Virus record (IMG/VR): IMGVR_UViG_3300032249_000480
Location: 1-64,000 of that record
Source of the DNA: a virus
Strand: one strand, 5' to 3'
DNA length: 64,000 bases
Made by a program: the position numbers and the translations under genes. Below are positions 1 through 64,000 of this stretch, in pieces (position 1 is the stretch's first letter; each line of letters starts with the position of its first letter). The notes beneath the pieces were generated by a model. It was not told the DNA's origin and did no database searches. It was given only the letters and a program-made list of their open reading frames with translations.

Positions 1-56
1 AGGACATAGGCCATATAGCCAGATATGCCAGATAGGACAAACAGTACCGTTTTTGA

Positions 57-206
57 TTAAGAAATATCGTTAACAAAATGACATTGGCAAACACCTATAA
101 TTTGATATGGCTCATTTGATACAGCAGTGTATTTAGCCTTTTCTTTACAGTAATGGCACTTATCTTCAAGATCAAGATATGCCTCTAGGTTGTCTAATAT
201 GCCCAT
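57..206 (-). CDS. small Cys-rich protein, zinc-binding type
   Basis: A 49-residue protein starting MGILDNLEAYLDLEDKCHYC. It has a CHYC pair near residues 17-20 and a C-x-C-H group near residues 41-44, a plausible single zinc site. Its ATG overlaps the stop of the upstream gene as TAATG, the usual coupling in this region. It resembles the CxxC...CxC mini-proteins at 8780 and 9669, although it lacks their CxGxG continuation. Molecular role unknown. Confidence 0.6.
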   Translation of the reverse strand: MGILDNLEAYLDLEDKCHYCKEKAKYTAVSNEPYQIIGVCQCHFVNDIS

Positions 207-298
207 TAGTTACATGCCATACAGTAGAATGGAGATCTAAGATTGTCAATATGAGTTACTATGGTTTGAGAACACTTAGAGCATCTGACTTGAACCAT
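206..298 (-). CDS. 30-residue zinc-ribbon peptide
   Basis: A short frame, MVQVRCSKCSQ..., with CSKC and CMAC pairs spaced like a treble-clef or zinc-ribbon knuckle. It is stop/start coupled to the next gene. No clear Shine-Dalgarno is seen. The frame stays open upstream to position 391 and would add a hydrophobic N-terminus (MITILAIAITWYL), so a 61-residue membrane-anchored form is an alternative. Function unknown. Confidence 0.5.
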   Translation of the reverse strand: MVQVRCSKCSQTIVTHIDNLRSPFYCMACN

Positions 299-416
299 GC
301 TTGAGTTTGTGTTGTTTGATATAGTAAATCTTTTTGTGTAGTATACCTTGGTTAGGTACCATGTGATGGCTATTGCTAGTATCGTAATCATCTATATATC
401 ATAGCATATTTGAGAG

Positions 417-470
417 TTATCCACAAGTTTATACCCTTAAAAATGTAAGTTATCCACAGGTTTATCCACA
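417..470 (+). promoter_or_regulatory. cluster of three perfect DnaA boxes
   Basis: TTATCCACA occurs at 417-425, 450-458 and 462-470, all in the same orientation, followed by an AT-rich stretch (471-500). This is the bacterial DnaA-box consensus. Next to the iteron at 508 it suggests a replication origin using host DnaA. Confidence 0.55.
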
Positions 471-506
471 ATTAAATCTTACTGATATTTTTATTACTTG
501 ACCTAG

Positions 507-541
507 AAGTGGAGTGAAGTGGAGGATAGTGGAGTATAGTG
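507..541 (+). repeat. iteron-like direct repeats, 10-bp period
   Basis: AGTGGAG is repeated at 508, 518 and 528 with a partial copy (AGTG) at 538, exactly one helical turn apart, so a bound protein array would lie on one DNA face. It is 38 bp from the nearest DnaA box. Confidence 0.55.
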
Positions 542-1174
542 CGTATTTATAGATGGCGGATCGTAATGGGCTTTTTTCAAACCACCTATCTCCAAACCTT
601 TCAAACCTTTCTATCCCCATATCCCCCATATCAGGCTATGGATTATACTATCAAACCACCTATTTGTCAACTATATTTGACACAAATAAAATGACAATAT
701 TTGGACAAATTTGCCAATAAAATAATATAATTGTTTGATATTTATTTAAAAAGATTTAAAAAACCAGGAAAAAATTGTTTGATAATTTATGTGGTTTGAT
801 ATGGTTATACTAGGGGGATTTGGTAGTATTTTATAAGTCCCGCGATTTTTTGAACGCCCTCGTAATCCCCCTGGCAAAAAAGCGGGGGATATAAAGAAGG
901 ATCGTAATACCTCTATAGATAGCATCTTCAAACCTTACATCTGGATAGTGTTCTATATGACGAGACTCATATCGTTTTTCATTTAGAATGTTTGAAAAAT
1001 ATCTTCTTGGAGTCATATATATATTATACACCTATAGAAAGGTTTGACAAAGAAAGGTTTTTGTGATAGGAAGGTTTGAAAAATAGTTCCAGGATTTTGA
1101 AAAGTTTGTTCTTAATGTCTGGGAGATAAAATTGTTTGATCGTAATGATCTATAGGAAGGTTTTCTCGGGCACC

Positions 1175-1438
1175 CTACTCTGTTTTACCCGCTTCAAAAA
1201 ACATAGCCTCTAATGAATCATAGTCCTTTTCCTCAATGCCCAGTGCATGTAGCAATAAGATATAAGTTTCATCAACATAGACCTCTGCTCTTGGTGTGGC
1301 GGCAACAATCTCCTCATAGATTAAAGAAGCCAGCGGCAGACCCAAATCATTGTAGTCTACAAAATCTTTAAAATCTTCCTCAAACCTGTAATCTATCCAA
1401 ACCTGATTTAAGATTTGACATTTAGTTTTGAAATCCAT
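1175..1438 (-). CDS. hypothetical acidic protein
   Basis: 87 residues from MDFKTKCQIL. This start is preferred because GAAAGG lies 6 nt upstream; the frame could begin 8 codons earlier at 1462. Mostly helical and acidic, with no motif I recognise. It overlaps the upstream gene by 17 bp, so the two are probably translated together. It is the last gene of a two-gene unit bordered by the non-coding region. Confidence 0.7.
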   Translation of the reverse strand: MDFKTKCQILNQVWIDYRFEEDFKDFVDYNDLGLPLASLIYEEIVAATPRAEVYVDETYILLLHALGIEEKDYDSLEAMFFEAGKTE

Positions 1439-1658
1439 TATGAACCTTTCTTGCGTATTCAATGTCTGCTTTAATATTCATTTCGTGGGACGCTGACTCT
1501 GCTACTTCTATAAATCTACGAAAATGTAAATATGGCATAGCAGTAGCAATGTAGTATCCAACTCGTTCTAGGTCTAACGTTAAGTCTTGTATTGCTTGTG
1601 TTATTTTCTTAGCCGTTCGTTCCTCTGATGTAGATACGCTTGTCTGTACTCTTCTCAT
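1422..1658 (-). CDS. hypothetical helical protein
   Basis: 78 residues, MRRVQTSVSTSEERTAKK..., largely helical and charged. No family recognised. A strong GAGGGGGG Shine-Dalgarno sits just before the ATG, and a TGGTACAAT extended -10 box lies 18-26 bp upstream of the start, directly after a terminator hairpin. It is therefore the first gene of its own transcript. Confidence 0.75.
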   Translation of the reverse strand: MRRVQTSVSTSEERTAKKITQAIQDLTLDLERVGYYIATAMPYLHFRRFIEVAESASHEMNIKADIEYARKVHNGFQN

Positions 1659-1675
1659 AGTCCCCCCTCATTTCC

Positions 1676-1684
1676 ATTGTACCA
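1676..1684 (-). promoter_or_regulatory. extended -10 promoter for the 1175-1658 unit
   Basis: On the minus strand the box reads TGGTACAAT. No good -35 is visible. It lies between a terminator and the gene at 1422-1658. Confidence 0.45.
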
Positions 1685-1725
1685 AAAAGGATTGGGGGGA
1701 GCAAACCCACCACAGTCTTGCTCCC
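1685..1725 (-). terminator. intrinsic terminator
   Basis: A perfect 8-bp stem (GGGAGCAA/TTGCTCCC at 1697-1704 and 1718-1725) with a 13-nt loop. On the minus strand it is followed by a T5 run. It ends the operon coming from 3663. Confidence 0.65.
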
Positions 1726-1773
1726 ACCCAGTGCATGGCCTTGACCCTAAGATCCATGCTGCTCATTGTAAAT

Positions 1774-2121
1774 TTAAACTAGCGCTGCGCTGTATGCATT
1801 AATGAATGCGTCCCATTTGACAGGTACAGAGTCAGTTACTGTTTTATTAATAAAATCAATAACTACCGTCTGCTCACCTAGGTCATAGTTATCACCATTA
1901 ATTGCATATAGGCCAAAGCCTGTCTCATCCAAAATGCTATGCTGTATAAGGTAACTAATCATCATACGTGCTCCATATGAAGAATCACCCCAACGTGGCT
2001 TGGCATGCTGCAGGGCACCTGCAATATCTGTTTCCCATGAATCTTGGCCCCAGTGACTATATAGTACTACACTAGGTCCGTCCATAGAGTCTTTAAATAC
2101 AAAGTTAATCCGTGCTCCCAT
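1774..2121 (-). CDS. hypothetical protein
   Basis: 115 residues starting MGARINFVFKDS. The frame extends to 2166, but the ATG at 2121 overlaps the previous stop (TAATG) and has GGAGGAGG upstream, so it is the likely start. Mixed alpha/beta sequence with YSHWGQDSW near residue 21 and a hydrophobic C-terminal half. I do not recognise the family. It is the last gene of the 1774-3663 operon, followed by a terminator. Confidence 0.75.
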   Translation of the reverse strand: MGARINFVFKDSMDGPSVVLYSHWGQDSWETDIAGALQHAKPRWGDSSYGARMMISYLIQHSILDETGFGLYAINGDNYDLGEQTVVIDFINKTVTDSVPVKWDAFINAYSAALV

Positions 2122-2258
2122 TATTCCTCCTCCATTGGTGCGACATCTATACCGCAACCTTCGCATACTTCAGGGTATTCTCCAACTACCTGATAACCAC
2201 ACGCACCGCAGTTACCAACAAAGAATACATCATCGCCCTCAAACATTACATCTGACAT
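2121..2258 (-). CDS. 45-residue zinc-ribbon protein
   Basis: Starts MSDVMFEGDDVFFVGNCGAC. CGAC near residues 17-20 and CEGC near residues 33-36 form a compact rubredoxin-like zinc knuckle, followed by an acidic tail (EEE). It lies between coupled genes. Function not determinable; small zinc knuckles often mediate protein or nucleic-acid contacts. Confidence 0.7.
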   Translation of the reverse strand: MSDVMFEGDDVFFVGNCGACGYQVVGEYPEVCEGCGIDVAPMEEE

Positions 2259-2689
2259 TACTTATCCAATCCTACTAGGGTCATTTCTTCAATAGTAGCA
2301 CACTCAGGACATTTTTCCAAATCCTGCTCATCAAAGGCATCTCTAATAATATTATCAGGGTCCTCAAACTCTGCCTGACAATTCTCACAATAGAACCAGT
2401 TATGGCTAACTCTGATTTGGATATCAGTGTCAGGTGGGCAGGGTACCTCAGTAATGAAATAACCAATCCTATTAACAATATGCCAGCCATTCCAGATATA
2501 GGAACCGCCGTCGTCTCCATCTCCATATGTCCAGATATGAGCAGGGTCAGCCTTCTTTACAAACTCTACCTCATCGCCATATGTCTCAAACATAAGACCA
2601 TCAAAGGAAGCATTTGTATCTATATTATTAGGAATAGGCTTGTAAGTCTCAACCCATACATCATAGTCTAATTCAATAAAGTTATTCAC
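2258..2689 (-). CDS. hypothetical protein with C-terminal zinc ribbon
   Basis: 143 residues. The GTG at 2689 overlaps the end of the upstream gene and has AGAGGT just before it, so I prefer it to the ATG at 2740, which would put 51 more bases inside the neighbour. The middle contains aromatic-rich sequence around HIWTYGDGDDGGSYIWNGWH. The C-terminus has FYCENC and CPEC pairs about 30 residues apart, a zinc-ribbon arrangement. Unrecognised family. Confidence 0.7.
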   Translation of the reverse strand: MNNFIELDYDVWVETYKPIPNNIDTNASFDGLMFETYGDEVEFVKKADPAHIWTYGDGDDGGSYIWNGWHIVNRIGYFITEVPCPPDTDIQIRVSHNWFYCENCQAEFEDPDNIIRDAFDEQDLEKCPECATIEEMTLVGLDK

Positions 2690-2966
2690 CAAATACCTCT
2701 TTACGGTTTTTGATATCTTCCTTGGCAAATGCGATAGCATAGGTTAGGGCATACAACTCAGATAGTGCGTCAAGGTATCCTGTAGCCTCTGTACGTGCCA
2801 TAGAATCCATAGCCTCACCTGATTCTTCCTCTACCTCAATACAACGGTCAAGAATCTGTTCAGCCTCATACATCATAGTCTTTAGATGACCATGAAGAAT
2901 GTCTGCTCCGTCCATACCCATTTCTACTTGTTTCATTAGATATGGGTCAAGGGTCATATTAGTCAT
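2682..2966 (-). CDS. hypothetical helical protein
   Basis: 94 residues, MTNMTLDPYLMKQVEMG..., an alpha-helical acidic protein. The ATG overlaps the upstream stop, and the 3' end overlaps the next gene by 8 bp. No motif recognised. Confidence 0.75.
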   Translation of the reverse strand: MTNMTLDPYLMKQVEMGMDGADILHGHLKTMMYEAEQILDRCIEVEEESGEAMDSMARTEATGYLDALSELYALTYAIAFAKEDIKNRKEVFGE

Positions 2967-3111
2967 TTAATACCTCCAAGTAGTGTTTGGATACATGAAT
3001 GGCTCCTTCTAGGTAAGGAACAATGCTATCAGCACCGTCCTCGTTTTCCAAATCCTGTTCAAGGGATATGGCGTGTAGTCTGATATATTCTCTAAATGTG
3101 TCTAGGTCCAT
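2959..3111 (-). CDS. 50-residue hypothetical protein
   Basis: MDLDTFREYIRLHAISLEQD..., a single predicted helical pair, acidic. It overlaps the next gene by 8 bp, and its final codons carry that gene's Shine-Dalgarno (GGAGG). Function unknown. Confidence 0.7.
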   Translation of the reverse strand: MDLDTFREYIRLHAISLEQDLENEDGADSIVPYLEGAIHVSKHYLEVLND

Positions 3112-3114
3112 ATA

Positions 3115-3351
3115 TTAATTATAAGGGTTGGTGTTGATTTTGACAACTTTTGGGGGTGTGACCTTAATCACAGGCTCATAGAACCTGCTTTCAATATCTT
3201 CCACACTGACATATTGCATTTCTCTACCACAAGGGCAGGTCATGCTAACTATACCATTAGGAAAACCATACCCATCCCTGGCGGTAAATTCAAGAAGAGA
3301 ATCACATTCAAATGGATCACAGACAAATGTATACTTAGCCCAGTTCTGCAT
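3115..3351 (-). CDS. hypothetical protein with Cys pairs
   Basis: 78 residues, MQNWAKYTFVCDPFECDSLL.... Cys 11 and 16, then a CPCG knuckle near residues 39-42, could bind one zinc. The C-terminus is proline- and lysine-rich. It overlaps the upstream gene by 17 bp. Unrecognised. Confidence 0.72.
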   Translation of the reverse strand: MQNWAKYTFVCDPFECDSLLEFTARDGYGFPNGIVSMTCPCGREMQYVSVEDIESRFYEPVIKVTPPKVVKINTNPYN

Positions 3352-3502
3352 CTCTTAACTCCCTTACGTAATCTAATATTTCATCTACCGCAAAAAGTTG
3401 TCCTTCAAGGTGCAAAGGATTTTCATCCATAGGATATTCATTAATTGCTTCGCCTATGTCTATTTGACATTCAACAAGATAGTTAATGATGTCGTCAAGC
3501 AT
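3335..3502 (-). CDS. 55-residue hypothetical protein
   Basis: MLDDIINYLVECQIDIGEAI..., acidic and helical. It begins at a TAATG overlap with the preceding stop and overlaps the next gene by 17 bp. No family recognised. Confidence 0.7.
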   Translation of the reverse strand: MLDDIINYLVECQIDIGEAINEYPMDENPLHLEGQLFAVDEILDYVRELRDAELG

Positions 3503-3663
3503 TATTCTCCCCAATATTCCATAATAGTATTAAGAGTGATGTGTAGGTTACAGTCACACTCTCCACAATTCATATTTTCCATAAACTCAAAATGGTTAAG
3601 GTTATCTTCGTAGATAGTTGTAACTAGTTCGTCTATTGTATAAGGTTTGTAAGTAGTGGTCAT
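3502..3663 (-). CDS. 53-residue Cys-containing protein, first gene of operon
   Basis: MTTTYKPYTIDELVTTIYED..., with CGECDC near residues 33-38. It is the first gene after the promoter at 3670-3698. The -10 box ends only 6 nt before the ATG and no Shine-Dalgarno is visible, so the transcript may be leaderless. It heads a ten-gene coupled operon running down to 1774. Confidence 0.7.
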   Translation of the reverse strand: MTTTYKPYTIDELVTTIYEDNLNHFEFMENMNCGECDCNLHITLNTIMEYWGE

Positions 3664-3669
3664 AGATTA

Positions 3670-3698
3670 ATTTTAGCAGTTCAGCAAAAAAAAGTCAA
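3670..3698 (-). promoter_or_regulatory. sigma70-type promoter
   Basis: Minus strand TTGACT, 17-bp spacer, TAAAAT. The upstream TACGTAG and the spacer end GAACTGC are shared with the promoter at 7813-7841. Confidence 0.65.
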
Positions 3699-3729
3699 TC
3701 TACGTAATAAGGTTTGGGGAAAAATCTAA

Positions 3730-3745
3730 TGTGATCTTAATCACA
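3730..3745. promoter_or_regulatory. Crp/GlxR-like palindrome
   Basis: TGTGATCTTAATCACA, a perfect TGTGA-N6-TCACA site centred about 74 bp upstream of the predicted start of the 3663 operon. Confidence 0.6.
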
Positions 3746-3779
3746 AAAACCGAGAAATGTCAAACCCGAGAAATTTTTG

Positions 3780-3853
3780 CGAAGTGTACGGGACTTGAAC
3801 CCGTGATCTCTACCGTGACAGGGTAGCGCATTAACCAACTATGCTAACACTCC
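3780..3853 (-). tRNA. tRNA-Asp(GTC)
   Basis: A 74-nt cloverleaf. The acceptor stem GGAGTGT pairs with ACACTTC (one G-T). The anticodon arm is CTACC-CTGTCAC-GGTAG with anticodon GTC, and the T-arm contains GGGTTCAAGTCCC. The discriminator is G and CCA is not encoded. The preceding minus-strand hairpin (3861-3881) lacks a T-run, so the tRNA is probably read through from the gene at 3893-4909. Confidence 0.93.
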
Positions 3854-3892
3854 AATTGGAGAGCAGTTTTAAATCATGCTCAGGATTTATTG

Positions 3893-4909
3893 CTATGCTA
3901 GTTGCATAACATTTTGTACAACTTTTAGCAGACGATTCTTTTCTGCGTTAATAGCAGGGTCAAATCCACTAGCACTTGCAAGGATAGATTCGTTAGAACC
4001 ACCGCGAGCAGAACGATACCAGTCAAGGCGCTCAGTTAGTGCATTGAAAGCACCCCACGCATTACCAGCAATCATGCCATTGAATTCACCAGTGTAAATG
4101 TCGTTAATAACATCTACCTTGTTTTCCCATTTCTTGAATGAGCCTTTTGCATCTGCATCAGGCTTTGGGTATGCTGCAAGAATAATGTCGTTAAACATTT
4201 TAGCATCAACAGTCTTTTCAATCATTGCCTTAGCCATGATATCAAATTCGTCCATGTACTTATTAGCCATGCCAAGAGTTTCACGTGCAATTTGCACTTT
4301 ACCATTGGCAGTTTGTGTGTGACGAATCTTGAAAGATTGCTTGACGCCATCTTTTTTCTTAGTACGATTTAACGCAAGGTTAAGAGTATTAGCGCACACA
4401 ACACGAACAGGTGTGATGCTTGCTTGAATTGCGATTGAGCCATCGTGTGATGTGTTAATGAGAAGATAAGTTTTAACCTTATCTGCTACACCATTTGGGT
4501 CTAGTACAGTTTCACGCTCTAGTGCTAATGCACCAAATACAACGCGACCACCCTTGATTGAGCCAGCGGTTTCCCAACGTCCACCACCATCTAGTATGTT
4601 ATCACCAAATGAGAATAAATCTTCATTCTGTAAAACATGGTAACGCTCACCAACAACACCCAAAACATCTGTTTGTGTATTTGTTGTAGGATTTGTGCGA
4701 ACAACGTATTGGTATTCCTTGTCGCTTGTTAAGTGTGATGGGATAGGCATGTCTTCAAGACGAACATTCCAACCATTTAGATTTGCTGCTGCGAGCATTT
4801 CTGATGTTGATTTTTCTTCTGTGAAAACAGTACCCAATCCATGCCATGCGGGTTCACGGAATGATGCAAAAGATGCAACGCCGTTTTGAGTTTCTAGGTC
4901 ATGTGCCAT
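3893..4909 (-). CDS. DUF932 / TIGR03299-like phage-plasmid protein
   Basis: 338 residues beginning MAHDLETQNGVASFASFREPAWHGLG. The AWHGLGT block near residues 21-27, the GVVGERYHVLQNEDLFSFGD segment around 85 and the ITPVRVVCANTLNLAL segment around 165 are typical of the DUF932 family (phage/plasmid-like protein TIGR03299). The family is widespread on phages and plasmids, with no established biochemical role. A GGAAA Shine-Dalgarno and a promoter at 4942-4970 precede it. It is cotranscribed with the tRNA downstream. Confidence 0.85.
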   Translation of the reverse strand: MAHDLETQNGVASFASFREPAWHGLGTVFTEEKSTSEMLAAANLNGWNVRLEDMPIPSHLTSDKEYQYVVRTNPTTNTQTDVLGVVGERYHVLQNEDLFSFGDNILDGGGRWETAGSIKGGRVVFGALALERETVLDPNGVADKVKTYLLINTSHDGSIAIQASITPVRVVCANTLNLALNRTKKKDGVKQSFKIRHTQTANGKVQIARETLGMANKYMDEFDIMAKAMIEKTVDAKMFNDIILAAYPKPDADAKGSFKKWENKVDVINDIYTGEFNGMIAGNAWGAFNALTERLDWYRSARGGSNESILASASGFDPAINAEKNRLLKVVQNVMQLA

Positions 4910-4941
4910 GAGTTATTTCCTTTTCTGTTGTTGTTATTTTA

Positions 4942-4970
4942 AGTATAACAGTATGGGCTGACAAATGCAA
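4942..4970 (-). promoter_or_regulatory. TGTCAG-family promoter
   Basis: TTGCAT, 17 bp, TATACT on the minus strand. The box TGTCAG sits in the spacer at the position shared by the whole family. Confidence 0.6.
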
Positions 4971-5022
4971 ATCAGTATAGTTAAACATAGGACATTTCGG
5001 ACATTTTTTAAAGGGCTCTTAA

Positions 5023-5038
5023 TGTGATGTTGATCACG
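5023..5038. promoter_or_regulatory. Crp/GlxR-like palindrome
   Basis: TGTGATGTTGATCACG, one mismatch to TGTGA-N6-TCACA, about 95 bp upstream of the start predicted for the DUF932 gene. Confidence 0.5.
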
Positions 5039-5050
5039 TGGGCCCGAGAT

Positions 5051-5092
5051 TTTTAAAATAAAAAAGTGAGCCGTTTACATGGACACTGCTCA
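5051..5092 (-). terminator. intrinsic terminator, TGAGC family
   Basis: On the minus strand TGAGC...GCTCA is followed by C-T6-A-T4. It ends the transcript of the gene at 5115-5555. Its core CCTGAGCA is shared with the hairpins at 3861, 5682 and 9248. Confidence 0.55.
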
Positions 5093-5114
5093 GGTCCCTT
5101 TTAGTAGCCCCCTA

Positions 5115-5555
5115 CTAAATATCTATTCTGTCAATTGAACATGACACATATGAAATAGAATCTGAATCATAGTCAATAGTATCAAAGTCAACATTATTAA
5201 CTATATCATTTGCGTCTTCTTCATTACGTGCATTAACAGTCATTGAGTAAGTTACAGAAACTTCAACCTCAAATTCTTTTGTTAAATCAAAACCACAAAG
5301 ATTAGCAATTTCTTCTGCTTGTGATTCTGTTATTTGGCCATTCTCTAGTTCATCAAGCGTCCATTCTTGCATTGCAATACGGATGTTACCAATCTCTGCA
5401 GCATTATGCATATCACGTTGTGATACACGTGCAGAGTGCTCTTCTAATTGCTTGATACGTGCTAGGTTTTCAACAAGAGACTTCTCTAAGAATTCTCTAG
5501 TCATGTAATGATTATCAATTGGCATATCTGATATTGTTGTATGTACTTGGTCCAT
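5115..5555 (-). CDS. hypothetical protein
   Basis: 146 residues, MDQVHTTISDMPIDNHYMTR.... The N-terminal half is a coiled-coil-like helix (residues 18-60). The C-terminal half is a beta-type domain (FEVEVSVTYSMTVNARNEEDA) of a kind common in small phage proteins. Single-gene transcript with its own promoter and terminator. Function unknown. Confidence 0.78.
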   Translation of the reverse strand: MDQVHTTISDMPIDNHYMTREFLEKSLVENLARIKQLEEHSARVSQRDMHNAAEIGNIRIAMQEWTLDELENGQITESQAEEIANLCGFDLTKEFEVEVSVTYSMTVNARNEEDANDIVNNVDFDTIDYDSDSISYVSCSIDRIDI

Positions 5556-5588
5556 GGGGGCCTCTTCCTGTTAGTTGTTATTAATATA

Positions 5589-5617
5589 AGTCTAGCATGG
5601 GGCACTGACAAATGCAA
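5589..5617 (-). promoter_or_regulatory. TGTCAG-family promoter
   Basis: TTGCAT, 17 bp, TAGACT, with TGTCAG inside the spacer, for the gene at 5115-5555. Confidence 0.6.
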
Positions 5618-5647
5618 CTTAATCTTAAAGCATCTTAACCCGTAATG

Positions 5648-5663
5648 GGTGATCTTGGTCACA
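5648..5663. promoter_or_regulatory. Crp/GlxR-like palindrome
   Basis: GGTGATCTTGGTCACA, centred about 73 bp upstream of the predicted start of the 5115-5555 transcript. One mismatch to the consensus. Confidence 0.5.
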
Positions 5664-5681
5664 TTTTCTCGGACCCCAAAA

Positions 5682-5704
5682 TGAGCCTTTTTAAATCTTG
5701 CTCA
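5682..5704 (-). terminator. TGAGC-family hairpin
   Basis: TGAGCAAG...GGCTCA on the minus strand followed by TTTTGGGG. It lies downstream of the 5758-5928 gene; weaker T-tract than the hairpin at 5051. Confidence 0.4.
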
Positions 5705-5757
5705 GGATTGCTCTATAGTATTTCTATAATCGCCCTAATCAGCCTGGCGAATTTTAT

Positions 5758-5928
5758 TTATTTAGTTGTCTTTACCATTGCGAAACGCTTTGAGCCATTC
5801 GCTAGTGTTAAGCCAACACGAGTTACTGTATTGTTAATTGGAGCGAATGAGTTAATTCGTCCAGTTACGCCAGCAGTTGATGTTGTGAATAAATCACCTA
5901 ATTGGTATGTGTATCCTTGTAGAGTCAT
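5758..5928 (-). CDS. small beta-rich protein, paralogue of 6563-6730
   Basis: 56 residues, MTLQGYTYQLGDLFTTSTAG.... The pattern Y-x-x-GD-x-x-T...VTG-x-I...V-R-V-x-L...NG-x-x-R is shared with the gene at 6563 and, more loosely, with 10195. Small proteins with a GD..TG..I pattern are common in actinobacteriophages but have no known role. AAAAGGAAAAC precedes the ATG. Confidence 0.75.
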   Translation of the reverse strand: MTLQGYTYQLGDLFTTSTAGVTGRINSFAPINNTVTRVGLTLANGSKRFAMVKTTK

Positions 5929-6001
5929 TTTGTTTTCCTTTTCTTTGATGGTGGTTTGGTGAGCAGTTTAGCATGACTTACTCAGGTCAGTATTTAGTTG
6001 T

Positions 6002-6424
6002 TTATAGATAACGGGCTACTGCGTTGTAGGTAGAAGTATTAACTACTTCCTCGTCCGTCATTTTGAGAATACGGATAGCATTAGAGATTTCCTCTTTCTG
6101 CTCGTTGTATGTGTGTTGATGTAAAGAAGTGTATCCACGCTCAGGTTCAGCAGGGAACTCACCTTCTTTAACTGTTAAATCAAAATCAACATTGAGTGTC
6201 TTGTTCCATGAGCGATAGTTAGTGCGTAGGTTTTCTGCCTTAGCAATTCTATCTACGGCAAACTTAACAAGTTCTTTACGCCATGCTTCCATAGCCTTCT
6301 CATACTTTGCTTCGTTTGCTTCTTGTGAAGTCCAGTCAAGTTCTAGTTTGTTTAGTGTTTGTTCTAGTGCCTTGATTACTCGCTCAGTAGGTATCTTTAC
6401 TGAGATTGCTTTTCCTCTTGCCAT
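6002..6424 (-). CDS. hypothetical basic helical protein
   Basis: 140 residues, MARGKAISVKIPTERVIKAL.... The long central helix (residues 15-70) is rich in Lys and Glu, followed by a small C-terminal domain. No family recognised. Its promoter lies at 6460-6482. A weak TGAGCA-like hairpin (about 5960-5984) separates it from the next gene. Confidence 0.78.
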   Translation of the reverse strand: MARGKAISVKIPTERVIKALEQTLNKLELDWTSQEANEAKYEKAMEAWRKELVKFAVDRIAKAENLRTNYRSWNKTLNVDFDLTVKEGEFPAEPERGYTSLHQHTYNEQKEEISNAIRILKMTDEEVVNTSTYNAVARYL

Positions 6425-6459
6425 TTGTTTGTTTTCCTTTTCTTTGATGGGTTATTTAT

Positions 6460-6482
6460 AGTATAGGGGGTGGGTCTGACAT
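6460..6482 (-). promoter_or_regulatory. TGTCAG-family promoter
   Basis: TATACT -10 with ATGTCAG at the family-standard position. The -35 is poor. No Crp-like palindrome lies upstream. Confidence 0.5.
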
Positions 6483-6562
6483 TTTCCCCATAAGGGGGGA
6501 GAGTTCTTACTTACGACATTGGGCTAGATACTCTCCTAAACTGCCCCTGTTTCGTTATTTAA

Positions 6563-6730
6563 TTAGGACTTAGGTGTCCAAGTTGTGTAACGGGTTGTGC
6601 CATTAACATCTAACTTAACGCGAACATTTCCATTTGCCTGTGGCGTAATTTCCTGAATTGTTCCTGTTACCTTTGACTTTTGTGATGTGTAGGTATCTCC
6701 TACTTTGTAAGTTGCTGTTGCGACTGACAT
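6563..6730 (-). CDS. small beta-rich protein, paralogue of 5758-5928
   Basis: 55 residues starting MSVATATYKVGDTYTSQKSK. The frame is open to 6784, but GAAGGAAATC fits the ATG at 6730, and the longer start would fall inside the promoter. It has a VTG-x-I...RVKLDVNG-x-x-R-x-T core. Its reading frame fills a single-gene transcript. Confidence 0.8.
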   Translation of the reverse strand: MSVATATYKVGDTYTSQKSKVTGTIQEITPQANGNVRVKLDVNGTTRYTTWTPKS

Positions 6731-6774
6731 GATTTCCTTCTTTCTGTTATTCAGGGACTTTCCCTTATGTATTA

Positions 6775-6803
6775 AGTGTAACATTTCCTACTGACATTTA
6801 CAA
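6775..6803 (-). promoter_or_regulatory. TGTCAG-family promoter
   Basis: TTGTAA, 17 bp, TACACT, with ATGTCAG directly after the -35. Confidence 0.6.
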
Positions 6804-6845
6804 CATTTATCCCTAGATTTCTCACTATTTGAGACGCTCAGGGGG

Positions 6846-6861
6846 TGTGATTTATGTCACT
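6846..6861. promoter_or_regulatory. Crp/GlxR-like palindrome
   Basis: TGTGATTTATGTCACT, centred about 85 bp upstream of the predicted start for the 6563-6730 gene. It overlaps the 3' end of the peptide gene at 6857. Confidence 0.5.
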
Positions 6862-6925
6862 CATGTCCAGACCCCATGAATAGGAGCATGGCTATTAGTA
6901 GTGCTAGTATAGTTAGAGATAGCAT
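6857..6925 (-). CDS. 22-residue hydrophobic peptide
   Basis: MLSLTILALLIAMLLFMGSG then HE: essentially one transmembrane helix. GAGGAT is 3 nt upstream of its ATG, overlapping the stop of the GP88 gene, so it is probably translated. Single-helix phage peptides can be holin-like or membrane regulators; no specific evidence here. Confidence 0.5.
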   Translation of the reverse strand: MLSLTILALLIAMLLFMGSGHE

Positions 6926-6931
6926 TTATCC

Positions 6932-7654
6932 TCATTTCTTGCTTGATGAGAAAATTATGTCGCTCTTTGAGTATACACACAATTGGCAAGAAACGCAAGC
7001 GGAGCCCTTAGTTGAGATGAGAGGTATCTGCTTATTATTCTCAGGACACTTTGCGCTAGGCTTACCAATCATTTCTTTTATGTCTGCCTGTCCAATTGAG
7101 AATGACTTAGCAAGGTATGCCATGCGAACGCCACTGTTGATTTTTAGATCTACGGCAGTCTTAACATTCTCACTATCTGCAGAAAAATAAAGACTTAAAT
7201 TAGCAATGTCTTTTAGTATTAGTGCGGCAGACTTAACTCTTGTGTATACCCAGAATTGAATGTCTGTATTATTAGTGATTACTGTCTTCCATGCGTTAGC
7301 ATAGTTATCGCTAAAGAAGTCTCCGTCCCAGTGGATACGGAATAGTAATTGTGCATTTTTCTTTTCGCAATCTTTTCTAAAGTCATTTATCATTTCTGAT
7401 AGCAATGCTTCCATGGTATCTTGATTAGCGTCCTTTAGTAATTCCCAATTGTGCATTAGGTTTACTTTAACACCCTTGAATAGTTTTTCTAACTTTCCTG
7501 CATAGCATACACTTTCGCATACGGATGTGGCTCCAGGGCATGAGAATGCTTTTCCTGCGGGAAGTCCAAAAGTATTAGCAATTGTTGCAGTCTTACCATT
7601 AGGGGATACGGCATTAGTTACTTTTCTATCTTTGCTTCTTAGTAGTTTTGTCAT
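6932..7654 (-). CDS. GP88-family phage protein
   Basis: 240 residues from MTKLLRSKDRKVTNA. The block CPGATSVCESVCYAGK, the WDGDFFSD segment and the C-terminal CPENN...CVSCQLC cluster match the gene product 88 family of mycobacteriophages (function unknown; the Cys clusters suggest metal binding). The frame extends to 7702, but the ATG at 7654 lies 5 nt after the stop of the upstream gene with GAGAG ahead of it, whereas the longer start lies wholly inside that gene. Coupled translation from the gene at 7660 is likely. Confidence 0.82.
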   Translation of the reverse strand: MTKLLRSKDRKVTNAVSPNGKTATIANTFGLPAGKAFSCPGATSVCESVCYAGKLEKLFKGVKVNLMHNWELLKDANQDTMEALLSEMINDFRKDCEKKNAQLLFRIHWDGDFFSDNYANAWKTVITNNTDIQFWVYTRVKSAALILKDIANLSLYFSADSENVKTAVDLKINSGVRMAYLAKSFSIGQADIKEMIGKPSAKCPENNKQIPLISTKGSACVSCQLCVYSKSDIIFSSSKK

Positions 7655-7659
7655 GGTGG

Positions 7660-7806
7660 CTACTCTCTTTCTTTCTTCAATTGTAACATTAGGGACTGAC
7701 ATTTCTTTCTGTCATATTTCTTTTTATTGGGTATTGCAGAGGCAGCATTAGATCTACGTAATTCCATAAGGATACGTAAAGATTCAGGGGTCTTTTTTTG
7801 TCTCAT
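7660..7806 (-). CDS. 48-residue very basic protein
   Basis: MRQKKTPESLRILMELRRSN..., ending in a Lys/Arg-rich helix (LQLKKERE). It is highly basic and probably binds nucleic acid. It is the first gene after the promoter at 7813, whose -10 ends 6 nt before the ATG, so the mRNA is probably leaderless. Its end is coupled to the GP88 gene. Confidence 0.7.
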   Translation of the reverse strand: MRQKKTPESLRILMELRRSNAASAIPNKKKYDRKKCQSLMLQLKKERE

Positions 7807-7812
7807 GTAATA

Positions 7813-7841
7813 ATCTTAGCAGTTCAGGAGAAAAATGTCAA
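7813..7841 (-). promoter_or_regulatory. sigma70-type promoter
   Basis: TTGACA, 17 bp, TAAGAT on the minus strand. The TACGTAGT upstream flank and GAACTGC spacer end match the promoter at 3670. Confidence 0.65.
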
Positions 7842-7854
7842 ACTACGTAAAGTC

Positions 7855-7875
7855 TGTGGATAAGCCTGTGGATAA
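7855..7875 (-). promoter_or_regulatory. two DnaA boxes upstream of the 7806 promoter
   Basis: On the minus strand TTATCCACA occurs twice (7855-7863 and 7867-7875), spaced 12 bp apart, just upstream of the -35 region. Confidence 0.5.
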
Positions 7876-7888
7876 CGTCCCGAGATTT

Positions 7889-8110
7889 TTATTCAGCAAA
7901 GACAAACAGATCAACAGAATCTTCAAAATTTAATTCTGCAATGTCTTGTTCACCAAAATCATTAACGTGTTTTATAAAATAGTTATCGCCTGTGCCATCT
8001 TGTTCAATAGAAACAATGGTAACGACCTCACCATCAATTGCAATGAGATCGTCCTCCATTAATTCTGAAACTTTAAATTTGCCTGCATTTAGCAATTCCA
8101 TAAGTTTCAT
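7889..8110 (-). CDS. hypothetical acidic protein
   Basis: 73 residues, MKLMELLNAGKFKVSELMED.... Beta-rich sequence DLIAIDGEVVTIVSIEQDG resembles a small SH3-like or barrel fold, but no family is recognised. AAAAGG precedes the start. It is the last gene of the 9093-7889 operon. Confidence 0.75.
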   Translation of the reverse strand: MKLMELLNAGKFKVSELMEDDLIAIDGEVVTIVSIEQDGTGDNYFIKHVNDFGEQDIAELNFEDSVDLFVFAE

Positions 8111-8122
8111 TGTAACATCCTT

Positions 8123-8215
8123 TTATTGATTTTCAATTTCATCTAGTATCTGCCATAGGACGGTTTCCAAAGCAGGTGTTGCTTCATCTAATAACTCTTG
8201 GAGTGTTTTGCTCAT
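8123..8215 (-). CDS. 30-residue peptide
   Basis: MSKTLQELLDEATPALETVL..., an acidic amphipathic helix. The ATG overlaps the upstream stop (ATGA) and the stop abuts the Shine-Dalgarno of the next gene, so coupling supports translation. Confidence 0.55.
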   Translation of the reverse strand: MSKTLQELLDEATPALETVLWQILDEIENQ

Positions 8216-8565
8216 TCTAATCCCAATCCTAACTCAAAGCCTTCATCCTCATTCATGGATACAATGCAATCGCTGCAATCGCAATCCCAAACATGGGGCA
8301 ACCAAAAGTCTAAGTGGTGTTGGTCAACAATAGCACTAGCAGGTGCGTGAGTCATTCCTTTATAAAGAATCTGAAAGTCACCAACCATAGGCATTTCAAT
8401 CATGCGGTTATAGTCCTCATCATAGAAAGCGTCAATAGCCTCAATGCAAGGCTTGACCATTTCTGCTGGTATTGGTGGATAGTGATTACCCTTTAAGTGA
8501 TAAAGTAATTGTGTTTCTAAATCCAAAACTGAATCTTGGATACCTAGTGCTGTTACTGCTCCCAT
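8212..8565 (-). CDS. hypothetical protein
   Basis: 117 residues, MGAVTALGIQDSVLDLETQL.... HHLDFWLPHVWDCDCSDCIV near residues 83-102 carries a C-x-C-x-x-C cluster after several His residues, a possible metal site. Coupled at both ends. Unrecognised. Confidence 0.75.
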   Translation of the reverse strand: MGAVTALGIQDSVLDLETQLLYHLKGNHYPPIPAEMVKPCIEAIDAFYDEDYNRMIEMPMVGDFQILYKGMTHAPASAIVDQHHLDFWLPHVWDCDCSDCIVSMNEDEGFELGLGLE

Positions 8566-8780
8566 TATTTTGTTACGACCTTTCGTCCTTGGCGGTAGAA
8601 TACCTTAGTGTGCATTTTGCCACTAGGTTCAGATAGATTAACTGTAGCATATTCATCAGCAAATCCCCAATCTATATGAGTATTAAATTCATTAACTGCC
8701 GTTAATGCATCTGAGTAGCGACCTGTCCAATGAGGTGCGTTGCCATCATAGGCAACTGTTATAGCGTAGTTATATTCCAT
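8565..8780 (-). CDS. hypothetical protein
   Basis: 71 residues, MEYNYAITVAYDGNAPHWTG..., alpha/beta. The ATG overlaps the upstream stop (TAATG) and its own stop overlaps the start of the next gene. No family recognised. Confidence 0.72.
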   Translation of the reverse strand: MEYNYAITVAYDGNAPHWTGRYSDALTAVNEFNTHIDWGFADEYATVNLSEPSGKMHTKVFYRQGRKVVTK

Positions 8781-8965
8781 TATGCGTTCTCCTTAGTTTT
8801 GAATAAGTGGTGATATTCTTGTATTTCATCAGCAGGGATATTGTAAGTATTACACTCACACGCCCATAAATCATAGTCTACATCATTTCCTGCAAATTGC
8901 CAACCATTACCATAGCAGTAGTGGCAGGTTAAAATACCAAGAATAGAATCTTTGAATTTTCCCAT
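8780..8965 (-). CDS. zinc-finger mini-protein with DnaJ-type CxxCxGxG motif
   Basis: 61 residues starting MGKFKDSILGILTCHYCYGN. CHYCYGNG followed by GNDVDYDLWACEC forms two Cys pairs, the first matching the DnaJ-type CxxCxGxG repeat. The protein at 9669 has the same order (CNDCFGQG...GNDQDYHVEPCAC), so the two are paralogues. The frame extends to 8977, but the ATG at 8965 has a TAATG overlap. Confidence 0.72.
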   Translation of the reverse strand: MGKFKDSILGILTCHYCYGNGWQFAGNDVDYDLWACECNTYNIPADEIQEYHHLFKTKENA

Positions 8966-9093
8966 TAGTAATACCAATCCTCTCCAAGAGCCTTTTCAGC
9001 GCACCAATCAGTATAGTGCTTATCGCACATAGTTTCAACACTAGCGTCTATCGTGTTTATATTATTTTTTGTAGCGTAACAGATATTACACAT
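8965..9093 (-). CDS. 42-residue Cys-rich protein
   Basis: MCNICYATKNNINTIDASVE..., with CNIC at the N-terminus and CDKH and C near residues 23-31, consistent with one zinc ion. It has a GAAAGGAAAA Shine-Dalgarno. First gene of the operon driven from 9120-9148. Confidence 0.68.
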   Translation of the reverse strand: MCNICYATKNNINTIDASVETMCDKHYTDWCAEKALGEDWYY

Positions 9094-9119
9094 AAGTTTT
9101 CCTTTCTTAGAATAATCTA

Positions 9120-9148
9120 AGCCTATCAGATTAGACTGACACTTTCAA
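9120..9148 (-). promoter_or_regulatory. TGTCAG-family promoter
   Basis: TTGAAA, 17 bp, TAGGCT with TGTCAG in the spacer. It drives 9093-7889. Confidence 0.6.
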
Positions 9149-9179
9149 GTTACAAACACCATTTCAGGGGTATTCTGGG

Positions 9180-9211
9180 TGTGTTTTTAATCACATCTTA
9201 ACTGTGGATAA
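9180..9211. promoter_or_regulatory. Crp-like site next to a DnaA box
   Basis: TGTGTTTTTAATCACA (9180-9195) lies 7 bp from a DnaA box (TGTGGATAA, 9203-9211). GACACGCCG follows at 9221-9229. Confidence 0.5.
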
Positions 9212-9239
9212 CTTGTGGACGACACGCCGAGATCTCGGG

Positions 9240-9273
9240 AAAAATTTGAGCAGTTTATATTCTTGCTCAGGAA
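9240..9273 (-). terminator. TGAGCA-family terminator
   Basis: TGAGCA/TGCTCA, perfect 6-bp stem (9248-9253 with 9265-9270). On the minus strand AATTTTT follows. It ends the 9976-9284 operon. Confidence 0.55.
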
Positions 9274-9283
9274 TTTATTTTAA

Positions 9284-9457
9284 TTAATCTGTTTTAGTAC
9301 AAGCGTCCCAAAATTTATTTTCATCAAACCTTGGATTGTCTGAACTAAACCATTCACTAAATTCAAAAACTAAATCTTGAAAAACATGTGAGTCAATTCC
9401 ATCTACAAATTGATTTAAAATTTTTGCGGTTTCAACATAGTCTTTGCGAGTCATCAT
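9284..9457 (-). CDS. hypothetical protein
   Basis: 57 residues from MMTRKDYVETAKILNQFVDG. The ATG at 9457 overlaps the upstream stop (TAATG), so I prefer it to the frame opening at 9487. RKDYVxxAK is a common opening of small phage proteins of unknown role. Confidence 0.72.
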   Translation of the reverse strand: MMTRKDYVETAKILNQFVDGIDSHVFQDLVFEFSEWFSSDNPRFDENKFWDACTKTD

Positions 9458-9669
9458 TAGTTTTTGCCAACTTTCAAAACAGCCCATTGATTATTTTCGT
9501 TAAGTTTATTTAAAAAGCCTTCTTCTTCAAGAGCAGAAAGAAAAGCCCCACGAAGCATTTGCTCCATTTGTTCCTCAGATAAACTAAGAAAAATATTTAG
9601 CAAGTTAGCAGGCATTTTGAATTCGTCAATTTCAGTGACAAGGTTTACAGTGTGGTTTAGTGTTATCAT
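9457..9669 (-). CDS. hypothetical protein
   Basis: 70 residues, MITLNHTVNLVTEIDEFKMP..., helical acidic centre (LSLSEEQMEQMLRGAFLSAL). TAATG overlap at both ends. No family recognised. Confidence 0.72.
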   Translation of the reverse strand: MITLNHTVNLVTEIDEFKMPANLLNIFLSLSEEQMEQMLRGAFLSALEEEGFLNKLNENNQWAVLKVGKN

Positions 9670-9788
9670 TAGTTATTCTCCTCTACACAAGCACAAGGTT
9701 CAACATGGTAGTCTTGGTCATTACCAAAAAAGATGTAGCCTTGACCAAAACAGTCATTACAAGGAACAGTCATTACTGAGTTTATCAT
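9669..9788 (-). CDS. zinc-finger mini-protein, paralogue of 8780-8965
   Basis: 39 residues, MINSVMTVPCNDCFGQGYIF.... CNDCFGQG and CAC give four cysteines in the DnaJ-like arrangement seen in the 8780 protein, but with a shorter N-terminus and C-terminus. Coupled to both neighbours by TAATG overlaps. Confidence 0.68.
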   Translation of the reverse strand: MINSVMTVPCNDCFGQGYIFFGNDQDYHVEPCACVEENN

Positions 9789-9976
9789 TACTTCACCAAT
9801 GCCTTTCCGCGTAGTGTTCCGCTAATACCTAAAGAGTCGCAAGCAACCTTTACAGAAATACCAACAGGCAATTTCTCAGGGTATGTGGAGATGAATTGAG
9901 CAACTGCTCCCTTACTAGGGAGAGCGATGTTTTTAACCTCACCGCTAAAGGTTTCTAGTTTCATAGTATAAGTCAT
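9788..9976 (-). CDS. hypothetical protein, first gene of operon
   Basis: 62 residues, MTYTMKLETFSGEVKNIALP.... Strong AAAGGAAG Shine-Dalgarno. The middle reads like a small alpha/beta domain (ISVKVACDSLGISGTLRG), without a recognised family. Its promoter is at 10008-10036. Confidence 0.75.
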   Translation of the reverse strand: MTYTMKLETFSGEVKNIALPSKGAVAQFISTYPEKLPVGISVKVACDSLGISGTLRGKALVK

Positions 9977-10007
9977 TTTGACTTCCTTTCGTTTTGTTTA
10001 TAATCCT

Positions 10008-10036
10008 AGCCTACCATAGGCTACTGACATTTTTTG
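10008..10036 (-). promoter_or_regulatory. TGTCAG-family promoter
   Basis: TAGGCT -10 with ATGTCAG at the family position. The -35 (CAAAAA) is poor, so an activator is plausible. Confidence 0.5.
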
Positions 10037-10057
10037 TATTTCTAGGGGGTGTGGCGA

Positions 10058-10073
10058 TGTGAGTTACCTCACA
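10058..10073. promoter_or_regulatory. Crp/GlxR-like palindrome
   Basis: TGTGAGTTACCTCACA, an exact match to the GlxR-type TGTGA-NNTANN-TCACA. It overlaps the stop codon of the gene at 10069 and is centred about 64 bp upstream of the 9976 transcript start. Confidence 0.6.
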
Positions 10074-10191
10074 AAGCCCCCTCTTGGAATAACCCTAACT
10101 CTAAGGTTAAGAGTTCATCAGGTGTGGCTTCTGATAGGTCAACCCAACCAGCACCTTTTTCATCTAGGCGAAAAATCTCAATGTATCCCAT
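10069..10191 (-). CDS. 40-residue hypothetical protein
   Basis: MGYIEIFRLDEKGAGWVDLS..., acidic, ending in a Leu-rich helix. It lies 3 bp after the upstream stop and is second in a two-gene unit. No family recognised. Confidence 0.62.
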   Translation of the reverse strand: MGYIEIFRLDEKGAGWVDLSEATPDELLTLELGLFQEGAL

Positions 10192-10194
10192 TAG

Positions 10195-10392
10195 TTATTC
10201 ACCTACCTTTACGGCAACAGTTCGCCATTTGTTGCGGTAGATAGAATTAACCTCAACCAAATAACTTTCTGTATTATCTCCATACCATACGGCACGATTA
10301 TCTTTTTCAGCAGATACAATCTCTCCTGTTAAAGTTTTTGAGCGATAGACTTTACCAATTAGCAAGTCTTCTATTTTGTATAAGTTAGCCAT
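10195..10392 (-). CDS. small beta-rich protein
   Basis: 65 residues, MANLYKIEDLLIGKVYRSKT.... The GKVYRS..LTGEIVSAE...WRTVAV pattern loosely resembles the paralogues at 5758 and 6563, suggesting a third divergent copy. A GGAAG Shine-Dalgarno and the promoter at 10430-10458 precede it. Confidence 0.75.
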   Translation of the reverse strand: MANLYKIEDLLIGKVYRSKTLTGEIVSAEKDNRAVWYGDNTESYLVEVNSIYRNKWRTVAVKVGE

Positions 10393-10429
10393 TATTAGCC
10401 ACTTCCTTTCTTTATTTTCTTACTATGTA

Positions 10430-10458
10430 AGTTTAACAGATTTAGGAGAGATTTACAA
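10430..10458 (-). promoter_or_regulatory. sigma70-type promoter
   Basis: TTGTAA, 17 bp, TAAACT, for 10392-10069. It lacks the TGTCAG box of its neighbours. Confidence 0.55.
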
Positions 10459-10498
10459 CTTACTAGCCAGTAAATCCAAATAATGAGACGCTCAGCGA

Positions 10499-10537
10499 TG
10501 TGATTTAGCCCACAAACTTTCTGTGATCTTAACCACA
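10499..10537. promoter_or_regulatory. tandem Crp/GlxR-like palindromes
   Basis: TGTGATTTAGCCCACA (10499-10514) and TGTGATCTTAACCACA (10522-10537), 23 bp apart centre to centre. GACACGCCG follows at 10551-10559. Confidence 0.55.
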
Positions 10538-10570
10538 TCGTACGTAAAGCGACACGCCGTCTGCGCCGAG

Positions 10571-10597
10571 AAAAATCGCAGAGTTTATTTCTACGAT
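10571..10597 (-). terminator. intrinsic terminator
   Basis: On the minus strand ATCGTAGA...TCTGCGAT (8 bp with one G-T pair) is followed by TTTTTCTCGG. It ends the 11226-10606 operon. Confidence 0.6.
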
Positions 10598-10605
10598 CTT
10601 AGTTT

Positions 10606-10710
10606 TTATTTATTTTTATTTATTAAAACAGAAATAAAAACGGCAGCAACAAGAATAAATGCTAACACATGATAAGGTGTGGCAAATAAATTTAGAATTA
10701 AGTTTTCCAT
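10606..10710 (-). CDS. 34-residue membrane peptide
   Basis: MENLILNLFATPYHVLAFIL then VAAVFISVLINKNK: a single transmembrane helix (about residues 14-30) with a basic C-terminus. Spaced 2 bp after the upstream stop with GGAGAAA ahead. Role unknown; a membrane accessory or holin-like role is possible. Confidence 0.6.
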   Translation of the reverse strand: MENLILNLFATPYHVLAFILVAAVFISVLINKNK

Positions 10711-10712
10711 TT

Positions 10713-10871
10713 TTATTTCTCCATTACTGATTTGATAATTTCTAATTGTTTAACAGTGAGAAGCGCAGAAGCACTACCCCAAAGTCCAACGTATGATAAC
10801 TGATTACCATATTTTTTATCTGCTAATTCTTTTATTTCTTTTAGCAAAGAATCTTGTTTATTAGTATTCAT
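10713..10871 (-). CDS. 52-residue hypothetical protein
   Basis: MNTNKQDSLLKEIKELADKK..., a basic helix followed by GLWGSASALLTVKQLEIIK. TAATG overlap with the upstream stop. No family recognised. Confidence 0.66.
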   Translation of the reverse strand: MNTNKQDSLLKEIKELADKKYGNQLSYVGLWGSASALLTVKQLEIIKSVMEK

Positions 10872-11047
10872 TATTCATCACACTCACAATCTTGGTATGG
10901 GTTAAAGTCGCAGAATTGGCAACCTTGTTTTTCAAAGTGATTATCGCAAAAGTAGCGATACTGTAATTCACCGCAACAGATGAAGCGTTCATTGTTAGTT
11001 AGATAGAAACTATTTGAGCCAATAGGCGTAAGAGTTAACATAGTCAT
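10871..11047 (-). CDS. Cys-rich zinc-ribbon protein
   Basis: 58 residues, MTMLTLTPIGSNSFYLTNNE.... Cysteines as ICC, FC-x5-GC-x2-C and C-x-C in the C-terminal half, with a His between them, could bind two metals. It starts at a TAATG overlap; a second ATG lies 2 codons in. Confidence 0.68.
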   Translation of the reverse strand: MTMLTLTPIGSNSFYLTNNERFICCGELQYRYFCDNHFEKQGCQFCDFNPYQDCECDE

Positions 11048-11226
11048 TACTTAGACACCGCCCAACGTGTCCACATAGGTAGACGCTCAGGGTCAGTATC
11101 GTTATACCAACGCTCAATGTTATTTTCACACATTTCACAAAACGTGAATTGTGTATCGTTAAAGTCTGAGATAGCAGACTTATTAGGGACGTGTGATTTA
11201 CACACTTGGATAATTGTTGAATTCAT
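11047..11226 (-). CDS. hypothetical protein with zinc-binding Cys
   Basis: 59 residues, MNSTIIQVCKSHVPNKSAIS.... C9-x2-H12 and CEMC near residues 30-33 could form a CHCC zinc site. AAAGGAA Shine-Dalgarno. First gene of the operon driven by the promoter at 11277. Confidence 0.7.
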   Translation of the reverse strand: MNSTIIQVCKSHVPNKSAISDFNDTQFTFCEMCENNIERWYNDTDPERLPMWTRWAVSK

Positions 11227-11276
11227 TTGAATTCCTTTCTAGTTCAGAAACCTTTTCTGACTTTCTTTATACTAGA

Positions 11277-11305
11277 AGTATAACAGGTACCACTGACATT
11301 TACTG
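11277..11305 (-). promoter_or_regulatory. TGTCAG-family promoter
   Basis: TATACT with extended TGT, ATGTCAG box at the usual position, weak -35 (CAGTAA). It drives 11226-10606. Confidence 0.55.
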
Positions 11306-11338
11306 GACAGTAACTAGGACAAAACGGACATTTGGGAT

Positions 11339-11403
11339 TGTGATGTACGTCATGTGGATAACTTGAGCGTAAATTCGTAGTGTGATGTGTATCATGTGGA
11401 TAA
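11339..11403. promoter_or_regulatory. two Crp-like sites interleaved with two DnaA boxes
   Basis: TGTGATGTACGTCATG (11339-11354) and TGTGATGTGTATCATG (11381-11396), each running directly into TGTGGATAA (11353-11361, 11395-11403). The composite unit is repeated 42 bp apart. Confidence 0.5.
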
Positions 11404-11421
11404 CTTTTTGGCCCGAGAAAA

Positions 11422-11487
11422 TGTGGGCTATATCACATGCGACACGCCGTGTTTAGACTTGACTTTTGGGGGGTAGTGTGATAGGAT
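11422..11487 (+). promoter_or_regulatory. composite rightward promoter, copy 1
   Basis: Crp-like TGTGGGCTATATCACA (11422-11437), 3 bp, GACACGCCG (11441-11449), 9 bp, TTGACT (11459-11464), 17 bp, TAGGAT (11482-11487). All distances equal those of the copy at 11573. Confidence 0.65.
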
Positions 11488-11516
11488 ACTCCTATACAAA
11501 TAAATAGAGATAGATA

Positions 11517-11580
11517 AGGTTAATGAGCCTACCAAATAAGGCGAACAGATGTTCGCATGAGCGTAGCAAATAAGTAACCT
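11517..11580 (+). ncRNA. structured leader RNA 1, double internal-loop motif
   Basis: Predicted nested helices: AGGTTA/TAACCT (11517-11522 with 11575-11580), CTAC/GTAG (11529-11532 with 11563-11566), GCGAAC-AGAT-GTTCGC (11541-11556). They are separated by two facing copies of an internal loop, ATGAGC opposite CAAATAAG. It begins about 23 nt after the likely transcription start of promoter copy 1. No coding frame is evident. The fold is inferred by eye. Confidence 0.5.
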
Positions 11581-11638
11581 AAATCACACAAGACACGCCG
11601 TAGCAAGGCTTGACTTTTTGACATTTCTATGGTAGTAT
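11573..11638 (+). promoter_or_regulatory. composite rightward promoter, copy 2
   Basis: Degenerate Crp-like AGTAACCTAAATCACA (11573-11588), 3 bp, GACACGCCG (11592-11600), 9 bp, TTGACT (11610-11615), 17 bp, TAGTAT (11633-11638). An overlapping TTGACA-17-TACTAT 10 bp further on could also serve. Confidence 0.65.
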
Positions 11639-11664
11639 TCTACTATAACAATTAAATAAGAAAT

Positions 11665-11702
11665 CCTAAGTGAGCCCCTAGCAATAGGGCAAATAAATTA
11701 GG
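11665..11702 (+). ncRNA. structured leader RNA 2, single internal-loop motif
   Basis: CCTAA/TTAGG (11665-11669 with 11698-11702) encloses GTGAGC (11670-11675), the hairpin CCCTA-GCAA-TAGGG (11676-11689) and CAAATAAA (11690-11697). The loop strands match those of leader 1 while all helices differ in sequence, which is the covariation pattern of a conserved RNA motif. Confidence 0.5.
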
Positions 11703-11752
11703 TCAAGGAAATAGTTAGCACAAGGCTAACGAATTAACGAAAGGTTCACAAT

Positions 11753-11935
11753 ATGAACACTATAACTAAAGACTTAGTAGCAGAGTATGGCTCTAGCATA
11801 CTATCTAAGAATAACCCTTACCCAAAGGGTACGCTCTCACTAAGAGAGTGCCAAATCCTACTAAACAAGTATGGAGTAGAAAAGGCTACGCTAATTGTTA
11901 AGCGTCATGCCTCACTAAGAAAGGTAAGTAACTAA
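11753..11935 (+). CDS. hypothetical basic protein
   Basis: 60 residues, MNTITKDLVAEYGSSILSKN.... Helical, with a basic C-terminal half (VKRHASLRK), so a small DNA-binding protein is possible. A GAAAGG Shine-Dalgarno precedes the ATG. It is expressed from the rightward promoters through the structured leaders. Confidence 0.72.
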   Translation: MNTITKDLVAEYGSSILSKNNPYPKGTLSLRECQILLNKYGVEKATLIVKRHASLRKVSN

Positions 11936-11937
11936 AT

Positions 11938-12105
11938 ATGAAAATCAAATACTCACTATGGCAAGGCTCACGCCTACTAAGCATTAACAATATCGCTAGT
12001 GACATCAAGTCTATAGATGTCCTAGTCGCATCATTAAACGATAGCGAATTAGGTAAAAAAATTAAATTCGCTGCCAATGTTATGGAAATAGATACTAACG
12101 CATAG
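11938..12105 (+). CDS. 55-residue hypothetical protein
   Basis: MKIKYSLWQGSRLLSINNIA.... It starts 2 bp after the previous stop, so it is co-translated. Hydrophobic/charged alternation suggests a compact fold; no family recognised. Followed by a strong terminator. Confidence 0.68.
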   Translation: MKIKYSLWQGSRLLSINNIASDIKSIDVLVASLNDSELGKKIKFAANVMEIDTNA

Positions 12106-12125
12106 GATATATATAACAGATCAAG

Positions 12126-12160
12126 TAGTGAGTGCTATTGTGTGCTCACTATTTTTTTTG
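12126..12160 (+). terminator. strong intrinsic terminator
   Basis: TAGTGAG (12126-12132) pairs perfectly with CTCACTA (12145-12151), then T8. It ends the 11753-12105 operon. Confidence 0.8.
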
Positions 12161-12245
12161 TATTTATTTTTTATTTTTATGTATCATACACAAATACAAA
12201 AAATTCAGATTTTCTTGAAAATAAAAAAATATTCAGAAAATCCAC

Positions 12246-12253
12246 GGTATACT
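12246..12253 (+). promoter_or_regulatory. -10 promoter giving a leaderless cupin mRNA
   Basis: GGTATACT ends 6 nt before the ATG at 12260, so transcription should start at or next to the start codon. Confidence 0.5.
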
Positions 12254-12259
12254 AAATAC

Positions 12260-12592
12260 ATGGAAATCAGACCTTGGGGATACTACAAGATCCTACATAC
12301 AGACAATAACTGTCAGACAAAATTTTTGTCGGTAAATCCAGAAAGTCGTTTATCATATCAATCTCATATGTATAGAGCAGAGCATTGGTTCATAGTATCT
12401 GGAACTGCATTGGTAACAATTGAAGATGAAAAATATATTTTATATCCAGGCGATTCAATTGATATTCCACAATGCACTAAACATCGCATAGAAGCATTAC
12501 ATCAACCAGTAGAGTTTGTAGAAGTACAGACAGGTACATATTTTGGGGAAGATGATATTATTAGATTTGAGGATGATTATGACAGAAAGTGA
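12260..12592 (+). CDS. cupin, mannose-6-phosphate isomerase type II C-terminal-like
   Basis: 110 residues from MEIRPWGYYKILHTDNNCQT. PWGYY near residue 5, SRLSYQSHMYRAEHW around residues 29-43 (QSH and EHW metal/active-site type motifs), the PGDSIDIP turn and EVQTGTYFGEDDIIRFEDDY at the C-terminus follow the type II PMI/ManC C-terminal domain closely. Family members isomerise hexose 6-phosphates for nucleotide-sugar synthesis. The frame extends upstream to 12128 through a hydrophobic stretch that overlaps the terminator, so that start is rejected. It may feed sugar modification of phage or host surfaces. Confidence 0.85.
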   Translation: MEIRPWGYYKILHTDNNCQTKFLSVNPESRLSYQSHMYRAEHWFIVSGTALVTIEDEKYILYPGDSIDIPQCTKHRIEALHQPVEFVEVQTGTYFGEDDIIRFEDDYDRK

Positions 12593-12710
12593 AAACCTTG
12601 CTGTAAAAATATTTTCAGAAACATGCTGTAATGGTTGTACATGTCAATCATCAAAAGATCATCCAATACAAGAAGAATTTGCTTTGGATGAAATTGATTT
12701 TGAACAATAA
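12579..12710 (+). CDS. 43-residue Cys-rich acidic protein
   Basis: MTESENLAVKIFSETCCNGC then TCQ...: the CC-x2-C-x-C cluster near residues 16-21 looks like a metal-binding knot, followed by an acidic tail. It overlaps the end of the cupin gene by 14 bp, with GAGG 6 nt before the ATG. An alternative ATG lies 2 codons upstream. Confidence 0.55.
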   Translation: MTESENLAVKIFSETCCNGCTCQSSKDHPIQEEFALDEIDFEQ

Positions 12711-12711
12711 A

Positions 12712-12912
12712 TCACCATTTGTCAGCAGGGCATTTGGCTCTTGCCAGAGTAGTCTTTAACTCCATAAAACATCCACATAATCTACAAGTTCTAGTTGTTT
12801 GTCTAAAATGTTCACAAGTCTCACATATCGCAAGGCGATCTGCTTTTAACTGTTCTTCACTTCTTGGCTCTCTTGGATTAAGTAAATCCCAAGGTTTGAC
12901 ATCATCGCTCAT
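12712..12912 (-). CDS. zinc-ribbon phage protein
   Basis: 66 residues. After an acidic N-terminus, CETC (about residues 30-33), CRLCGC (43-48) and CP near residue 61 form the pattern CxxC...CxxCGCFM-x-LKT...CP-x-x-KW, found in many short phage zinc-ribbon proteins of unknown function. The -10 box TGATATACT (12919-12927) ends 6 nt before its ATG, predicting a leaderless mRNA starting inside the end of the neighbouring gene. Confidence 0.78.
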   Translation of the reverse strand: MSDDVKPWDLLNPREPRSEEQLKADRLAICETCEHFRQTTRTCRLCGCFMELKTTLARAKCPADKW

Positions 12913-12914
12913 TA

Positions 12915-13517
12915 TTAAAGTATATCAAGTTTTTCGGGGGATCCAATCAAAGACTCATTTACTTTGGTCCATAACTGATATGACATACTAGGAGATATAT
13001 AAGCAGATAAGCCTATAGCATCCAAACACCATATATCTCCTTTTTGATACCACATAGCAGAGTTATAGTCAATAGATTGTTTGTCAAAGACAAATAAATA
13101 ATATATCTTGTTTTCAAATTTTTCGGGGATAGAAGACCAATCTTGGTCTGCTTTGGCTAAACATACATATAAATCTGCACTAGTATCTACAACGTGTCCG
13201 ACCATATCTTCTATGGTTTTATGTTTACCTAGCCTAGAGCCAGAGAACTTGAGTATGTTTTTCTTAATGTCATATACGCCTGATTTGACACTTATGCTTG
13301 GACCTTCATCTATAGTCATATCTACCGATACTGAGTGTGATCTGTTTGGTTTCCAATCATTATCCATACCGTTTTCTTTTAAGGCATCGGCGATTAACTC
13401 TTCTAAAAATTCACTCGTACACGGTAGACGATAGACACTATGATGTATTTGTAATTTATTTGTTAGAGCATTTGCTAAAACAGTTTTAAGGGTATGTGTC
13501 CAGTTATCATATGACAT
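12915..13517 (-). CDS. putative PD-(D/E)xK-like nuclease
   Basis: 200 residues. An N-terminal helical part (FLEELIADAL) is followed by SVSVDMTIDEGPSISVKSGV (about residues 62-81), where D and S-V-K follow the D-x(n)-(D/E/S)-x-K core of restriction-type nucleases. Then comes FSGSRLGKHKTIEDMVGHV. This resembles standalone restriction-endonuclease-like proteins, but the match is by eye. No methyltransferase lies next to it. TATAAT lies 6 nt before the ATG (13524-13529), so it is probably leaderless. It could target host DNA or competing phages. Confidence 0.45.
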   Translation of the reverse strand: MSYDNWTHTLKTVLANALTNKLQIHHSVYRLPCTSEFLEELIADALKENGMDNDWKPNRSHSVSVDMTIDEGPSISVKSGVYDIKKNILKFSGSRLGKHKTIEDMVGHVVDTSADLYVCLAKADQDWSSIPEKFENKIYYLFVFDKQSIDYNSAMWYQKGDIWCLDAIGLSAYISPSMSYQLWTKVNESLIGSPEKLDIL

Positions 13518-13529
13518 CTAATCATTATA
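13518..13529 (-). promoter_or_regulatory. -10 promoter for the nuclease-like gene
   Basis: TATAAT at 13524-13529 on the minus strand, 6 nt from the ATG at 13517. Confidence 0.45.
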
Positions 13530-13677
13530 GCCTATTAGAAGTTATGAGACAACTAGTGACACTATTAGGATGCTTGCATCCATAAATTGTCATAAGGTTG
13601 TTTGAGTATCTCTATTTCGGCGGCGACTTAACAGCACTTTTATTTTTCGCAAGTACTGATATTTGCGTCTCAAATGA

Positions 13678-13686
13678 TGATATAAT
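13678..13686 (+). promoter_or_regulatory. extended -10 promoter
   Basis: TGATATAAT, 9 nt before the ATG at 13696. Confidence 0.5.
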
Positions 13687-13695
13687 AATCTTGTT

Positions 13696-13944
13696 ATGAC
13701 AATTCAAGACTGGGCCTCATTAATCGTAGCAATACTTACTATTGTTTCTTCTATCGCTTTCGGAATTAAGTGGCTAGTAAAACATTATTTATCCGAACTC
13801 CGCCCGAATTCTGGATCAAGTTTAAAAGATCAAATTACAAGACTTGAACTGCGTGTTAATGAAGCAGATGTTAGTCGTCGTGATATGGATAAAAAACTTG
13901 ACAAAATGTATTCAATTCTTATAGAATATATTGCTAAGAATTAA
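13696..13944 (+). CDS. small membrane protein with coiled coil, holin candidate
   Basis: 82 residues. One transmembrane helix (about residues 7-28, WASLIVAILTIVSSIAFGIK) is followed by a charged coiled-coil segment (LKDQITRLELRVNEADVSRR). The single helix plus cytoplasmic coil resembles some phage holin or spanin-associated proteins. It is far from the lysin at 36242, so the lysis role is only a guess. Probably a leaderless mRNA. Confidence 0.6.
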   Translation: MTIQDWASLIVAILTIVSSIAFGIKWLVKHYLSELRPNSGSSLKDQITRLELRVNEADVSRRDMDKKLDKMYSILIEYIAKN

Positions 13945-14103
13945 TAATCTAATTTTCCTATTTTCCTTATATACTATATTTAAAAGATAATTTAAAAACT
14001 ATATATAGTATATTCTTTTCTTTATATATATTTAAGTATACACATACTTTCTTGGTTTTGCAACTTTTATACCGTTGGTAATTGTTACAATTAGGTAAAC
14101 TTT

Positions 14104-14150
14104 TTATCCACAAGTTATCCACAACCCAATTTGGCATATTATGTTATAAT
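14104..14150 (+). promoter_or_regulatory. two DnaA boxes followed by an extended -10 promoter
   Basis: TTATCCACA at 14104-14112 and 14115-14123, then TGTTATAAT at 14142-14150. This is the first promoter of the late region. Confidence 0.5.
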
Positions 14151-14160
14151 TTACTTGGCT

Positions 14161-14210
14161 ATCTCCCAGGATTCTACCCACCCCTCTGCGTCTTGGGAGA
14201 TTAGTCATTT
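14161..14210 (+). terminator. leader hairpin, attenuator-like
   Basis: ATCTCCCA (14161-14168) pairs with TGGGAGAT (14194-14201), loop 25 nt, followed by TAGTCATTTTT. It lies between two tandem late promoters, so the first would yield a short leader unless terminated transcripts are rescued. Confidence 0.45.
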
Positions 14211-14213
14211 TTA

Positions 14214-14222
14214 TGGTATAAT
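14214..14222 (+). promoter_or_regulatory. late extended -10 promoter
   Basis: TGGTATAAT, 8 nt before the ATG at 14231. Confidence 0.6.
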
Positions 14223-14230
14223 CGTTTATT

Positions 14231-14644
14231 ATGGCCTGCTCATCATGCTCTCAAACAATTGATCAATTTGGTGCTAATCCAACAAACATACAGTGGTCTG
14301 TAGTTCGTGGGGATACAGCAAAATTAAGAGTTCAATTTTTTCAAGAAGATGAAGAAACTGCCTATACAACTACTTCCTGGACATATAAATCAACAGCCTA
14401 TGATCCAGTAACAAAAACCTCTCACGTATTGGATATTTCAAGTGCAGCAGGATATGTTGATATTATTGCTCAACCTTCAAAAACTAAATTATGGGGTCTT
14501 GGATATCAAGACAAGGTTGCAGAATTAAATTTTGATTTACAAGTAACAATTCCTTCTGCTGGATCTGGTAATGCTGACACTGTTTGGACTCCTGTAATAG
14601 GAACTATATCTGTTCTTGCAGATATTACTCCTTGGAGTTTATAG
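14231..14644 (+). CDS. tail-fibre-associated structural protein
   Basis: 137 residues, MACSSCSQTIDQFGANPTNI.... The RGDTAKLRVQFF segment near residue 34 and the following beta strands resemble N-terminal domains of baseplate/fibre proteins (RGDT...F), as does the gene at 19438. It overlaps the collagen-like fibre gene by one base, and both gene pairs (14231/14644 and 19438/19784) have the same order, suggesting the small protein attaches or chaperones the fibre. Confidence 0.6.
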   Translation: MACSSCSQTIDQFGANPTNIQWSVVRGDTAKLRVQFFQEDEETAYTTTSWTYKSTAYDPVTKTSHVLDISSAAGYVDIIAQPSKTKLWGLGYQDKVAELNFDLQVTIPSAGSGNADTVWTPVIGTISVLADITPWSL

Positions 14645-16998
14645 TGCCAGTTGTTAAAGTTATCCCCGTAAATAATCCAACTTCTAAAGTAAAGGTTGTT
14701 CCAACTACCTCTGGATCAGACGTTGTTAAAATTGTTGAAGCACCTGGACGTACTGGACTACAGGGAATAATCGGTGCTCAAGGTATTCAAGGTGCCCAAG
14801 GCACAACAGGTGCTCAAGGTTTGCAAGGTCGTCAAGGAACTCAAGGTGTTCAGGGAACTCAGGGAACATCAGGTATTCAAGGAATACAAGGTACTCAGGG
14901 AATTCAAGGGATTCAAGGTAATCAAGGAACTTTGGGAAATCAAGGTATCAATGGTTCACAGGGTATAAATGGAATTCAAGGATTTACTGGTTTACAAGGA
15001 ATTCAGGGATTTGTAGGAACACAAGGTTTTACTGGAAATCAAGGTGTCTTAGGAGCACAAGGTCTTAGAGGCACACAGGGAATTCAGGGCCATGAAGGTC
15101 TTCAGGGCATTACTGGATTACAAGGATTGCAGGGTCGCACAGGATTGCAGGGCTTTATTGGTAATCAAGGTGTGTCGGGTATTCAAGGAAATAATGGACT
15201 ACAAGGATTTAATGGCATCCAAGGAAGTCAAGGATTTTATGGCATTCAAGGTTTTACTGGTTCAGAAGGAGTTCAGGGAACTCAAGGAATTCAAGGTGAA
15301 CCTGGTGCAACTGGTAATACAGGTGATGGTGGTATTCAAGGATTTGCTGGAACTCAAGGTACTAATGGTTTGCAAGGTTTGCAAGGTCGTCAAGGCACAA
15401 CAGGAGCACAAGGTGCAACAGGAACTCAGGGTTTACAAGGAAGACAGGGCACTACAGGACAGCAAGGTATTACTGGTACTCAAGGTATTGATGGCATTCA
15501 AGGTAATGATGGCGCACAAGGTTTAATAGGAATACAAGGAGTTACAGGTTCTCAAGGTCTTGATGGTATTCAAGGAATAACTGGAGCGCAAGGAACAATT
15601 GGCACACAAGGAATTATTGGTAGCCAGGGTGTTCAAGGTATAAATGGTATTCAGGGAGTACAAGGTAATACTGGTGCAAGCGGTACATCATCATCTATAT
15701 TTGATTATGTAGCAAGGGCTAATTCACAAACACCACCACCTAATAATGGTCAAATTATGTGGAGTAATTCAACACAAATTAATTCAGAAAACATTTATGT
15801 ATCTCACATAGATGACAGAAATGAAGACTTAGATTTCTTATTATCAAACATTAAAGATAATGATATTTTTTTTATTCAAGATAGAAACAACTCTAACAAT
15901 TATCAAAAATGGGAAGTAAGCGGCACACCTTCATCTGTTACTCACAGTTACTTTACTTATCCTGTAATTCTTTTAGAGTCAGGTGGAACAGGCACAACAA
16001 ACTTTAATAATACCCACCAACTTGCTCTTATTACTCAAAGCGTTGGTGTTCAAGGAACAACTGGTACACAGGGAACTATTGGCTCTCAAGGCACTCAAGG
16101 CTTACAAGGCATTCAAGGTAATAATGGAATACAGGGAACTGCTGGTACTCAAGGACTTGTTGGTGCTCAGGGTCAAACAGGCGCACAAGGTATTGAAGGC
16201 TTGCAAGGTGCTCAAGGTATTCAAGGTTTAACAGGATCCCAAGGAATAACTGGATCACAAGGTTTAGACGGTATTCAAGGAATAACTGGTCTAACAGGTG
16301 ACGATGGAATTGTAGCGCAAACAGATGCACCAACAAATACAAGTTTACTATGGCTTGATACAGACGAACCTGCTGCAATTACAGCAACTACTGTAGTTAA
16401 TTCTCCTATTACAAACTCTGGAACAGAAACAGCCGCAAACCTTTCATTTGATTACACAAATATTCTTGCCGCTTCAGGTCAATCCGCTACAGTCATTGAT
16501 GTTCCTAATAGAAACTTTGTACTTTCAAATAATAATGGAACTGCTGGAAATATAACTATGAGTTTTTTTACACCCCTCGTTAATTTAACAATAAGTCAAA
16601 TAACGATTGCTAGTGCTGGTACTCAAACAGGAGCGACTTTAATTAGATTAGGACTTTATACATTTGATGAAACTACAGCCACTCTTGTAGCAAGAACTGC
16701 AAACGATACAAGTTTATTTAATTCTACGTTTACAGCATTTACTCGCTCGTTTGATACGACAGGTGGGTATCCTTCGCAATATACTTTGCTTGCAGGTCAA
16801 AGATACGCATTTGCTTACATTATTGTCGGTGCTTCAAACATGCCTACAATTTACTGCTCTGCTTTAGGAAACAACACAGGCGGTGCCTTTGCTCAATTAG
16901 TCCCAAGAATGGCAGGGGTAAGAACAGGTCAAACTGATTTATTAGCCTCAACAACAATATCACAAGGAATTCAAATGCCGTATTTTAGGGGGTCATAA
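14644..16998 (+). CDS. collagen-like tail fibre protein
   Basis: 784 residues from a GTG that overlaps the previous stop (TAGTG); the frame is open further left but only inside the upstream gene. A short N-terminal domain (1-45) is followed by a long run of GxQ/Gxx triplets (about 46-345), a globular insert (about 346-460), a second collagen-like run (to about 555) and a beta-rich C-terminal domain (about 560-784). The triplets are unusually rich in Gln and poor in Pro. Such collagen-like stretches form trimeric fibre shafts in phages; the C-terminal domain is the likely receptor-binding tip. Confidence 0.82.
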   Translation: MPVVKVIPVNNPTSKVKVVPTTSGSDVVKIVEAPGRTGLQGIIGAQGIQGAQGTTGAQGLQGRQGTQGVQGTQGTSGIQGIQGTQGIQGIQGNQGTLGNQGINGSQGINGIQGFTGLQGIQGFVGTQGFTGNQGVLGAQGLRGTQGIQGHEGLQGITGLQGLQGRTGLQGFIGNQGVSGIQGNNGLQGFNGIQGSQGFYGIQGFTGSEGVQGTQGIQGEPGATGNTGDGGIQGFAGTQGTNGLQGLQGRQGTTGAQGATGTQGLQGRQGTTGQQGITGTQGIDGIQGNDGAQGLIGIQGVTGSQGLDGIQGITGAQGTIGTQGIIGSQGVQGINGIQGVQGNTGASGTSSSIFDYVARANSQTPPPNNGQIMWSNSTQINSENIYVSHIDDRNEDLDFLLSNIKDNDIFFIQDRNNSNNYQKWEVSGTPSSVTHSYFTYPVILLESGGTGTTNFNNTHQLALITQSVGVQGTTGTQGTIGSQGTQGLQGIQGNNGIQGTAGTQGLVGAQGQTGAQGIEGLQGAQGIQGLTGSQGITGSQGLDGIQGITGLTGDDGIVAQTDAPTNTSLLWLDTDEPAAITATTVVNSPITNSGTETAANLSFDYTNILAASGQSATVIDVPNRNFVLSNNNGTAGNITMSFFTPLVNLTISQITIASAGTQTGATLIRLGLYTFDETTATLVARTANDTSLFNSTFTAFTRSFDTTGGYPSQYTLLAGQRYAFAYIIVGASNMPTIYCSALGNNTGGAFAQLVPRMAGVRTGQTDLLASTTISQGIQMPYFRGS

Positions 16999-17108
16999 TG
17001 AGCGATATTATATATGTAGGAGTTGTTAATGGACTTGACACTTGGGAAGTTTATCAAGATGGAAAACTAATTGGTTTTAATCAAAAAGAACCAGAGGAGC
17101 AAAACTGA
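16998..17108 (+). CDS. 36-residue small protein
   Basis: MSDIIYVGVVNGLDTWEVYQ..., starting within the stop of the fibre gene (TAATG) and ending in the start of the next (TGATG). Translational coupling on both sides supports it. No family recognised. Confidence 0.65.
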   Translation: MSDIIYVGVVNGLDTWEVYQDGKLIGFNQKEPEEQN

Positions 17109-17509
17109 TGGCTCAACTTAAATATTGGAACGGATCTGCTTGGGTTAATGCTGTTGTTGGTGTGCAAGGTCCAGTAGGACCAGTGGGTGCGACCAATGTT
17201 GTATATACACAGCAAGGAACATTATCAGTTATTACTGGTTTAACAAGATTTTATTTTGACTCTCCAAAAACAATTTCTAAAATTCGTGCAAGTGTGGGAA
17301 CTGCTCCAACAGGTTCTGCAATTATTGTTCGTTTATTTAAAAATGGTATAAGTGTCGCAGATACAACAATTAACGCAAATTCTTTTACAGGCACTTCTAC
17401 GCCATTTATTTCAGTTGTGTCAGATGACTATGTAACAATAAGCGTTACACAAGTTGGCGCAATGATTGCTGGTTCAGATTTAACTGTTTCTTTAACGTTG
17501 GAGAATTAA
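17108..17509 (+). CDS. fibre-tip-like protein
   Basis: 133 residues. MAQLKYWNGSAWVNAVVG opens with the Y-W-N-G-S-A-W motif common at fibre N-termini, then a short GVQGPVGPVGA collagen-like piece and a beta-sandwich-like domain (about 35-133). It may be a minor fibre or fibre adaptor. Confidence 0.6.
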   Translation: MAQLKYWNGSAWVNAVVGVQGPVGPVGATNVVYTQQGTLSVITGLTRFYFDSPKTISKIRASVGTAPTGSAIIVRLFKNGISVADTTINANSFTGTSTPFISVVSDDYVTISVTQVGAMIAGSDLTVSLTLEN

Positions 17510-17512
17510 AAA

Positions 17513-17866
17513 ATGCCAAGAATATCCATAACCGCAGCCAATCAAGCACTTGTTGTTACAGGGTGGTCCTTTATATCATTACACACAGGAGATCCAGGCA
17601 CGACAGGTGCAAATGAAGTTTCGGGAGGTGCTTATGTAAGAGTTGCAGTTTCTTGGAGAACGGCAACAGGTGGAGTAAGAACTAATTCAAACACTCTTTC
17701 TATAAACTTACCGCCTAGTACAACTGTTACACACTTTGGAGTTTGGTCTGCAAGCACAGCAGGAACTTATTATTTAGGTGGAGTAATTAGTCCATCTATA
17801 AGCACAGGATCTTTAGTGGGGCAGGCATTAATTGCAGCGGATGCAATAAGTGTAACTGCATCGTAA
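17513..17866 (+). CDS. tail fibre protein of the LHTGDPG type
   Basis: 117 residues. FISLHTGDPGTTGANEVSGG (residues 20-39), followed by YVRVAVSW and a VTHFGVWSA stretch, is a block seen in many phage fibre and minor tail proteins of actinobacteriophages. Beta-rich throughout, probably a fibre-tip module. Confidence 0.68.
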   Translation: MPRISITAANQALVVTGWSFISLHTGDPGTTGANEVSGGAYVRVAVSWRTATGGVRTNSNTLSINLPPSTTVTHFGVWSASTAGTYYLGGVISPSISTGSLVGQALIAADAISVTAS

Positions 17867-17876
17867 GGATTATTAA

Positions 17877-19385
17877 ATGGCTATTACTAGAGTTGGTGGA
17901 ACAACCTCTGCTTCTGCTTTATCTTCTGCGTCAGCAACTAGCGCAAGTACTGGAACTAATACACTTAATTCAATTCGCATTGTATCTATCGTTGTTGCTC
18001 CATCTGGCAATCAAGTTCCAACGATTACATCAGTTACAGATACGTTAGGTGGAACATGGGTTCCTATAAGTGATTATTATAGTTCCCCTGCAACAACTAC
18101 ATCTGTTAATGGTTGTCTAACGCAAATATGGTGGAGAACAACACCTCAAGCAACAACTGCTTATACATTTACCGTTAATCTATCCGCAAGTAGTATTGGT
18201 ATAGCAGCCAGAAGTAATTCTTATACAAATGTTGAACTAAGTAAAACTCCAGAAGTCGTGTACACAAGAGGTACAGCACAAAATCTTTCACCAATAACTT
18301 TACCAACAATAAATCCAATAGACGATATGCTTATTTTACATACAGCCTATGACGGTCTTGTAGGTCCAAGTAATCCAACTTCACCAACTAGCATTGGTTG
18401 GGGTAATAATACTCCTACCACTTCAGGTGGTACTGGAAACTCAGCAATGGCTATTACACAAAATAACGGTAATCAAGCCTCCCTTACAACAGGTGTTTCC
18501 GTAAGTGGTCAAACCGTTGGTTTTGCTGCTCCTTGGGCAAACCTTGGTGTTGTTATTTATGGCGTTACTACTTATCAAATAACATGTTCTGCAACAATTG
18601 ACATAAGCAGTTCAAATGTAAATGCAAATTACATTGCAGGACCACAATTAATAGGCACGGCTACAGGAATTCAGACTAGTACCATATCTTCATTTTCAGC
18701 AGTCTCTGGTTTATGGCTAAATACGCCTATTCGCGTTAATGATAAAGTAATTGTTTTATTGGCTTTTGACCCAAGAGGAGCCTCTGTTCCTACTGTTAAT
18801 GTGTCTGCAACTAACTTTACATTTTCTCCATTAGGACCAATAGTTGATTCACCTTCAGTAACTTCAAACCTTGTAGGAACAAAAATACAAGCATGGATTG
18901 GAAATGCAACTGCTAATGGAACTACATCAGTTACTGTAACTGCTACTTGGGCAGGCTCCTCTCCATCCCAAGCCGCTTCTTCTGTTTATGCTTTTAGACA
19001 TTTAGGAACGTCTCAAAGAAATCCTACAACCTCAGTAATTGGTGCAACAACAACTTCTCCACCATATTCATTAACAACCCCTTCTGGAAATGCTACAGAC
19101 TTAATTGTCGCCATGCAGGGACAGGAGGGAAGTACAGGAAATGTTACTTATTCTACAGATTCAGTAAATGGAATATGGCAAGGTCAGCAAACTCGCGCTT
19201 CCACTGGTACGGTAGCAGATAGTTCAATAAATGTTATGAGTCAATTTAAGATTTTAACTGGAGATGGAACTCAAACAGCCGTATTTGGAAACGACATATC
19301 GGTTGGAAGAAACTATGCAATTGCATCTTACGTTTTATCATTTGCTCCTCCAGCCTTATTTGCAGGCTGGGGAATACCATTATAA
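17877..19385 (+). CDS. large beta-rich tail protein
   Basis: 502 residues, MAITRVGGTTSASALSSASA.... Two similar halves (about 20-240 and 250-500), each with an SxxxNG/VTDTxGGTW-type start and Thr/Ser-rich strands, suggest duplicated beta-sandwich domains. No catalytic motif is visible. Position in the fibre cluster makes it a fibre or adhesin. Confidence 0.62.
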   Translation: MAITRVGGTTSASALSSASATSASTGTNTLNSIRIVSIVVAPSGNQVPTITSVTDTLGGTWVPISDYYSSPATTTSVNGCLTQIWWRTTPQATTAYTFTVNLSASSIGIAARSNSYTNVELSKTPEVVYTRGTAQNLSPITLPTINPIDDMLILHTAYDGLVGPSNPTSPTSIGWGNNTPTTSGGTGNSAMAITQNNGNQASLTTGVSVSGQTVGFAAPWANLGVVIYGVTTYQITCSATIDISSSNVNANYIAGPQLIGTATGIQTSTISSFSAVSGLWLNTPIRVNDKVIVLLAFDPRGASVPTVNVSATNFTFSPLGPIVDSPSVTSNLVGTKIQAWIGNATANGTTSVTVTATWAGSSPSQAASSVYAFRHLGTSQRNPTTSVIGATTTSPPYSLTTPSGNATDLIVAMQGQEGSTGNVTYSTDSVNGIWQGQQTRASTGTVADSSINVMSQFKILTGDGTQTAVFGNDISVGRNYAIASYVLSFAPPALFAGWGIPL

Positions 19386-19410
19386 AATAGACTCAACCCA
19401 TATTCAATAA

Positions 19411-19419
19411 TGGTATAAT
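19411..19419 (+). promoter_or_regulatory. late extended -10 promoter
   Basis: TGGTATAAT followed by an AGGAGG ribosome site and the ATG at 19438, so this transcript has a leader. Confidence 0.6.
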
Positions 19420-19437
19420 AATTCAGGAGGATTAACT

Positions 19438-19782
19438 ATGGCATTTCCAGGTACATACAATTTTAATTACTATCGTGGTGATACGATGTCATTTATTCTT
19501 AATCCTAAAGATGCAGCAGGAAATGCATGGGATTTAAGTACTTATTCCGCTGCATTTACCATTGCTAATAATCGTGGTGCAGGTGCAACTCAATATGCTG
19601 CAACAGCAACAATTGATACAATTAATGATCTTGTAACTTGTACTATTACTCCAGTAGTTGGAAGAAGTTTAATTCCTGGAACTGCCTGGGTTTATGACGT
19701 TCAAATAACTTCTGGTTCAACAATTTATACAATTTTAACTGGAACAATAACATCAACAGATGATATAACTGGAGCAGTTTAG
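19438..19782 (+). CDS. baseplate/fibre N-terminal-like protein
   Basis: 114 residues. [20 protein letters not shown] then [14 protein letters not shown] matches the common RGDT-x-x-F...L-x-G-x-x-W-D-L-S-x-Y pattern of phage baseplate/fibre N-terminal domains. Precedes a collagen-like fibre, like the pair at 14231/14644. Confidence 0.66.
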
Positions 19783-19783
19783 T

Positions 19784-21157
19784 ATGGCTGATATTGTCCT
19801 CCAAGGTGTAAACCTAGATGTTTTTGGCGGACCAACATCATTAGATGTTTCAGTTGATTTTGGTCAAACTGGTTCCCGTGGAAGTAAGATGTGGTTTGGT
19901 GCAGGGGATCCATCACTAACTTTATCAGGACAAGAGATATTAGTAAATGATACATACATAAACACTTCTACTTCAGATACATATTATGGTTGGATGTATC
20001 AATATATTCAAACACCAGGAAACCCAACTTGGGAAAGACAATATCAAATTTTACAAGGTTTGCAAGGTGTTCAAGGTCTTCAAGGTCGCCAAGGTTTAAA
20101 TGGTCTTTTTGCTGGACAAGGAATTCAAGGAACACAAGGATTACAAGGAGTTCAGGGCACCACTGGTATTCAAGGCGCCCAAGGAACACAGGGCGTTCAA
20201 GGAACTCAAGGAGTTCAAGGTTTGCAAGGAACTCAAGGCTTACAAGGAAATCTTGGTATACAAGGTACACAGGGTACACAAGGAACTCAAGGAGTTCAAG
20301 GAACAACTGGTATACAAGGATTAACTGGTATTCAGGGTCAAACAGGTGTTCAAGGACTTGAAGGATCATTTGGTGGTATTACATTTGAATACTTATATAA
20401 TTCAAGTACAACTATTGCAGATCCAGGTGCTACATATATTAGTTTTAATAATACTCCAGCAAGTGCAACTAAATTTTTAATTGATGACATTAATTCTTCA
20501 AGTATAGATATTCATCAATATTTACGAACTATTGATGACTCAACATCAAGTATTAAAGGTCACTTAAAAGTTTCTAAAAAAACAGATAATAATGTATTTG
20601 CTATTTATTCAATTAATTCAATGATTGATGAAACAACATACTTTAATATTGATGTAACATACTTATCAGGTTCTGGCACATTTACAAACAATGATCCAGT
20701 ACTTACTACCTTTGCTCGTACAGGTGATGTTGGACCGCAAGGATTGCAGGGAATCCAAGGTATCCAGGGTAATTTAGGAATTCAAGGATTTGGATATGCT
20801 CAACTACAGGGAACTCAAGGAATACAAGGATTTTATGGTACTCAAGGATTAGCAGGTCCACTACCTTGGAATTTTATTGGGGTTTATGATAATGGTTATT
20901 ATTATGCTATTGGAGATGCAGTAACTTTTTCAGGAGGATTTTATTATAGAACTGGGAATCCAGGCAATCCAGGTTATCCACCACAACCAGGTGCAATTAA
21001 TGCATCATGGACGCCAGTTGCAGATCAAGGACTACAAGGAACTGGTGGGCTTCAAGGAATTCAGGGCATTCAGGGTAATACAGGAATTCAAGGAATAACG
21101 GGAATAACAGTTTATGATGATGATCAAGGAATATTATCACAGCAGGTATTTAGTTAA
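19784..21157 (+). CDS. collagen-like tail fibre protein
   Basis: 457 residues. N-terminal domain (1-88) with WFGAGDP and the phage-fibre phrase [20 protein letters not shown], a GxQG collagen-like shaft (about 89-197), a globular part (about 198-310), a short second shaft, a carbohydrate-binding-like piece ([20 protein letters not shown], about 365-385) and a third shaft at the C-terminus. Confidence 0.8.
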
Positions 21158-21162
21158 GGAAA

Positions 21163-21171
21163 TGGTATAAT
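21163..21171 (+). promoter_or_regulatory. late extended -10 promoter, leaderless
   Basis: TGGTATAAT, 6 nt before the ATG at 21178. Confidence 0.6.
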
Positions 21172-21177
21172 AAAAAC

Positions 21178-21540
21178 ATGGCAACATATACAAAAGTATT
21201 ACTTTCAGGTTCAACACAGGGTCAACCTATTACAGTAGTTCAAACTGCTTCAACTGGTACAACTATCCATGCTACAGGAAATTCATCATCTAATATTGAT
21301 GAGATATGGCTATACGCTAACAACACTTCTACTTCTCCTGTATTACTAACAGTTCAATTTGGTGGCACTGATGCGGTCCAACACGCAAAACCAATAATTC
21401 TTTCTCCACAATCAGGTGATGTTCTCATTCTTGCTGGTTTGCCTTTAACTGGAACAGGATCGGCTGCAAATACAGTCTATGCTTTTGCTGCAACTGCTTC
21501 AGTAATTACGATTTCGGGTTACGTAAACAGGATTTCTTAA
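21178..21540 (+). CDS. small structural protein
   Basis: 120 residues, MATYTKVLLSGSTQGQPITV.... Beta-rich (ILSPQSGDVLILAGLPLTGT), typical of phage tail-spike head-binding or decoration folds. It shares one base with the glycine-rich gene that follows and is cotranscribed with it. Confidence 0.62.
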   Translation: MATYTKVLLSGSTQGQPITVVQTASTGTTIHATGNSSSNIDEIWLYANNTSTSPVLLTVQFGGTDAVQHAKPIILSPQSGDVLILAGLPLTGTGSAANTVYAFAATASVITISGYVNRIS

Positions 21541-22640
21541 TGGCTAATCCAAGTCGTAGAAGCCAAACAGGTACACCCATTGCAACACAAATGCGTAGCG
21601 ATGAATATACTGATTTTGCAAATACTTCATTTGTTTTGCCACACGGTTTGCAACTTAAGCAAAAAGTTGGAATGGTTGATATTACAAACGTAGTTGATGC
21701 TGGTGCAACCGTTGTTTATACTGCTAATAATAATTACTCTGCTGGAGATATTGTTTCAATTTACTATGTGAATCCAACATCGTATAACCTACAGAGTGCC
21801 ACTATTTTATCTGCAACATCAACTACATTTACTATTACAAGTGCTGCAACTGGAACTTATATTTCAGGTGGTATTGCTCAAAAAACTGGCGCAATTCCTG
21901 TAACTATACCTGCAGGCATCAATTTTGTTTATGCCATTTTAGTTGGTGGCGGTGGCGGCTGGGGTGGCGGTGGTGGCGTTGCCTGGGGTTGGACTTTAGC
22001 GAGTACCACTTGTGTTGTAGGAGCAGGCGGTGGTACTGGTGGTACTACAGGAGGTTTTACGCGTTACGGACATATCATGGCTGGCGGTGGCGGTGGTGGA
22101 GGCAATGCAGGAATTTTGGGTGGTGGTGGTGGCAACGGCACTTCTGGTTCAACAAATTATTATGGTATTCCTGGAGGTGCTGCAGGAACTTCGGCTGTAA
22201 TAAATGGTAATAACGGCTCAGGCGCAGGAGGTGGATTTACTGGTGTTGCAATAAGCAGTAATGGTGGAAATGGAATTTCTGGTGGTTTTGGCGGTGCTTC
22301 TTCTGCATCATCTGGAACTGTTATTGCTGGTAATGGTGGTTCAGGTTTAGTTGGTGGCGGTGGTGGTTCTTGTTTTAATAATTCAACAGGTTCACGTACA
22401 GGAGGCACTGGCGGTAGTGGAATAAATATTTTAACTGGTGTAAAAACAACTGGTGGTACAGCACAATCAGGAACTGGCGCTGGAAATGGTTCAGGCGGTG
22501 GCGGTGGTGGTATTGCAGGTAACGGATCAAACGCTTCAGGAAATACTGCTGGTATTGGTGGACTTGGTGGTGGTGGTGGTGGTGCTGGTGCTACTACTAA
22601 TGCCGCAGGCGGCGCAGGAATACTTTACTTATTTTATTAG
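21540..22640 (+). CDS. glycine-rich adhesin-like tail protein 1
   Basis: 366 residues. The N-terminal region includes LPHGLQLKQK (about 33-42), a 60-residue insert (TVVYTANNNYSAGDIV...) and IPAGINFVYAILVGGGG. It is followed by about 230 residues that are mostly Gly with Ala/Ser/Asn, ending GAGILYLFY. Poly-Gly runs of this kind form polyglycine-II sandwiches in the tail adhesin Gp38 of T4-like phage S16. Receptor binding is inferred by analogy. Confidence 0.7.
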   Translation: MANPSRRSQTGTPIATQMRSDEYTDFANTSFVLPHGLQLKQKVGMVDITNVVDAGATVVYTANNNYSAGDIVSIYYVNPTSYNLQSATILSATSTTFTITSAATGTYISGGIAQKTGAIPVTIPAGINFVYAILVGGGGGWGGGGGVAWGWTLASTTCVVGAGGGTGGTTGGFTRYGHIMAGGGGGGGNAGILGGGGGNGTSGSTNYYGIPGGAAGTSAVINGNNGSGAGGGFTGVAISSNGGNGISGGFGGASSASSGTVIAGNGGSGLVGGGGGSCFNNSTGSRTGGTGGSGINILTGVKTTGGTAQSGTGAGNGSGGGGGGIAGNGSNASGNTAGIGGLGGGGGGAGATTNAAGGAGILYLFY

Positions 22641-22649
22641 GAGATTATT

Positions 22650-23567
22650 ATGAACCCACATCGTAAAGGTCAAACTGGCAGTCCTGTTTCAACAGGAATG
22701 AAGTCTGCATCATTTACTAATGCAACAAATAAATCTTTGTGGAACCCACACGGATTACAATTGCGTCAAACAATTAACACAGGTACAACTTCTGTTGATA
22801 TTCCGCAAGGTATTAACTTTGTTTATGCAATTTGCGTTGGCGGTGGAGGTGGAGGTGGAGTTCCTGGATCAGGCGGAGGAGCGGGTGGAATAACTTGGGG
22901 TTGGACTTTTGCTGCAACAACTTGCGTAGTTGGTGCTGGTGGCGTTGGTGCAACTAATCCAAATGCTGGAGGTTTAACTAGGTACGGACACTTGATTGCT
23001 GGTGGCGGCGGTGATGGATTGGACCGACAAGATGCTTTCTTAGGTGGCGCAGGCGGTACAATAAACCCAGGCTCAACTAACTTTTATGGAATTGTTGGTG
23101 GATCACAGGGCAGTGGCTCGGGAGGAAGTGGAACTCCTTCGGCTGGCGCAGGCGGTGGAAATACTGGAACATTGTTTGGTGGTAATGGCGGTAATGGAAT
23201 TTCAGGTGGTGGTGCTTCAACAGGAAATTCAGGAACTTCTAGTACAGTCAGAGGTGGCAATGGGGGTAGTGGGTTAGCAGGTGGTGGAGGTGGTAGAGGA
23301 GTCAACTCAAGCACATCAAATATTGGTGGCGTTGGTGGTAATGGAAAATCTTTAATTGATAAAACGATTTTTACAGGTGGTAATGGTGCATCCATAGGTT
23401 CAACTAGCACAGGCGCTGGTGCTGGTGGTGGCGCAGGAGTTGCTGGCGACGGTGCATCTGGAAGTACAACGGTTGGCGGTGCTGGCGGTTTAGGCGGTGG
23501 CGGTGGTGGTGGCGGTGGTACTGGTGCAGGCAACGGTGGCGCAGGAATTCTTTATCTTTTTTACTAA
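22650..23567 (+). CDS. glycine-rich adhesin-like tail protein 2
   Basis: 305 residues, a paralogue of the previous gene: SLWNPHGLQLRQTINTG, then IPQGINFVYAICVGGGGGGG, the WGWTFAATTCVVGAG block, poly-Gly, and the same GAGILYLFY end. It lacks the inserted domain of copy 1. AGGAG lies before the ATG. Confidence 0.7.
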   Translation: MNPHRKGQTGSPVSTGMKSASFTNATNKSLWNPHGLQLRQTINTGTTSVDIPQGINFVYAICVGGGGGGGVPGSGGGAGGITWGWTFAATTCVVGAGGVGATNPNAGGLTRYGHLIAGGGGDGLDRQDAFLGGAGGTINPGSTNFYGIVGGSQGSGSGGSGTPSAGAGGGNTGTLFGGNGGNGISGGGASTGNSGTSSTVRGGNGGSGLAGGGGGRGVNSSTSNIGGVGGNGKSLIDKTIFTGGNGASIGSTSTGAGAGGGAGVAGDGASGSTTVGGAGGLGGGGGGGGGTGAGNGGAGILYLFY

Positions 23568-23590
23568 AACAATGATAGAATGGAGTTAAT

Positions 23591-24697
23591 ATGAGCGCAT
23601 CAATTTATAGCAATCCATCTTTTTCTGACACACCATTTGGGTTGCAACTACGAGAAACTTTTGCAGTATCTGGATCAGTGACAATTCCTGCTGGCATTAA
23701 CAGAGTATTTGCAATCTGTGTCGGTGGTGGTGGAAGTGGTGGAAGTGGTGGAAGTTCTTCTGTAAATACAACTGGCGGTGGCGGTGGAGCAGGTGGACTT
23801 TCTATGGGTTGGACTTATGCAACCAACACAGTAACAGTAGGCGCAGGTGGTGCTGGTGTCAGTAATGCAATTGGTTCAGTTGGTCAATCATCCGTTTATG
23901 GGATGGTTATTGCAGGCGGTGGTAATGGTGGTAATGGTAATGGCTCATCGGCTCTTGCAAATATTGGCGGAGCAGGCGGTGGAGGTTCAACTGCTTCTAC
24001 AAATGGCACAGTAGGTTCAGTAAGTTATACAGGCGGACCTGGAGGTGCAATTGGTGGCGGTATTGGCGTTGCTGGTGGTGGTGGAAATACTGCAACATCA
24101 GTAGGTGGCGCAGGTGGAACAGGTATTTCAGGTGGCGGTGGTGGTGCAGCAACAACTACTACTGCTAATGCAACTGGTGGCGTAGGTGGCTCAGGTGTAA
24201 TTGGCGGAGGCGGTGGAAGTGCTGGAACACTCAATTTCACAGGAACAGGTGGGGCTGGCGGTGCTGGTAATGGCGGAGCAGGTGGTGCTGGTTCAAGCGC
24301 AAATGGAAGAACAACTGCAACAGGAACAACTGCCGCAACAGCAGGCGGTGGAACAGTCACATTTACTGTAAATAATACTTTTCAGGTTGGTGATGTAGTA
24401 ACAATTGCAAGCGTTAACCCGTCAAGTTTTAACTTAAATAATCAAGTTATTACTGCAGCATCTGCAACACAATATTCAGTTAGTAATGCTTTAGTTGCAA
24501 CATACACATCAGGTGGAACGCACACTGTTGCTTCCCCTGTTGCAGGTGGCGGTGGAGCAGGATTTTACGGTGCAGGAAATTCTGCATCAGGACGCAATGG
24601 CGGAGCAGGTGGTTTAGGCGGAGGCGGCGGTGGCGGTTCATCCGTTGCTGGAACCTCTGGCGCTGGTGGCAATGGTGTTGTTTATATTTACTACTAA
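23591..24697 (+). CDS. glycine-rich adhesin-like tail protein 3
   Basis: 368 residues. TPFGLQLRETFAVSGSVTIP, IPAGINRVFAICVGGGG, then a poly-Gly region and the end GNGVVYIYY. Its insert (TVTFTVNNTFQVGDVVTIAS) sits late, at about 255-305, and matches the insert of copy 1, which sits near the N-terminus. The domain seems to have been shuffled between copies. Confidence 0.7.
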   Translation: MSASIYSNPSFSDTPFGLQLRETFAVSGSVTIPAGINRVFAICVGGGGSGGSGGSSSVNTTGGGGGAGGLSMGWTYATNTVTVGAGGAGVSNAIGSVGQSSVYGMVIAGGGNGGNGNGSSALANIGGAGGGGSTASTNGTVGSVSYTGGPGGAIGGGIGVAGGGGNTATSVGGAGGTGISGGGGGAATTTTANATGGVGGSGVIGGGGGSAGTLNFTGTGGAGGAGNGGAGGAGSSANGRTTATGTTAATAGGGTVTFTVNNTFQVGDVVTIASVNPSSFNLNNQVITAASATQYSVSNALVATYTSGGTHTVASPVAGGGGAGFYGAGNSASGRNGGAGGLGGGGGGGSSVAGTSGAGGNGVVYIYY

Positions 24698-24710
24698 GAA
24701 AGGGTAAAAA

Positions 24711-24935
24711 ATGAATTATCGTTATATATATAAATGCGAAAAATGTGGTCGTGACTACATTGAACATAGACCAGAAACTCAAGAACAGATTCATACAACT
24801 TGCGAGTGTTCAGGAACTTTTGTTCTTGATTCTTCTGATCAATGGGGAATCACAGAGATAGAAACAATAAATAATCCTATTCATCAATCTTATACAGAAG
24901 AAAATGATGCTTTAATTAATGAACAAACTATTTAA
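24711..24935 (+). CDS. zinc-ribbon protein at the end of the adhesin operon
   Basis: 74 residues, MNYRYIYKCEKCGRDYIEHR.... CEKC (about 9-12) and CEC near 31-33 form a FmdB-like zinc ribbon with an acidic C-terminal tail. Its last bases overlap tail-to-tail with the antisense FkbM gene. Confidence 0.7.
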   Translation: MNYRYIYKCEKCGRDYIEHRPETQEQIHTTCECSGTFVLDSSDQWGITEIETINNPIHQSYTEENDALINEQTI

Positions 24936-25584
24936 CCCAAACCATTCCAACATCTGCAGTAGGTCTTAAATTAGATTTTTTCCATTCTCCATCAATCCAT
25001 TTTTGAGAATTATTATCTACCCATTTAGTTAAACTACCTATTGGATACCAATTTAATGGTTCTTCTAAATGATTTTCAATAAATTGTGGAGCAAAATATT
25101 TATATCCAAGATTTTTTAAATATTTTAATTGTTCTTCATGCTGATCAAGAGTTTCATAAGTCCACTCAAATACAAGTTTTCCATATTTTTTTGTCATACC
25201 ATTAAATACAAACCACTCAGCACCTTCAACATCTATTTTAATTAAATCAGGTTCTCCATATATTTTTGCAAGGGTATCAATAGTAATAGTTGTAGCCTTA
25301 ACGGTTCTATATACCTTGCCGTTATAGGGCATAGCAGGGTCTGTAAGCCACGACTTTTCAATGGTTGATAGTCCATCCTCAACACACTCGTAAAACTCTA
25401 TATTCTGGTTATCTGAATCAGATACCGCAATTTTTAATGGAACAACCATAGGATTATAAATAAAATTTGAAACTAATTGTTTAAATACTCTTGAACCAGG
25501 CTCTAATGCTATTACTTTATATCCTTTATTTAATCCAGCAAGAACAGCATCTCCCCTATTTGCTCCAATGTCAAACAGGAGCAT
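24928..25584 (-). CDS. FkbM-family methyltransferase
   Basis: 218 residues. MLLFDIGANRGDAVLAGLNK carries motif I (DxGANxG), EPG forms the acidic loop after beta-2, and LIKIDVEGAEWFVFNG near residue 115 is the hallmark FkbM post-I segment. It is an AdoMet-dependent O-methyltransferase fold, usually acting on sugars. The start is at the very edge of motif I, shorter than many relatives. It is coupled (14-bp overlap) to the TPR-like gene upstream. Confidence 0.88.
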   Translation of the reverse strand: MLLFDIGANRGDAVLAGLNKGYKVIALEPGSRVFKQLVSNFIYNPMVVPLKIAVSDSDNQNIEFYECVEDGLSTIEKSWLTDPAMPYNGKVYRTVKATTITIDTLAKIYGEPDLIKIDVEGAEWFVFNGMTKKYGKLVFEWTYETLDQHEEQLKYLKNLGYKYFAPQFIENHLEEPLNWYPIGSLTKWVDNNSQKWIDGEWKKSNLRPTADVGMVWVK

Positions 25585-26137
25585 TTATTTTTTCCAAATT
25601 GTTTTTAATAGAATTCATATATATATCAGAAACTTCAGTATTATCTTTTAATATATTTAATAGCATTATGGATTCTTTTAATCTGCCAATCCACCATGCA
25701 GCAATAGCCTTTTGAAATGTTAATGCATATTTTGCAGGGTAGTCAACATTAATAGGAAGACTCTCATCTTGTTCACCAAACATTAAACCAATTTCTGCAA
25801 AGGTATAAGACTCTTGCCAATTACCAGCACGTTCATGAAACCTTGACATAAGGAAATAACCTTCTGGTCTATTAGGAAGATATTGAATTGCTTGATATAA
25901 ACAGTTAGTTATTGTATTATTTCTATCATTTTGATCTTCAAAGCATATTGATACCCTGAGCAAAGATGAATAGGTAATTAATGGATCTGTAATATATCCA
26001 TATTCCGCTGCTCTTAAATAAAAAGATACAGCAGAAGCAGTTTGCTGTAATTCTTCATATTTTTTAGCAACTTCAAAATTTAAAGACGGGTTAAAAGGAT
26101 CATATGAAAGATCATAAATTAAATTCTCAATTTCCAT
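25571..26137 (-). CDS. TPR-like protein
   Basis: 188 residues, all helical. LNFEVAKKYEELQQTASAVS, FYLRAAEYGY and the later PEGYFLMSRFHERAGNWQES look like tetratricopeptide pairs of the type found with or fused to phage and bacterial glycosyltransferases. It overlaps both neighbours (11 and 14 bp), consistent with one enzyme complex. Confidence 0.65.
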   Translation of the reverse strand: MEIENLIYDLSYDPFNPSLNFEVAKKYEELQQTASAVSFYLRAAEYGYITDPLITYSSLLRVSICFEDQNDRNNTITNCLYQAIQYLPNRPEGYFLMSRFHERAGNWQESYTFAEIGLMFGEQDESLPINVDYPAKYALTFQKAIAAWWIGRLKESIMLLNILKDNTEVSDIYMNSIKNNLEKINAPV

Positions 26138-27137
26138 AAGATAATGCCTCCAATATCATATCTTCTACAACTAACTTAGGTGTTCTAAGTACAAATGCAG
26201 CATTATCTTGAAAACCAAAAGATATTAATAGGTCTCCATTATGCACTGCTGCTCCCGCACAAAATTCAATACGAGCATCTAGGAATGAAAATGGTTCTTT
26301 AGATAATCCAACAAGATTAAGTTGATCATCCCAAACACATAGCCTATGTCTGTAAATACCATCCTTTTGTCCAAGGTAATTTTTAAATAAATTTACTTCA
26401 TGTGTAATAGATAAATACATATTACCCCAACGAATTAAGTGTGAACTACCTCTCTGATCTGTTGGAGGAACAATTCCAACCTTATGAGAAACTTGTTCAC
26501 ATCTTGCAGGAAGATCTGGATATGTTCTTACTAGTTCAGAAGGTGCTGTCCATTTAATAAAGTGATATGGTTTATCATTAACTGGTACCCAGTTTTTTTC
26601 ACAATAAGATTTGTTATCACCTGGAGCAGGAATTCTAATACGAGAGATTTCTTTAATCTCCCACTTTTCTTTATCTATTGATATTTCAGATAATTCCATT
26701 CTTCCTTCACCATGGGCAGTTGTATCTCTACGAACTCCAACGGCATAATATTTATCTTCCCACTGAACAAGGCGACAATCTTCTTCCCCAATAAATTCCC
26801 ACAATGGATCTACATCTAAAAGCGATGTATCAATAACAGAATAGTTTGTCATATTTAGATCACTATCTAGTTTACATATATAATTTGTTGTTCTTAAATT
26901 ACGATCTTTTTCTGGATGAAGATATGACAAAGGACCCCATTTTGACGGGAACATTTGATTATTTTCAGAATGATATAGGGTGTAGTTGACATGACGAAGA
27001 TTTACTAAGATATCTCCATCACTATCAACAAATACGGAAGGATTCATTAACCCAGTTCCGCTAGTAAGTCCTTTTGATATTACCAATGGGGCTAATTTGC
27101 CTCCATGTTTTACAGATTTTTGAACCAGGTTTTCCAT
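26127..27137 (-). CDS. beta-propeller glycosidase/phosphorylase-like protein
   Basis: 336 residues. GLMNPSVFVDSDGDILVNLR, FIGEEDCRLVQWEDKYYAVG with VRRD, a KNWVPV turn and DARIEFCAGAAVHNGDLLIS repeat like blades of the GH43/GH130-type five-bladed propeller. GH130 enzymes phosphorolyse mannosides; the exact catalytic Asp cannot be assigned here. The minus-strand TGGTATACT box ends 6 nt before its ATG, so it heads a leaderless three-gene antisense transcript. Confidence 0.55.
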   Translation of the reverse strand: MENLVQKSVKHGGKLAPLVISKGLTSGTGLMNPSVFVDSDGDILVNLRHVNYTLYHSENNQMFPSKWGPLSYLHPEKDRNLRTTNYICKLDSDLNMTNYSVIDTSLLDVDPLWEFIGEEDCRLVQWEDKYYAVGVRRDTTAHGEGRMELSEISIDKEKWEIKEISRIRIPAPGDNKSYCEKNWVPVNDKPYHFIKWTAPSELVRTYPDLPARCEQVSHKVGIVPPTDQRGSSHLIRWGNMYLSITHEVNLFKNYLGQKDGIYRHRLCVWDDQLNLVGLSKEPFSFLDARIEFCAGAAVHNGDLLISFGFQDNAAFVLRTPKLVVEDMILEALSYGN

Positions 27138-27143
27138 CTTTTT

Positions 27144-27199
27144 AGTATACCATTTAAGAGAAAGTTTCGCAATTTTGAGCGGGTATTAAATGGTATAAT
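27144..27199. promoter_or_regulatory. divergent pair of extended -10 promoters
   Basis: Minus-strand TGGTATACT (27144-27152) for the antisense cassette and plus-strand TGGTATAAT (27191-27199) for the fibre at 27222, 38 bp apart. The plus transcript has a leader with GAGGAGG. Confidence 0.6.
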
Positions 27200-27221
27200 A
27201 CTTTGAGGAGGATTATTCTTA

Positions 27222-28193
27222 ATGTCAGAAAATATTGGAAGTGCTATTACTGGTCTAACGACTTTTAATGTCAATACTCTAATTCCATCTCTTTCAGATA
27301 ATGCTGATATTCAAGAAGCCCTCAGACTTTATCATTACGGTGCTCCATCTGGAAGCGGTATTGGACAATACAGTTTATCAAATACAAACCCAGCAAATCT
27401 TAAAAATCCATCAATTGCTCATGCACTATATACTTTACAATCAGAAATAGATTCGCTAGTCTTGGGAGTTCCAGCATCTCTTTGGACAGGAAAAGGTGCT
27501 CTTGTTACAGCAACATCTTCAGGAACAACATCTACAATTTCAGTAGGAGCAAATGGAACTGTTTTAACTGCTAACTCTGCAAATGGTAACGGTCTTGTTT
27601 GGTCAGTTCCAGAAGTTACAGCCGCTGGTTCTGAAACATTATTAAATAAAACTCTTATTGGTCCAACAGTTTCTTCTCTTGCTTTGTCAGATTCCTCAAT
27701 AATTTTTGAAGGATCAACTGCAGATATATATGAAACTACATTAACAGTAGTCAATCCAACAGCAGATAGAACTATTACACTTCCAAATGTTGACGGTACT
27801 GTTATTACCACTGGTAATCTTTCTTCAATAACTTCTGTTGGAACTTTAACATCTCTTGCTGTAACTGGTAATGCTGTTAGTCATATTGCACTTAATACAA
27901 CTCCTACTGGAGCATATACAGTTGTTCTTGCTGATGATGGAAAAATTGTTGAAATACCTGCAGCAGGAGCAGTTACAATTCCTTCAGATGCTACAACAAA
28001 TTTTCCTGTCGGAACTCAAATTACAATTTTGCAAACAACCTCTGGACAAGTAACAGTTGTTGGCGCAACAAGCCCAAATGCAGTAACTATTAATGCAACA
28101 CCAGGATTAAAACTTCGTACTCAGTGGTCATCTTGCACTGTTATAAAGCGTAATACAAATCTTTGGGTAGCCCTAGGAGACTTAACAGCATGA
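27222..28193 (+). CDS. tail fibre protein
   Basis: 323 residues. The middle phrase LLNKTLIGPTVSSLALSDSS and DRTITLPNVDGTVITTGN are typical tail-fibre shaft repeats. The C-terminal domain (about 225-323, ending PGLKLRTQWSSCTVIKRNTN...) is clearly related to that of the fibre at 36929. The two related fibres bracket the modification cassette. Confidence 0.78.
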   Translation: MSENIGSAITGLTTFNVNTLIPSLSDNADIQEALRLYHYGAPSGSGIGQYSLSNTNPANLKNPSIAHALYTLQSEIDSLVLGVPASLWTGKGALVTATSSGTTSTISVGANGTVLTANSANGNGLVWSVPEVTAAGSETLLNKTLIGPTVSSLALSDSSIIFEGSTADIYETTLTVVNPTADRTITLPNVDGTVITTGNLSSITSVGTLTSLAVTGNAVSHIALNTTPTGAYTVVLADDGKIVEIPAAGAVTIPSDATTNFPVGTQITILQTTSGQVTVVGATSPNAVTINATPGLKLRTQWSSCTVIKRNTNLWVALGDLTA

Positions 28194-29320
28194 GTCCTTT
28201 AATACCAGGAATTTTTTCTTCTGGTGGACAACAACCAGGTACTCCAACAATTGGAACAGCAACTGCTGGAAATGGTCAATGCACTATTACTTTTACTGCT
28301 CCAGCATATTTAGGAAAAATTCCAGGAACAACATACAGAACATTTACACAGCCAGTAACAATAAGAAGTACAACAGGAACTATAGGAACTGTAACTCAGT
28401 CAGGATCAATGTTCTTTGCAACAATTACTGGACTGTCATCAATTACAAATCTTTTTCGTAATCAAGTAATTTCAGCAACCAATGGAACTGGAAGCCTTGG
28501 TGCTGGAGTAGTTACAATTTCATCAATTATATCATCAACATCTATAATCGTTCAATCAACTGCATCAATGACACAAGGAACAATTACTAATATTTTAGGT
28601 GGAATTTTTGCAACTGGTTCAGTATCACCAATAATAGTAACTGGATTATCAAATGGAACATCATATACTTTTAGAGTTTTATTAAGTAATGAAATAGCAA
28701 CATCGGTGGCAAGTGAAGAAAGCAATAGCACCACTCCATTTCAACCATTTGGATTTACCCCATTTGGATTTTCACCACCACCAGTATTTTCATTTTCACC
28801 ACCTGGAGGGGGCTTTAGTCCTGGTCCAGGATATAGTTTTACTGCACCATGGTCCAACTCAATTGATGTACAAACAAAAGTTAGAACACCAGATGGTTTA
28901 AAGTATGCTGGAGAAATTCAAGTAGGAGATGTGCTTTTAGGTTTAAACATACCATCAGATATAAATGAACAGGAATGGCTTTCTTGGTCATCTGATGCTA
29001 ATAATTTTACTGCAAACATTGCAGAAACAACAGTTACGTCTGTCTTAGTTAATTCAGGATCAGAATATATTTATATAGATGGAGACTTATTTACACCAAC
29101 TCACTATATTTTAACAAAAAAGAATAATATTATTGAATATACAAAAGCAGACTCAATAGATACAACTTATCAAAAATATTCTTATGAAATGAATGATTTC
29201 GTAGATATTGAAATTGTTGAAGATATTGCTGTTGATAATAATAATATTTCAATTCACTGTGAACCTCATGACAACTTCTTTACTGAGCAAATGCTGGTGC
29301 TTGAATCTTTACCACACTAG
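28190..29320 (+). CDS. fibre protein with Fn3-like and C-terminal Hint domain
   Basis: 376 residues from an ATG overlapping the previous stop (ATGA). Residues about 18-195 form a fibronectin-III-like part (TPTIGTATAGNGQCTITFTA...). A Pro/Phe-rich linker follows (about 196-222). The last about 145 residues (VRTPDGLKYAGEIQVGDVLL, TTVTSVLV, TPTHYIL, HDNFFTEQMLVLE) resemble a Hint/intein fold. The first position after the linker is Ser-Ile-Asp rather than Cys, and no C-extein follows, so it may be inactive or cleave only its N-side. Confidence 0.6.
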   Translation: MSPLIPGIFSSGGQQPGTPTIGTATAGNGQCTITFTAPAYLGKIPGTTYRTFTQPVTIRSTTGTIGTVTQSGSMFFATITGLSSITNLFRNQVISATNGTGSLGAGVVTISSIISSTSIIVQSTASMTQGTITNILGGIFATGSVSPIIVTGLSNGTSYTFRVLLSNEIATSVASEESNSTTPFQPFGFTPFGFSPPPVFSFSPPGGGFSPGPGYSFTAPWSNSIDVQTKVRTPDGLKYAGEIQVGDVLLGLNIPSDINEQEWLSWSSDANNFTANIAETTVTSVLVNSGSEYIYIDGDLFTPTHYILTKKNNIIEYTKADSIDTTYQKYSYEMNDFVDIEIVEDIAVDNNNISIHCEPHDNFFTEQMLVLESLPH

Positions 29321-29324
29321 TTTA

Positions 29325-29341
29325 TGGTATTATGGTATAGA
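29325..29341 (+). promoter_or_regulatory. late promoter-like boxes
   Basis: TGGTATTAT and an overlapping TGGTATAGA just before the modification cassette, which starts at 29356. Confidence 0.4.
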
Positions 29342-29355
29342 AACAAGGTGGTAAA

Positions 29356-30114
29356 ATGAATAATATAGAAGATAAAGATAATATTGATGACAATGGTAAT
29401 ATAATTGAATTTATATCATCATTTCCTAAAATGGTCAGTGTATTCCCAGAACCAGAACCATCTTTAAAAAATGTGCCACAATGGTATAAAGAGCAGTTGT
29501 CATATTTTAATAATGACAAAACTCCAGAAAATGGATTTCAAAATATAACAGTTAAAAAATGTATGGCTATATCAGATGTATTACTAATGGGTTATATTTT
29601 AAAAGCACCTTGCGATGTTTATATAGATACAACAGATGGAACAACACTAAAATATGATATTCCTGGCAACTTACCATTTTCAAAACCAATGTTTGGTGGA
29701 CATGCACAATTACAATACGATAAAATGCCAATTGATAAAGATTTTTACGTAAGAGACTTATTAAGATTAAACATGGTTTGGCTAGTAAAAACAAAACCAG
29801 GATATAGTTGTTTATTTATTAATCCAATGTTAGGAGATGAGTCGCCACTTATGTCTGTTCCAGGAGTAATAGATACTGATGAATTTTTAGATACTGGTTT
29901 ATTTTCATTTTTTGTAAAAAAGAATTATAAAGGAATTATTAAAAAAGGAACTCCTTTAATTCAAGTAATACCATTTAAAAGAGAAGAATTTAATCATAGT
30001 ATTGTAAAAGATTTAGACATTACAAATAAATTAAAGGAACAAGATTTAAACATAAGAACAAATTATAGTTCTGGCTATAAAAATTTATTTTGGAAAGCAA
30101 AAAAATACAAGTGA
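29356..30114 (+). CDS. unknown protein, paralogue of 31320-32051
   Basis: 252 residues. NVPQWYKEQL, VKKCMAISDVLLMGYILKAP, KTKPGYSCLFINPM and KKGTPLIQVIPFKREEF are matched in the same order by the gene at 31320. The family seems to be one of uncharacterised proteins found in phage and marine bacterial genomes; I know no activity. First gene of a cassette of ten. Confidence 0.7.
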   Translation: MNNIEDKDNIDDNGNIIEFISSFPKMVSVFPEPEPSLKNVPQWYKEQLSYFNNDKTPENGFQNITVKKCMAISDVLLMGYILKAPCDVYIDTTDGTTLKYDIPGNLPFSKPMFGGHAQLQYDKMPIDKDFYVRDLLRLNMVWLVKTKPGYSCLFINPMLGDESPLMSVPGVIDTDEFLDTGLFSFFVKKNYKGIIKKGTPLIQVIPFKREEFNHSIVKDLDITNKLKEQDLNIRTNYSSGYKNLFWKAKKYK

Positions 30115-30683
30115 AAAATATAATAATAGATAATCTATTAACAAAAGATAGTATCGCACTAATAAAAAAAATAATTAATTCAGAACTAGAACGAAAAGAT
30201 ATTTGGGCTAAGTCATATACAGATTATTGTTTAAACGGAAAAGAACAGTTTTTAAAACAAAAAGATGACACTATAGCAATTAGTAGGTCAGATTTTGCAA
30301 GAATTGACTTGCGTAATTTAAAAATCCCAAAAGAAATTATTAATGAGATATCTGAAAAACTAGTAGAAAATAATTTTTTAAAATACAAGTACTGTGGATC
30401 TTCAACAGCATGGTTATATAATAAAAACTTAGGAAATCCAAAATTAACAGATCACATAGATCATACGGAGGACGAAAATACAATCATGGTTGATTATCAA
30501 TTAGACTCAAATACAGATTGGGCAATATCTGTTGAAAATAAAAACTATATACTATCAAACAATCAGGCGCTCATATTCTGTGGGAAAAAACAAAAACATT
30601 CCAGACCATTTAAAAAGTTTAATGACGGTGAATTTGTAACAAACATAGTTTTTAGATTTAATATAAATGAAAACATATACTAA
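30111..30683 (+). CDS. 2OG-Fe(II) oxygenase-like protein
   Basis: 190 residues from a GTG overlapping the previous stop (GTGA). A DHID triad (His 115, Asp 117), a distal His near 163 (QKHSRPF) and an Arg shortly after fit the HxD...H double-stranded beta-helix hydroxylases that use 2-oxoglutarate. More divergent than the oxygenases at 33535-35439. Substrate unknown. Confidence 0.55.
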   Translation: MKNIIIDNLLTKDSIALIKKIINSELERKDIWAKSYTDYCLNGKEQFLKQKDDTIAISRSDFARIDLRNLKIPKEIINEISEKLVENNFLKYKYCGSSTAWLYNKNLGNPKLTDHIDHTEDENTIMVDYQLDSNTDWAISVENKNYILSNNQALIFCGKKQKHSRPFKKFNDGEFVTNIVFRFNINENIY

Positions 30684-30685
30684 CA

Positions 30686-31336
30686 ATGTCTTCGTTATTT
30701 GAAAATAATAAAAGGCTTGGATCCAAGTATTGGATAAATTCTGAAGAAAAAAATTTTAGTCAGTTAGTTCAAGAATCAAAAATGATTCAAGAATTTTCAG
30801 ATAGTTCTATTTTAAAAAAAAAGAATTATGAGGAAAAGTTAATAGTTCCAGTAAACCCATATGTTGAATATTTTTATCCAAAACCAAAACTTATAGAAAC
30901 GGAAACTGGAATAATTCTTAGACAAAAAACACATGCAGAAATATGGGTTGAGTATAAAAATGATTCTTTGTATATGTTAGATAAATGTTGGCAAAGGCAG
31001 TTTTATCCATCAAAAAATACATATGATAATTTAAATAATCAGCCACTGTATAGATTTTACGTACCATGGACAATAGAGTCTGAAAATAGTTTTGAGGTAA
31101 AATCAGTAAGCCCTGTTTTTAATATTTATACAAAATCAATAACATTTTTTAAAAGAAACTTTAACGATAATTTTATCAATACTCCATTTATTGATTTTTC
31201 AATAAAAAAACAAGGAAAACACATGAAAACAGAAAAATATGGTATAGTTGATATTGGAACAGACATGTACGATATAGTTATTGATAACTCCAATATTGCA
31301 GAAAGGATTGTAGAGGAATATGGAAAAGATATTTAA
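30686..31336 (+). CDS. unknown protein, possibly a divergent relative of 29356/31320
   Basis: 216 residues, MSSLFENNKRLGSKYWINSE.... A segment around RFYVPWTIESENSFEVKSVS (about 113-132) could align with the VWLVKTKPGYS block of the 29356 protein, though weakly. It overlaps the next gene by 17 bp. Confidence 0.5.
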   Translation: MSSLFENNKRLGSKYWINSEEKNFSQLVQESKMIQEFSDSSILKKKNYEEKLIVPVNPYVEYFYPKPKLIETETGIILRQKTHAEIWVEYKNDSLYMLDKCWQRQFYPSKNTYDNLNNQPLYRFYVPWTIESENSFEVKSVSPVFNIYTKSITFFKRNFNDNFINTPFIDFSIKKQGKHMKTEKYGIVDIGTDMYDIVIDNSNIAERIVEEYGKDI

Positions 31337-32051
31337 ATTTATTCCAACTGATTCAAATAAAACAAAAAACATTGATGCTATTATTCCAACAAAATCTACA
31401 TCTGTTATTCCAGAGTGGTATAAAGATTTGGCTGGTTATCACCATGGAACTAGTCATAGTTTAGAATATTTAAATCCAATTAATGATCGTGGTTCCGATG
31501 GATCAGACGTATCAACCAAACTATGTTTACCTTTTATGGATGCAATGACATCTGGCTATATGTATCTTCTTGAAGATGATGTTGATGTTACACTTGATGA
31601 AAATGGAAAGCCAACAGTTTCATGGAACAATTTTTCAAATGTAATGGATATTCGTCCACAGGTAGATATGGCAATACCAGAAGAATGTCATCCTATACAA
31701 TTTGGGGTTAAAATGAACTGGTATTGGGAAACTCCTAAAAACTATTCAACGCTAATTACGCATCCATTTAATAGACCAGATCTACCATTTTATGTTCCAT
31801 CTGCAATTGTTGATTCTGACATTTGGGCTTTACCAGCATTTATTCCATTTTTTATTAAAAGAAATTTTATAGGAAAAATAAAGCGTGGAACACCAATATT
31901 TCAAATGACACCAATTAAAAGAGAAAACTGGAGTTTAGAAATTGATTCATCAGAAGAGTCAATACTTAAGCACAAAATTCTTGAAGAAAAAAGAAGGTCT
32001 CATATTACAGCACATTACAAAAAAACTACTTGGCAAAGGAAAAGATACTAA
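31320..32051 (+). CDS. unknown protein, paralogue of 29356-30114
   Basis: 243 residues. SVIPEWYKDLAGYHHG, TKLCLPFMDAMTSGYMYLLE and IKRGTPIFQMTPIKRENW repeat the blocks of the 29356 protein at lower identity. Two copies on either side of an oxygenase gene suggest an internal duplication of the cassette. Confidence 0.7.
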   Translation: MEKIFKFIPTDSNKTKNIDAIIPTKSTSVIPEWYKDLAGYHHGTSHSLEYLNPINDRGSDGSDVSTKLCLPFMDAMTSGYMYLLEDDVDVTLDENGKPTVSWNNFSNVMDIRPQVDMAIPEECHPIQFGVKMNWYWETPKNYSTLITHPFNRPDLPFYVPSAIVDSDIWALPAFIPFFIKRNFIGKIKRGTPIFQMTPIKRENWSLEIDSSEESILKHKILEEKRRSHITAHYKKTTWQRKRY

Positions 32052-32053
32052 AA

Positions 32054-32713
32054 ATGAATAATGTTATAGATAATAATAAAATAGTTTATGATAAATCACA
32101 TAAATTTTTTGAAAGAATTTTAGATATAGACACAAATAACTTAGCGTCTTATTTAATTGCACAATATGAAAGCATTAAAAATTTAACATTACCAGGAATT
32201 ACTCAAATCAATAGACAAGATGTTTGGCAAGAGTCTGGAAGTCTATCTACAATAAAATGGAGAGAGTATAATGTATTTCAATTTTTAAATTCAGATATGT
32301 ATAAATTGTATAAGACAATTTCAGAAGTTACAAAAGAAGCCTGTGAATATTATGGTGTTGATTTTGAAAAACAAGAATATGTAATGCAAGGCTGGTTTAA
32401 TATTAATTATACAAAGTCTGGAAAGTTAGACTGGCATGATCATGGTATTCCTTATGCTCCAAATTTTCACGGGTATTATTGTGTAAAAGCAGAACCATCA
32501 ACTACACATTATAGATTATTTAATGATATAAACCAAGAAATTGAAAATAAAAATATTGATAATAGAATGATCCTTTCTGAAATGGGGCATCCGCATGCTC
32601 AGGCAGATTGGGACTGGGAAGGCCCAAGAATTACAATTGCTTATGATGTTGTTCCTTTAAAATACTTAATGGGCACAAAGACATCTGAGCAGCATTGGAT
32701 TCCACTTATATGA
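32054..32713 (+). CDS. putative 2OG-Fe(II) oxygenase-like protein
   Basis: 219 residues from MNNVIDNNKIVYDKSHKFFE. GKLDWHDHGIPYAPNFHGYY (about 130-149), VKAEPSTTHYR and a late SEMGHPHAQADWDW segment resemble phage 2OG-oxygenase relatives that read HxH rather than HxD, so iron binding is uncertain. The frame extends to 32030 in the previous gene; the ATG at 32054 just after its stop is preferred. Confidence 0.5.
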   Translation: MNNVIDNNKIVYDKSHKFFERILDIDTNNLASYLIAQYESIKNLTLPGITQINRQDVWQESGSLSTIKWREYNVFQFLNSDMYKLYKTISEVTKEACEYYGVDFEKQEYVMQGWFNINYTKSGKLDWHDHGIPYAPNFHGYYCVKAEPSTTHYRLFNDINQEIENKNIDNRMILSEMGHPHAQADWDWEGPRITIAYDVVPLKYLMGTKTSEQHWIPLI

Positions 32714-33525
32714 TAAAGATTAAAGTTTTTATACATTCTTATAAAAATAAAAATTTATTAGATTTTTGTGAAAACTTACAAAAAAATGCTTTTCATGAAG
32801 TTGCAATTGATGTTTATGATCAAAACACTATTGATAGGTCAGAAGCGTTTTACAATAAAAAAAATATAAACTATAAACACATATTATGGGATGATAGAAA
32901 AGGAATTTCATACTATAGAATGTTGAGTTTGCATGGAAGGTTTGACTATTTTTTATCAATATCTGATTTAACAATTTTTAAATCTGGGTGGGACTTAGAG
33001 TTAATAAAAGAATGTACAGATATGAATATAGTATCTGGCAAGAACTTGATATCTTTAAAGATAGATAATTTTTTTATTTTACAAGAAAGCGAAATATCTG
33101 AAAAAGTTTCTGAATCTCAATGGATAAATAAAGATTTTATATTTTTAAAAATGTCAAATGCTGTTTTGTTGTCTAAGTCTAAATTTTTAAAAAAATATGG
33201 TGAAAGTTTGTTTTTTTCAATATTGTTTTCAGAACTTAATTTTAAAATAAAAAGCATGTACAATTCCTTCTATGATAAAGAAATTGAAGAAGAAAAATAT
33301 TTGCCATATTCAAAATATCACGGATATAATAAGTTAATATCAATGATAAAAAATAAAGAAATTAAATATAAAAAGTTTGAAGAATATCATAAACTTGATT
33401 TATTAAAGTTAAATCTTTTGCCATTTGAAACTGATGATGTTTCATATTACAAGCCAATTTTTAATATAGACTTTGAAGAAGAAACTAGATTTCATCGCAA
33501 TATAAAAAAAATAGAGATTGTGTAG
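32710..33525 (+). CDS. glycosyltransferase-like protein
   Basis: 271 residues from an ATG overlapping the previous stop. IKVFIHSYKNKNLLDFCENL, then ILWDDRKGISYYRMLSLHGR and FDYFLSISDLTIF, follow the GT-A fold in which a glycine/aromatic strand, an R-x-x...A region and a D-x-D-like S-x-S-D end the donor site. It recalls hydroxyproline GlcNAc-transferase-type enzymes, but the metal-binding DxD is degenerate (ISD). Likely sugar transfer to a phage or host protein. Confidence 0.5.
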   Translation: MIKIKVFIHSYKNKNLLDFCENLQKNAFHEVAIDVYDQNTIDRSEAFYNKKNINYKHILWDDRKGISYYRMLSLHGRFDYFLSISDLTIFKSGWDLELIKECTDMNIVSGKNLISLKIDNFFILQESEISEKVSESQWINKDFIFLKMSNAVLLSKSKFLKKYGESLFFSILFSELNFKIKSMYNSFYDKEIEEEKYLPYSKYHGYNKLISMIKNKEIKYKKFEEYHKLDLLKLNLLPFETDDVSYYKPIFNIDFEEETRFHRNIKKIEIV

Positions 33526-33534
33526 GATGTGATG

Positions 33535-34128
33535 ATGCATAGAATTACTATAGTAGATAATTTTATAGAAAAAGAAGATGCAGAAATATTAATTAGTGAA
33601 CAAAAAAATCCATCTGATATAAATCCATATCCAGAATATTATAAGAAAAGATATGGAGGAACTGCTTTCCCATATAACAATACTGTTATGAATATATTAA
33701 AAAAATATTCTATTAGTGCAAATCAAAAACATAAAGAGTTGAATGGTTTTATTAATCCAATATATACTTTTAAGGCTTTTGGATCTCACTGGCAAGCAGG
33801 AACAAAGGGAGATTTGCATTTAGATGCACAGGGACCAGAACCTTGGATTGAGTTTAGTACTATAATCTATTTGAATGATTCATCAGAATACAGTGGTGGT
33901 AAAATATATTTTCCAAATCAAAACTTTATGTATCAACCAAAAGCATATTCAGCAGTATTTTTTCCAAGTGCTGGATCAGAATATATTCACGGTATAACTG
34001 AAGTTACAAGTGGACACAGACACACTGCTTTATATATGCATACGAGTATTCCAGATAATGCAGATCCAGACTTTCTTGAAGAAAATACAATGCTAAGATG
34101 GGAAGCACAATATCATGGATTTAAATGA
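33535..34128 (+). CDS. 2OG-Fe(II) oxygenase (prolyl-4-hydroxylase-like)
   Basis: 197 residues from MHRITIVDNFIEKEDAEILI. Three possible starts (GTG, ATG, ATG) lie in a row; AGGAT 6 nt upstream favours the last. The iron ligands H95-x-D97 (DLHLDA) and H152 (YIHGI), with Arg near 162 for 2-oxoglutarate, are all present, with a GGKIYFP strand between. Complete catalytic set. Confidence 0.82.
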   Translation: MHRITIVDNFIEKEDAEILISEQKNPSDINPYPEYYKKRYGGTAFPYNNTVMNILKKYSISANQKHKELNGFINPIYTFKAFGSHWQAGTKGDLHLDAQGPEPWIEFSTIIYLNDSSEYSGGKIYFPNQNFMYQPKAYSAVFFPSAGSEYIHGITEVTSGHRHTALYMHTSIPDNADPDFLEENTMLRWEAQYHGFK

Positions 34129-34789
34129 AATTGATTTTGAAATTTTAGATTTAGGACTTGTTTATTATAAAAATATAATAAAAAACCCACAACAATTAAT
34201 ACTAGATATTGAGTCATTAGATAAAAGTTTCAATGAGTCAAAAATTTCTTTCTCTGAAACTTCTGTAAGGCCATGGACTCCTTGGAAAAATGAAAGTGGA
34301 AATAAAGAAACATTTTGTTTACAAAAACTTATACCACAAGTAAAAGATATACAAGAAAGCGATATTTATAAAAATGAACAAATAAATATCTCTTCTCAAC
34401 TATTTGGCGCATTAGAAAATACTTTAAAACATTACTCAACAAAAATATATCCCTGGGCAGAAAAAAATATTAAATCAAGAGAGCAAAATATGCATTTATT
34501 AAGATATGATTATTCTGGATATTTACCAGCACATCAAGATCAAGGTATTAGTACTAGAGTTTTGTCTGTTTTACTTTATTTGAACGATGATTATGAAGGT
34601 GGAGAGATAGAGTTTAGGCACTCAGAAGTTAAGATTAAGCCAGAACCAGGAAGTGTATTATTTTTTCCATCCAATTTTTTATATATTCATGAAGTTCATC
34701 CAGTAACAAAAGGCCCTAGGTATGCTTTGCCAAATTGGTATCATAATGTACAATTAGATTTTCTGAAGCGGTCAACTGGGCAAGAATAG
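34115..34789 (+). CDS. 2OG-Fe(II) oxygenase (prolyl-4-hydroxylase-like)
   Basis: 224 residues. H140-x-D142 (PAHQDQG), the YLNDDYEGGEIEF strand, H192 (YIHEV) and R202 (GPRYAL) complete the hydroxylase active site. It overlaps the previous gene by 14 bp. Typical length of viral prolyl-4-hydroxylase homologues. Confidence 0.85.
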   Translation: MDLNEIDFEILDLGLVYYKNIIKNPQQLILDIESLDKSFNESKISFSETSVRPWTPWKNESGNKETFCLQKLIPQVKDIQESDIYKNEQINISSQLFGALENTLKHYSTKIYPWAEKNIKSREQNMHLLRYDYSGYLPAHQDQGISTRVLSVLLYLNDDYEGGEIEFRHSEVKIKPEPGSVLFFPSNFLYIHEVHPVTKGPRYALPNWYHNVQLDFLKRSTGQE

Positions 34790-34812
34790 AATATAAATAA
34801 GAAAGGGAAAAC

Positions 34813-35439
34813 GTGAGCAATTTAAATAAAAGAGAAGACTATATTATAGAAGATGATAATTTTTTAACTTTGCAAGATCAACAAAATTTTGTTAATAAAA
34901 TTTTTATGAATAATGGACATAATGAAAATCCAGTAGCCAAATGGAGAGTTACAAACGGAACAGAAATTATTAAAAATTTAGAAGAAGGAACTTTTCCATA
35001 CAGAGACACTCCTTTAGCCTTTAATAATGAAAAATCAAAACCATTTTTTATGGTTTTAGGTGATTTAGAATTAGAAGACTTTAAAGATATTTTTGATAAA
35101 TTTTGTAATAAACATAATATAAAATATGACAAAATTTTAAGATCAAGAATTGCAATTACTGGAATGAACAACGATGATTATATGCATTATGCACATGTAG
35201 ATACCATAATTAAACATGATGTGTTTTTATATTATCTACATGATGTAGACGGAGATACAGTGTTTTATGATAAGTGGCTTGGGGATTCAATGGAAGATCC
35301 TAAGATTATAAAAAGAGTGTCTCCCAAAGGTGGAAAGGCTATAAGGTTTGACGGACACCAGTTTCACTCAAACTATACAACTAATCTAAAACAATTTCGT
35401 TGTGTTTTGAATGTATGTTACACCTTAAAAAAAGATTAA
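34813..35439 (+). CDS. 2OG-Fe(II) oxygenase-like protein
   Basis: 208 residues from a GTG with AAGAAAGGGAAAAC upstream. H128-x-D130 (YAHVDT), the YYLHDVDGDTVFY strand, H185 (HQFHSN) and R196 (FRCVLNV) give the full motif set. Distinct subfamily from its two neighbours. Confidence 0.8.
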   Translation: MSNLNKREDYIIEDDNFLTLQDQQNFVNKIFMNNGHNENPVAKWRVTNGTEIIKNLEEGTFPYRDTPLAFNNEKSKPFFMVLGDLELEDFKDIFDKFCNKHNIKYDKILRSRIAITGMNNDDYMHYAHVDTIIKHDVFLYYLHDVDGDTVFYDKWLGDSMEDPKIIKRVSPKGGKAIRFDGHQFHSNYTTNLKQFRCVLNVCYTLKKD

Positions 35440-35440
35440 A

Positions 35441-36160
35441 ATGACATATCCAAAATATAATGATTTAATAGAAACAATTAGTCACTTACCATATAAAACT
35501 ATTTTGGTAGATGGGCCTAGAAGGTGTGCAACTAATTATACTAGAGCAAGCATAACATCTATGGTAAAAAATAATATAGTTTTTAGTCATTCAGACGCAT
35601 CTCATGATCCAAAAATATTTATTAAAAATAATAATTATTTGCATAGTGAAAATGTCTTACACATAATTCCAATTCGTAATCCAAAACAAGTTTTTATTTC
35701 TGCATTTATTATGTATGGTTACAATGATACAGAATATATCTTACAAATTTATAAAGGATTGTTAAACCAAGAAATTTTAAATTTTAAGAATTATCTTAAT
35801 TTAGAAAAAAAATATAAAAATACAGTTTTGTGTCCCATAGAACTTTTTAATAATAATGAAAATACAATATTAAACATTATTAATAAACAATATGATTTAA
35901 AATTAACAATAAGTGATTTTAATAAAGAAAAAGTTTTAGAAAGTCTTTCTTTATTTGAAGAAAAAGAATATGGTAAGAATGGTTTAATAAAATTTCACTC
36001 TTACCCAATCAAAGAACAAAAAACTGAAGAGTATAAAAATCAAATAAATTTTATGTCAAATCTAATTAATGAAGATAAAAAATCATTAAAAAAAATAGAA
36101 TTTCTTTCTTATGAATATGATTTATTTTTTGCTAATCAAAAAAAAGAGTGGGGCTTGTAA
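35441..36160 (+). CDS. sulfotransferase-like P-loop protein
   Basis: 239 residues. KTILVDGPRRCATNYTRASI near residue 19 takes the place of the 5'-phosphosulfate loop, and LHIIPIRNPKQVFISAFIMY near residue 74 matches the 3'-phosphate motif (RxPxxxxxS) of the sulfotransferase superfamily. The C-terminus is Lys-rich. It ends the cassette and is followed by a bidirectional hairpin. Confidence 0.58.
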   Translation: MTYPKYNDLIETISHLPYKTILVDGPRRCATNYTRASITSMVKNNIVFSHSDASHDPKIFIKNNNYLHSENVLHIIPIRNPKQVFISAFIMYGYNDTEYILQIYKGLLNQEILNFKNYLNLEKKYKNTVLCPIELFNNNENTILNIINKQYDLKLTISDFNKEKVLESLSLFEEKEYGKNGLIKFHSYPIKEQKTEEYKNQINFMSNLINEDKKSLKKIEFLSYEYDLFFANQKKEWGL

Positions 36161-36194
36161 AATTGAATTGAAAAACTTATAACTAGATACTTTA

Positions 36195-36236
36195 AGAAAA
36201 TAAAAAAGAACCCCTCCTAAGAGGGGTCCTAATTTT
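36195..36236. terminator. terminator between convergent genes
   Basis: ACCCCTC-CTAA-GAGGGGT (36210-36227), perfect 7-bp stem. On the minus strand it is followed by TTCTTTTTTATTTT, a strong end for the lysin gene; on the plus strand only by CCTAATTTT. Confidence 0.75.
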
Positions 36237-36241
36237 ATATA

Positions 36242-36790
36242 TTACTTAGGAAATTTAGACATCCACATTCTGGTCTTTGGGGTAATGCCCTTCCAAGAAG
36301 ACCAATCATCTCCACCCTTTGTCATGTAGTATGCAATCTCTGCATTCTTAACGGGATTGAATAGTTCAGCGTTAGACTCAAGATCAAACTTAGTTCTACG
36401 ATCAGGACCAAGGTTATCAATCATATTAATTTGAAACATGCCATAAGAAGAGTCCCCAGTCTTATGGTTTCCGTTGAAAGCCAATGGTCTACCATTAGAT
36501 TCTTTTTTTGCTACAGCCCAAGCCACTACAAGGTCATTACCCTTAAAGCCAACAAGAGACAGCAACTGTTTTAGTTCTAAATCAGTAAGATGAGTTTTAT
36601 TTTCAAAACTACTTAACATTTTTTCCTTAGAAACCAAAAAAACCGCCTCAGCGGTTGTTGAAACAGCATTCGTTTTAATACTTAGATTATTTTTAGTAGA
36701 CAAAGCGTTAGCATTGGCTGCTCCTACAACTGCAGTAAAACCAAGCACGGATGCGAGTACCCCTATTAGAAATTTTTGATCATTTTTCAT
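36242..36790 (-). CDS. secreted lytic transglycosylase-like lysin
   Basis: 182 residues from MKNDQKFLIGVLASVLGFTA, with GGAGG upstream (the frame is open to 36817). A signal-peptide-like N-terminus (basic start, hydrophobic core, ANA end) precedes a helical linker and a C-terminal SLT-type goose-lysozyme fold: AWAVAKKESNGRPLAFNGN (catalytic Glu in KKES), SSYGMFQINM, and the late WSSWKGITP. It would cleave peptidoglycan glycan strands outside the membrane, for lysis or entry. It lacks an obvious cell-wall-binding domain. Confidence 0.78.
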   Translation of the reverse strand: MKNDQKFLIGVLASVLGFTAVVGAANANALSTKNNLSIKTNAVSTTAEAVFLVSKEKMLSSFENKTHLTDLELKQLLSLVGFKGNDLVVAWAVAKKESNGRPLAFNGNHKTGDSSYGMFQINMIDNLGPDRRTKFDLESNAELFNPVKNAEIAYYMTKGGDDWSSWKGITPKTRMWMSKFPK

Positions 36791-36836
36791 AGTTTCCTCC
36801 TTAGAAAACAATAACACCTGTTTGGTGTCATACTCT

Positions 36837-36865
36837 AGTATAACATCTCAAAAATGTTATGTCAA
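36837..36865 (-). promoter_or_regulatory. strong promoter for the lysin
   Basis: TTGACA, 17 bp, TATACT with an extended TGT, on the minus strand. The best consensus promoter in the window. Confidence 0.75.
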
Positions 36866-36910
36866 ATGACTTTACGCATAAGTAGAAAACTTTTTTAATT
36901 AATTTGAGCG

Positions 36911-36919
36911 TGGTATAAT
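36911..36919 (+). promoter_or_regulatory. late extended -10 promoter
   Basis: TGGTATAAT, 9 nt before the ATG at 36929. Confidence 0.6.
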
Positions 36920-36928
36920 AGAAATACT

Positions 36929-38125
36929 ATGGCTACTGGCTCTACTTCAATATATAACATACCGTATCCTTTGTCAACTGACCCTGTAAATGTTCATTCA
37001 GATATGCAGCAAATGGCTACAACTCTTGAAACTATTTTTGGTGTTTTTAATGTTTCTCTTTCTTTTCCAAATACATGGACAAACTGGAATGTGTTTGAAA
37101 CAGTTTCTACACAACCTACAGTTACTATTACTCAGGCTGGAACTGGACATGCCTTATTAGTTCAAGATGGACCATCTGATACTACGCCTTTTATTATTGA
37201 TAGTTCTGGCAATCTTGTTATTGGAAAAACTACAGCAGCAGGAGCAAAATTAGATGTTGTTGGAAATTCAATTTTTACTGGATCAGTTACTGCAGGTTCT
37301 TTTATAGGTACAACATATTTGGGAACCACCGAATTATCTTTAAGCAGATCTTCAGCAAATCAAGGACTTACTGGAATATCTAGCATTCAGTTTCCAGGAT
37401 CAACTTCTGGAACAATAACACTGTCTTCCTCAGCAATTGCTGGAACAACGGCCATAACGCTTCCAGCAACATCTGGAACACTTCTTATAAATCCTATGAC
37501 AACCGCTGGAGATATTATTTATGGCGGAGCATCTGGTGTACCAACAAGACTCCCTGCTGGCTCTAATTCACATGTTTTAACATATGATAGTGCAACAAAT
37601 GCTCCTAAATGGTCAGCAGTTGCAGCAGGATACTCTGCACCAACTATAGGTTCAACATCTATCGGTTCTGGAGCAACAGTTACAACAATTGCTGGACTAA
37701 CTTTAACAACACCAGTTATAACTTTAAACACAACATCTAATAATGCAACTGGAACAATATCATGGGATTCAACAAACAGACTAATTCAAGTTGGAGATGG
37801 ATCTGGTGTTACAAATATTGCACCATTTATAGTTAATCAAGTTGCTAAAACAGGAAACTACACATTAATTCTTTCTGATGCAAATACATTAATTCAAATG
37901 AATGGTGCTTTTACATTTACTGTTCCTCTTAATGCCACAGTGGCATATCCAATAGGAACAACAATCAGCCTTATAGCACTTACAACTGGTGTTCAGGTAG
38001 CCTTTACTGCAGGAATTACATCTTATGCTACGCCAGGACTAAAACTTAGGGCTGCAGGTTCTATGGCAACATTAATTAAGTTAGGTACAAATACTTGGGC
38101 ATTAACTGGAGATTTAATAGCATAG
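36929..38125 (+). CDS. tail fibre protein, relative of 27222-28193
   Basis: 398 residues. MATGSTSIYNIPYPLSTDPV, followed by a VNVHSDMQQMATTLE helix, is a common N-terminus of phage tail fibres. Shaft repeats (LVIGKTTAAGAKLDVVGNSI, TGTITLSSSA) follow, and the C-terminal about 95 residues (PGLKLRAAGSMATLIKLGTN...) match the 27222 fibre. Confidence 0.78.
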   Translation: MATGSTSIYNIPYPLSTDPVNVHSDMQQMATTLETIFGVFNVSLSFPNTWTNWNVFETVSTQPTVTITQAGTGHALLVQDGPSDTTPFIIDSSGNLVIGKTTAAGAKLDVVGNSIFTGSVTAGSFIGTTYLGTTELSLSRSSANQGLTGISSIQFPGSTSGTITLSSSAIAGTTAITLPATSGTLLINPMTTAGDIIYGGASGVPTRLPAGSNSHVLTYDSATNAPKWSAVAAGYSAPTIGSTSIGSGATVTTIAGLTLTTPVITLNTTSNNATGTISWDSTNRLIQVGDGSGVTNIAPFIVNQVAKTGNYTLILSDANTLIQMNGAFTFTVPLNATVAYPIGTTISLIALTTGVQVAFTAGITSYATPGLKLRAAGSMATLIKLGTNTWALTGDLIA

Positions 38126-38131
38126 TTTTTA

Positions 38132-38140
38132 TGCTATACT
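38132..38140 (+). promoter_or_regulatory. late promoter box
   Basis: TGCTATACT, 27 nt before the ATG at 38168, which has AAAGGGG upstream. Confidence 0.45.
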
Positions 38141-38167
38141 TTAATAATAAAGAAAAGGGGTAATAAG

Positions 38168-38392
38168 ATGGCAATTGATTTTGGATCACTGCTTACTACT
38201 GAACAAAAAATTGATATCATTCAACAAAGAATTAATCAATTTGCTTCTGAGGCGTATCAACTAACTTTAAACAAAAAGTCAGCAGAAATCATTGGAAGAG
38301 AAGATCAAATTGAAGTAATTGAAAATAATCTTCTTTTACTTGAATCAGCAATATCTGTTCATCAAAAAGAAATAGAAGAACTTTCAAAATAG
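38168..38392 (+). CDS. 74-residue coiled-coil protein
   Basis: MAIDFGSLLTTEQKIDIIQQ..., then a long charged heptad helix to the end. No family recognised; possibly a fibre chaperone or attachment protein. Confidence 0.68.
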   Translation: MAIDFGSLLTTEQKIDIIQQRINQFASEAYQLTLNKKSAEIIGREDQIEVIENNLLLLESAISVHQKEIEELSK

Positions 38393-38429
38393 TTCTTAAA
38401 TATTGAGACAACTTTAACTAACTTAAAGT

Positions 38430-38465
38430 CCTATACCTAAATAAAAGGTATAGGCTTTTTGTTTT
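38430..38465 (+). terminator. strong intrinsic terminator
   Basis: CCTATACC/GGTATAGG (38430-38437 with 38447-38454), perfect 8-bp stem, then CTTTTTGTTTT. It separates the fibre locus from nrdJ. Confidence 0.82.
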
Positions 38466-38489
38466 ACGTTTGTTATTGATTTAAATTGG

Positions 38490-38498
38490 TGGTATAAT
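38490..38498 (+). promoter_or_regulatory. late extended -10 promoter for nrdJ
   Basis: TGGTATAAT, 60 nt before the ATG at 38559. A hairpin GTACTTT...AAAGTAC lies in the leader. Confidence 0.55.
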
Positions 38499-38558
38499 TA
38501 GCAAGTACTTTACAAAACTAAAAGTACCTAATCTAATTTACTTGAAAGGTAACAACAA

Positions 38559-40589
38559 ATGTCAGATTTCTTTTCTTTTCGTCTTGTAGACGACTTTATT
38601 AATAAATATTCAGAGGTTCCAGCACCTTTTGGATTTACAGATGCAGGAGGAAACTCATTAGGAGAGATAACATTTATTCGTACGTATTCAAGAGTAAAAG
38701 ATGATGGTACAAAAGAAAAATGGTATGAGGTTTGTAAGCGTGTAATTGAAGGTATGTACTCAGTTCAAAAGAATCATGCAAAAGAAAACCGTCTTCCATG
38801 GAATGACAATAAAGCACAGAAGTCTGCACAAGAAGCCTTTCAAAGAATGTTTGAACTAAAGTGGACTCCACCAGGTCGTGGTCTTTGGGCATTTGGAACA
38901 CCAATGGTTATGGAAAAGCGCAACTCTGCATCACTTCAAAATTGTGCAATGGTTTCTACTCGTGACATTGATAGAAATGATCCAGGAGCATTGTTTGCTT
39001 GGACAATGGATGCTCTTATGCTTGGTATTGGTGTAGGGTTTGATACTGTTGGACAAGAAAAACAAATGTCAATTTATGCACCAACAGAACCAGTAAATAC
39101 CTATCAAATTCCTGATACTCGTGAGGGATGGGTAGAGTCTGTTCGTTTGTTAATTAACTCATTCCTTCGTCAAAATCAATCTATTCAAGACTTTGATTAC
39201 AGTTTGATTCGTCCACTAGGAGCGCCCATTAAAGGTTTTGGCGGGGTAGCCAGTGGACCACAACCATTGATTGACCTACATATAAGAATTAGGAAAGTTA
39301 TAGGGTCTAGAGCGGGAGAGATTCTTGATGCTCGTGCAATTGTTGATATTGTTAACCTTATTGGAACATGTGTTGTTTCTGGAAATGTTCGTCGTTCTGC
39401 AACACTTGCATTAGGTGCTGCTGGTGATGAAGAGTTTATGAATCTTAAAAATGGAGAAGTATTTCCAGAAAGAAACTCGTTTGATCCAAAAAATCCAGGC
39501 TGGGCATGGATGTCTAACAATTCTATTTCAGCATCAATTGGAACAAGATATGAAGATTATGTTGATGTAATCTCTGATAATGGAGAGCCAGGGTTTATTT
39601 GGCTTGATGTTGCTAGAAACTATGGTCGCCTTGCAGATTCTGCAGATGGCAAGGACTATCGTGTTATGGGTTTTAATCCTTGTGCAGAGCAGCCATTAGA
39701 ATCATATGAACTATGCACACTTGTAGAAGTTCATTTAAATCGTCATGAGTCTAAAGAAGATTTTCTTAAGACATTGAAATTTGCTTATCTTTATGGAAAA
39801 ACCGTTACTTTAATGCCAACTCATTGGCAAGTTACAAATGGAATTATGCAAAGAAATCGCCGTATTGGAACATCTCTTACTGGTATTGCATCGTTTGCAG
39901 ATACTCATGGATTGCCAACAACCCGCGAGTGGATGGATGAGGGATATCAAAAGATACGTGCCTATGATCACAGTTATTCAGAATGGCTATGTGTTCGTGA
40001 ATCAATTCGTGTAACAACTGTTAAGCCTTCAGGATCTGTATCACTATTGTCTGGTGCAACTCCAGGAGTTCACTGGGGTCCAGGAGGAGAATTCTTTTTA
40101 CGTGCTATCCGTTTTGGAGAGCAAGATCCAATGCTTCATTTATTTAGAGCAGCAGGATATAAAATTGAAAAAGACGTTGTATCAGCAAATACACAAGTAG
40201 TATATTTCCCAGTTCACTCAGGACACCCTAGATCTGAAAAAGATGTAAGCATGTTTGAAAAAATTGGATTGGCAGCAACTGCTCAAAAATATTGGTCTGA
40301 TAATGGTGTTTCAGTTACATTATCTTTTGATAAAGAAACGGAAACTAAATTTATTGCTCCAGCACTACACATGTATGAGGGACAATTGAAGGCAGTATCT
40401 TTTCTTCCAATGGGTAATAAAACATATCCACAACAACCATACACTCAAATAACCAAAGATGAATATAATGACTATGTTGGAACTATTGCCAAGATTGACT
40501 GGAATGCTATTTATAATGGTGTAGAAAATCTTGAAGCAGAAGGAGAAATGTACTGCACCACAGATGTTTGTGAGATTAAAATAAAATAA
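38559..40589 (+). CDS. nrdJ: adenosylcobalamin-dependent ribonucleoside-triphosphate reductase
   Basis: 676 residues. It matches the monomeric class II enzyme (Lactobacillus RTPR type): C129 (SLQNCAM) and C386 as the reducible pair, C375 as the thiyl-radical Cys and E377 in NPCAEQPLE, with the same 11-residue spacing as the type enzyme, and a C-terminal CTTDVC for electron relay. It makes deoxyribonucleotides for phage DNA synthesis and needs host B12. It has its own terminator-flanked promoter and a GAAAGG Shine-Dalgarno. It lies among virion genes rather than with replication genes. Confidence 0.9.
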   Translation: MSDFFSFRLVDDFINKYSEVPAPFGFTDAGGNSLGEITFIRTYSRVKDDGTKEKWYEVCKRVIEGMYSVQKNHAKENRLPWNDNKAQKSAQEAFQRMFELKWTPPGRGLWAFGTPMVMEKRNSASLQNCAMVSTRDIDRNDPGALFAWTMDALMLGIGVGFDTVGQEKQMSIYAPTEPVNTYQIPDTREGWVESVRLLINSFLRQNQSIQDFDYSLIRPLGAPIKGFGGVASGPQPLIDLHIRIRKVIGSRAGEILDARAIVDIVNLIGTCVVSGNVRRSATLALGAAGDEEFMNLKNGEVFPERNSFDPKNPGWAWMSNNSISASIGTRYEDYVDVISDNGEPGFIWLDVARNYGRLADSADGKDYRVMGFNPCAEQPLESYELCTLVEVHLNRHESKEDFLKTLKFAYLYGKTVTLMPTHWQVTNGIMQRNRRIGTSLTGIASFADTHGLPTTREWMDEGYQKIRAYDHSYSEWLCVRESIRVTTVKPSGSVSLLSGATPGVHWGPGGEFFLRAIRFGEQDPMLHLFRAAGYKIEKDVVSANTQVVYFPVHSGHPRSEKDVSMFEKIGLAATAQKYWSDNGVSVTLSFDKETETKFIAPALHMYEGQLKAVSFLPMGNKTYPQQPYTQITKDEYNDYVGTIAKIDWNAIYNGVENLEAEGEMYCTTDVCEIKIK

Positions 40590-40597
40590 TCTTACTA

Positions 40598-40606
40598 TGG
40601 TAAAAT
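40598..40606 (+). promoter_or_regulatory. late promoter box
   Basis: TGGTAAAAT with ATAGGAG downstream, before the ATG at 40622. Confidence 0.5.
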
Positions 40607-40621
40607 AGGGATAGGAGATAA

Positions 40622-43600
40622 ATGAAAAGCCTATCTAATCTTTATATAGAAAAAGTGTTATCAGAACACCCTATTTCAACATGGGTGTTATCTGATGATC
40701 TTGGTTATATTTCTTTAATTTCTGAAGAAAATAGAAAAAATCATGATTCTGGTCAATGGGAATTAACCAATGCAACATCATCACTAGAGTCTTTTCCACC
40801 AGTCAATGTTCCATTTTCAAGTTCTAACACAAGCAAAATAATTGGATCTGTGCCAAGTTTGTCAACAATGACTATTGATGCAAAAAGCGTATTTACTTTA
40901 AATGAATCAAACATTAATGAAGATTTTTCTAGCATCACTATAGGATTTTTTATTTATATAGATAATCCTTATACAAGATCAATTTCTGTTGGATATGAAT
41001 ATTATAATCTTGGAACTTTGTCCTATGTTAAAAACATAAAAACAGTTGATGTAACATCTGCAAATTCTGATTCTTGGATTTTTGTTTCTGGAACATTTAA
41101 TTTACCAACAGTTGCATATGAAGACATTAAAATTGTTATTGAAATGGATACAATTAGTGGAGGAACTTCGGGAGATTATAACTTTTACATTAATGGATTA
41201 ACAGTAGGACAATGGTCTGAAGAATTTAATCTAAAATCTTTAGGAATAAACACAGAAAGTATTCCAACAAATATTTCTTTGCCAAATACATTTAAGGTAG
41301 TTCCAGCCAAACAGTATTCTATCAATCAAAGTAATGCCTATTATTTATCTAATGACTCTACATTATTTGCTAAAAATTTTGGAATACCCCTTGCCTATGG
41401 CTCATCTAATGTTACAAAAATTTATGAAAACGTTGTTGGCGATGTAACATATCCTTCATTGATTTTTCCAGGAAGTGGATTTTTAAACAAAAGGGGTCAA
41501 TATAACACATATACAGCAGAAATGTGGATTAGACTAAATACTGATACAAATACACCTAGAAAAATATTTGGTCCAATTTCTGATAAAAATGGATTATATG
41601 CAGATGGATCATTTTTAACATTTGTTATAGGAAACAATATAGGCTCCCACTACATTGGTGAATGGAGTAGGCCTATGTTAATTGACATTAGGTTTATAAA
41701 AAACAATATAAGCGTTTTATTAAATGGAGAACAAGTAATAAATATTAATATAAATGAAAACGACTTATTGTTTCCATCAGAATTTGACAGTAATGGAAAA
41801 AGTCAAGACTGGCTAGGATTTTATACTTATAGTGATATTGGTTTATTTGAAATAGATTCTTTTTCCTTGTATTCTTATTCTGTTCCAACAGAAGTTGCAA
41901 AGCGTCGTTGGGTATGGGGACAAGGAATACTTCCACCAGAATCAACCAACTATTCATTAAATGCAAAAACCGCATATAATGATTATTCTTTTGCAAATTA
42001 TTCTTCAAACTATAACTATCCAAATTTTGCAAATTGGAATCAAGGGTTTTTTAGTAATATAGATACTTCAAAAGAACTTTTAAAAATACCAGACTACAAA
42101 CTTCCAGAATTTATATTAGATAATTTTTCATATGATAAATGGATAACAGATATTAAAGATTCACAAGAAGCAAATGCAACTAAATATTTTACCTTTAGAC
42201 CAAGTGAAGATTGGGATTCAAAAAATTGTTATATTTTCTTTAAAAATATGAACATTATAAATGAAAACTTAAAAATGTTTTATGGTGTTTTTAAATCAGA
42301 TACAACATCTAATAACGAAACTTTATTTAAAATAGTAAATAATGTCACAAAAGATTATTTAAAATGCACAATTAATGGAAGCACTATAACTTACTCAATT
42401 AATCTTTCAGGAGCACAAAGTGTTATAGGCACTAAAACAATTACTGCAAATGTTAATTTTGTCTGCGGAATAGATATAGGTAAACTCTCTAATCTTTCAA
42501 TTAATGGAATTCGTAGTTTTTTTGCAACCTTGTCAAATTTATCTTTATATATTGGAGGAGAAGAAAGTAATACCTATACTGGCTTAATGCTTAATTTTTC
42601 TTTTGATGCTGAATATAATAGTAAAAAAATTAATACTTCTTCAATTGATTCAAATGGACTATTTAATATAAATAGTAGCATTGGAAATACTATAGCCCAA
42701 CATACTGCAAACTATACTCTTAAACTTTTATATAAGTATGATATTTTGTTTGTAGATATTGCTTCTGCTGGCTATTGGGAAGACTATATTCCATTGTCAT
42801 ATTTTGCAAAAACTACAAAAAATTATGAAGGTAAAGAATATTATGACCTTGATTCAATTCAAATTAATTTAGACTACCCAGAGCCACTAGAAAGATCATC
42901 GGAAGAGTCTGTTGGTTTTTGGACATATCAAGATTTAAAAATTAGATACGAAACTCTTAATGGTTTTCAATATGTACAAACATACGGACAACTTGATAAT
43001 AATATATATAGTGGTTGGGAAGATTATCAAGATATGTCAGAAGATTCTGAAAAATATTATAACTTTAATACAGAAAATAATTCAATTAAGTCATACATCT
43101 CTTTTCAAAAAATTACTAATGGATCAAATAAAAATTTAATTGATTTTCTTAGTGTTGAGATAGCACCAGTTTCTGGCGTTATTGAGCCAGACTCATCACG
43201 TAATGAATGGGAAGATACGGCATTTGAGGTGTTTGATGGAACAATAATTTATGCACCATCAAAAAATAAAAATTTGGCCACAATAGATTTTAATAACTAT
43301 GCAATTGTTACACATCTTGACTTTATTTCAGATGGAATTTTTCATAATCCATTAAAGTTTAAGAGTCTTCAATATGCATCAAAAGTTTTAGAAAGAAATG
43401 ATTTTTCAAAAATGGGAACAAAGTTTGGAACAAATCTATACCTATATAGAAAAACTGGAACATATTATGATTTTAAAGGACACAACCCTGTTGCTACATA
43501 CAAGGGAAGCACACCACACCTATTTTTAAATAATAATTCTGGATGGAAACTTAAAGGAGAGGCGTCTACTTTAATTGAAAGAGGTTTGTCTATGCCAGTT

Positions 43601-44308
43601 AACTTTGAAAAAGGAATTAATTATAAGGTCAGTTCTATTCAAATGTGGTTAAGATATTCTGAACGAGTGTTTCCTACAGTTGGATCATTAATGTTATCAG
43701 TTAATCACAAAAACTCCATATACGATTTTTATCTTGAGGGCGATTCAAGCACTCAAAGAGGATATGTATATGGTATAGATAGATATAGTGGTAATCCATT
43801 AACAAATGTTATATATTCTATTAATGGAAATATTGTTGATACGCCATACATTGTTAATGAAAATTGGTCAGTTTTGGGAATTGGTTTTTCTGATTTATTA
43901 GATTTTAGTGAATATAGTGGAACAATAAATGTTACTGGCAACATTACATTTAATAATTTATCATATTATTTATCAGATGATTTACAACAAAAACAAAAAA
44001 TAAAATCAAGGCTATGGTCAGAAGTAAAAGATGGTTCTAAGACTTGGACATATTGGGAAACACCACTTGACATTAACTCTGATGGAGATTATTCAGATGC
44101 TGGCGAACTTGACGGAACCTGGAGAAGTATTTACGTTATAGAAGATTCAACGTTTTATAATATAAATCCAAATATTGTCTATAATGGCTATGTCGGTATT
44201 GATAGAATTATTGTTGATGATTCCGTAAATGGGATTATGGTTGATCCAGAAAAATTTAAGGTATATTCTAGTCCTGCTTGGTCAACATTTACAAAGACTC
44301 CTGCATAG
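40622..44308 (+). CDS. large virion protein with LamG-like domains
   Basis: 1228 residues. Repeated concanavalin-like pieces: TITIGFFIYIDNP..., and especially YNTYTAEMWIRLNT then IDIRFIKNNISVLLNGEQVI (about 295-375) and ITANVNFVCGIDIGKLSNLS later. These are typical LamG/Laminin-G-like carbohydrate-recognition sandwiches. No catalytic motif. Its place just before the portal is unusual; it may be a head- or tail-attached adhesin or neck appendage. Confidence 0.65.
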   Translation: MKSLSNLYIEKVLSEHPISTWVLSDDLGYISLISEENRKNHDSGQWELTNATSSLESFPPVNVPFSSSNTSKIIGSVPSLSTMTIDAKSVFTLNESNINEDFSSITIGFFIYIDNPYTRSISVGYEYYNLGTLSYVKNIKTVDVTSANSDSWIFVSGTFNLPTVAYEDIKIVIEMDTISGGTSGDYNFYINGLTVGQWSEEFNLKSLGINTESIPTNISLPNTFKVVPAKQYSINQSNAYYLSNDSTLFAKNFGIPLAYGSSNVTKIYENVVGDVTYPSLIFPGSGFLNKRGQYNTYTAEMWIRLNTDTNTPRKIFGPISDKNGLYADGSFLTFVIGNNIGSHYIGEWSRPMLIDIRFIKNNISVLLNGEQVINININENDLLFPSEFDSNGKSQDWLGFYTYSDIGLFEIDSFSLYSYSVPTEVAKRRWVWGQGILPPESTNYSLNAKTAYNDYSFANYSSNYNYPNFANWNQGFFSNIDTSKELLKIPDYKLPEFILDNFSYDKWITDIKDSQEANATKYFTFRPSEDWDSKNCYIFFKNMNIINENLKMFYGVFKSDTTSNNETLFKIVNNVTKDYLKCTINGSTITYSINLSGAQSVIGTKTITANVNFVCGIDIGKLSNLSINGIRSFFATLSNLSLYIGGEESNTYTGLMLNFSFDAEYNSKKINTSSIDSNGLFNINSSIGNTIAQHTANYTLKLLYKYDILFVDIASAGYWEDYIPLSYFAKTTKNYEGKEYYDLDSIQINLDYPEPLERSSEESVGFWTYQDLKIRYETLNGFQYVQTYGQLDNNIYSGWEDYQDMSEDSEKYYNFNTENNSIKSYISFQKITNGSNKNLIDFLSVEIAPVSGVIEPDSSRNEWEDTAFEVFDGTIIYAPSKNKNLATIDFNNYAIVTHLDFISDGIFHNPLKFKSLQYASKVLERNDFSKMGTKFGTNLYLYRKTGTYYDFKGHNPVATYKGSTPHLFLNNNSGWKLKGEASTLIERGLSMPVNFEKGINYKVSSIQMWLRYSERVFPTVGSLMLSVNHKNSIYDFYLEGDSSTQRGYVYGIDRYSGNPLTNVIYSINGNIVDTPYIVNENWSVLGIGFSDLLDFSEYSGTINVTGNITFNNLSYYLSDDLQQKQKIKSRLWSEVKDGSKTWTYWETPLDINSDGDYSDAGELDGTWRSIYVIEDSTFYNINPNIVYNGYVGIDRIIVDDSVNGIMVDPEKFKVYSSPAWSTFTKTPA

Positions 44309-44310
44309 TC

Positions 44311-44319
44311 TGGTATACT
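44311..44319 (+). promoter_or_regulatory. late extended -10 promoter, leaderless
   Basis: TGGTATACT, 7 nt before the ATG at 44327. Confidence 0.55.
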
Positions 44320-44326
44320 TGTGGTT

Positions 44327-44722
44327 ATGGATGGATTAATTAACCCAAAAACTGGTAAACCTATTGTAGAAAATGTTCGTCGCCAAGTCATTGATAAGCA
44401 CTATGACTGGGGACTTTATGTGTATAAAAAGGCTAGTGGAGCCTATTTCACAGATGGCGAAGGAAATGTTCTAAATATTCCTTCTAATAAAAACGATATT
44501 GGTCAAATTAATAAGTTAAAGGCAGCAGCAATTTATCATGGAGATCCTGGAGACGGCAAGGCCGTTTTTGTTCCAGGGCTTACAAGAGTTACTGAAGAAG
44601 AATACTCAGAACAACTAGATAGAATGAAAGCAGGATTAATTCCTTCAATGAACGACCTTGGTGCTTGGAAGGCTGCACAAGACACTGTTGATAAGTATGG
44701 AAGAGGTATTTTAGATGAGTGA
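44327..44722 (+). CDS. hypothetical protein preceding the portal
   Basis: 131 residues from MDGLINPKTGKPIVENVRRQ. A GTG at 44321 in the same frame lies only 1 nt from the -10 box, so the ATG at 44327 is chosen. VIDKHYDWGLYVYKKASGAY and the C-terminal helical region are without a recognised family. It overlaps the portal gene by 8 bp. Confidence 0.75.
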   Translation: MDGLINPKTGKPIVENVRRQVIDKHYDWGLYVYKKASGAYFTDGEGNVLNIPSNKNDIGQINKLKAAAIYHGDPGDGKAVFVPGLTRVTEEEYSEQLDRMKAGLIPSMNDLGAWKAAQDTVDKYGRGILDE

Positions 44723-46355
44723 TGATTTTGAGTTTCAATATGTTTCCGCAGCACTAAATACTCAAGAAAAAGATGAGAATCCTTTTAAGAAAAGCGATCC
44801 ATTTAATCAAGACTGGAACAACCTTAAAGATCTTTTAGGACTTGAGCAGAACTTTAAACGCCGTACAGCAAGAACAGTAACAAAAGCAGTTGATACATAC
44901 AACTCTGCGGTAATGACTCAACAGCCTGCTCCAACTGATCAATATCTTGCAAATGCTAGAGCGAGTCAAGTTGGAGATGGTGCAGGATCAAAAACAATAA
45001 ATCCTGGAACTGTTTATCGTAATGGATATGGAATCTTTGACGTAATTACACCACCATACAATATGTACGAACTAGCCAATTTTTATGATACATCTTTTGC
45101 TAATCATGCTGCTATTGATGCAAAGGTAGAAAACGTTGTTGGTCTTGGATATCATTTTGAAATGAACGCTCAAACAATGATGAAATTATCTGCATCTACT
45201 GATGAAGCAGCAACAGAAAGAGCAAGAAGAAGAATTGAAAGACTTAAGATTGATGCAAAAGAATGGATTGAAGGCTTAAACACAGATGATAGTTTTACAA
45301 CTATTATGGAAAAAGTTTACACAGATGTACAGGCAACTGGTAACGGATATCTTGAAATTGGTCGTAAGGTAAATGGAGAAATTGGATATATTGGTCATGT
45401 TCCATCTACTACAATGCGTGTACGTCGTTTGCGTGATGGATATGTACAGATTATTGGACCACGCTTAGTTTATTTCCGTAACTTTGGGGCAAAGAATCAA
45501 AACCCATTAACATCAGATAATCGTCCTAATGAAATTATTCACTTTAAAGAATACTCTCCGCTAAATACATATTATGGAGTACCAGACATTATTGCTGCTA
45601 TGCCATCTCTTATTGGAGATCAACTTGCTTCTCAGTATAATATTGACTACTTTGAAAACAAGGCTGTACCAAGATATATTATTACTCTTAAAGGTGCAAA
45701 ACTCTCTCCTGACGCAGAAGATAAAATGTTTAGATTCCTTCAAACTGGATTAAAGTCTCAATCTCACCGCACTCTTTATATTCCGCTTCCTGGAGATTCA
45801 GATACTAATAAGGTTGAATTTAAGATGGAGCCAATTGAAAATGGTATTCAGGATGGTTCATTTAAAGAATATCGTAAGCAGAATCGTGATGATATTCTTA
45901 TTGCCCATCAGGTTCCAATCTCTAAGTTGGGTGGGGCAGACTCAGGTATCGCTGCAGCCCTTTCACAGGATCGCACTTTTAAGGAACAGGTTGCTCGTCC
46001 AGAACAAGAAAAAATTGAAAAGTTTATTAGCAAAATTGTCAAGGAATTTACAGACATTGTTGAACTTAAATTCAATGAATTAACCCTTACAGATGAGATT
46101 GCTCAATCACAGATTCTTGAAAGATATGTTAAGAATCAAATTATGTTACCTAATGAGGCTCGTGAGATTTTAGATCTTCCACAAGCACCTCATGGAGACA
46201 AGCCTTTAGAATTAACTGCTAGAGCAGCAGCAGATGCTAATGCTAACAATGCAAAAAATAGATCAAGAGATGCCGAAAGAACAAACAACTCATCCGATAG
46301 CCCTGCAACAGTTGCTGGTAGGAATCCAAAAGGCACTGGTAGATCATCTCAATAA
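44715..46355 (+). CDS. portal protein
   Basis: 546 residues. YNMYELANFYDTSFANHAAI, the NGYLEIGRKVNGEIGYIGHV strand pair, EIIHFKEYSPLNTYYGVPDI and the KLGGADSGIAAALSQDRTFK loop are characteristic of HK97-type portals. Twelve copies form the vertex ring through which DNA is packaged. The C-terminal 50 residues are a low-complexity Asn/Ala/Arg tail. Confidence 0.9.
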   Translation: MSDDFEFQYVSAALNTQEKDENPFKKSDPFNQDWNNLKDLLGLEQNFKRRTARTVTKAVDTYNSAVMTQQPAPTDQYLANARASQVGDGAGSKTINPGTVYRNGYGIFDVITPPYNMYELANFYDTSFANHAAIDAKVENVVGLGYHFEMNAQTMMKLSASTDEAATERARRRIERLKIDAKEWIEGLNTDDSFTTIMEKVYTDVQATGNGYLEIGRKVNGEIGYIGHVPSTTMRVRRLRDGYVQIIGPRLVYFRNFGAKNQNPLTSDNRPNEIIHFKEYSPLNTYYGVPDIIAAMPSLIGDQLASQYNIDYFENKAVPRYIITLKGAKLSPDAEDKMFRFLQTGLKSQSHRTLYIPLPGDSDTNKVEFKMEPIENGIQDGSFKEYRKQNRDDILIAHQVPISKLGGADSGIAAALSQDRTFKEQVARPEQEKIEKFISKIVKEFTDIVELKFNELTLTDEIAQSQILERYVKNQIMLPNEAREILDLPQAPHGDKPLELTARAAADANANNAKNRSRDAERTNNSSDSPATVAGRNPKGTGRSSQ

Positions 46356-46377
46356 CTGAGATGTGTGTTAAAATCTT

Positions 46378-46386
46378 TGGTATAAT
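46378..46386 (+). promoter_or_regulatory. late extended -10 promoter
   Basis: TGGTATAAT, 9 nt before the ATG at 46396. The same 9 nt contain GGAGAG. Confidence 0.55.
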
Positions 46387-46395
46387 AGGAGAGAT

Positions 46396-47706
46396 ATGAA
46401 TATCAATAAAGCCCACTGGTCAACTGAAGGAACAAGTGTTCGTCTCTCAATGCCTTTTGCTAAGGTAGACGCAGAGCGTAGAATTGTATCTGGTTTTGCA
46501 ACTTTGGATAACCTAGATAAGCAAAATGATATTGTTACACAAGAAGCAAGCGTTGCCGCATTTGAAAAATTCAAGGGTAATATCCGTGAAATGCATCAAC
46601 CATTAGCAGTAGGCAAACTAGTATCATTTAAACAAGATCGCTATTTTGATCCTAGCACAAAAAAATTTTATAACGGAGTATATGTTTCTGCATATGTTTC
46701 AAAGGGGGCACAAGATACTTGGGAAAAAGTACTTGATGGAACCCTTTCAAGTTTTTCAATTGGTGGAAATATCCACAAGTGGGACGATGCAATTGATGAA
46801 GCAAGCCAAAAGTCAATTAGAATTATTAAAGACTATGACCTTTTTGAATTATCTTTAGTTGATTCACCAGCAAATCAACTTGCAAATATTTTGTCTGTAC
46901 AAAAGAATGCAGATGGACAAACAACCTTTACTGGATCTTCTTCAGAGGTTGTAGTTGAGAATGTATTCTGGGATTCTACAAATGGTATTGTTTCTTTATC
47001 TCAAAATGATTCAGAAGTGAGTCCAGTTGATGGAACACAAATGAAGAATATAGGCTTTGTTGAAAAAAGTGACAATGAAAAAGCAGAAATGATAAAATTC
47101 TTAGTTGATAGTGCAAAAGGCATTAGTACAATTAAGATGACAAAGGAGGAAAATACAATGACAGAAGATACAAACACAGTCGCTGATGCAGAGGTTGAAA
47201 CAACAACCGCTGATGCACCAGTTGCAGTAGAGTCAGTCGTTGAAGATGCTCCAGAGACAACATCAGAAGAAGTTACAAAGACAGTTGATGAAGTAATTGC
47301 TGAAGACTCTGTTTTGGAAAAAGCAGATGAATCAGTAGATACAGATATTGTTAATGTAGAAAAGTCTGATGAGGCAGTCGCCACTGCCGTTACAGAGATA
47401 AAAGAATCTCTCGCTAATGCCTTTGGAGATTTAACTTCAACAGTTAAATCAATCAGCGACGTAGTTGCTGAATTAAAGAAATCACTTGATAATGTTACAG
47501 AACAAGTTACATCAGTAACTAAGGAAGTATCAGATATTAAGGGTGGAGTAGATGAGTTTGGAAAGAGAGTAGATGCCGTAGAGCAAGATACCGCTTTCCG
47601 CAAGTCTGGCGATCTAGGCGAGATCGTGCAGGAGTTTGCAGAAATGCCAACTCAAAAATCCCTATGGGGCGGACGTTTCCTCAAATCATCCGACCTATTT
47701 AACTAA
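46396..47706 (+). CDS. prohead protease fused to scaffold
   Basis: 436 residues. The N-terminal about 170 residues form the HK97/XkdF-type serine protease: GFATLDNLDKQNDIV, the catalytic His region EMHQPLAVGK, the Ser-containing SSFSIGG and LSLVDSPANQ. The rest is an acidic Val/Glu/Thr/Ala-rich scaffold with a coiled coil (LANAFGDLTSTVKSISDVVA...), ending in a capsid-binding-like basic/aromatic tail (LWGGRFLKS). The protease matures the head after assembly and removes the scaffold. Confidence 0.87.
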   Translation: MNINKAHWSTEGTSVRLSMPFAKVDAERRIVSGFATLDNLDKQNDIVTQEASVAAFEKFKGNIREMHQPLAVGKLVSFKQDRYFDPSTKKFYNGVYVSAYVSKGAQDTWEKVLDGTLSSFSIGGNIHKWDDAIDEASQKSIRIIKDYDLFELSLVDSPANQLANILSVQKNADGQTTFTGSSSEVVVENVFWDSTNGIVSLSQNDSEVSPVDGTQMKNIGFVEKSDNEKAEMIKFLVDSAKGISTIKMTKEENTMTEDTNTVADAEVETTTADAPVAVESVVEDAPETTSEEVTKTVDEVIAEDSVLEKADESVDTDIVNVEKSDEAVATAVTEIKESLANAFGDLTSTVKSISDVVAELKKSLDNVTEQVTSVTKEVSDIKGGVDEFGKRVDAVEQDTAFRKSGDLGEIVQEFAEMPTQKSLWGGRFLKSSDLFN

Positions 47707-47741
47707 AAAATATATATAAAAATCACTAGGAGGTGAAATAT

Positions 47742-48866
47742 ATGTCAGAACAAAACACAGAGATCGTAAAGAACTATCCGTCGTCAACTTCACCAGCAGG
47801 AGCATTTAACTCCGAAGGTACTTTTGCGTCAGGTGGTATCGGATCAGTATCTTCTCCAGCAGGAGGGATACTAGGTAACACAGCCACAGCAAATATGGGT
47901 GTTACTACTGGACCAAACGCCGTTAGCCCAACAGGTGCACTAGGAGGAATCCTATTGCCAGAGCAGGCTCGTCGTTTCATTGACTACGTGTGGGATGCAA
48001 CAATTCTCGCCCAAGATGGTCGTAAGGTTACTATGAGAGCCAATACGATTGAACTTGAGAAAGTCAACGTTGGTGAGCGTGTAATTCGTGCAGCAGCACA
48101 AGGCTCAAACGATTACACAAACGCTGGTGCTACATTTACTAAGGTGGAACTAACAACCAAGAAGATTCGTCTTGATTGGGAAATTTCAACTGAAGCACTT
48201 GAAGACAATATTGAAGGAGGAGCACTTGAAGACCACATCGTTCGCTTGATGACTAATGCTTTCGGAAACGACATTGAAGATCTAGCAATTAACGGTGATG
48301 GTGCAACAGGTAACTTCCTTTCAATTATGAACGGTTTCGTAAACCGCACAAAGGCTGTTGGTTCAGGAGCACACGAGTCAATCGTGACTGTTTCAAACAA
48401 CGCATGGACAACTGATGTAATGCAAAACATTATCTTGGCAATGCCACGTAAGTATCGTGCACTTAAGTCAAACCTTAAGTTCTATGCAGGTACAGACGCA
48501 TTCCAGGGTATTATCAAGCACAACGGAACACTTGCTGATGCAGTTGCAGAAGCATTTGCTAACCGTCCAGCGGGTACACCTGCAAACCGTCAGAACTATC
48601 TTGATGGAGTTGGACAGACATTCGGTGGAGCACGTACAACTCGTGTTCTAGGAATTGATGTTCAGGAAGTTCCTTACTACCCTGCAGGATTTGTAGATCT
48701 TACATTCCCACAGAACCGTGTATGGGGATTCCAAAGAGATATCACTGTAAACCGTGAGTACAAGCCAAAGAAGGACACTGTAGAATACACAGTATTCGTT
48801 CGTTTCGGCGTACAATGGGAAGAACTTGATGCAGTTGCTTACGCAGATGCAATCGCAGAATCCTAA
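47742..48866 (+). CDS. major capsid protein
   Basis: 374 residues from MSEQNTEIVKNYPSSTSPAG, after AGGAGGTG. A flexible Gly/Ser-rich N-terminal arm (1-75) precedes the HK97 fold: LLPEQARRFIDYVWDATILA, the LEKVNVGERVIRAAAQGSND E-loop, GNDIEDLAINGD and the C-terminal EYTVFVRFGVQWEELDAVAY. Position after protease/scaffold and base composition richer in G/C third positions fit a highly expressed capsid gene. Confidence 0.92.
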   Translation: MSEQNTEIVKNYPSSTSPAGAFNSEGTFASGGIGSVSSPAGGILGNTATANMGVTTGPNAVSPTGALGGILLPEQARRFIDYVWDATILAQDGRKVTMRANTIELEKVNVGERVIRAAAQGSNDYTNAGATFTKVELTTKKIRLDWEISTEALEDNIEGGALEDHIVRLMTNAFGNDIEDLAINGDGATGNFLSIMNGFVNRTKAVGSGAHESIVTVSNNAWTTDVMQNIILAMPRKYRALKSNLKFYAGTDAFQGIIKHNGTLADAVAEAFANRPAGTPANRQNYLDGVGQTFGGARTTRVLGIDVQEVPYYPAGFVDLTFPQNRVWGFQRDITVNREYKPKKDTVEYTVFVRFGVQWEELDAVAYADAIAES

Positions 48867-48895
48867 AAAATAGTTCTTAATTGAACCTGATTGGG

Positions 48896-48921
48896 GGGGC
48901 GGATAAAACCGCCCCTCCTTT
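48896..48921 (+). terminator. GC-rich hairpin after the capsid gene
   Basis: GGGGCGG-ATAAAA-CCGCCCC stem (48896-48902 with 48909-48915), then TCCTTT. Probably a partial terminator or mRNA 3'-end protector. Confidence 0.6.
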
Positions 48922-48938
48922 CCACTTTAAGGAGAAAT

Positions 48939-49184
48939 ATGTCATATTCAAGTACAAATCCAAATCAAACATTAAATGCAGATGGTGCATTGGCAATTGG
49001 TAATGTAGGTGGAGTTATTATAATGGGTACGAATGGATTAATTACTCAAGATAATGCATTAGGGAATATTAATGGAGATGTAATTTTTGGGGATACAACA
49101 GGACCAAATGCAGTAAATCCATCAGGAATACCATCAGGTGGCAAAAAACCACAACAAAATAATTTTATTAGTTATAAAAGATAA
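48939..49184 (+). CDS. small Gly/Asn-rich protein sharing a capsid-arm motif
   Basis: 81 residues from MSYSSTNPNQTLNADGALAI, with AAGGAGAAAT upstream. It contains TTGPNAVNPSGIPSGG, nearly the same as TTGPNAVSPTGALGG in the arm of the major capsid protein. It is low-complexity and likely disordered. Possibly a capsid-associated or decoration peptide. Confidence 0.7.
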   Translation: MSYSSTNPNQTLNADGALAIGNVGGVIIMGTNGLITQDNALGNINGDVIFGDTTGPNAVNPSGIPSGGKKPQQNNFISYKR

Positions 49185-49190
49185 GCATTC

Positions 49191-49199
49191 TGGTATAAT
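49191..49199 (+). promoter_or_regulatory. late extended -10 promoter
   Basis: TGGTATAAT, with AGGAGG before the ATG at 49217. Confidence 0.6.
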
Positions 49200-49216
49200 A
49201 AACACAGGAGGATTCA

Positions 49217-49438
49217 ATGACAAATTCAAAAACAGTTAAGCCTGTTAAAGAAGAAATAACAAACAAAGTTAATGAAACAGTAGCAATATTTTCTTCTAGA
49301 AATTTATATTGGAACGAAGTAGGATCTTTGATTATTGGCTATAACATTGTGTCTTCAGAAAATTCAGAAAGATGGCTGCAACATAAAGCAGTACGCTTGG
49401 CTAGTCCAGAAGAGGTGGCGAAAGCCTACGGTAAATAA
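49217..49438 (+). CDS. small head protein
   Basis: 73 residues. After a charged start, IFSSRNLYWNEVGSLIIGYN then IVSSENSERWLQHKAVRLAS and PEEVAKAYG resemble short proteins encoded between capsid and connector genes in actinobacteriophages (G-x-L-x-x-GYNIV ... W ... R-x-x-x-PEEVA). Function not known. Confidence 0.75.
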   Translation: MTNSKTVKPVKEEITNKVNETVAIFSSRNLYWNEVGSLIIGYNIVSSENSERWLQHKAVRLASPEEVAKAYGK

Positions 49439-49440
49439 AT

Positions 49441-50403
49441 ATGATAATTAATAGACAACCACCATACCCAATTAGCATTGTCTACGATGTACCATCACCA
49501 AATGTAAGTTATCGCTTTACAATTGAAAATGATAAAGGTACTATTGCAAAAGATGTACTTATAACCTCAAGTGCAAGTTCAAAGATAACTTATGTTTTAA
49601 CTGGAGATTTTCTTGCATACGATCATGATTATGATGTTAATATTTATACAACAACAGGAACAGAAAAATATGCGGTTGTTCAAGATACATTAAATGTTAT
49701 TAGACCATATGTAGATGTAAGAAAACTAGTAACAACTGCATCAGAAATAGCAAAATATGAAGAAGACGAATTACTTGCAAGAACAATTATAAATTCAGTA
49801 ATTGGTCCAGATGGCTTTATGTTTCAAAAAAATATACTAGAGGTTGTTGGACAAGGAACAGACTATTTACCATTGTGGAATCGTGGATATAGAGTTCTAG
49901 GGGTATATGAAAATTCAGAACTTGTATATGACTTATCTTTAGAAGAACCAGCAATTACTGGATACACATATGGAGTAACAGTAGATGGATCAGCCATATA
50001 TAAAGATGACGCAAGTTTGGGTAGTTATAATCGTGCTGAGAAAAAACCACTAGAATATAGAAGGTCTGTATCAGATTCCTTTAATGCATATAGTGCTTTG
50101 GATACTCCAACATTTAGCGCAAACAATACTGGAGTTATGTTTCCAGAGGGAGTAGACTACGTAATTGTTTATGAAACAGGATATAAGGTTGTTCCAAATG
50201 ACATAAAAGATGCAACACTTAGATTGATGGATGACATTCGTTGCGGTAAACTAGATTATTATAAACGAGCAATTGAGTCTTATCAAACTGATCAGTTTAC
50301 AATCAAATGGGATAAGAGACATCTTGAGGGTACTGGCAACTTAATGGTAGATAAAACTCTAGAAAAATATACAACAACATTGCGTAAACCTTGGGTGATT
50401 TAA
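49441..50403 (+). CDS. head-tail adaptor (connector) protein
   Basis: 320 residues. An N-terminal Ig-like piece (about 1-90) precedes a helical adaptor domain that ends with VPNDIKDATLRLMDDIRCGK and a long C-terminal segment. Position directly after the capsid group and the C-terminal DIKDATLRL...D helix fit the Ad1-type connector bound beneath the portal. Confidence 0.7.
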   Translation: MIINRQPPYPISIVYDVPSPNVSYRFTIENDKGTIAKDVLITSSASSKITYVLTGDFLAYDHDYDVNIYTTTGTEKYAVVQDTLNVIRPYVDVRKLVTTASEIAKYEEDELLARTIINSVIGPDGFMFQKNILEVVGQGTDYLPLWNRGYRVLGVYENSELVYDLSLEEPAITGYTYGVTVDGSAIYKDDASLGSYNRAEKKPLEYRRSVSDSFNAYSALDTPTFSANNTGVMFPEGVDYVIVYETGYKVVPNDIKDATLRLMDDIRCGKLDYYKRAIESYQTDQFTIKWDKRHLEGTGNLMVDKTLEKYTTTLRKPWVI

Positions 50404-50404
50404 T

Positions 50405-50857
50405 ATGGCTACAGTTAATTGTGAAGCCACAGATTTATATTTTCCAATGCTTGCAGATATTTATTATCCAATAATTAGTCAAGGATCATATGGAGAAGTA
50501 AAAAAGGATTGGGTGTTTGATAGAACTATTGCACTTAATGTTATGCCATATTCCAAAAAAAATTCAGGAGAAATTAGTCCAGCAGTTTTTTTACAATATA
50601 AAGACATCTTAATTGGCAGAACAAGAACAGATTTAAGAGTAACCACAAGAGAAGTAAATGAAGCCTTAACTAACATATTATTGACTAATATCAGAACTGC
50701 TTCTGGTCAACTTATATACGAAGAAACTGCAGGACCTAGAAATGGCAAGGGTACAATATACGAATTAGCAGCATATGACCCACATCTTGCTCCTTATGGC
50801 AACATTGACTACTATGGATTTACAATTCGCAGATCAGAAAATCAAGCGGTAAATTAA
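50405..50857 (+). CDS. head closure protein
   Basis: 150 residues, beta-rich with IALNVMPYSKKNSGEISPAV and the RTDLRVTTREVNEALTNILL segment. The order adaptor, closure, neck, terminator is the usual one for HK97/SPP1-type siphoviruses. Its stop overlaps the next ATG. Confidence 0.62.
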   Translation: MATVNCEATDLYFPMLADIYYPIISQGSYGEVKKDWVFDRTIALNVMPYSKKNSGEISPAVFLQYKDILIGRTRTDLRVTTREVNEALTNILLTNIRTASGQLIYEETAGPRNGKGTIYELAAYDPHLAPYGNIDYYGFTIRRSENQAVN

Positions 50858-51534
50858 TGAGAGTTCGCTTTGATACTAAAAAGTTTGATTCACAAATGCT
50901 TAATTTTATACAGTATTCAACTGGTTTCCTAGAAGGTATTCAAAAAGGTAAAGGTATATTTTTAAAACATTTATCTACTGGAACAATAGAAGGATTAAAA
51001 AGATATATTGATTCAAATGCAAGAGGAAATCCGCAAGCACTACAACATATGTATGAGTGGTATAAAACAGGAAGTCCAGAAGCAAGACTTTACAATATTG
51101 ACTACAGGATAGTAGGAGATGGAATCTCTATTAATTCAACATTTAGACAATCAACTTCAATAGCAAACGATAGCGAAGTGCCTTTTTATAATAAAGCAAA
51201 AATTATGGAAAATGGAATTCCAATAAGCATTAAGCCAAAAAATAGTTCAGTGCTTGCATTTAAGATAGATGGCGAAGAAATATTTACAAAAAGAGAAATA
51301 AGGATTCCAACACCTGGAGGTCCAGAAGCAAGAGGATCTTATGAAAAAATATTTGATGAATTTTTTAGATTATATTTTTCACAATCATTTTTAAAGGCTT
51401 CAGGACTATTTACCTATTTAGAAAATCCTATGGCATATAAACTTAATCTGGCATCTGGAGTAAAAAATGGAAAATCAAAAGGAATAGAAACAGGATATAA
51501 TTGGATCATTGATGCAAAGATTGGACTAGACTAA
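50857..51534 (+). CDS. neck protein
   Basis: 225 residues, MRVRFDTKKFDSQMLNFIQY.... The N-terminal helix and the later LAFKIDGEEIFTKREIRIPT strands recall HK97 gp10-type neck proteins (KK-x-I-x-IPG). Assigned mainly by order. Overlaps the previous gene by one base. Confidence 0.6.
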   Translation: MRVRFDTKKFDSQMLNFIQYSTGFLEGIQKGKGIFLKHLSTGTIEGLKRYIDSNARGNPQALQHMYEWYKTGSPEARLYNIDYRIVGDGISINSTFRQSTSIANDSEVPFYNKAKIMENGIPISIKPKNSSVLAFKIDGEEIFTKREIRIPTPGGPEARGSYEKIFDEFFRLYFSQSFLKASGLFTYLENPMAYKLNLASGVKNGKSKGIETGYNWIIDAKIGLD

Positions 51535-51535
51535 T

Positions 51536-52084
51536 ATGGGTAAAACAGTAGCAGCATTGCCATATCCACCAAAGTGGATCAACAAATATATTTTTGATGA
51601 ACTTGCAAAGTATGATGATATTGGAGTAAGTGCTGTTTCACAACTAACTCCTATTTTTGCTACAAGCCCAACAAACACAGAAGAAATATATAAAAATGTA
51701 GTTCAGGCTACATCAATATCAGAACCCCTAGTAATTATATATGACAGACTAATAACCTTTAGACCATCAGTTTTTTACCCACACAAAAGAGAGCAACTTC
51801 TTTACTACCTATACAGCACAAGCCTAGCAAATGTAAATAATGCAAATATCGTCATATCCCAACTTTTGGATAGAGAAGACGCAGCAGCCCAAGACCTAAA
51901 TGCTTTCTGTGCAGCCAATACTGGTGGAGAAGACTTTAATGTTTTTTTCAGAAATATCAAGGTATATCAGGCTCAAGAAGCCAGAGACGTATTAGACCTA
52001 GCATCAGCAAGAACAATGTTTGTAAATAAACTCATTATTGAGTATGACTATCATGCTCAGTATAACGCAAATTCATATAAATAA
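51536..52084 (+). CDS. tail terminator-like protein
   Basis: 182 residues. PLVIIYDRLITFRPSVFYPH and KREQLLYYLYSTSL match positions of a tail-completion protein that caps the tube, placed just before the major tail gene. Helix-rich. The family is not certain from sequence alone. Confidence 0.6.
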   Translation: MGKTVAALPYPPKWINKYIFDELAKYDDIGVSAVSQLTPIFATSPTNTEEIYKNVVQATSISEPLVIIYDRLITFRPSVFYPHKREQLLYYLYSTSLANVNNANIVISQLLDREDAAAQDLNAFCAANTGGEDFNVFFRNIKVYQAQEARDVLDLASARTMFVNKLIIEYDYHAQYNANSYK

Positions 52085-52090
52085 AAACGC

Positions 52091-52099
52091 TGTTATAAT
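52091..52099 (+). promoter_or_regulatory. late extended -10 promoter for the major tail gene
   Basis: TGTTATAAT; the leader contains AGAGGTGAT before the ATG at 52164. Confidence 0.5.
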
Positions 52100-52163
52100 T
52101 GATACTGAGGAAACAAATTTCGCCGTACAACTTAATAAAATCTTAATAGAAGAGGTGATATAA

Positions 52164-52799
52164 ATGGCTTATACACGTGGTAATAATCAAAACATTATCG
52201 TCGGTGCAGCATCATTCTTTATTGCTAACTACATTCTTGGTTCAGGTGGACTACCAGCACAAAATGCTAATACGTCTTATCGTGAAGTGTTGTCTAATGC
52301 AGGCAACTTCCGCAATGTTGGTTACACAATGAACGGACTTGACCTAACTTTCACACCAAACTTTGGTGAAGTTTCAGTAGATCAAATTCTTGATGTTGCA
52401 AAACTATACAAGCAGGGCATGGAAGTCAGTCTTAAGACTGCATTTGCAGAAGCCACTCTTGAAAACCTATTGGTAGCATTGGCTTACAATTCTGCAGAAT
52501 TAACAGGAACAAAGTTGTCTTCAGCAGGACAAACTATGGTTCTTTCAGCAGGAGACATTGGTGAGTGCCCAGTAGAGCGTGGTATCGTAGCAGTAGGACC
52601 TGGAACAGGTGACTGCGATGATTCATCACACATTGAACGTATCTATGCAGCATACCGTGCATTGTCAATTGACAACGTAACAGTATCAGCAAAGCGTGAC
52701 GCTCCATCTATGTTTGAAGTGACATTCCGTCTACTTCCAGATGATGAGACAGCATCATACGGAAAGATCATTGATCGTTCCTGGACTATTCTTTCATAA
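52164..52799 (+). CDS. major tail (tube) protein
   Basis: 211 residues. Beta-sandwich pattern (NVGYTMNGLDLTFTPNFGEV, MEVSLKTAFAEATLENLLVA, MFEVTFRLLPDDETASYGKI) typical of siphovirus tube proteins, of the usual size. Its composition resembles the capsid gene (more C/G in third positions than its neighbours), consistent with high expression. A terminator follows directly. Confidence 0.85.
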   Translation: MAYTRGNNQNIIVGAASFFIANYILGSGGLPAQNANTSYREVLSNAGNFRNVGYTMNGLDLTFTPNFGEVSVDQILDVAKLYKQGMEVSLKTAFAEATLENLLVALAYNSAELTGTKLSSAGQTMVLSAGDIGECPVERGIVAVGPGTGDCDDSSHIERIYAAYRALSIDNVTVSAKRDAPSMFEVTFRLLPDDETASYGKIIDRSWTILS

Positions 52800-52818
52800 T
52801 TATAGTCTAATCAGCATT

Positions 52819-52852
52819 GCCCATCTCTTGTTGAGGTGGGCTTTGTTGTTTT
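52819..52852 (+). terminator. intrinsic terminator after the major tail gene
   Basis: GCCCATCTC/GAGGTGGGC, 9-bp stem with one G-T pair (52819-52827 with 52833-52841), then TTTGTTGTTTT. Confidence 0.78.
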
Positions 52853-52853
52853 A

Positions 52854-52862
52854 TGGTAAAAT
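52854..52862 (+). promoter_or_regulatory. late promoter box, leaderless
   Basis: TGGTAAAAT, 7 nt before the ATG at 52870. Confidence 0.5.
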
Positions 52863-52869
52863 TAAAACG

Positions 52870-53589
52870 ATGGCTACTTATATATATAAAATAAATAATG
52901 TCAAAACAATTGACGGTATGGATATAGAAATTATTCCATTAAAGATTAAATACATGCGACAGGTCATGGATGTTTTTGCATCAATAAAAATTGAAACAAC
53001 AGAAGATGAACTTATTGATATTTTATGTGAATGTGTAAGAATTGGAATGAAACAATATTATCCAAAACTATCTAACAGTATTCAAGACATATTAGATAAT
53101 TTTGATTTAAATACATTGTATGATATTTTAGAAATGTCAGTAGGGATAAAAATAAAACGAAAGTTTGATCAATTAGATGAAGATAAAAAGGTTAGCAATT
53201 CAGAGGATGATGCTAATTGGGACAACTTAGATCTTGCCAAGTTAGAAAATGAAATATTTTTGCTTGGAATATGGAAAGATTATAATGAACTTGAACTATC
53301 TTTATCTATGCCAGAATTATTATCAACCATAGCAAGCAGCAGAGAGTTAGATTATCAAGAAAAGAAATTTTTAGCAGCCATGCAAGGTGTTGACTTAGAA
53401 GAAAGTTCTAGTTCAGGCAAAGGTCAAAAAGAATGGGAAGACATGAAGGCTAGAGTATTTAGTGGTGGTGCAACAAATGATAGTAAGGATATTCTTGCAT
53501 TGCAAGGACAAAATGCAGTAAAGGCAGGGTTTGGAATTGGCATGGGATTAGACTATGAGGACTCTAGAAATCCTGCTGTTATGCTATAA
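52870..53589 (+). CDS. tail assembly chaperone, long form
   Basis: 239 residues from MATYIYKINNVKTIDGMDIE. The frame is open upstream into the tail gene, but the leaderless start fits. The first about 95 residues (IIPLKIKYMRQVMDVFASIK, ILCECVRIGMKQYYPKLSNS) align with the protein at 53619. The remaining about 140 residues include ELSLSMPELLSTIASSRELD and DYQEKKFLAAMQGVDL, the usual signature of a T-type chaperone extension. It thus looks like a ready-made G-T fusion. Confidence 0.8.
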   Translation: MATYIYKINNVKTIDGMDIEIIPLKIKYMRQVMDVFASIKIETTEDELIDILCECVRIGMKQYYPKLSNSIQDILDNFDLNTLYDILEMSVGIKIKRKFDQLDEDKKVSNSEDDANWDNLDLAKLENEIFLLGIWKDYNELELSLSMPELLSTIASSRELDYQEKKFLAAMQGVDLEESSSSGKGQKEWEDMKARVFSGGATNDSKDILALQGQNAVKAGFGIGMGLDYEDSRNPAVML

Positions 53590-53590
53590 T
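53582..53590 (+). promoter_or_regulatory. late promoter box
   Basis: TGCTATAAT overlapping the end of the long chaperone gene; GGAGGG precedes the ATG at 53619. Confidence 0.45.
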
Positions 53591-53618
53591 TGACCTAACC
53601 TAATTAGGAGGGTAAAAA

Positions 53619-53933
53619 ATGGCAACAACAGTATATGAGCCAAAAAAAGTATCACTTATTGACGGAACACTGGTAGAAGTGCGTCCACTAAAAATCTCTC
53701 TTTTGCGTGAATTCACAAAAAAGTTTGAGGGAATTGAAGCAGTAGCAGATGACAACGATAAGTCTATGACCATTCTTCTTGAATGTGTTCAGATTGCAAT
53801 GAAGCAGTACAAGCCAGAACTAGCGTTGGATATTAAAGTCCTTGAAGACAATATTGATCTTCCAACAGTTTATCAAATTATTGAAGCAGCATCTGGTACA
53901 AACCTTGATGCTTCTGGTCAATTAAATATTTAA
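53619..53933 (+). CDS. tail assembly chaperone, short form
   Basis: 104 residues, MATTVYEPKKVSLIDGTLVE.... Same layout as the N-terminal domain of the 52870 protein (VRPLKISLLREFTKKFEGIE ... ILLECVQIAMKQYKPELALD). No C-terminal extension. The two should play the roles normally filled by the G and GT products of frameshifting. Confidence 0.8.
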   Translation: MATTVYEPKKVSLIDGTLVEVRPLKISLLREFTKKFEGIEAVADDNDKSMTILLECVQIAMKQYKPELALDIKVLEDNIDLPTVYQIIEAASGTNLDASGQLNI

Positions 53934-53959
53934 AAAATAATGTAAAGAGGTGTTCATGA

Positions 53960-56900
53960 ATGAGTGATATTAATGCTAACATAGGGGTTAATTTTGACAC
54001 GGCCCAAGCATTAGCAGAACTCAAAAATCTACAACGCCAACTTTCACAATTCCATACATCTATATCTAGGACTAGTGAAAGTGCAGCCATTGCACAAAAG
54101 AATTTACAAACAAATCTTTTAAATTCTGTTAATGCAACAGGCAACTTTATAGCACAGATGGGTGTCATTAAGACATCAACGGAGTCGTTTACTCACGCAC
54201 TTGAAAACAATAAACTTTCTATGCGTGAGTATTTCCGTTATGCAGGCGGAGCATCTAAAACTTTTGGAAGATTATTTACCAATGAGTTTAATACAATTGG
54301 CAGGGTAGCGGAAGAAAGAGTAAAGAGACTTCAAACCCAATATATTAAAATGGGTCGTGATACAACAGGTGCAATGAAGGCTATGTCAATCATGCCTGCA
54401 ACTCTTGATATTAATAGCATGTCAACACAAATGCAAATATCAGCACAGAAGCAAGCAATCTTTAATCAGTTACTTAAGCAAGGATCTACTCAACTTCTTA
54501 ATTTTGGTAAAAATACACAGTGGGCTGGCCGTCAACTTATGGTTGGTTTTACAATTCCTCTTATTGCAATGGGATCATCAGCAACAAAGGCTTTCCAAGA
54601 TATTGAATTGGCTGCTATTAAGTTTAAAAGAGTATATGGAGATTTGGGAACAAGCCAACAAGAAACTGATGCAATGCTTGCTCAAATTAGATCTATTGGA
54701 GATGCATATACTAAATATGGAGTAGCAGTAAAAGATACAATTGCTCTGGCAGCAGATGCAGCAGCAGCAGGTTTTGCAAATCAAGATTTAATTGCACAAA
54801 CAACACAGGCAACTAAACTATCTGTTTTAGGACAAATTGATCAACAGCAAGCCCTTGAAACAACAATTTCTCTTCAGAGTGCTTTTGGTATTTCTGCAGC
54901 AGAACTTGCAACAACAATTGACTTTTTAAACTCAGTAGAAAACCAAACTGTTGTATCTCTTGACGACATAACAACAGCAATTCCAAAGGTAGCACCTGTT
55001 ATTCAGCAACTTGGTGGAGACGTAAAAGATTTAGCATTCTTTATGACTGCAATGAAAGAAGGTGGAGTAAATGCGTCAGAAGGTGCTAACGCTTTAAAGT
55101 CTGGACTTGCATCTTTAATTAATCCCTCAACAAAGGCAAGTGCAATGCTTGCAAGTGTTGGAATAAATATTAAAGAGATTGTTGAAAAAGATAAGGGAAA
55201 TTTAAAAAAGACAGTTCTTGATGTAGGTGCAGCACTTGATACGCTTGACCCATTATCACGTGCTAGAGCAATTGAGCAAATGTTTGGTAAATTCCAATTT
55301 GCACGTATGTCAACTTTATTTGATAACATTAATAAGCAAGGAAGCCAGGCGTCAAGAGTATTAGATTTAATGGGAATGTCAGCATCAGATTTAGCAAGCA
55401 TAACAGATAAAGAATTAGGTATTCAAGGAGCATCTTCACTTACAAAATTTAGAGCAGCAATTGAAAAACTTAAAGCAACACTAGCGCCAGTGGGCGAGTT
55501 GTTTATGAAAATATTTACACCAATTCTTGAAAATATTAGTGGTTTATTAGATAGATTTAATAATCTTTCAGATGGTGTTAAAAAAACAATCGGAGTAATC
55601 GTTGCAGTTGTTGCTGGATTAGGTCCAATCGTACTTATGACATTTGGTTTACTTATGAATGCTTTTGCAAATGGAATCAAATTATTTGCAACTTTACGTG
55701 CAGGATACCAAAGATTAACTGGTGGTTCAGTAGAACTTGGACAGCAAACTCAATATTTAACAATGGAACAACTTGATGCTGCAGCAGCAGCACATTCACT
55801 TGATCAATCTCATGCAAAATTAATACAAACATTTAATTTAGAAGCAGGTTCAGTAAATAGTCTAAGAAATGCATACTCTAATGCAACAGTAGCAGCAAAA
55901 AACTTTTCACTTGCTAATCCTGGGATGATATCTCGTACAGCAGTAAAGAGGTTTGCATCAGGAGGAGTTGTTCGTGGTCCTGGAACAGGAACTTCAGATT
56001 CAATTCCAGCAATGCTTTCAAATGGTGAAACAGTTGTTCCTGCTAAACAAAGTAAAAAATATGGTGGTTTGCTTAGTGGAATTATTGCTAATAATATCCC
56101 TGGTTTTGCGGGAGGTAGGATAGGATTTGATGGACAATCTTATGATATTCCAACTTCTACTGGTCAAAAAGCACTTGATGAAATTATTGGTAAATTCAGT
56201 AAAGATACTGAAGGATTAACATTTGCATTAGAAGCATTACAAGACAATGCAAATGAACTTGGAATGTCATTTAAAGTTAATGCAGATACACTTTCAAAGT
56301 TTTTAGATGAAGTTGGAGTACAAAGAAATAATCCTAAAGGCTCATCTGCAACACCATACAAAGGACAAAAGTATGTTGCTGCTCATGCAATGGGAAATTT
56401 ACCAGATATAACAGATCCTAAAGAACTTGAACGACTTGCTGCTGCTACAGACTCAGCAACTTTAGCAAAACTTTTACGTGCAGACGCTGCTGCTGGTAAA
56501 CCAGTTAAACAATTTAGCAATTTTGTAAATGTTTTGCCAGAAGAAGCAAATAAAAAGTCACGTGGCGGAAACTTTATTATGGGCAGAGATGAGATGGCTG
56601 GACTATATTCTGGTCCACAAAGTGATAGAACTTTAGCCATGGTTTATAAAACAATAATGGATAAAGAAAATTTAGCATTTCAAGATCTTATTAATGATCC
56701 AAATTTAATGCAAGGAATAACTGGTAGTGTTAGAAATCTTGGTAAATTAATTTCAGAAGAAATAAGTCTTCTTCCAGAGCATTTTGGAGAAGAAGAATTT
56801 TATGCTGCAGTAGACAGGGCCGTAAAAAGAGTTGATGTTGCAGATTCTAGACTTAGGGGAGCCGTTGATGATATGCAAAAACCAGCAATGCTTGCTCCTA

Positions 56901-59900
56901 CTGGTGCAAAAGGAAAAGCCCAAGAAAGAAAGGCTATTGGTAAAAAAGATATTGGATTAAAGTCTGCACTTGGTGTGCCATTATATGCTGAAAGTTATAA
57001 GAGTGAAGGAAATGAAAATCTTTTAAAACTGGCTGATAAAATTGGAAGAGAACAAGCACATGCAGAGGCTTTAGGATATGATGCACAATATAATGCAGAA
57101 GTAAAAGCAAGAGCAAATAAAAATGGAACAACACGTGCTCGTACTGAAGGTACAGCATATAATGCAGAATTAGAAAAAACAACAAAAGATCCTTATGTTG
57201 TAAGTCGTGATAGACAAAGCCCACACCCACTTGCATCACAAGATGGCAGAGATGATGCTGTTGCATATGATACTGCAGTTCAAAAATCAATAGCACGTAA
57301 TCAAAGAAATGTTGCTAAAAGAAGTGGTATTATTGGAAATTTTGGGGAAAGCAATGAAGTAAAGAGAACAACTACCAATCTTACAAGCCTTAATAATAAA
57401 CTAATGGGTGCTTCATTTGGACTAACTACCCTGGCATCAATGGGATCTATGGCAGGTGGCACTTTAGGCAAGGTATCAAACCAGTTAATGAAATATTCAG
57501 GAATACTATTTGGATTAATGTCAGTTACTCAACTAATGACTAAACAAGCATTGCTTAATTTAACTGTAGAAAGAGCAAAAATGGCTAGTAATGCAATGAG
57601 AGCAGTAGACATTGCAGCAGGTGGAAAAACTACAGGATTTCTACCAATTTTATCAAAACTTCTTTTTGGATTTAAAGCACTACTTGGACCAATTGGAATA
57701 ACAACGGGATTAATAACAGCAGGAGTTGTTGCTTATAAACTTATTGCAGCGTCACAAGAAAGAGCACGTATGGCAACAGAGGGCCTTGCAGATGCTATGA
57801 ATATGACTTCTGGTAAGGTTAAAGTATTAGATAGATTATTGGGACAAACATCTACAGCAAGGCCAGGTTCTGGCGCAACAATAAGTTCTATTCAATCAAC
57901 AACTTCTGAACAAAACAAAATAGACACAATTCAACAAGATGAAGAGTTTAAGACTACATTTAAAAAAGACATTCAGGCTCTTAAATCTGCAACTGTAAAA
58001 GAGGCTAGGATTGCATTCCAAGCAATTTCTTTAGATTTAGGTAGTCAGGGTTATTCAAAAGATGCAATTGATCTTTACCTAAAGGCTCTTGCAGAAGAAG
58101 CAGGTAAGACAAAAGTATTATTAGAATTTGAAAAAATTGATCTTAGCACAAAACAAGGTCGTAAAGAGGCAAGTAAACTTGCTAATAGTTTAGCCAAAGA
58201 TTTTGAAAAAGAATTTAAAAATGGAGTTAAAAAAGTTGCAGTTGGTGGAACTGTTGGAAGAGGTGGTAGTGGTCTAGGAGCAGTTCCAAAAGAACAACTT
58301 AGTGGAGGTCAACAGAAAGTATTAAATGAGTCAAGCCAATTTGTATCAGCCAAATTAGTTAACTTAACAAATTTATTTGCAACTCAAAAAATAAAAGCAA
58401 AAGAATATCAAGCAGCAATTGCTGATGTTTTTAAAGGAATGCCAGAAGGTGCTGATAAAATAAGAATTGTTGAAGCAGCATTAAAAAACATAAGTCCAGA
58501 GTTTGCAAAATCAGTAATAGGCATTAAAGATTATGAAACTAAACAAAAATTATTACGAGCAGCAGTTTTAGATACTGCTTTAGCACAAGAACTTCTTAAT
58601 GAATTAATGAGTGAAGTTCCAGGAGTTGCAGAAGCGGCTAGAGCAAAATTAGACAAATTAATTGCTGTACAAGACTCAGATGCTACACGAATTTCTTCAC
58701 TTCTTGGACTAAAAACTATTGATGATACACCTAAACAATTAAGCCCAATTCAACAAGCATTAAAAGATTTAAAAGAACAAAAGGCTGATACTATTGCTCA
58801 AACTAAAGCATATAAAACATTAATAAAAGCAGGGTATGATGCAAAAACAGCAGCAGAAATGGTTAACAATGTTAGCCTAGCAAAACTAATTAATAATCCA
58901 AAAGCAGCGGGATTATCATTTAAGCAATTAAAAAAACAAATAGATGAAACTGCTAAAGCACAAGAAAAACTTAATATGGCACAAGATCCATTCTATAAAA
59001 CAAAACAAAACATGGAAAAATTTAGCAAAGCATATGATGCAATGATGGAAAAATTTAGAATTCAAGAAGCAAGAGTTAGACAAAAATATGAGCCTGCAGT
59101 TGATAGAGCAAAAGAAACAATAGATAAAATTACTGATGATTTTGCAGCAAAATTAGATCCAATCAATGAAAGAACAAGTGCGTTAAATCATGACCTTTCA
59201 CTTATTGACAAACAGGCAGAGTCAATTAACAAACAGTATGATGATCAAGCAGCAGCCCTTGAGCAAATAAATAAATTAAATCAAGATGCTATTCAGCAAG
59301 GTAAAGCAAGAATTAGTATTGCAGATGCTCTTTCACAGGGTGACATCTCAGCAGCAGCACAAGCCGTACAGGATTCCAGAGCAGCAAGTGCAGCAAGTGC
59401 CGCACAAAGTCAAACAGATATGCTTGGAAGAGCACGTCAACAAGCACTTGATAATATTAAGATTAATGGATTAACTAGAAAACAAATTGAGCAAGAACTT
59501 TGGACACTTAGTCAGCAACAATATAGTCTTGAGTTAGAAAGAGATAAATTACTTAAAGCAGCCAATATAGAATTAAAAACAGCAGAAGAGACTCTCAATG
59601 CTCAATTAAAAGTTATTGAAAATGAAAAACTTGCTTGGGACAATGCACAACTAGCAATTGATGAAGCACAAAATGGATATGACACTATGAAAATTAGTCT
59701 TGAAGAGCAATTAGCACTTGTTCAAGCAATTGTTGCAGCATGGGCAGCAGCCGCTGCAGCCGCTGCAGCAAAACCAGTATCTCCTACACCACCTGGACTT
59801 GGTGCTGGTACAGACATGAACGGTGGTCGTGATGATTGGCAAAATAATAAAAAATCAAATACATCAGGGTCTACATCTGATATTATTGCAGCAAGAAGAG

Positions 59901-60331
59901 ACAGATATGGATACATATCAAAGGGTGGAATGATTCCTCAATATTTTGCAGATGGCGGTGGTCCAAAAGGAACAGATACAGTTCCAGCATGGTTAACTCC
60001 AGGAGAATATGTTATTAATAAAAAAGCAACAAGAGTATTTGGACCTTTACTAGAAGCAATTAATACTAACAAATTCCCATCATTTGAAATTGATAGAAAG
60101 TTTGGTTTGCCAACATATAATACTGGAACAGGTTCAAATATGATGAGTCCTGCTGTAATGCCTAGAAATGATGTACCAACTCAATCAGACAATAGTAATA
60201 CAGTGTATAATTATAGCCTAAGTGTAAACATGAATGGTTCAAATGTTAATCCAGACGATGTTGCAAATGCAGTATTAATCAAGATTCGTCAAATGGAAAA
60301 TCAAAGAGTAAGAGGACAGGTTAGATACTGA
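53960..60331 (+). CDS. tape measure protein
   Basis: 2123 residues. N-terminal coiled coil; the TMP core (GSSATKAFQDIELAAIKFKR, then GFANQDLIAQTTQATKLSVL and the ALKSGLASLINPSTKASAML segment, about 200-400); hydrophobic spans near 545-570 and 1150-1260; a long charged coil (about 1640-1960); and GG-x-x-x-GPGTGTSDSIPAMLS near 670, repeated as GGGPKGTDTVPAWLTPG near 2013. The length would set a tail of roughly 0.3 micrometre, a rule-of-thumb estimate. AAAGAGGTG precedes the start. Confidence 0.92.
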   Translation: MSDINANIGVNFDTAQALAELKNLQRQLSQFHTSISRTSESAAIAQKNLQTNLLNSVNATGNFIAQMGVIKTSTESFTHALENNKLSMREYFRYAGGASKTFGRLFTNEFNTIGRVAEERVKRLQTQYIKMGRDTTGAMKAMSIMPATLDINSMSTQMQISAQKQAIFNQLLKQGSTQLLNFGKNTQWAGRQLMVGFTIPLIAMGSSATKAFQDIELAAIKFKRVYGDLGTSQQETDAMLAQIRSIGDAYTKYGVAVKDTIALAADAAAAGFANQDLIAQTTQATKLSVLGQIDQQQALETTISLQSAFGISAAELATTIDFLNSVENQTVVSLDDITTAIPKVAPVIQQLGGDVKDLAFFMTAMKEGGVNASEGANALKSGLASLINPSTKASAMLASVGINIKEIVEKDKGNLKKTVLDVGAALDTLDPLSRARAIEQMFGKFQFARMSTLFDNINKQGSQASRVLDLMGMSASDLASITDKELGIQGASSLTKFRAAIEKLKATLAPVGELFMKIFTPILENISGLLDRFNNLSDGVKKTIGVIVAVVAGLGPIVLMTFGLLMNAFANGIKLFATLRAGYQRLTGGSVELGQQTQYLTMEQLDAAAAAHSLDQSHAKLIQTFNLEAGSVNSLRNAYSNATVAAKNFSLANPGMISRTAVKRFASGGVVRGPGTGTSDSIPAMLSNGETVVPAKQSKKYGGLLSGIIANNIPGFAGGRIGFDGQSYDIPTSTGQKALDEIIGKFSKDTEGLTFALEALQDNANELGMSFKVNADTLSKFLDEVGVQRNNPKGSSATPYKGQKYVAAHAMGNLPDITDPKELERLAAATDSATLAKLLRADAAAGKPVKQFSNFVNVLPEEANKKSRGGNFIMGRDEMAGLYSGPQSDRTLAMVYKTIMDKENLAFQDLINDPNLMQGITGSVRNLGKLISEEISLLPEHFGEEEFYAAVDRAVKRVDVADSRLRGAVDDMQKPAMLAPTGAKGKAQERKAIGKKDIGLKSALGVPLYAESYKSEGNENLLKLADKIGREQAHAEALGYDAQYNAEVKARANKNGTTRARTEGTAYNAELEKTTKDPYVVSRDRQSPHPLASQDGRDDAVAYDTAVQKSIARNQRNVAKRSGIIGNFGESNEVKRTTTNLTSLNNKLMGASFGLTTLASMGSMAGGTLGKVSNQLMKYSGILFGLMSVTQLMTKQALLNLTVERAKMASNAMRAVDIAAGGKTTGFLPILSKLLFGFKALLGPIGITTGLITAGVVAYKLIAASQERARMATEGLADAMNMTSGKVKVLDRLLGQTSTARPGSGATISSIQSTTSEQNKIDTIQQDEEFKTTFKKDIQALKSATVKEARIAFQAISLDLGSQGYSKDAIDLYLKALAEEAGKTKVLLEFEKIDLSTKQGRKEASKLANSLAKDFEKEFKNGVKKVAVGGTVGRGGSGLGAVPKEQLSGGQQKVLNESSQFVSAKLVNLTNLFATQKIKAKEYQAAIADVFKGMPEGADKIRIVEAALKNISPEFAKSVIGIKDYETKQKLLRAAVLDTALAQELLNELMSEVPGVAEAARAKLDKLIAVQDSDATRISSLLGLKTIDDTPKQLSPIQQALKDLKEQKADTIAQTKAYKTLIKAGYDAKTAAEMVNNVSLAKLINNPKAAGLSFKQLKKQIDETAKAQEKLNMAQDPFYKTKQNMEKFSKAYDAMMEKFRIQEARVRQKYEPAVDRAKETIDKITDDFAAKLDPINERTSALNHDLSLIDKQAESINKQYDDQAAALEQINKLNQDAIQQGKARISIADALSQGDISAAAQAVQDSRAASAASAAQSQTDMLGRARQQALDNIKINGLTRKQIEQELWTLSQQQYSLELERDKLLKAANIELKTAEETLNAQLKVIENEKLAWDNAQLAIDEAQNGYDTMKISLEEQLALVQAIVAAWAAAAAAAAAKPVSPTPPGLGAGTDMNGGRDDWQNNKKSNTSGSTSDIIAARRDRYGYISKGGMIPQYFADGGGPKGTDTVPAWLTPGEYVINKKATRVFGPLLEAINTNKFPSFEIDRKFGLPTYNTGTGSNMMSPAVMPRNDVPTQSDNSNTVYNYSLSVNMNGSNVNPDDVANAVLIKIRQMENQRVRGQVRY

Positions 60332-61008
60332 TGGCGTCAAAAGATTATCTACTAGGTAGAAAAAAATGGTCAAGACCACAAGCAATGCTATGGTCAGACT
60401 CTGCTGGCACATTAGTTGATGGTATATGGGTTCCAACTGGATATGAAAAGTTGTCAGATGAAACTGGATTAAGCCAAAACCAATTAGACAACTCTTTCAT
60501 TATTTTGTCTGATCACAACCGTGGTGAAATTACTATTAATACACAAAGAATTGAACAAAGAAAAAGAATGATTAATGGAACAATGAGATCATATCACAAT
60601 GCAGATAAACTTGTTATTAATACTTCATGGGCTATGCTTCCATCAAGATCTCACTCAGTTCGTCCAAATTTTAATCAAAACACTGGACTCAGTATCTATA
60701 ATAAAGAAACACCAGAAAGACCAGCAGATGGCTCACCTTATACTCAACAAAATGAATATACTGCAGATGGCGGGGCAGGTGGAAATGAAATGCTTACCTG
60801 GTATCAAGAACACACTGGACCATTTTGGGTGTATTTAGCGTATGATAAATATAGTGAATTTGGCGATAATTCTGAATCATTTGGCAAATTAGCACAATAC
60901 AATCAGGTACTTCAAATGTATCTTGCTAGTTTTGACTATACAGTTGTAAAGCGTGGTGGATCTAATCATGATATGTGGAATATTTCAATAAGCCTGGAAG
61001 AGGTTTAA
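60331..61008 (+). CDS. distal tail protein
   Basis: 225 residues, MASKDYLLGRKKWSRPQAML.... NSFIILSDHNRGEITINTQR and NLMWN-type WNISISLEEV ending are consistent with a distal tail/minor tail protein directly after the tape measure. Assigned largely by order. It starts within the tape-measure stop. Confidence 0.62.
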   Translation: MASKDYLLGRKKWSRPQAMLWSDSAGTLVDGIWVPTGYEKLSDETGLSQNQLDNSFIILSDHNRGEITINTQRIEQRKRMINGTMRSYHNADKLVINTSWAMLPSRSHSVRPNFNQNTGLSIYNKETPERPADGSPYTQQNEYTADGGAGGNEMLTWYQEHTGPFWVYLAYDKYSEFGDNSESFGKLAQYNQVLQMYLASFDYTVVKRGGSNHDMWNISISLEEV

Positions 61009-61009
61009 A

Positions 61010-64000
61010 ATGTTTGAGAGTGATGAACTAAAAAATCATCTAGAAACTTCCAATACAATATCTGCTCAGTCTGCCATTGTTGCTGAATGGAATATGAATG
61101 TTCCTGGAAATATCTATAAATTAGGAAATTATAGATACAGATCAACTAGTACACAATACAGTGTATTGCCAGATTTTTTTGACAATAATGATTCTGGTAG
61201 TTTTTACACTGGAGCAACAGATTCAGATATTGTTGTTGACTATGGGTATGATGATGAAGATGTCCCACTTCTCTTTAGATCAAAAAAAACAAAGGAAAAG
61301 TTATATTACTCCTTAGAAGATTGCATTAAACCATTTAGACCAAGATCTGGAATTAATAAACTTTCGTATTTTAGTGGTAATTATATATCTTACCCTAATA
61401 AAGATATGTACACAAGGCCAAGATATTATATGCCACATAAAGATGATACCTTTAAATATTGGAGATCATACCGAACTGAGAGCGTTGTACCACCACCACT
61501 TAGTGAAACTAATGCTTTAATTCCAGTATCTATACAACAAAGTAATATTGAGTATGGTATTTCAAAAAATAGTAGTGATGGAAGATATTTAATTGAAGAT
61601 GCAAATCCATTTGTTGTATATAAAGAAGAAGTTCCAGCAAACAGAATTGTTATAAAAGTACAAACAAATGTTGGATCATCTGATCTAGGTCCTTTTAAAA
61701 ATACTGGTGGAACAACTTTTAACGATCCTTTTTATGGAAATTCAAATAAAACAACTCCTCAAAATTTTAAAATTCAATATCTAGATATTTATAATAAATG
61801 GCAAGATGCTTATTCATTTGATGAAGCGCCATTTATTGATGATTTACAAAGACCAACAATTCCTGATGATGGACATATTGAGTTGCAGTATGGTCTTGAA
61901 GTTCCAACAAGATATATTAATAATTTTGTTTTTAAAAGAATAGAGACATCAGTAAACGCATTGCCAAATATAAATATAATTGGCTCTGCTTATTTGATTG
62001 CAAACAATCCAACAGACCGTGGAACACTAGCAATTTATAATGGTTTTGGGTATGATTTTAGTATTCCAGTATATAAGTGGCAAGTTGGATCAGACTCAAT
62101 AACAAGTAATAGTACCTTTGTTAATGATTTTACAAATCCATCATATTTTAGGGAATCAAGCAGTCTTGAAAGAACATATAGAGAATTTGTTTGGGTAAAA
62201 GGAATAAGACTAGTTGTAACAACAATGAATAAGCCAGACATACCATTAGAGTTGATAGAAATGTCTCCAAGACTTATTGCAAATATAACAAATAATGTTT
62301 TAGAATTTGAAATAACAAAAGTTTTGTCTGATCTTGGAAACTCAACATTACCAGTTGGACAAGTTATGCCTGGAAGTGGAACAATATCTTTGTTTGATTC
62401 AGATCAATCTTTTGCTGAAACAAATATTTGGAATGGAGAATCTGGAAGTATTATTGCAAAGTATTTAAATAAAAACATAAAATTTATATTTTTTGAAGTT
62501 ATTAAAAATGTAAATGGAGCAGATTACTATGTTCCTATTAAAACATTGTATTCAACAAATATGCCACAAGTTGATCAAACAAATTCTAACATATCCATTG
62601 AATTAAGAGATTTTTATTTTCATTTTGAATTAACAAAAGCACCTCAAATATTTTTGCAAGAAGTATCATTAAGTCAGGCTATATGTATACTTCTAGATTC
62701 TATAGGCTTTTCTAATTATATATTTAAAAGATTAAGCAATGCAAATGATCCAATAATTCCAAATTTTTTTATTGCTCCAGAACAAAGCACGGCAGAAGTA
62801 TTAAACCAATTAGCAATTGCAACACAGTCGGCAATGTTTTTTGATGAATATAACAACTTTGTTGTAATGACTAAAGAATATGTTCTTGATAGTACTGGAG
62901 AAAGATCTGCAGATATAGTTTTGTATGGAAATAACAATTCTGGTAAATTAGAAAATATTATCTCCATATCATCTCAAGATAAAAAAGTTATTAATTCTGG
63001 AACAATAAATTATGTTGCTAGATATATTGCTAGAACATATGGAAGTTTTGCTCAATCTCAATATACAGATAAGTCATGGATATATAAGCCTTCTTTACTT
63101 TGGGAAGTTTCTGGATCATCTGCAACGACAACTCTTAATAATCAAACACAATCAAAATATGCTTTATCAGCAATGCCATTAAATACAGATTTAACAAATA
63201 ATATCCCAACTGTTTCTGGAAATGTTCTTATTAACAATAAAATTGATTTGGGTGAAAATGCATTTTGGATAACAAGGTTTAAAGGAATGCTTTATGCAAA
63301 TGGTGAAATCATTAAATATGATGCAGTTGAATATAATATAACTGGAACTGGAAATGTATGGATAAGCACTAGTCAAGAGTATCAAGATTATTTTTCAAAA
63401 CTACCATTTAACGGAAAAATTTATCCAACAGGATTAGTTAGAATTTATGCAGAGCCATACTATGAAACAATTAATGGATTTACAAAATTAAAAAATGGTC
63501 CAGTAGTAAAGCATGGTCGTGGACAGTTTGGTACAGAGATTGTTGCACACAATGCTGGATTAAATCCATATTGGTATGACAATAATTATGTACAAGGATG
63601 CGATATGGAATCACAGTACTTATATACTACAGAGATTCAGCCAACACTTCCAGCAACAGTGTCAACTGGCGCAGCAGGAGTAAATCAAACTCTTGCACAA
63701 AAATCAGAAAGAACTGGAATTATTAAAAACTTTATGTCTTCTAAATTTTTTAATGAAAGTGGTTTAAAATCTTTAACATCAGCAGCAGGAGGAACAATTC
63801 AGTCTTCTGCACTTGTAATAAATGGTCCAGGCTTTGGAACAAATGATGTTCCAAGAAACTTTATATCATATGTTTGGAAAAGCCTAGACAAACTTTATCC
63901 ACATATTGGAACAAGAGTTAGAATTATTGGCAAAGTTGAAGCATTAGGAGATATGTCTCAAAGCCCAGTAGGAGCAATGACATACTTTAACCTTCCTGGA
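61010..64000 (+). CDS. large tail protein, 3' end beyond window
   Basis: At least 997 residues, reading MFESDELKNHLETSNTISAQ onward with no stop to the last base. Early part Tyr/Asp-rich (GNYRYRSTSTQYSVLPDFFD); later beta-rich sections around GQVMPGSGTISLFDSDQSFA and the QEVSLSQAICILLDSIGFSN block (about 550-570) resemble tail-associated hub proteins (Tal-type), with ATQSAMFFDEYNNFVVMTKE near 605. Probably the central tail tip or host-contact hub. Length and function of the C-terminus are unknown. Confidence 0.72.
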   Translation, partial: MFESDELKNHLETSNTISAQSAIVAEWNMNVPGNIYKLGNYRYRSTSTQYSVLPDFFDNNDSGSFYTGATDSDIVVDYGYDDEDVPLLFRSKKTKEKLYYSLEDCIKPFRPRSGINKLSYFSGNYISYPNKDMYTRPRYYMPHKDDTFKYWRSYRTESVVPPPLSETNALIPVSIQQSNIEYGISKNSSDGRYLIEDANPFVVYKEEVPANRIVIKVQTNVGSSDLGPFKNTGGTTFNDPFYGNSNKTTPQNFKIQYLDIYNKWQDAYSFDEAPFIDDLQRPTIPDDGHIELQYGLEVPTRYINNFVFKRIETSVNALPNINIIGSAYLIANNPTDRGTLAIYNGFGYDFSIPVYKWQVGSDSITSNSTFVNDFTNPSYFRESSSLERTYREFVWVKGIRLVVTTMNKPDIPLELIEMSPRLIANITNNVLEFEITKVLSDLGNSTLPVGQVMPGSGTISLFDSDQSFAETNIWNGESGSIIAKYLNKNIKFIFFEVIKNVNGADYYVPIKTLYSTNMPQVDQTNSNISIELRDFYFHFELTKAPQIFLQEVSLSQAICILLDSIGFSNYIFKRLSNANDPIIPNFFIAPEQSTAEVLNQLAIATQSAMFFDEYNNFVVMTKEYVLDSTGERSADIVLYGNNNSGKLENIISISSQDKKVINSGTINYVARYIARTYGSFAQSQYTDKSWIYKPSLLWEVSGSSATTTLNNQTQSKYALSAMPLNTDLTNNIPTVSGNVLINNKIDLGENAFWITRFKGMLYANGEIIKYDAVEYNITGTGNVWISTSQEYQDYFSKLPFNGKIYPTGLVRIYAEPYYETINGFTKLKNGPVVKHGRGQFGTEIVAHNAGLNPYWYDNNYVQGCDMESQYLYTTEIQPTLPATVSTGAAGVNQTLAQKSERTGIIKNFMSSKFFNESGLKSLTSAAGGTIQSSALVINGPGFGTNDVPRNFISYVWKSLDKLYPHIGTRVRIIGKVEALGDMSQSPVGAMTYFNLPG

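Follow-up and report, generated by a model that had tools for sequence, protein, structure and literature searches.

Put-type antiterminators act on the zinc-binding domain of the β′ subunit of RNA polymerase without a phage protein. In phage HK022, the putL and putR sites, located beside PL and PR, are structured antiterminator RNAs of two stem-loops on the early transcripts (PMC9378689). In cluster K mycobacteriophages, SAS, a 13-nt element (GGGATAGGAGCCC), is found next to translation starts and occurs 11 to 19 times per genome (PMC3203893). Here, we describe two leader RNAs with a common internal loop in a window of 64,000 nucleotides (positions 1 to 64,000 of IMG/VR virus record IMGVR_UViG_3300032249_000480; Table 1). 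The element that these leaders define is almost certainly a genuine structured leader RNA, and the RNA class is previously undescribed.

Table 1. Features of the leader region; positions are those of the window.
Feature	Position	Strand	Description	Basis
Promoter 1 (leader 1)	11459..11487	+	sigma70-type: TTGACT, 17 nt, TAGGAT	sequence, consensus scan
Leader 1 RNA	11517..11580	+	P1, loop UGAGC/CAAAUAA, P2 (CUAC/GUAG), inverted CAAAUAA/UGAGC, hairpin P3	fold, model match, covariation in relatives
Leader 1 P1	11517-11522 / 11575-11580		AGGTTA / TAACCT	
Leader 1 outer loop	11523..11574	+	TGAGC 11524-11528 / CAAATAA 11567-11573; closing A11523.G11574	
Leader 1 P2	11529-11532 / 11563-11566		CTAC / GTAG	
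Leader 1 inner inverted loop	11533-11539 / 11558-11562	+	CAAATAA / TGAGC; closing G11540.A11557	
Leader 1 P3	11541-11546 / 11551-11556		GCGAAC / GTTCGC	
CRP/GlxR-like palindrome, degenerate	11574..11587	+	GTAACCTAAATCAC; overlaps P1 3' arm	intact counterpart in relatives: DNA-level site for promoter 2
Promoter 2 (leader 2)	11610..11638	+	sigma70-type: TTGACT, 17 nt, TAGTAT	sequence, consensus scan
Leader 2 RNA	11665..11702	+	single loop UGAGC/CAAAUAA	fold, model match, single-loop relatives
Leader 2 outer helix	11665-11669 / 11698-11702		CCTAA / TTAGG	
Leader 2 loop	11671-11675 / 11690-11696		TGAGC / CAAATAA; closing G11670.A11697	
Leader 2 inner helix	11676-11680 / 11685-11689		CCCTA / TAGGG; GCAA tetraloop	
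Leader 2 second hairpin	11714..11730	+	GTTAGC ACAAG GCTAAC; upstream of ribosome site GAAAGG 11739-11744	sequence
First small gene after leaders	11753..11935	+	60 aa, no Pfam family	
Second small gene	11938..12105	+	55 aa, no Pfam family	
Strong intrinsic terminator of short rightward unit	12123..12158	+	AAGTAGTGAGTGC..GTGCTCACTATTT then T-run	

An earlier note on this DNA had proposed that both leaders carry the same loop strands between unrelated helices, and that in leader 1 the loop occurs twice, head to head around a central hairpin; every strand was found in its place, and the second loop of leader 1 is inverted within a fold as proposed. The minimum-energy structure of leader 1 is exactly this fold (-15.8 kcal/mol, z -2.73), and leader 2, when folded alone, likewise yields the proposed structure (-10.1 kcal/mol, z -1.51). 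A covariance model built for the motif matched leader 1 with 83.8 bits (11514-11583) and leader 2 with 26.8 bits (11661-11706) by cmsearch. While the bare TGAGC..CAAATAA pattern is not rare (3 matches in the window vs 0.81 expected), the full pattern is found only in the leader pair within the 104,786-base record. Leader 2 has exact copies in 6 IMG/VR loci, and in relatives its second hairpin has counterparts, recognized by eye, whose stems differ (e.g., GATAAC/GTTATC). An 89-nt fold suggested that leader 2 pairs with its ribosome site, but such pairing was judged not to be general, because the complement is absent from other ribosome sites.

A first scan of IMG/VR (TGAGCN{4,8}CAAATAARN{8,38}TGAGC) yielded at least 120 matches, most of which form the same structure; about 25 of these were chance matches in coding DNA and were excluded from the set of relatives. 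A stricter scan (TGAGCNNNNCRAATAARN{6,30}RTGAGCNNNNCRAATAA) also yielded at least 120 matches, and the two scans together place the two-loop form at no fewer than 145 viral-contig loci with 110 distinct double-loop cores. A lack of further examples in related phages, which the earlier note had named as refuting, was thus not observed. One narrow subtype, counted exactly, occurs at 30 loci in the whole of IMG/VR, with 4 among the matches listed for the first scan and 6 among those listed for the stricter scan; by proportion, IMG/VR would hold, as a rough estimate, several hundred motif-bearing contigs. Fifty IMG/VR records searched with the model contained 1 to 4 copies each, at essentially one place. 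A scan for single loops returned mostly chance matches; among relatives, single-loop leaders of the leader 2 type show about a dozen different complementary stems. Some leaders, as judged by eye, nest three loops, e.g., L032:11818 (CCTAG-TTGAGC-CTC-TGAGC-CTAC-CAAATAA-hairpin-TGAGC-GTAG-CAAATAA-GAG-CAAATAA-CACTAGG). The loop consensus is 5'-(R)UGAGC-3' / 5'-CRAAUAA(R)-3', its conservation being in part imposed by the scan patterns, and since a leader may have a single loop, two loops facing each other head to head on either side of a 4-5 bp helix, or three loops, we consider the loop to be a repeatable and invertible module.

The scan patterns fixed the loop letters and left P2 free, and this central helix of 4-5 bp was complementary in 110 of 110 distinct cores, with eight pair combinations (CTAG/CTAG, CTAC/GTAG, CTAAG/CTTAG, CTTAG/CTAAG, CTGAG/CTCAG, CTAAT/ATTAG, CTAT/ATAG, and CTAGG/CCTAG); the only three misses were matches straddling two adjacent leaders. 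In 104 distinct copies, the covariation score was 0.607 compared to 0.124 for shuffled and at most 0.111 for slid alignments (0.519 vs 0.117 shuffled for 47 aligned copies), for sequences that are related by descent and thus not independent. Pairing in the 104 copies was observed for P2 in every cell, for P1 in 86%, and for P3 in 98.7%, with covariation in P3 stemming partly from copies in which this helix doubles as a CRP-like DNA palindrome. The inner loop is closed by G.A in 54 and by A.G in 51 of the 110 distinct copies and never by A.A or G.G, and this non-canonical exchange points to an ordered loop; the outer loop is closed by A.G (63 of 110 copies), G.A (19), or A.A (12). In the inner four pairs of P1, G-U outnumbers A-C mismatches by 20 to 9, which is weak evidence for the strand. 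A chance origin was dismissed, because E-values among relatives reach down to 1e-21 and covariation exceeds that in shuffled copies. The view that conserved loops and covarying stems mark a functional RNA motif thus gains support, given covariation in all three helices, the G.A/A.G exchange, and the number of loci. A kink-turn reading was dropped on inspection, as the CAAAUAA strand lacks GA.

That the motif is not a known riboswitch or ribozyme, as previously suspected, is in agreement with searches against Rfam 15, which identified only a tRNA in the window at gathering thresholds and no match up to an E of 5 for positions 11400-11760 with lax filters. A blastn search with the consensus gave only 7 weak matches (E 2-6) in GenBank phages and none in plasmids, and an exact-pattern scan of 84,980 bacterial and archaeal genomes, using the 4-bp P2 form only, found no genuine copy; five matches in genome contigs were discarded as simple tandem arrays such as TGAGCaaagCGAATAA in which P2 is not complementary. 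As far as these searches reach, the motif appears to be restricted to phages. In its capsid maturation protease, the window shows approximately 44% identity to Streptomyces phages of the Stanwilliamsviridae, and relatives of this protease were found in 22 of the 50 motif-bearing records, mostly with 44-66% identity. Model R1 gave a single weak match (E 0.24), taken as chance, in five Streptomyces phage relatives, four of which are classified as Stanwilliamsviridae. The carriers are probably a large group of uncultured actinobacteriophages with freshwater actinobacteria as hosts, a host assignment that is based on the kinship of the protease along with mention of freshwater in the earlier note. 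Isolated Nanopelagicales phages E7 and F5 have genomes of about 39 kb (PMC10202952).

In relatives, the distance from the -10 box to the first UGAGC is nearly always 30-45 nt, with a mode of 36-37. Copies are located about 25-30 nt downstream of the early transcript start as predicted from sequence. Of the 101 TTGAYTTTT promoters identified in these loci, a type to which promoter 1 also belongs, 68 are followed by the motif. Adjacent copies are arranged divergently in 23 cases and in tandem in 17, but never convergently. While a riboswitch or gene-specific autoregulatory leader would be expected to accompany one pathway or gene family, the first downstream genes belong to more than 20 unrelated small families, which, together with the promoter-proximal placement, indicates that the RNA goes with the transcript start rather than with a gene. 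The earlier note had looked to further examples upstream of similar genes as a test; the examples exist, but the genes are dissimilar, and the element is hence gene-independent. Homologues of the 60-aa gene stand after leaders of other phages. Elsewhere in the window, the leftward early genes include a member of the mycobacteriophage Gp88 family (PF17338; 6935-7702, minus strand) and a DUF932 protein (3896-4909, minus strand), and the structural region encodes a protein with collagen-like GxxGxQG repeats (14821-16998, plus strand).

We consider the best reading of the element to be a promoter-proximal, cis-acting recognition RNA that changes the fate of early transcripts, and favour recognition at the transcript level because of gene independence, promoter-proximal placement, presence on divergent early units, and conserved loops. 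Strong early promoters give rise to transcripts in which the hairpin is predicted to form within the initial ~100 nt; each loop may be recognized by one dedicated putative partner, which could be RNA polymerase or an RNA-binding protein of the host or the phage, and the fate of the leader-bearing transcript would change once this partner is bound. Where the earlier note had allowed for an antitermination element, a protein-binding leader, or a small RNA, the way in which the copies are arranged speaks for an element acting in cis on the transcript rather than for a riboswitch or a regulator of one gene, with processivity control and mRNA control as candidate roles. Tentatively, we regard processivity control similar to put and nut as the most likely mechanism, in which the nascent leader would bind the transcription machinery and early transcription would become more processive, with less pausing and less Rho-dependent or intrinsic termination. 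Terminators to be overridden are scarce, however: in many contexts, the 6 kb after the leader contain no strong terminator in the sense orientation. Rightward units frequently stop at a strong terminator 0.4-1.2 kb further on, with terminator look-alikes at this distance past the rightward leaders of several relatives. The late genes seem to be served by separate GGTATAAT promoters, so that read-through into these genes appears unneeded; scarce terminators, nearby ends of rightward units, and late promoters thus make antitermination a leading guess only. A role in which antitermination at 12123 would carry transcription on into the late genes was marked down in view of these late promoters and of antisense genes at 12712-13517.

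A second possibility, which we consider somewhat doubtful, is an mRNA stability or processing element, whose loops would be recognized by a protein or RNase that protects the early mRNA or fixes its 5' processing. Such a role would suit a stable hairpin that is always near the 5' end, regardless of the gene, and that belongs to early units which are short and strong and have strong terminators. 5'-end blocking by an ompA-type stabilizer is, however, ill-matched to an A/U-rich tail ahead of the hairpin, here roughly 20 nt (AACAATTAAATAAGG), and a plain hairpin would need neither fixed loops nor the G.A/A.G exchange. We find it rather unlikely that the leaders are sites for a phage-encoded RNA-binding protein that serves as a coordinate translational off or on switch for early mRNAs. 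Several loops per leader would suit cooperative binding, and some phages have the end of the leader beside the ribosome site, 13-18 nt before the start codon; in many units, nevertheless, 50-235 nt that include a further promoter or leader separate the leader from the start, the leader would be missing from transcripts that begin at the second promoter of a leftward unit, and an unsystematic look at neighbouring genes identified no conserved RNA-binding gene. It is improbable that short leader transcripts act in trans as small RNAs or decoys that titrate a host factor, as the leaders are continuous with protein-coding units and are present in low copy number per genome, and neither leader 1 nor leader 2 is immediately followed by a terminator, even though strong promoters, a compact stable fold, and repeated loops would fit this role.

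The DNA around the leaders carries signals of its own. CRP/GlxR-like palindromes (GTGRN6YCAC; the GlxR consensus is TGTGANNTANNTCACA, PMC4254451) occur in 60 of 93 double leaders, 43 times within P3 and 17 times immediately behind the leader but never in both places, at recurring, near-fixed distances from the next -10 box; further palindromes of this type are found in the window at 11340-11355 and 11382-11397. While this overlap would fit a DNA-level element of protein-binding repeats with an incidental RNA fold, such an origin is very improbable, since covariation of P1 and, across a variable insert, of P2, the G.A/A.G swap, nesting of one to three loops, and strict orientation downstream of promoters all fit RNA. 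Some promoters retain the CRP-like site without loops, and the palindrome is therefore best read as the DNA site of the following promoter, sharing letters with the RNA hairpin. A host regulator of the cAMP-receptor type may thus possibly control phage early promoters.

Additional candidate control elements were observed alongside the leaders. At TTGACTTTT promoters in the window (11482-11496 and 11633-11647) and in relatives, the -10 box and the start region are covered by a palindrome whose arms vary together; palindromes of at least 5 nt were present at 44 of 104 promoters as compared to 13 when shuffled. Start codons are found inside short covarying palindromes behind the ribosome site in the window (11744-11758, plus strand; 11226, minus strand) and in early genes of relatives (e.g., GAATTCA-A-ATGAATTC and AAAACA-AA-ATGTTTT), with at least 5 complementary nt in 109 of 860 genes vs a shuffled mean of 16, which suggests that start-codon hairpins may provide a second layer of early control. 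The sequence GGTATAAT, without an obvious -35 element, is located a few bases before late-gene start codons (14210, 19420, 21165, 27200, 36915, and 46380) and represents a candidate late promoter class. Finally, the terminator at 12123-12158 recurs at L010, L067, L008, L028, and L081 with GTGCTCACT in its 3' arm; GCTCA in this arm is complementary to the loop sequence UGAGC, perhaps by chance.

Widespread, uncatalogued structured RNA classes with comparable covariation are uncommon. The motif is tied to how a large uncultured phage group starts its infection programme and thus offers an entry into early gene control, and the modular nature of the loop makes its partner readily testable. It is conceivable, but quite unlikely, that the motif is a protein-independent processivity RNA whose loops, which can be stacked in one to three copies and in both orientations, dock on the RNA polymerase of actinobacteria during its escape from early promoters, and thus an independent invention of the HK022 put function. 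If RNA polymerase were indeed modified, the motif would join put as a second known type of phage antitermination RNA that works without a protein.

At the level of the loop, the motif strands contain a facing UAA and GAG, which resembles the UAA/GAN internal-loop motif; the leader loop (UGAGC/CRAAUAA), however, is larger and is closed by G.A/A.G or standard pairs. Like the leader motif, SAS/ESAS is repeated, includes inverted repeats, and precedes small non-structural genes of actinophages (PMC3203893), but our motif goes with the start of transcription and occurs 1-4 times, whereas SAS is found at translation starts; GGGATAGGAGCCC was not seen when the leader sequences were read by eye. The lambda nut site (boxA/boxB, N protein) is likewise a promoter-proximal RNA tag on divergent early transcripts; in our motif, by contrast, the internal loop is duplicated head to head, and inspection by eye recognized no boxA-boxB layout in the leaders. 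HK022 put is the nearest known case. It differs in consisting of two stem-loops in a lambdoid E. coli phage, as compared to one stacked hairpin with 1-3 internal loops in actinophages and few terminators downstream, and neither two adjacent stem-loops with the conserved put sequence nor any sequence relation was recognized in our motif. Like put, however, the motif is a structured RNA of ~65-70 nt near the early transcript start that requires no particular downstream gene, and left and right copies are located just downstream of the early promoters of both early units.
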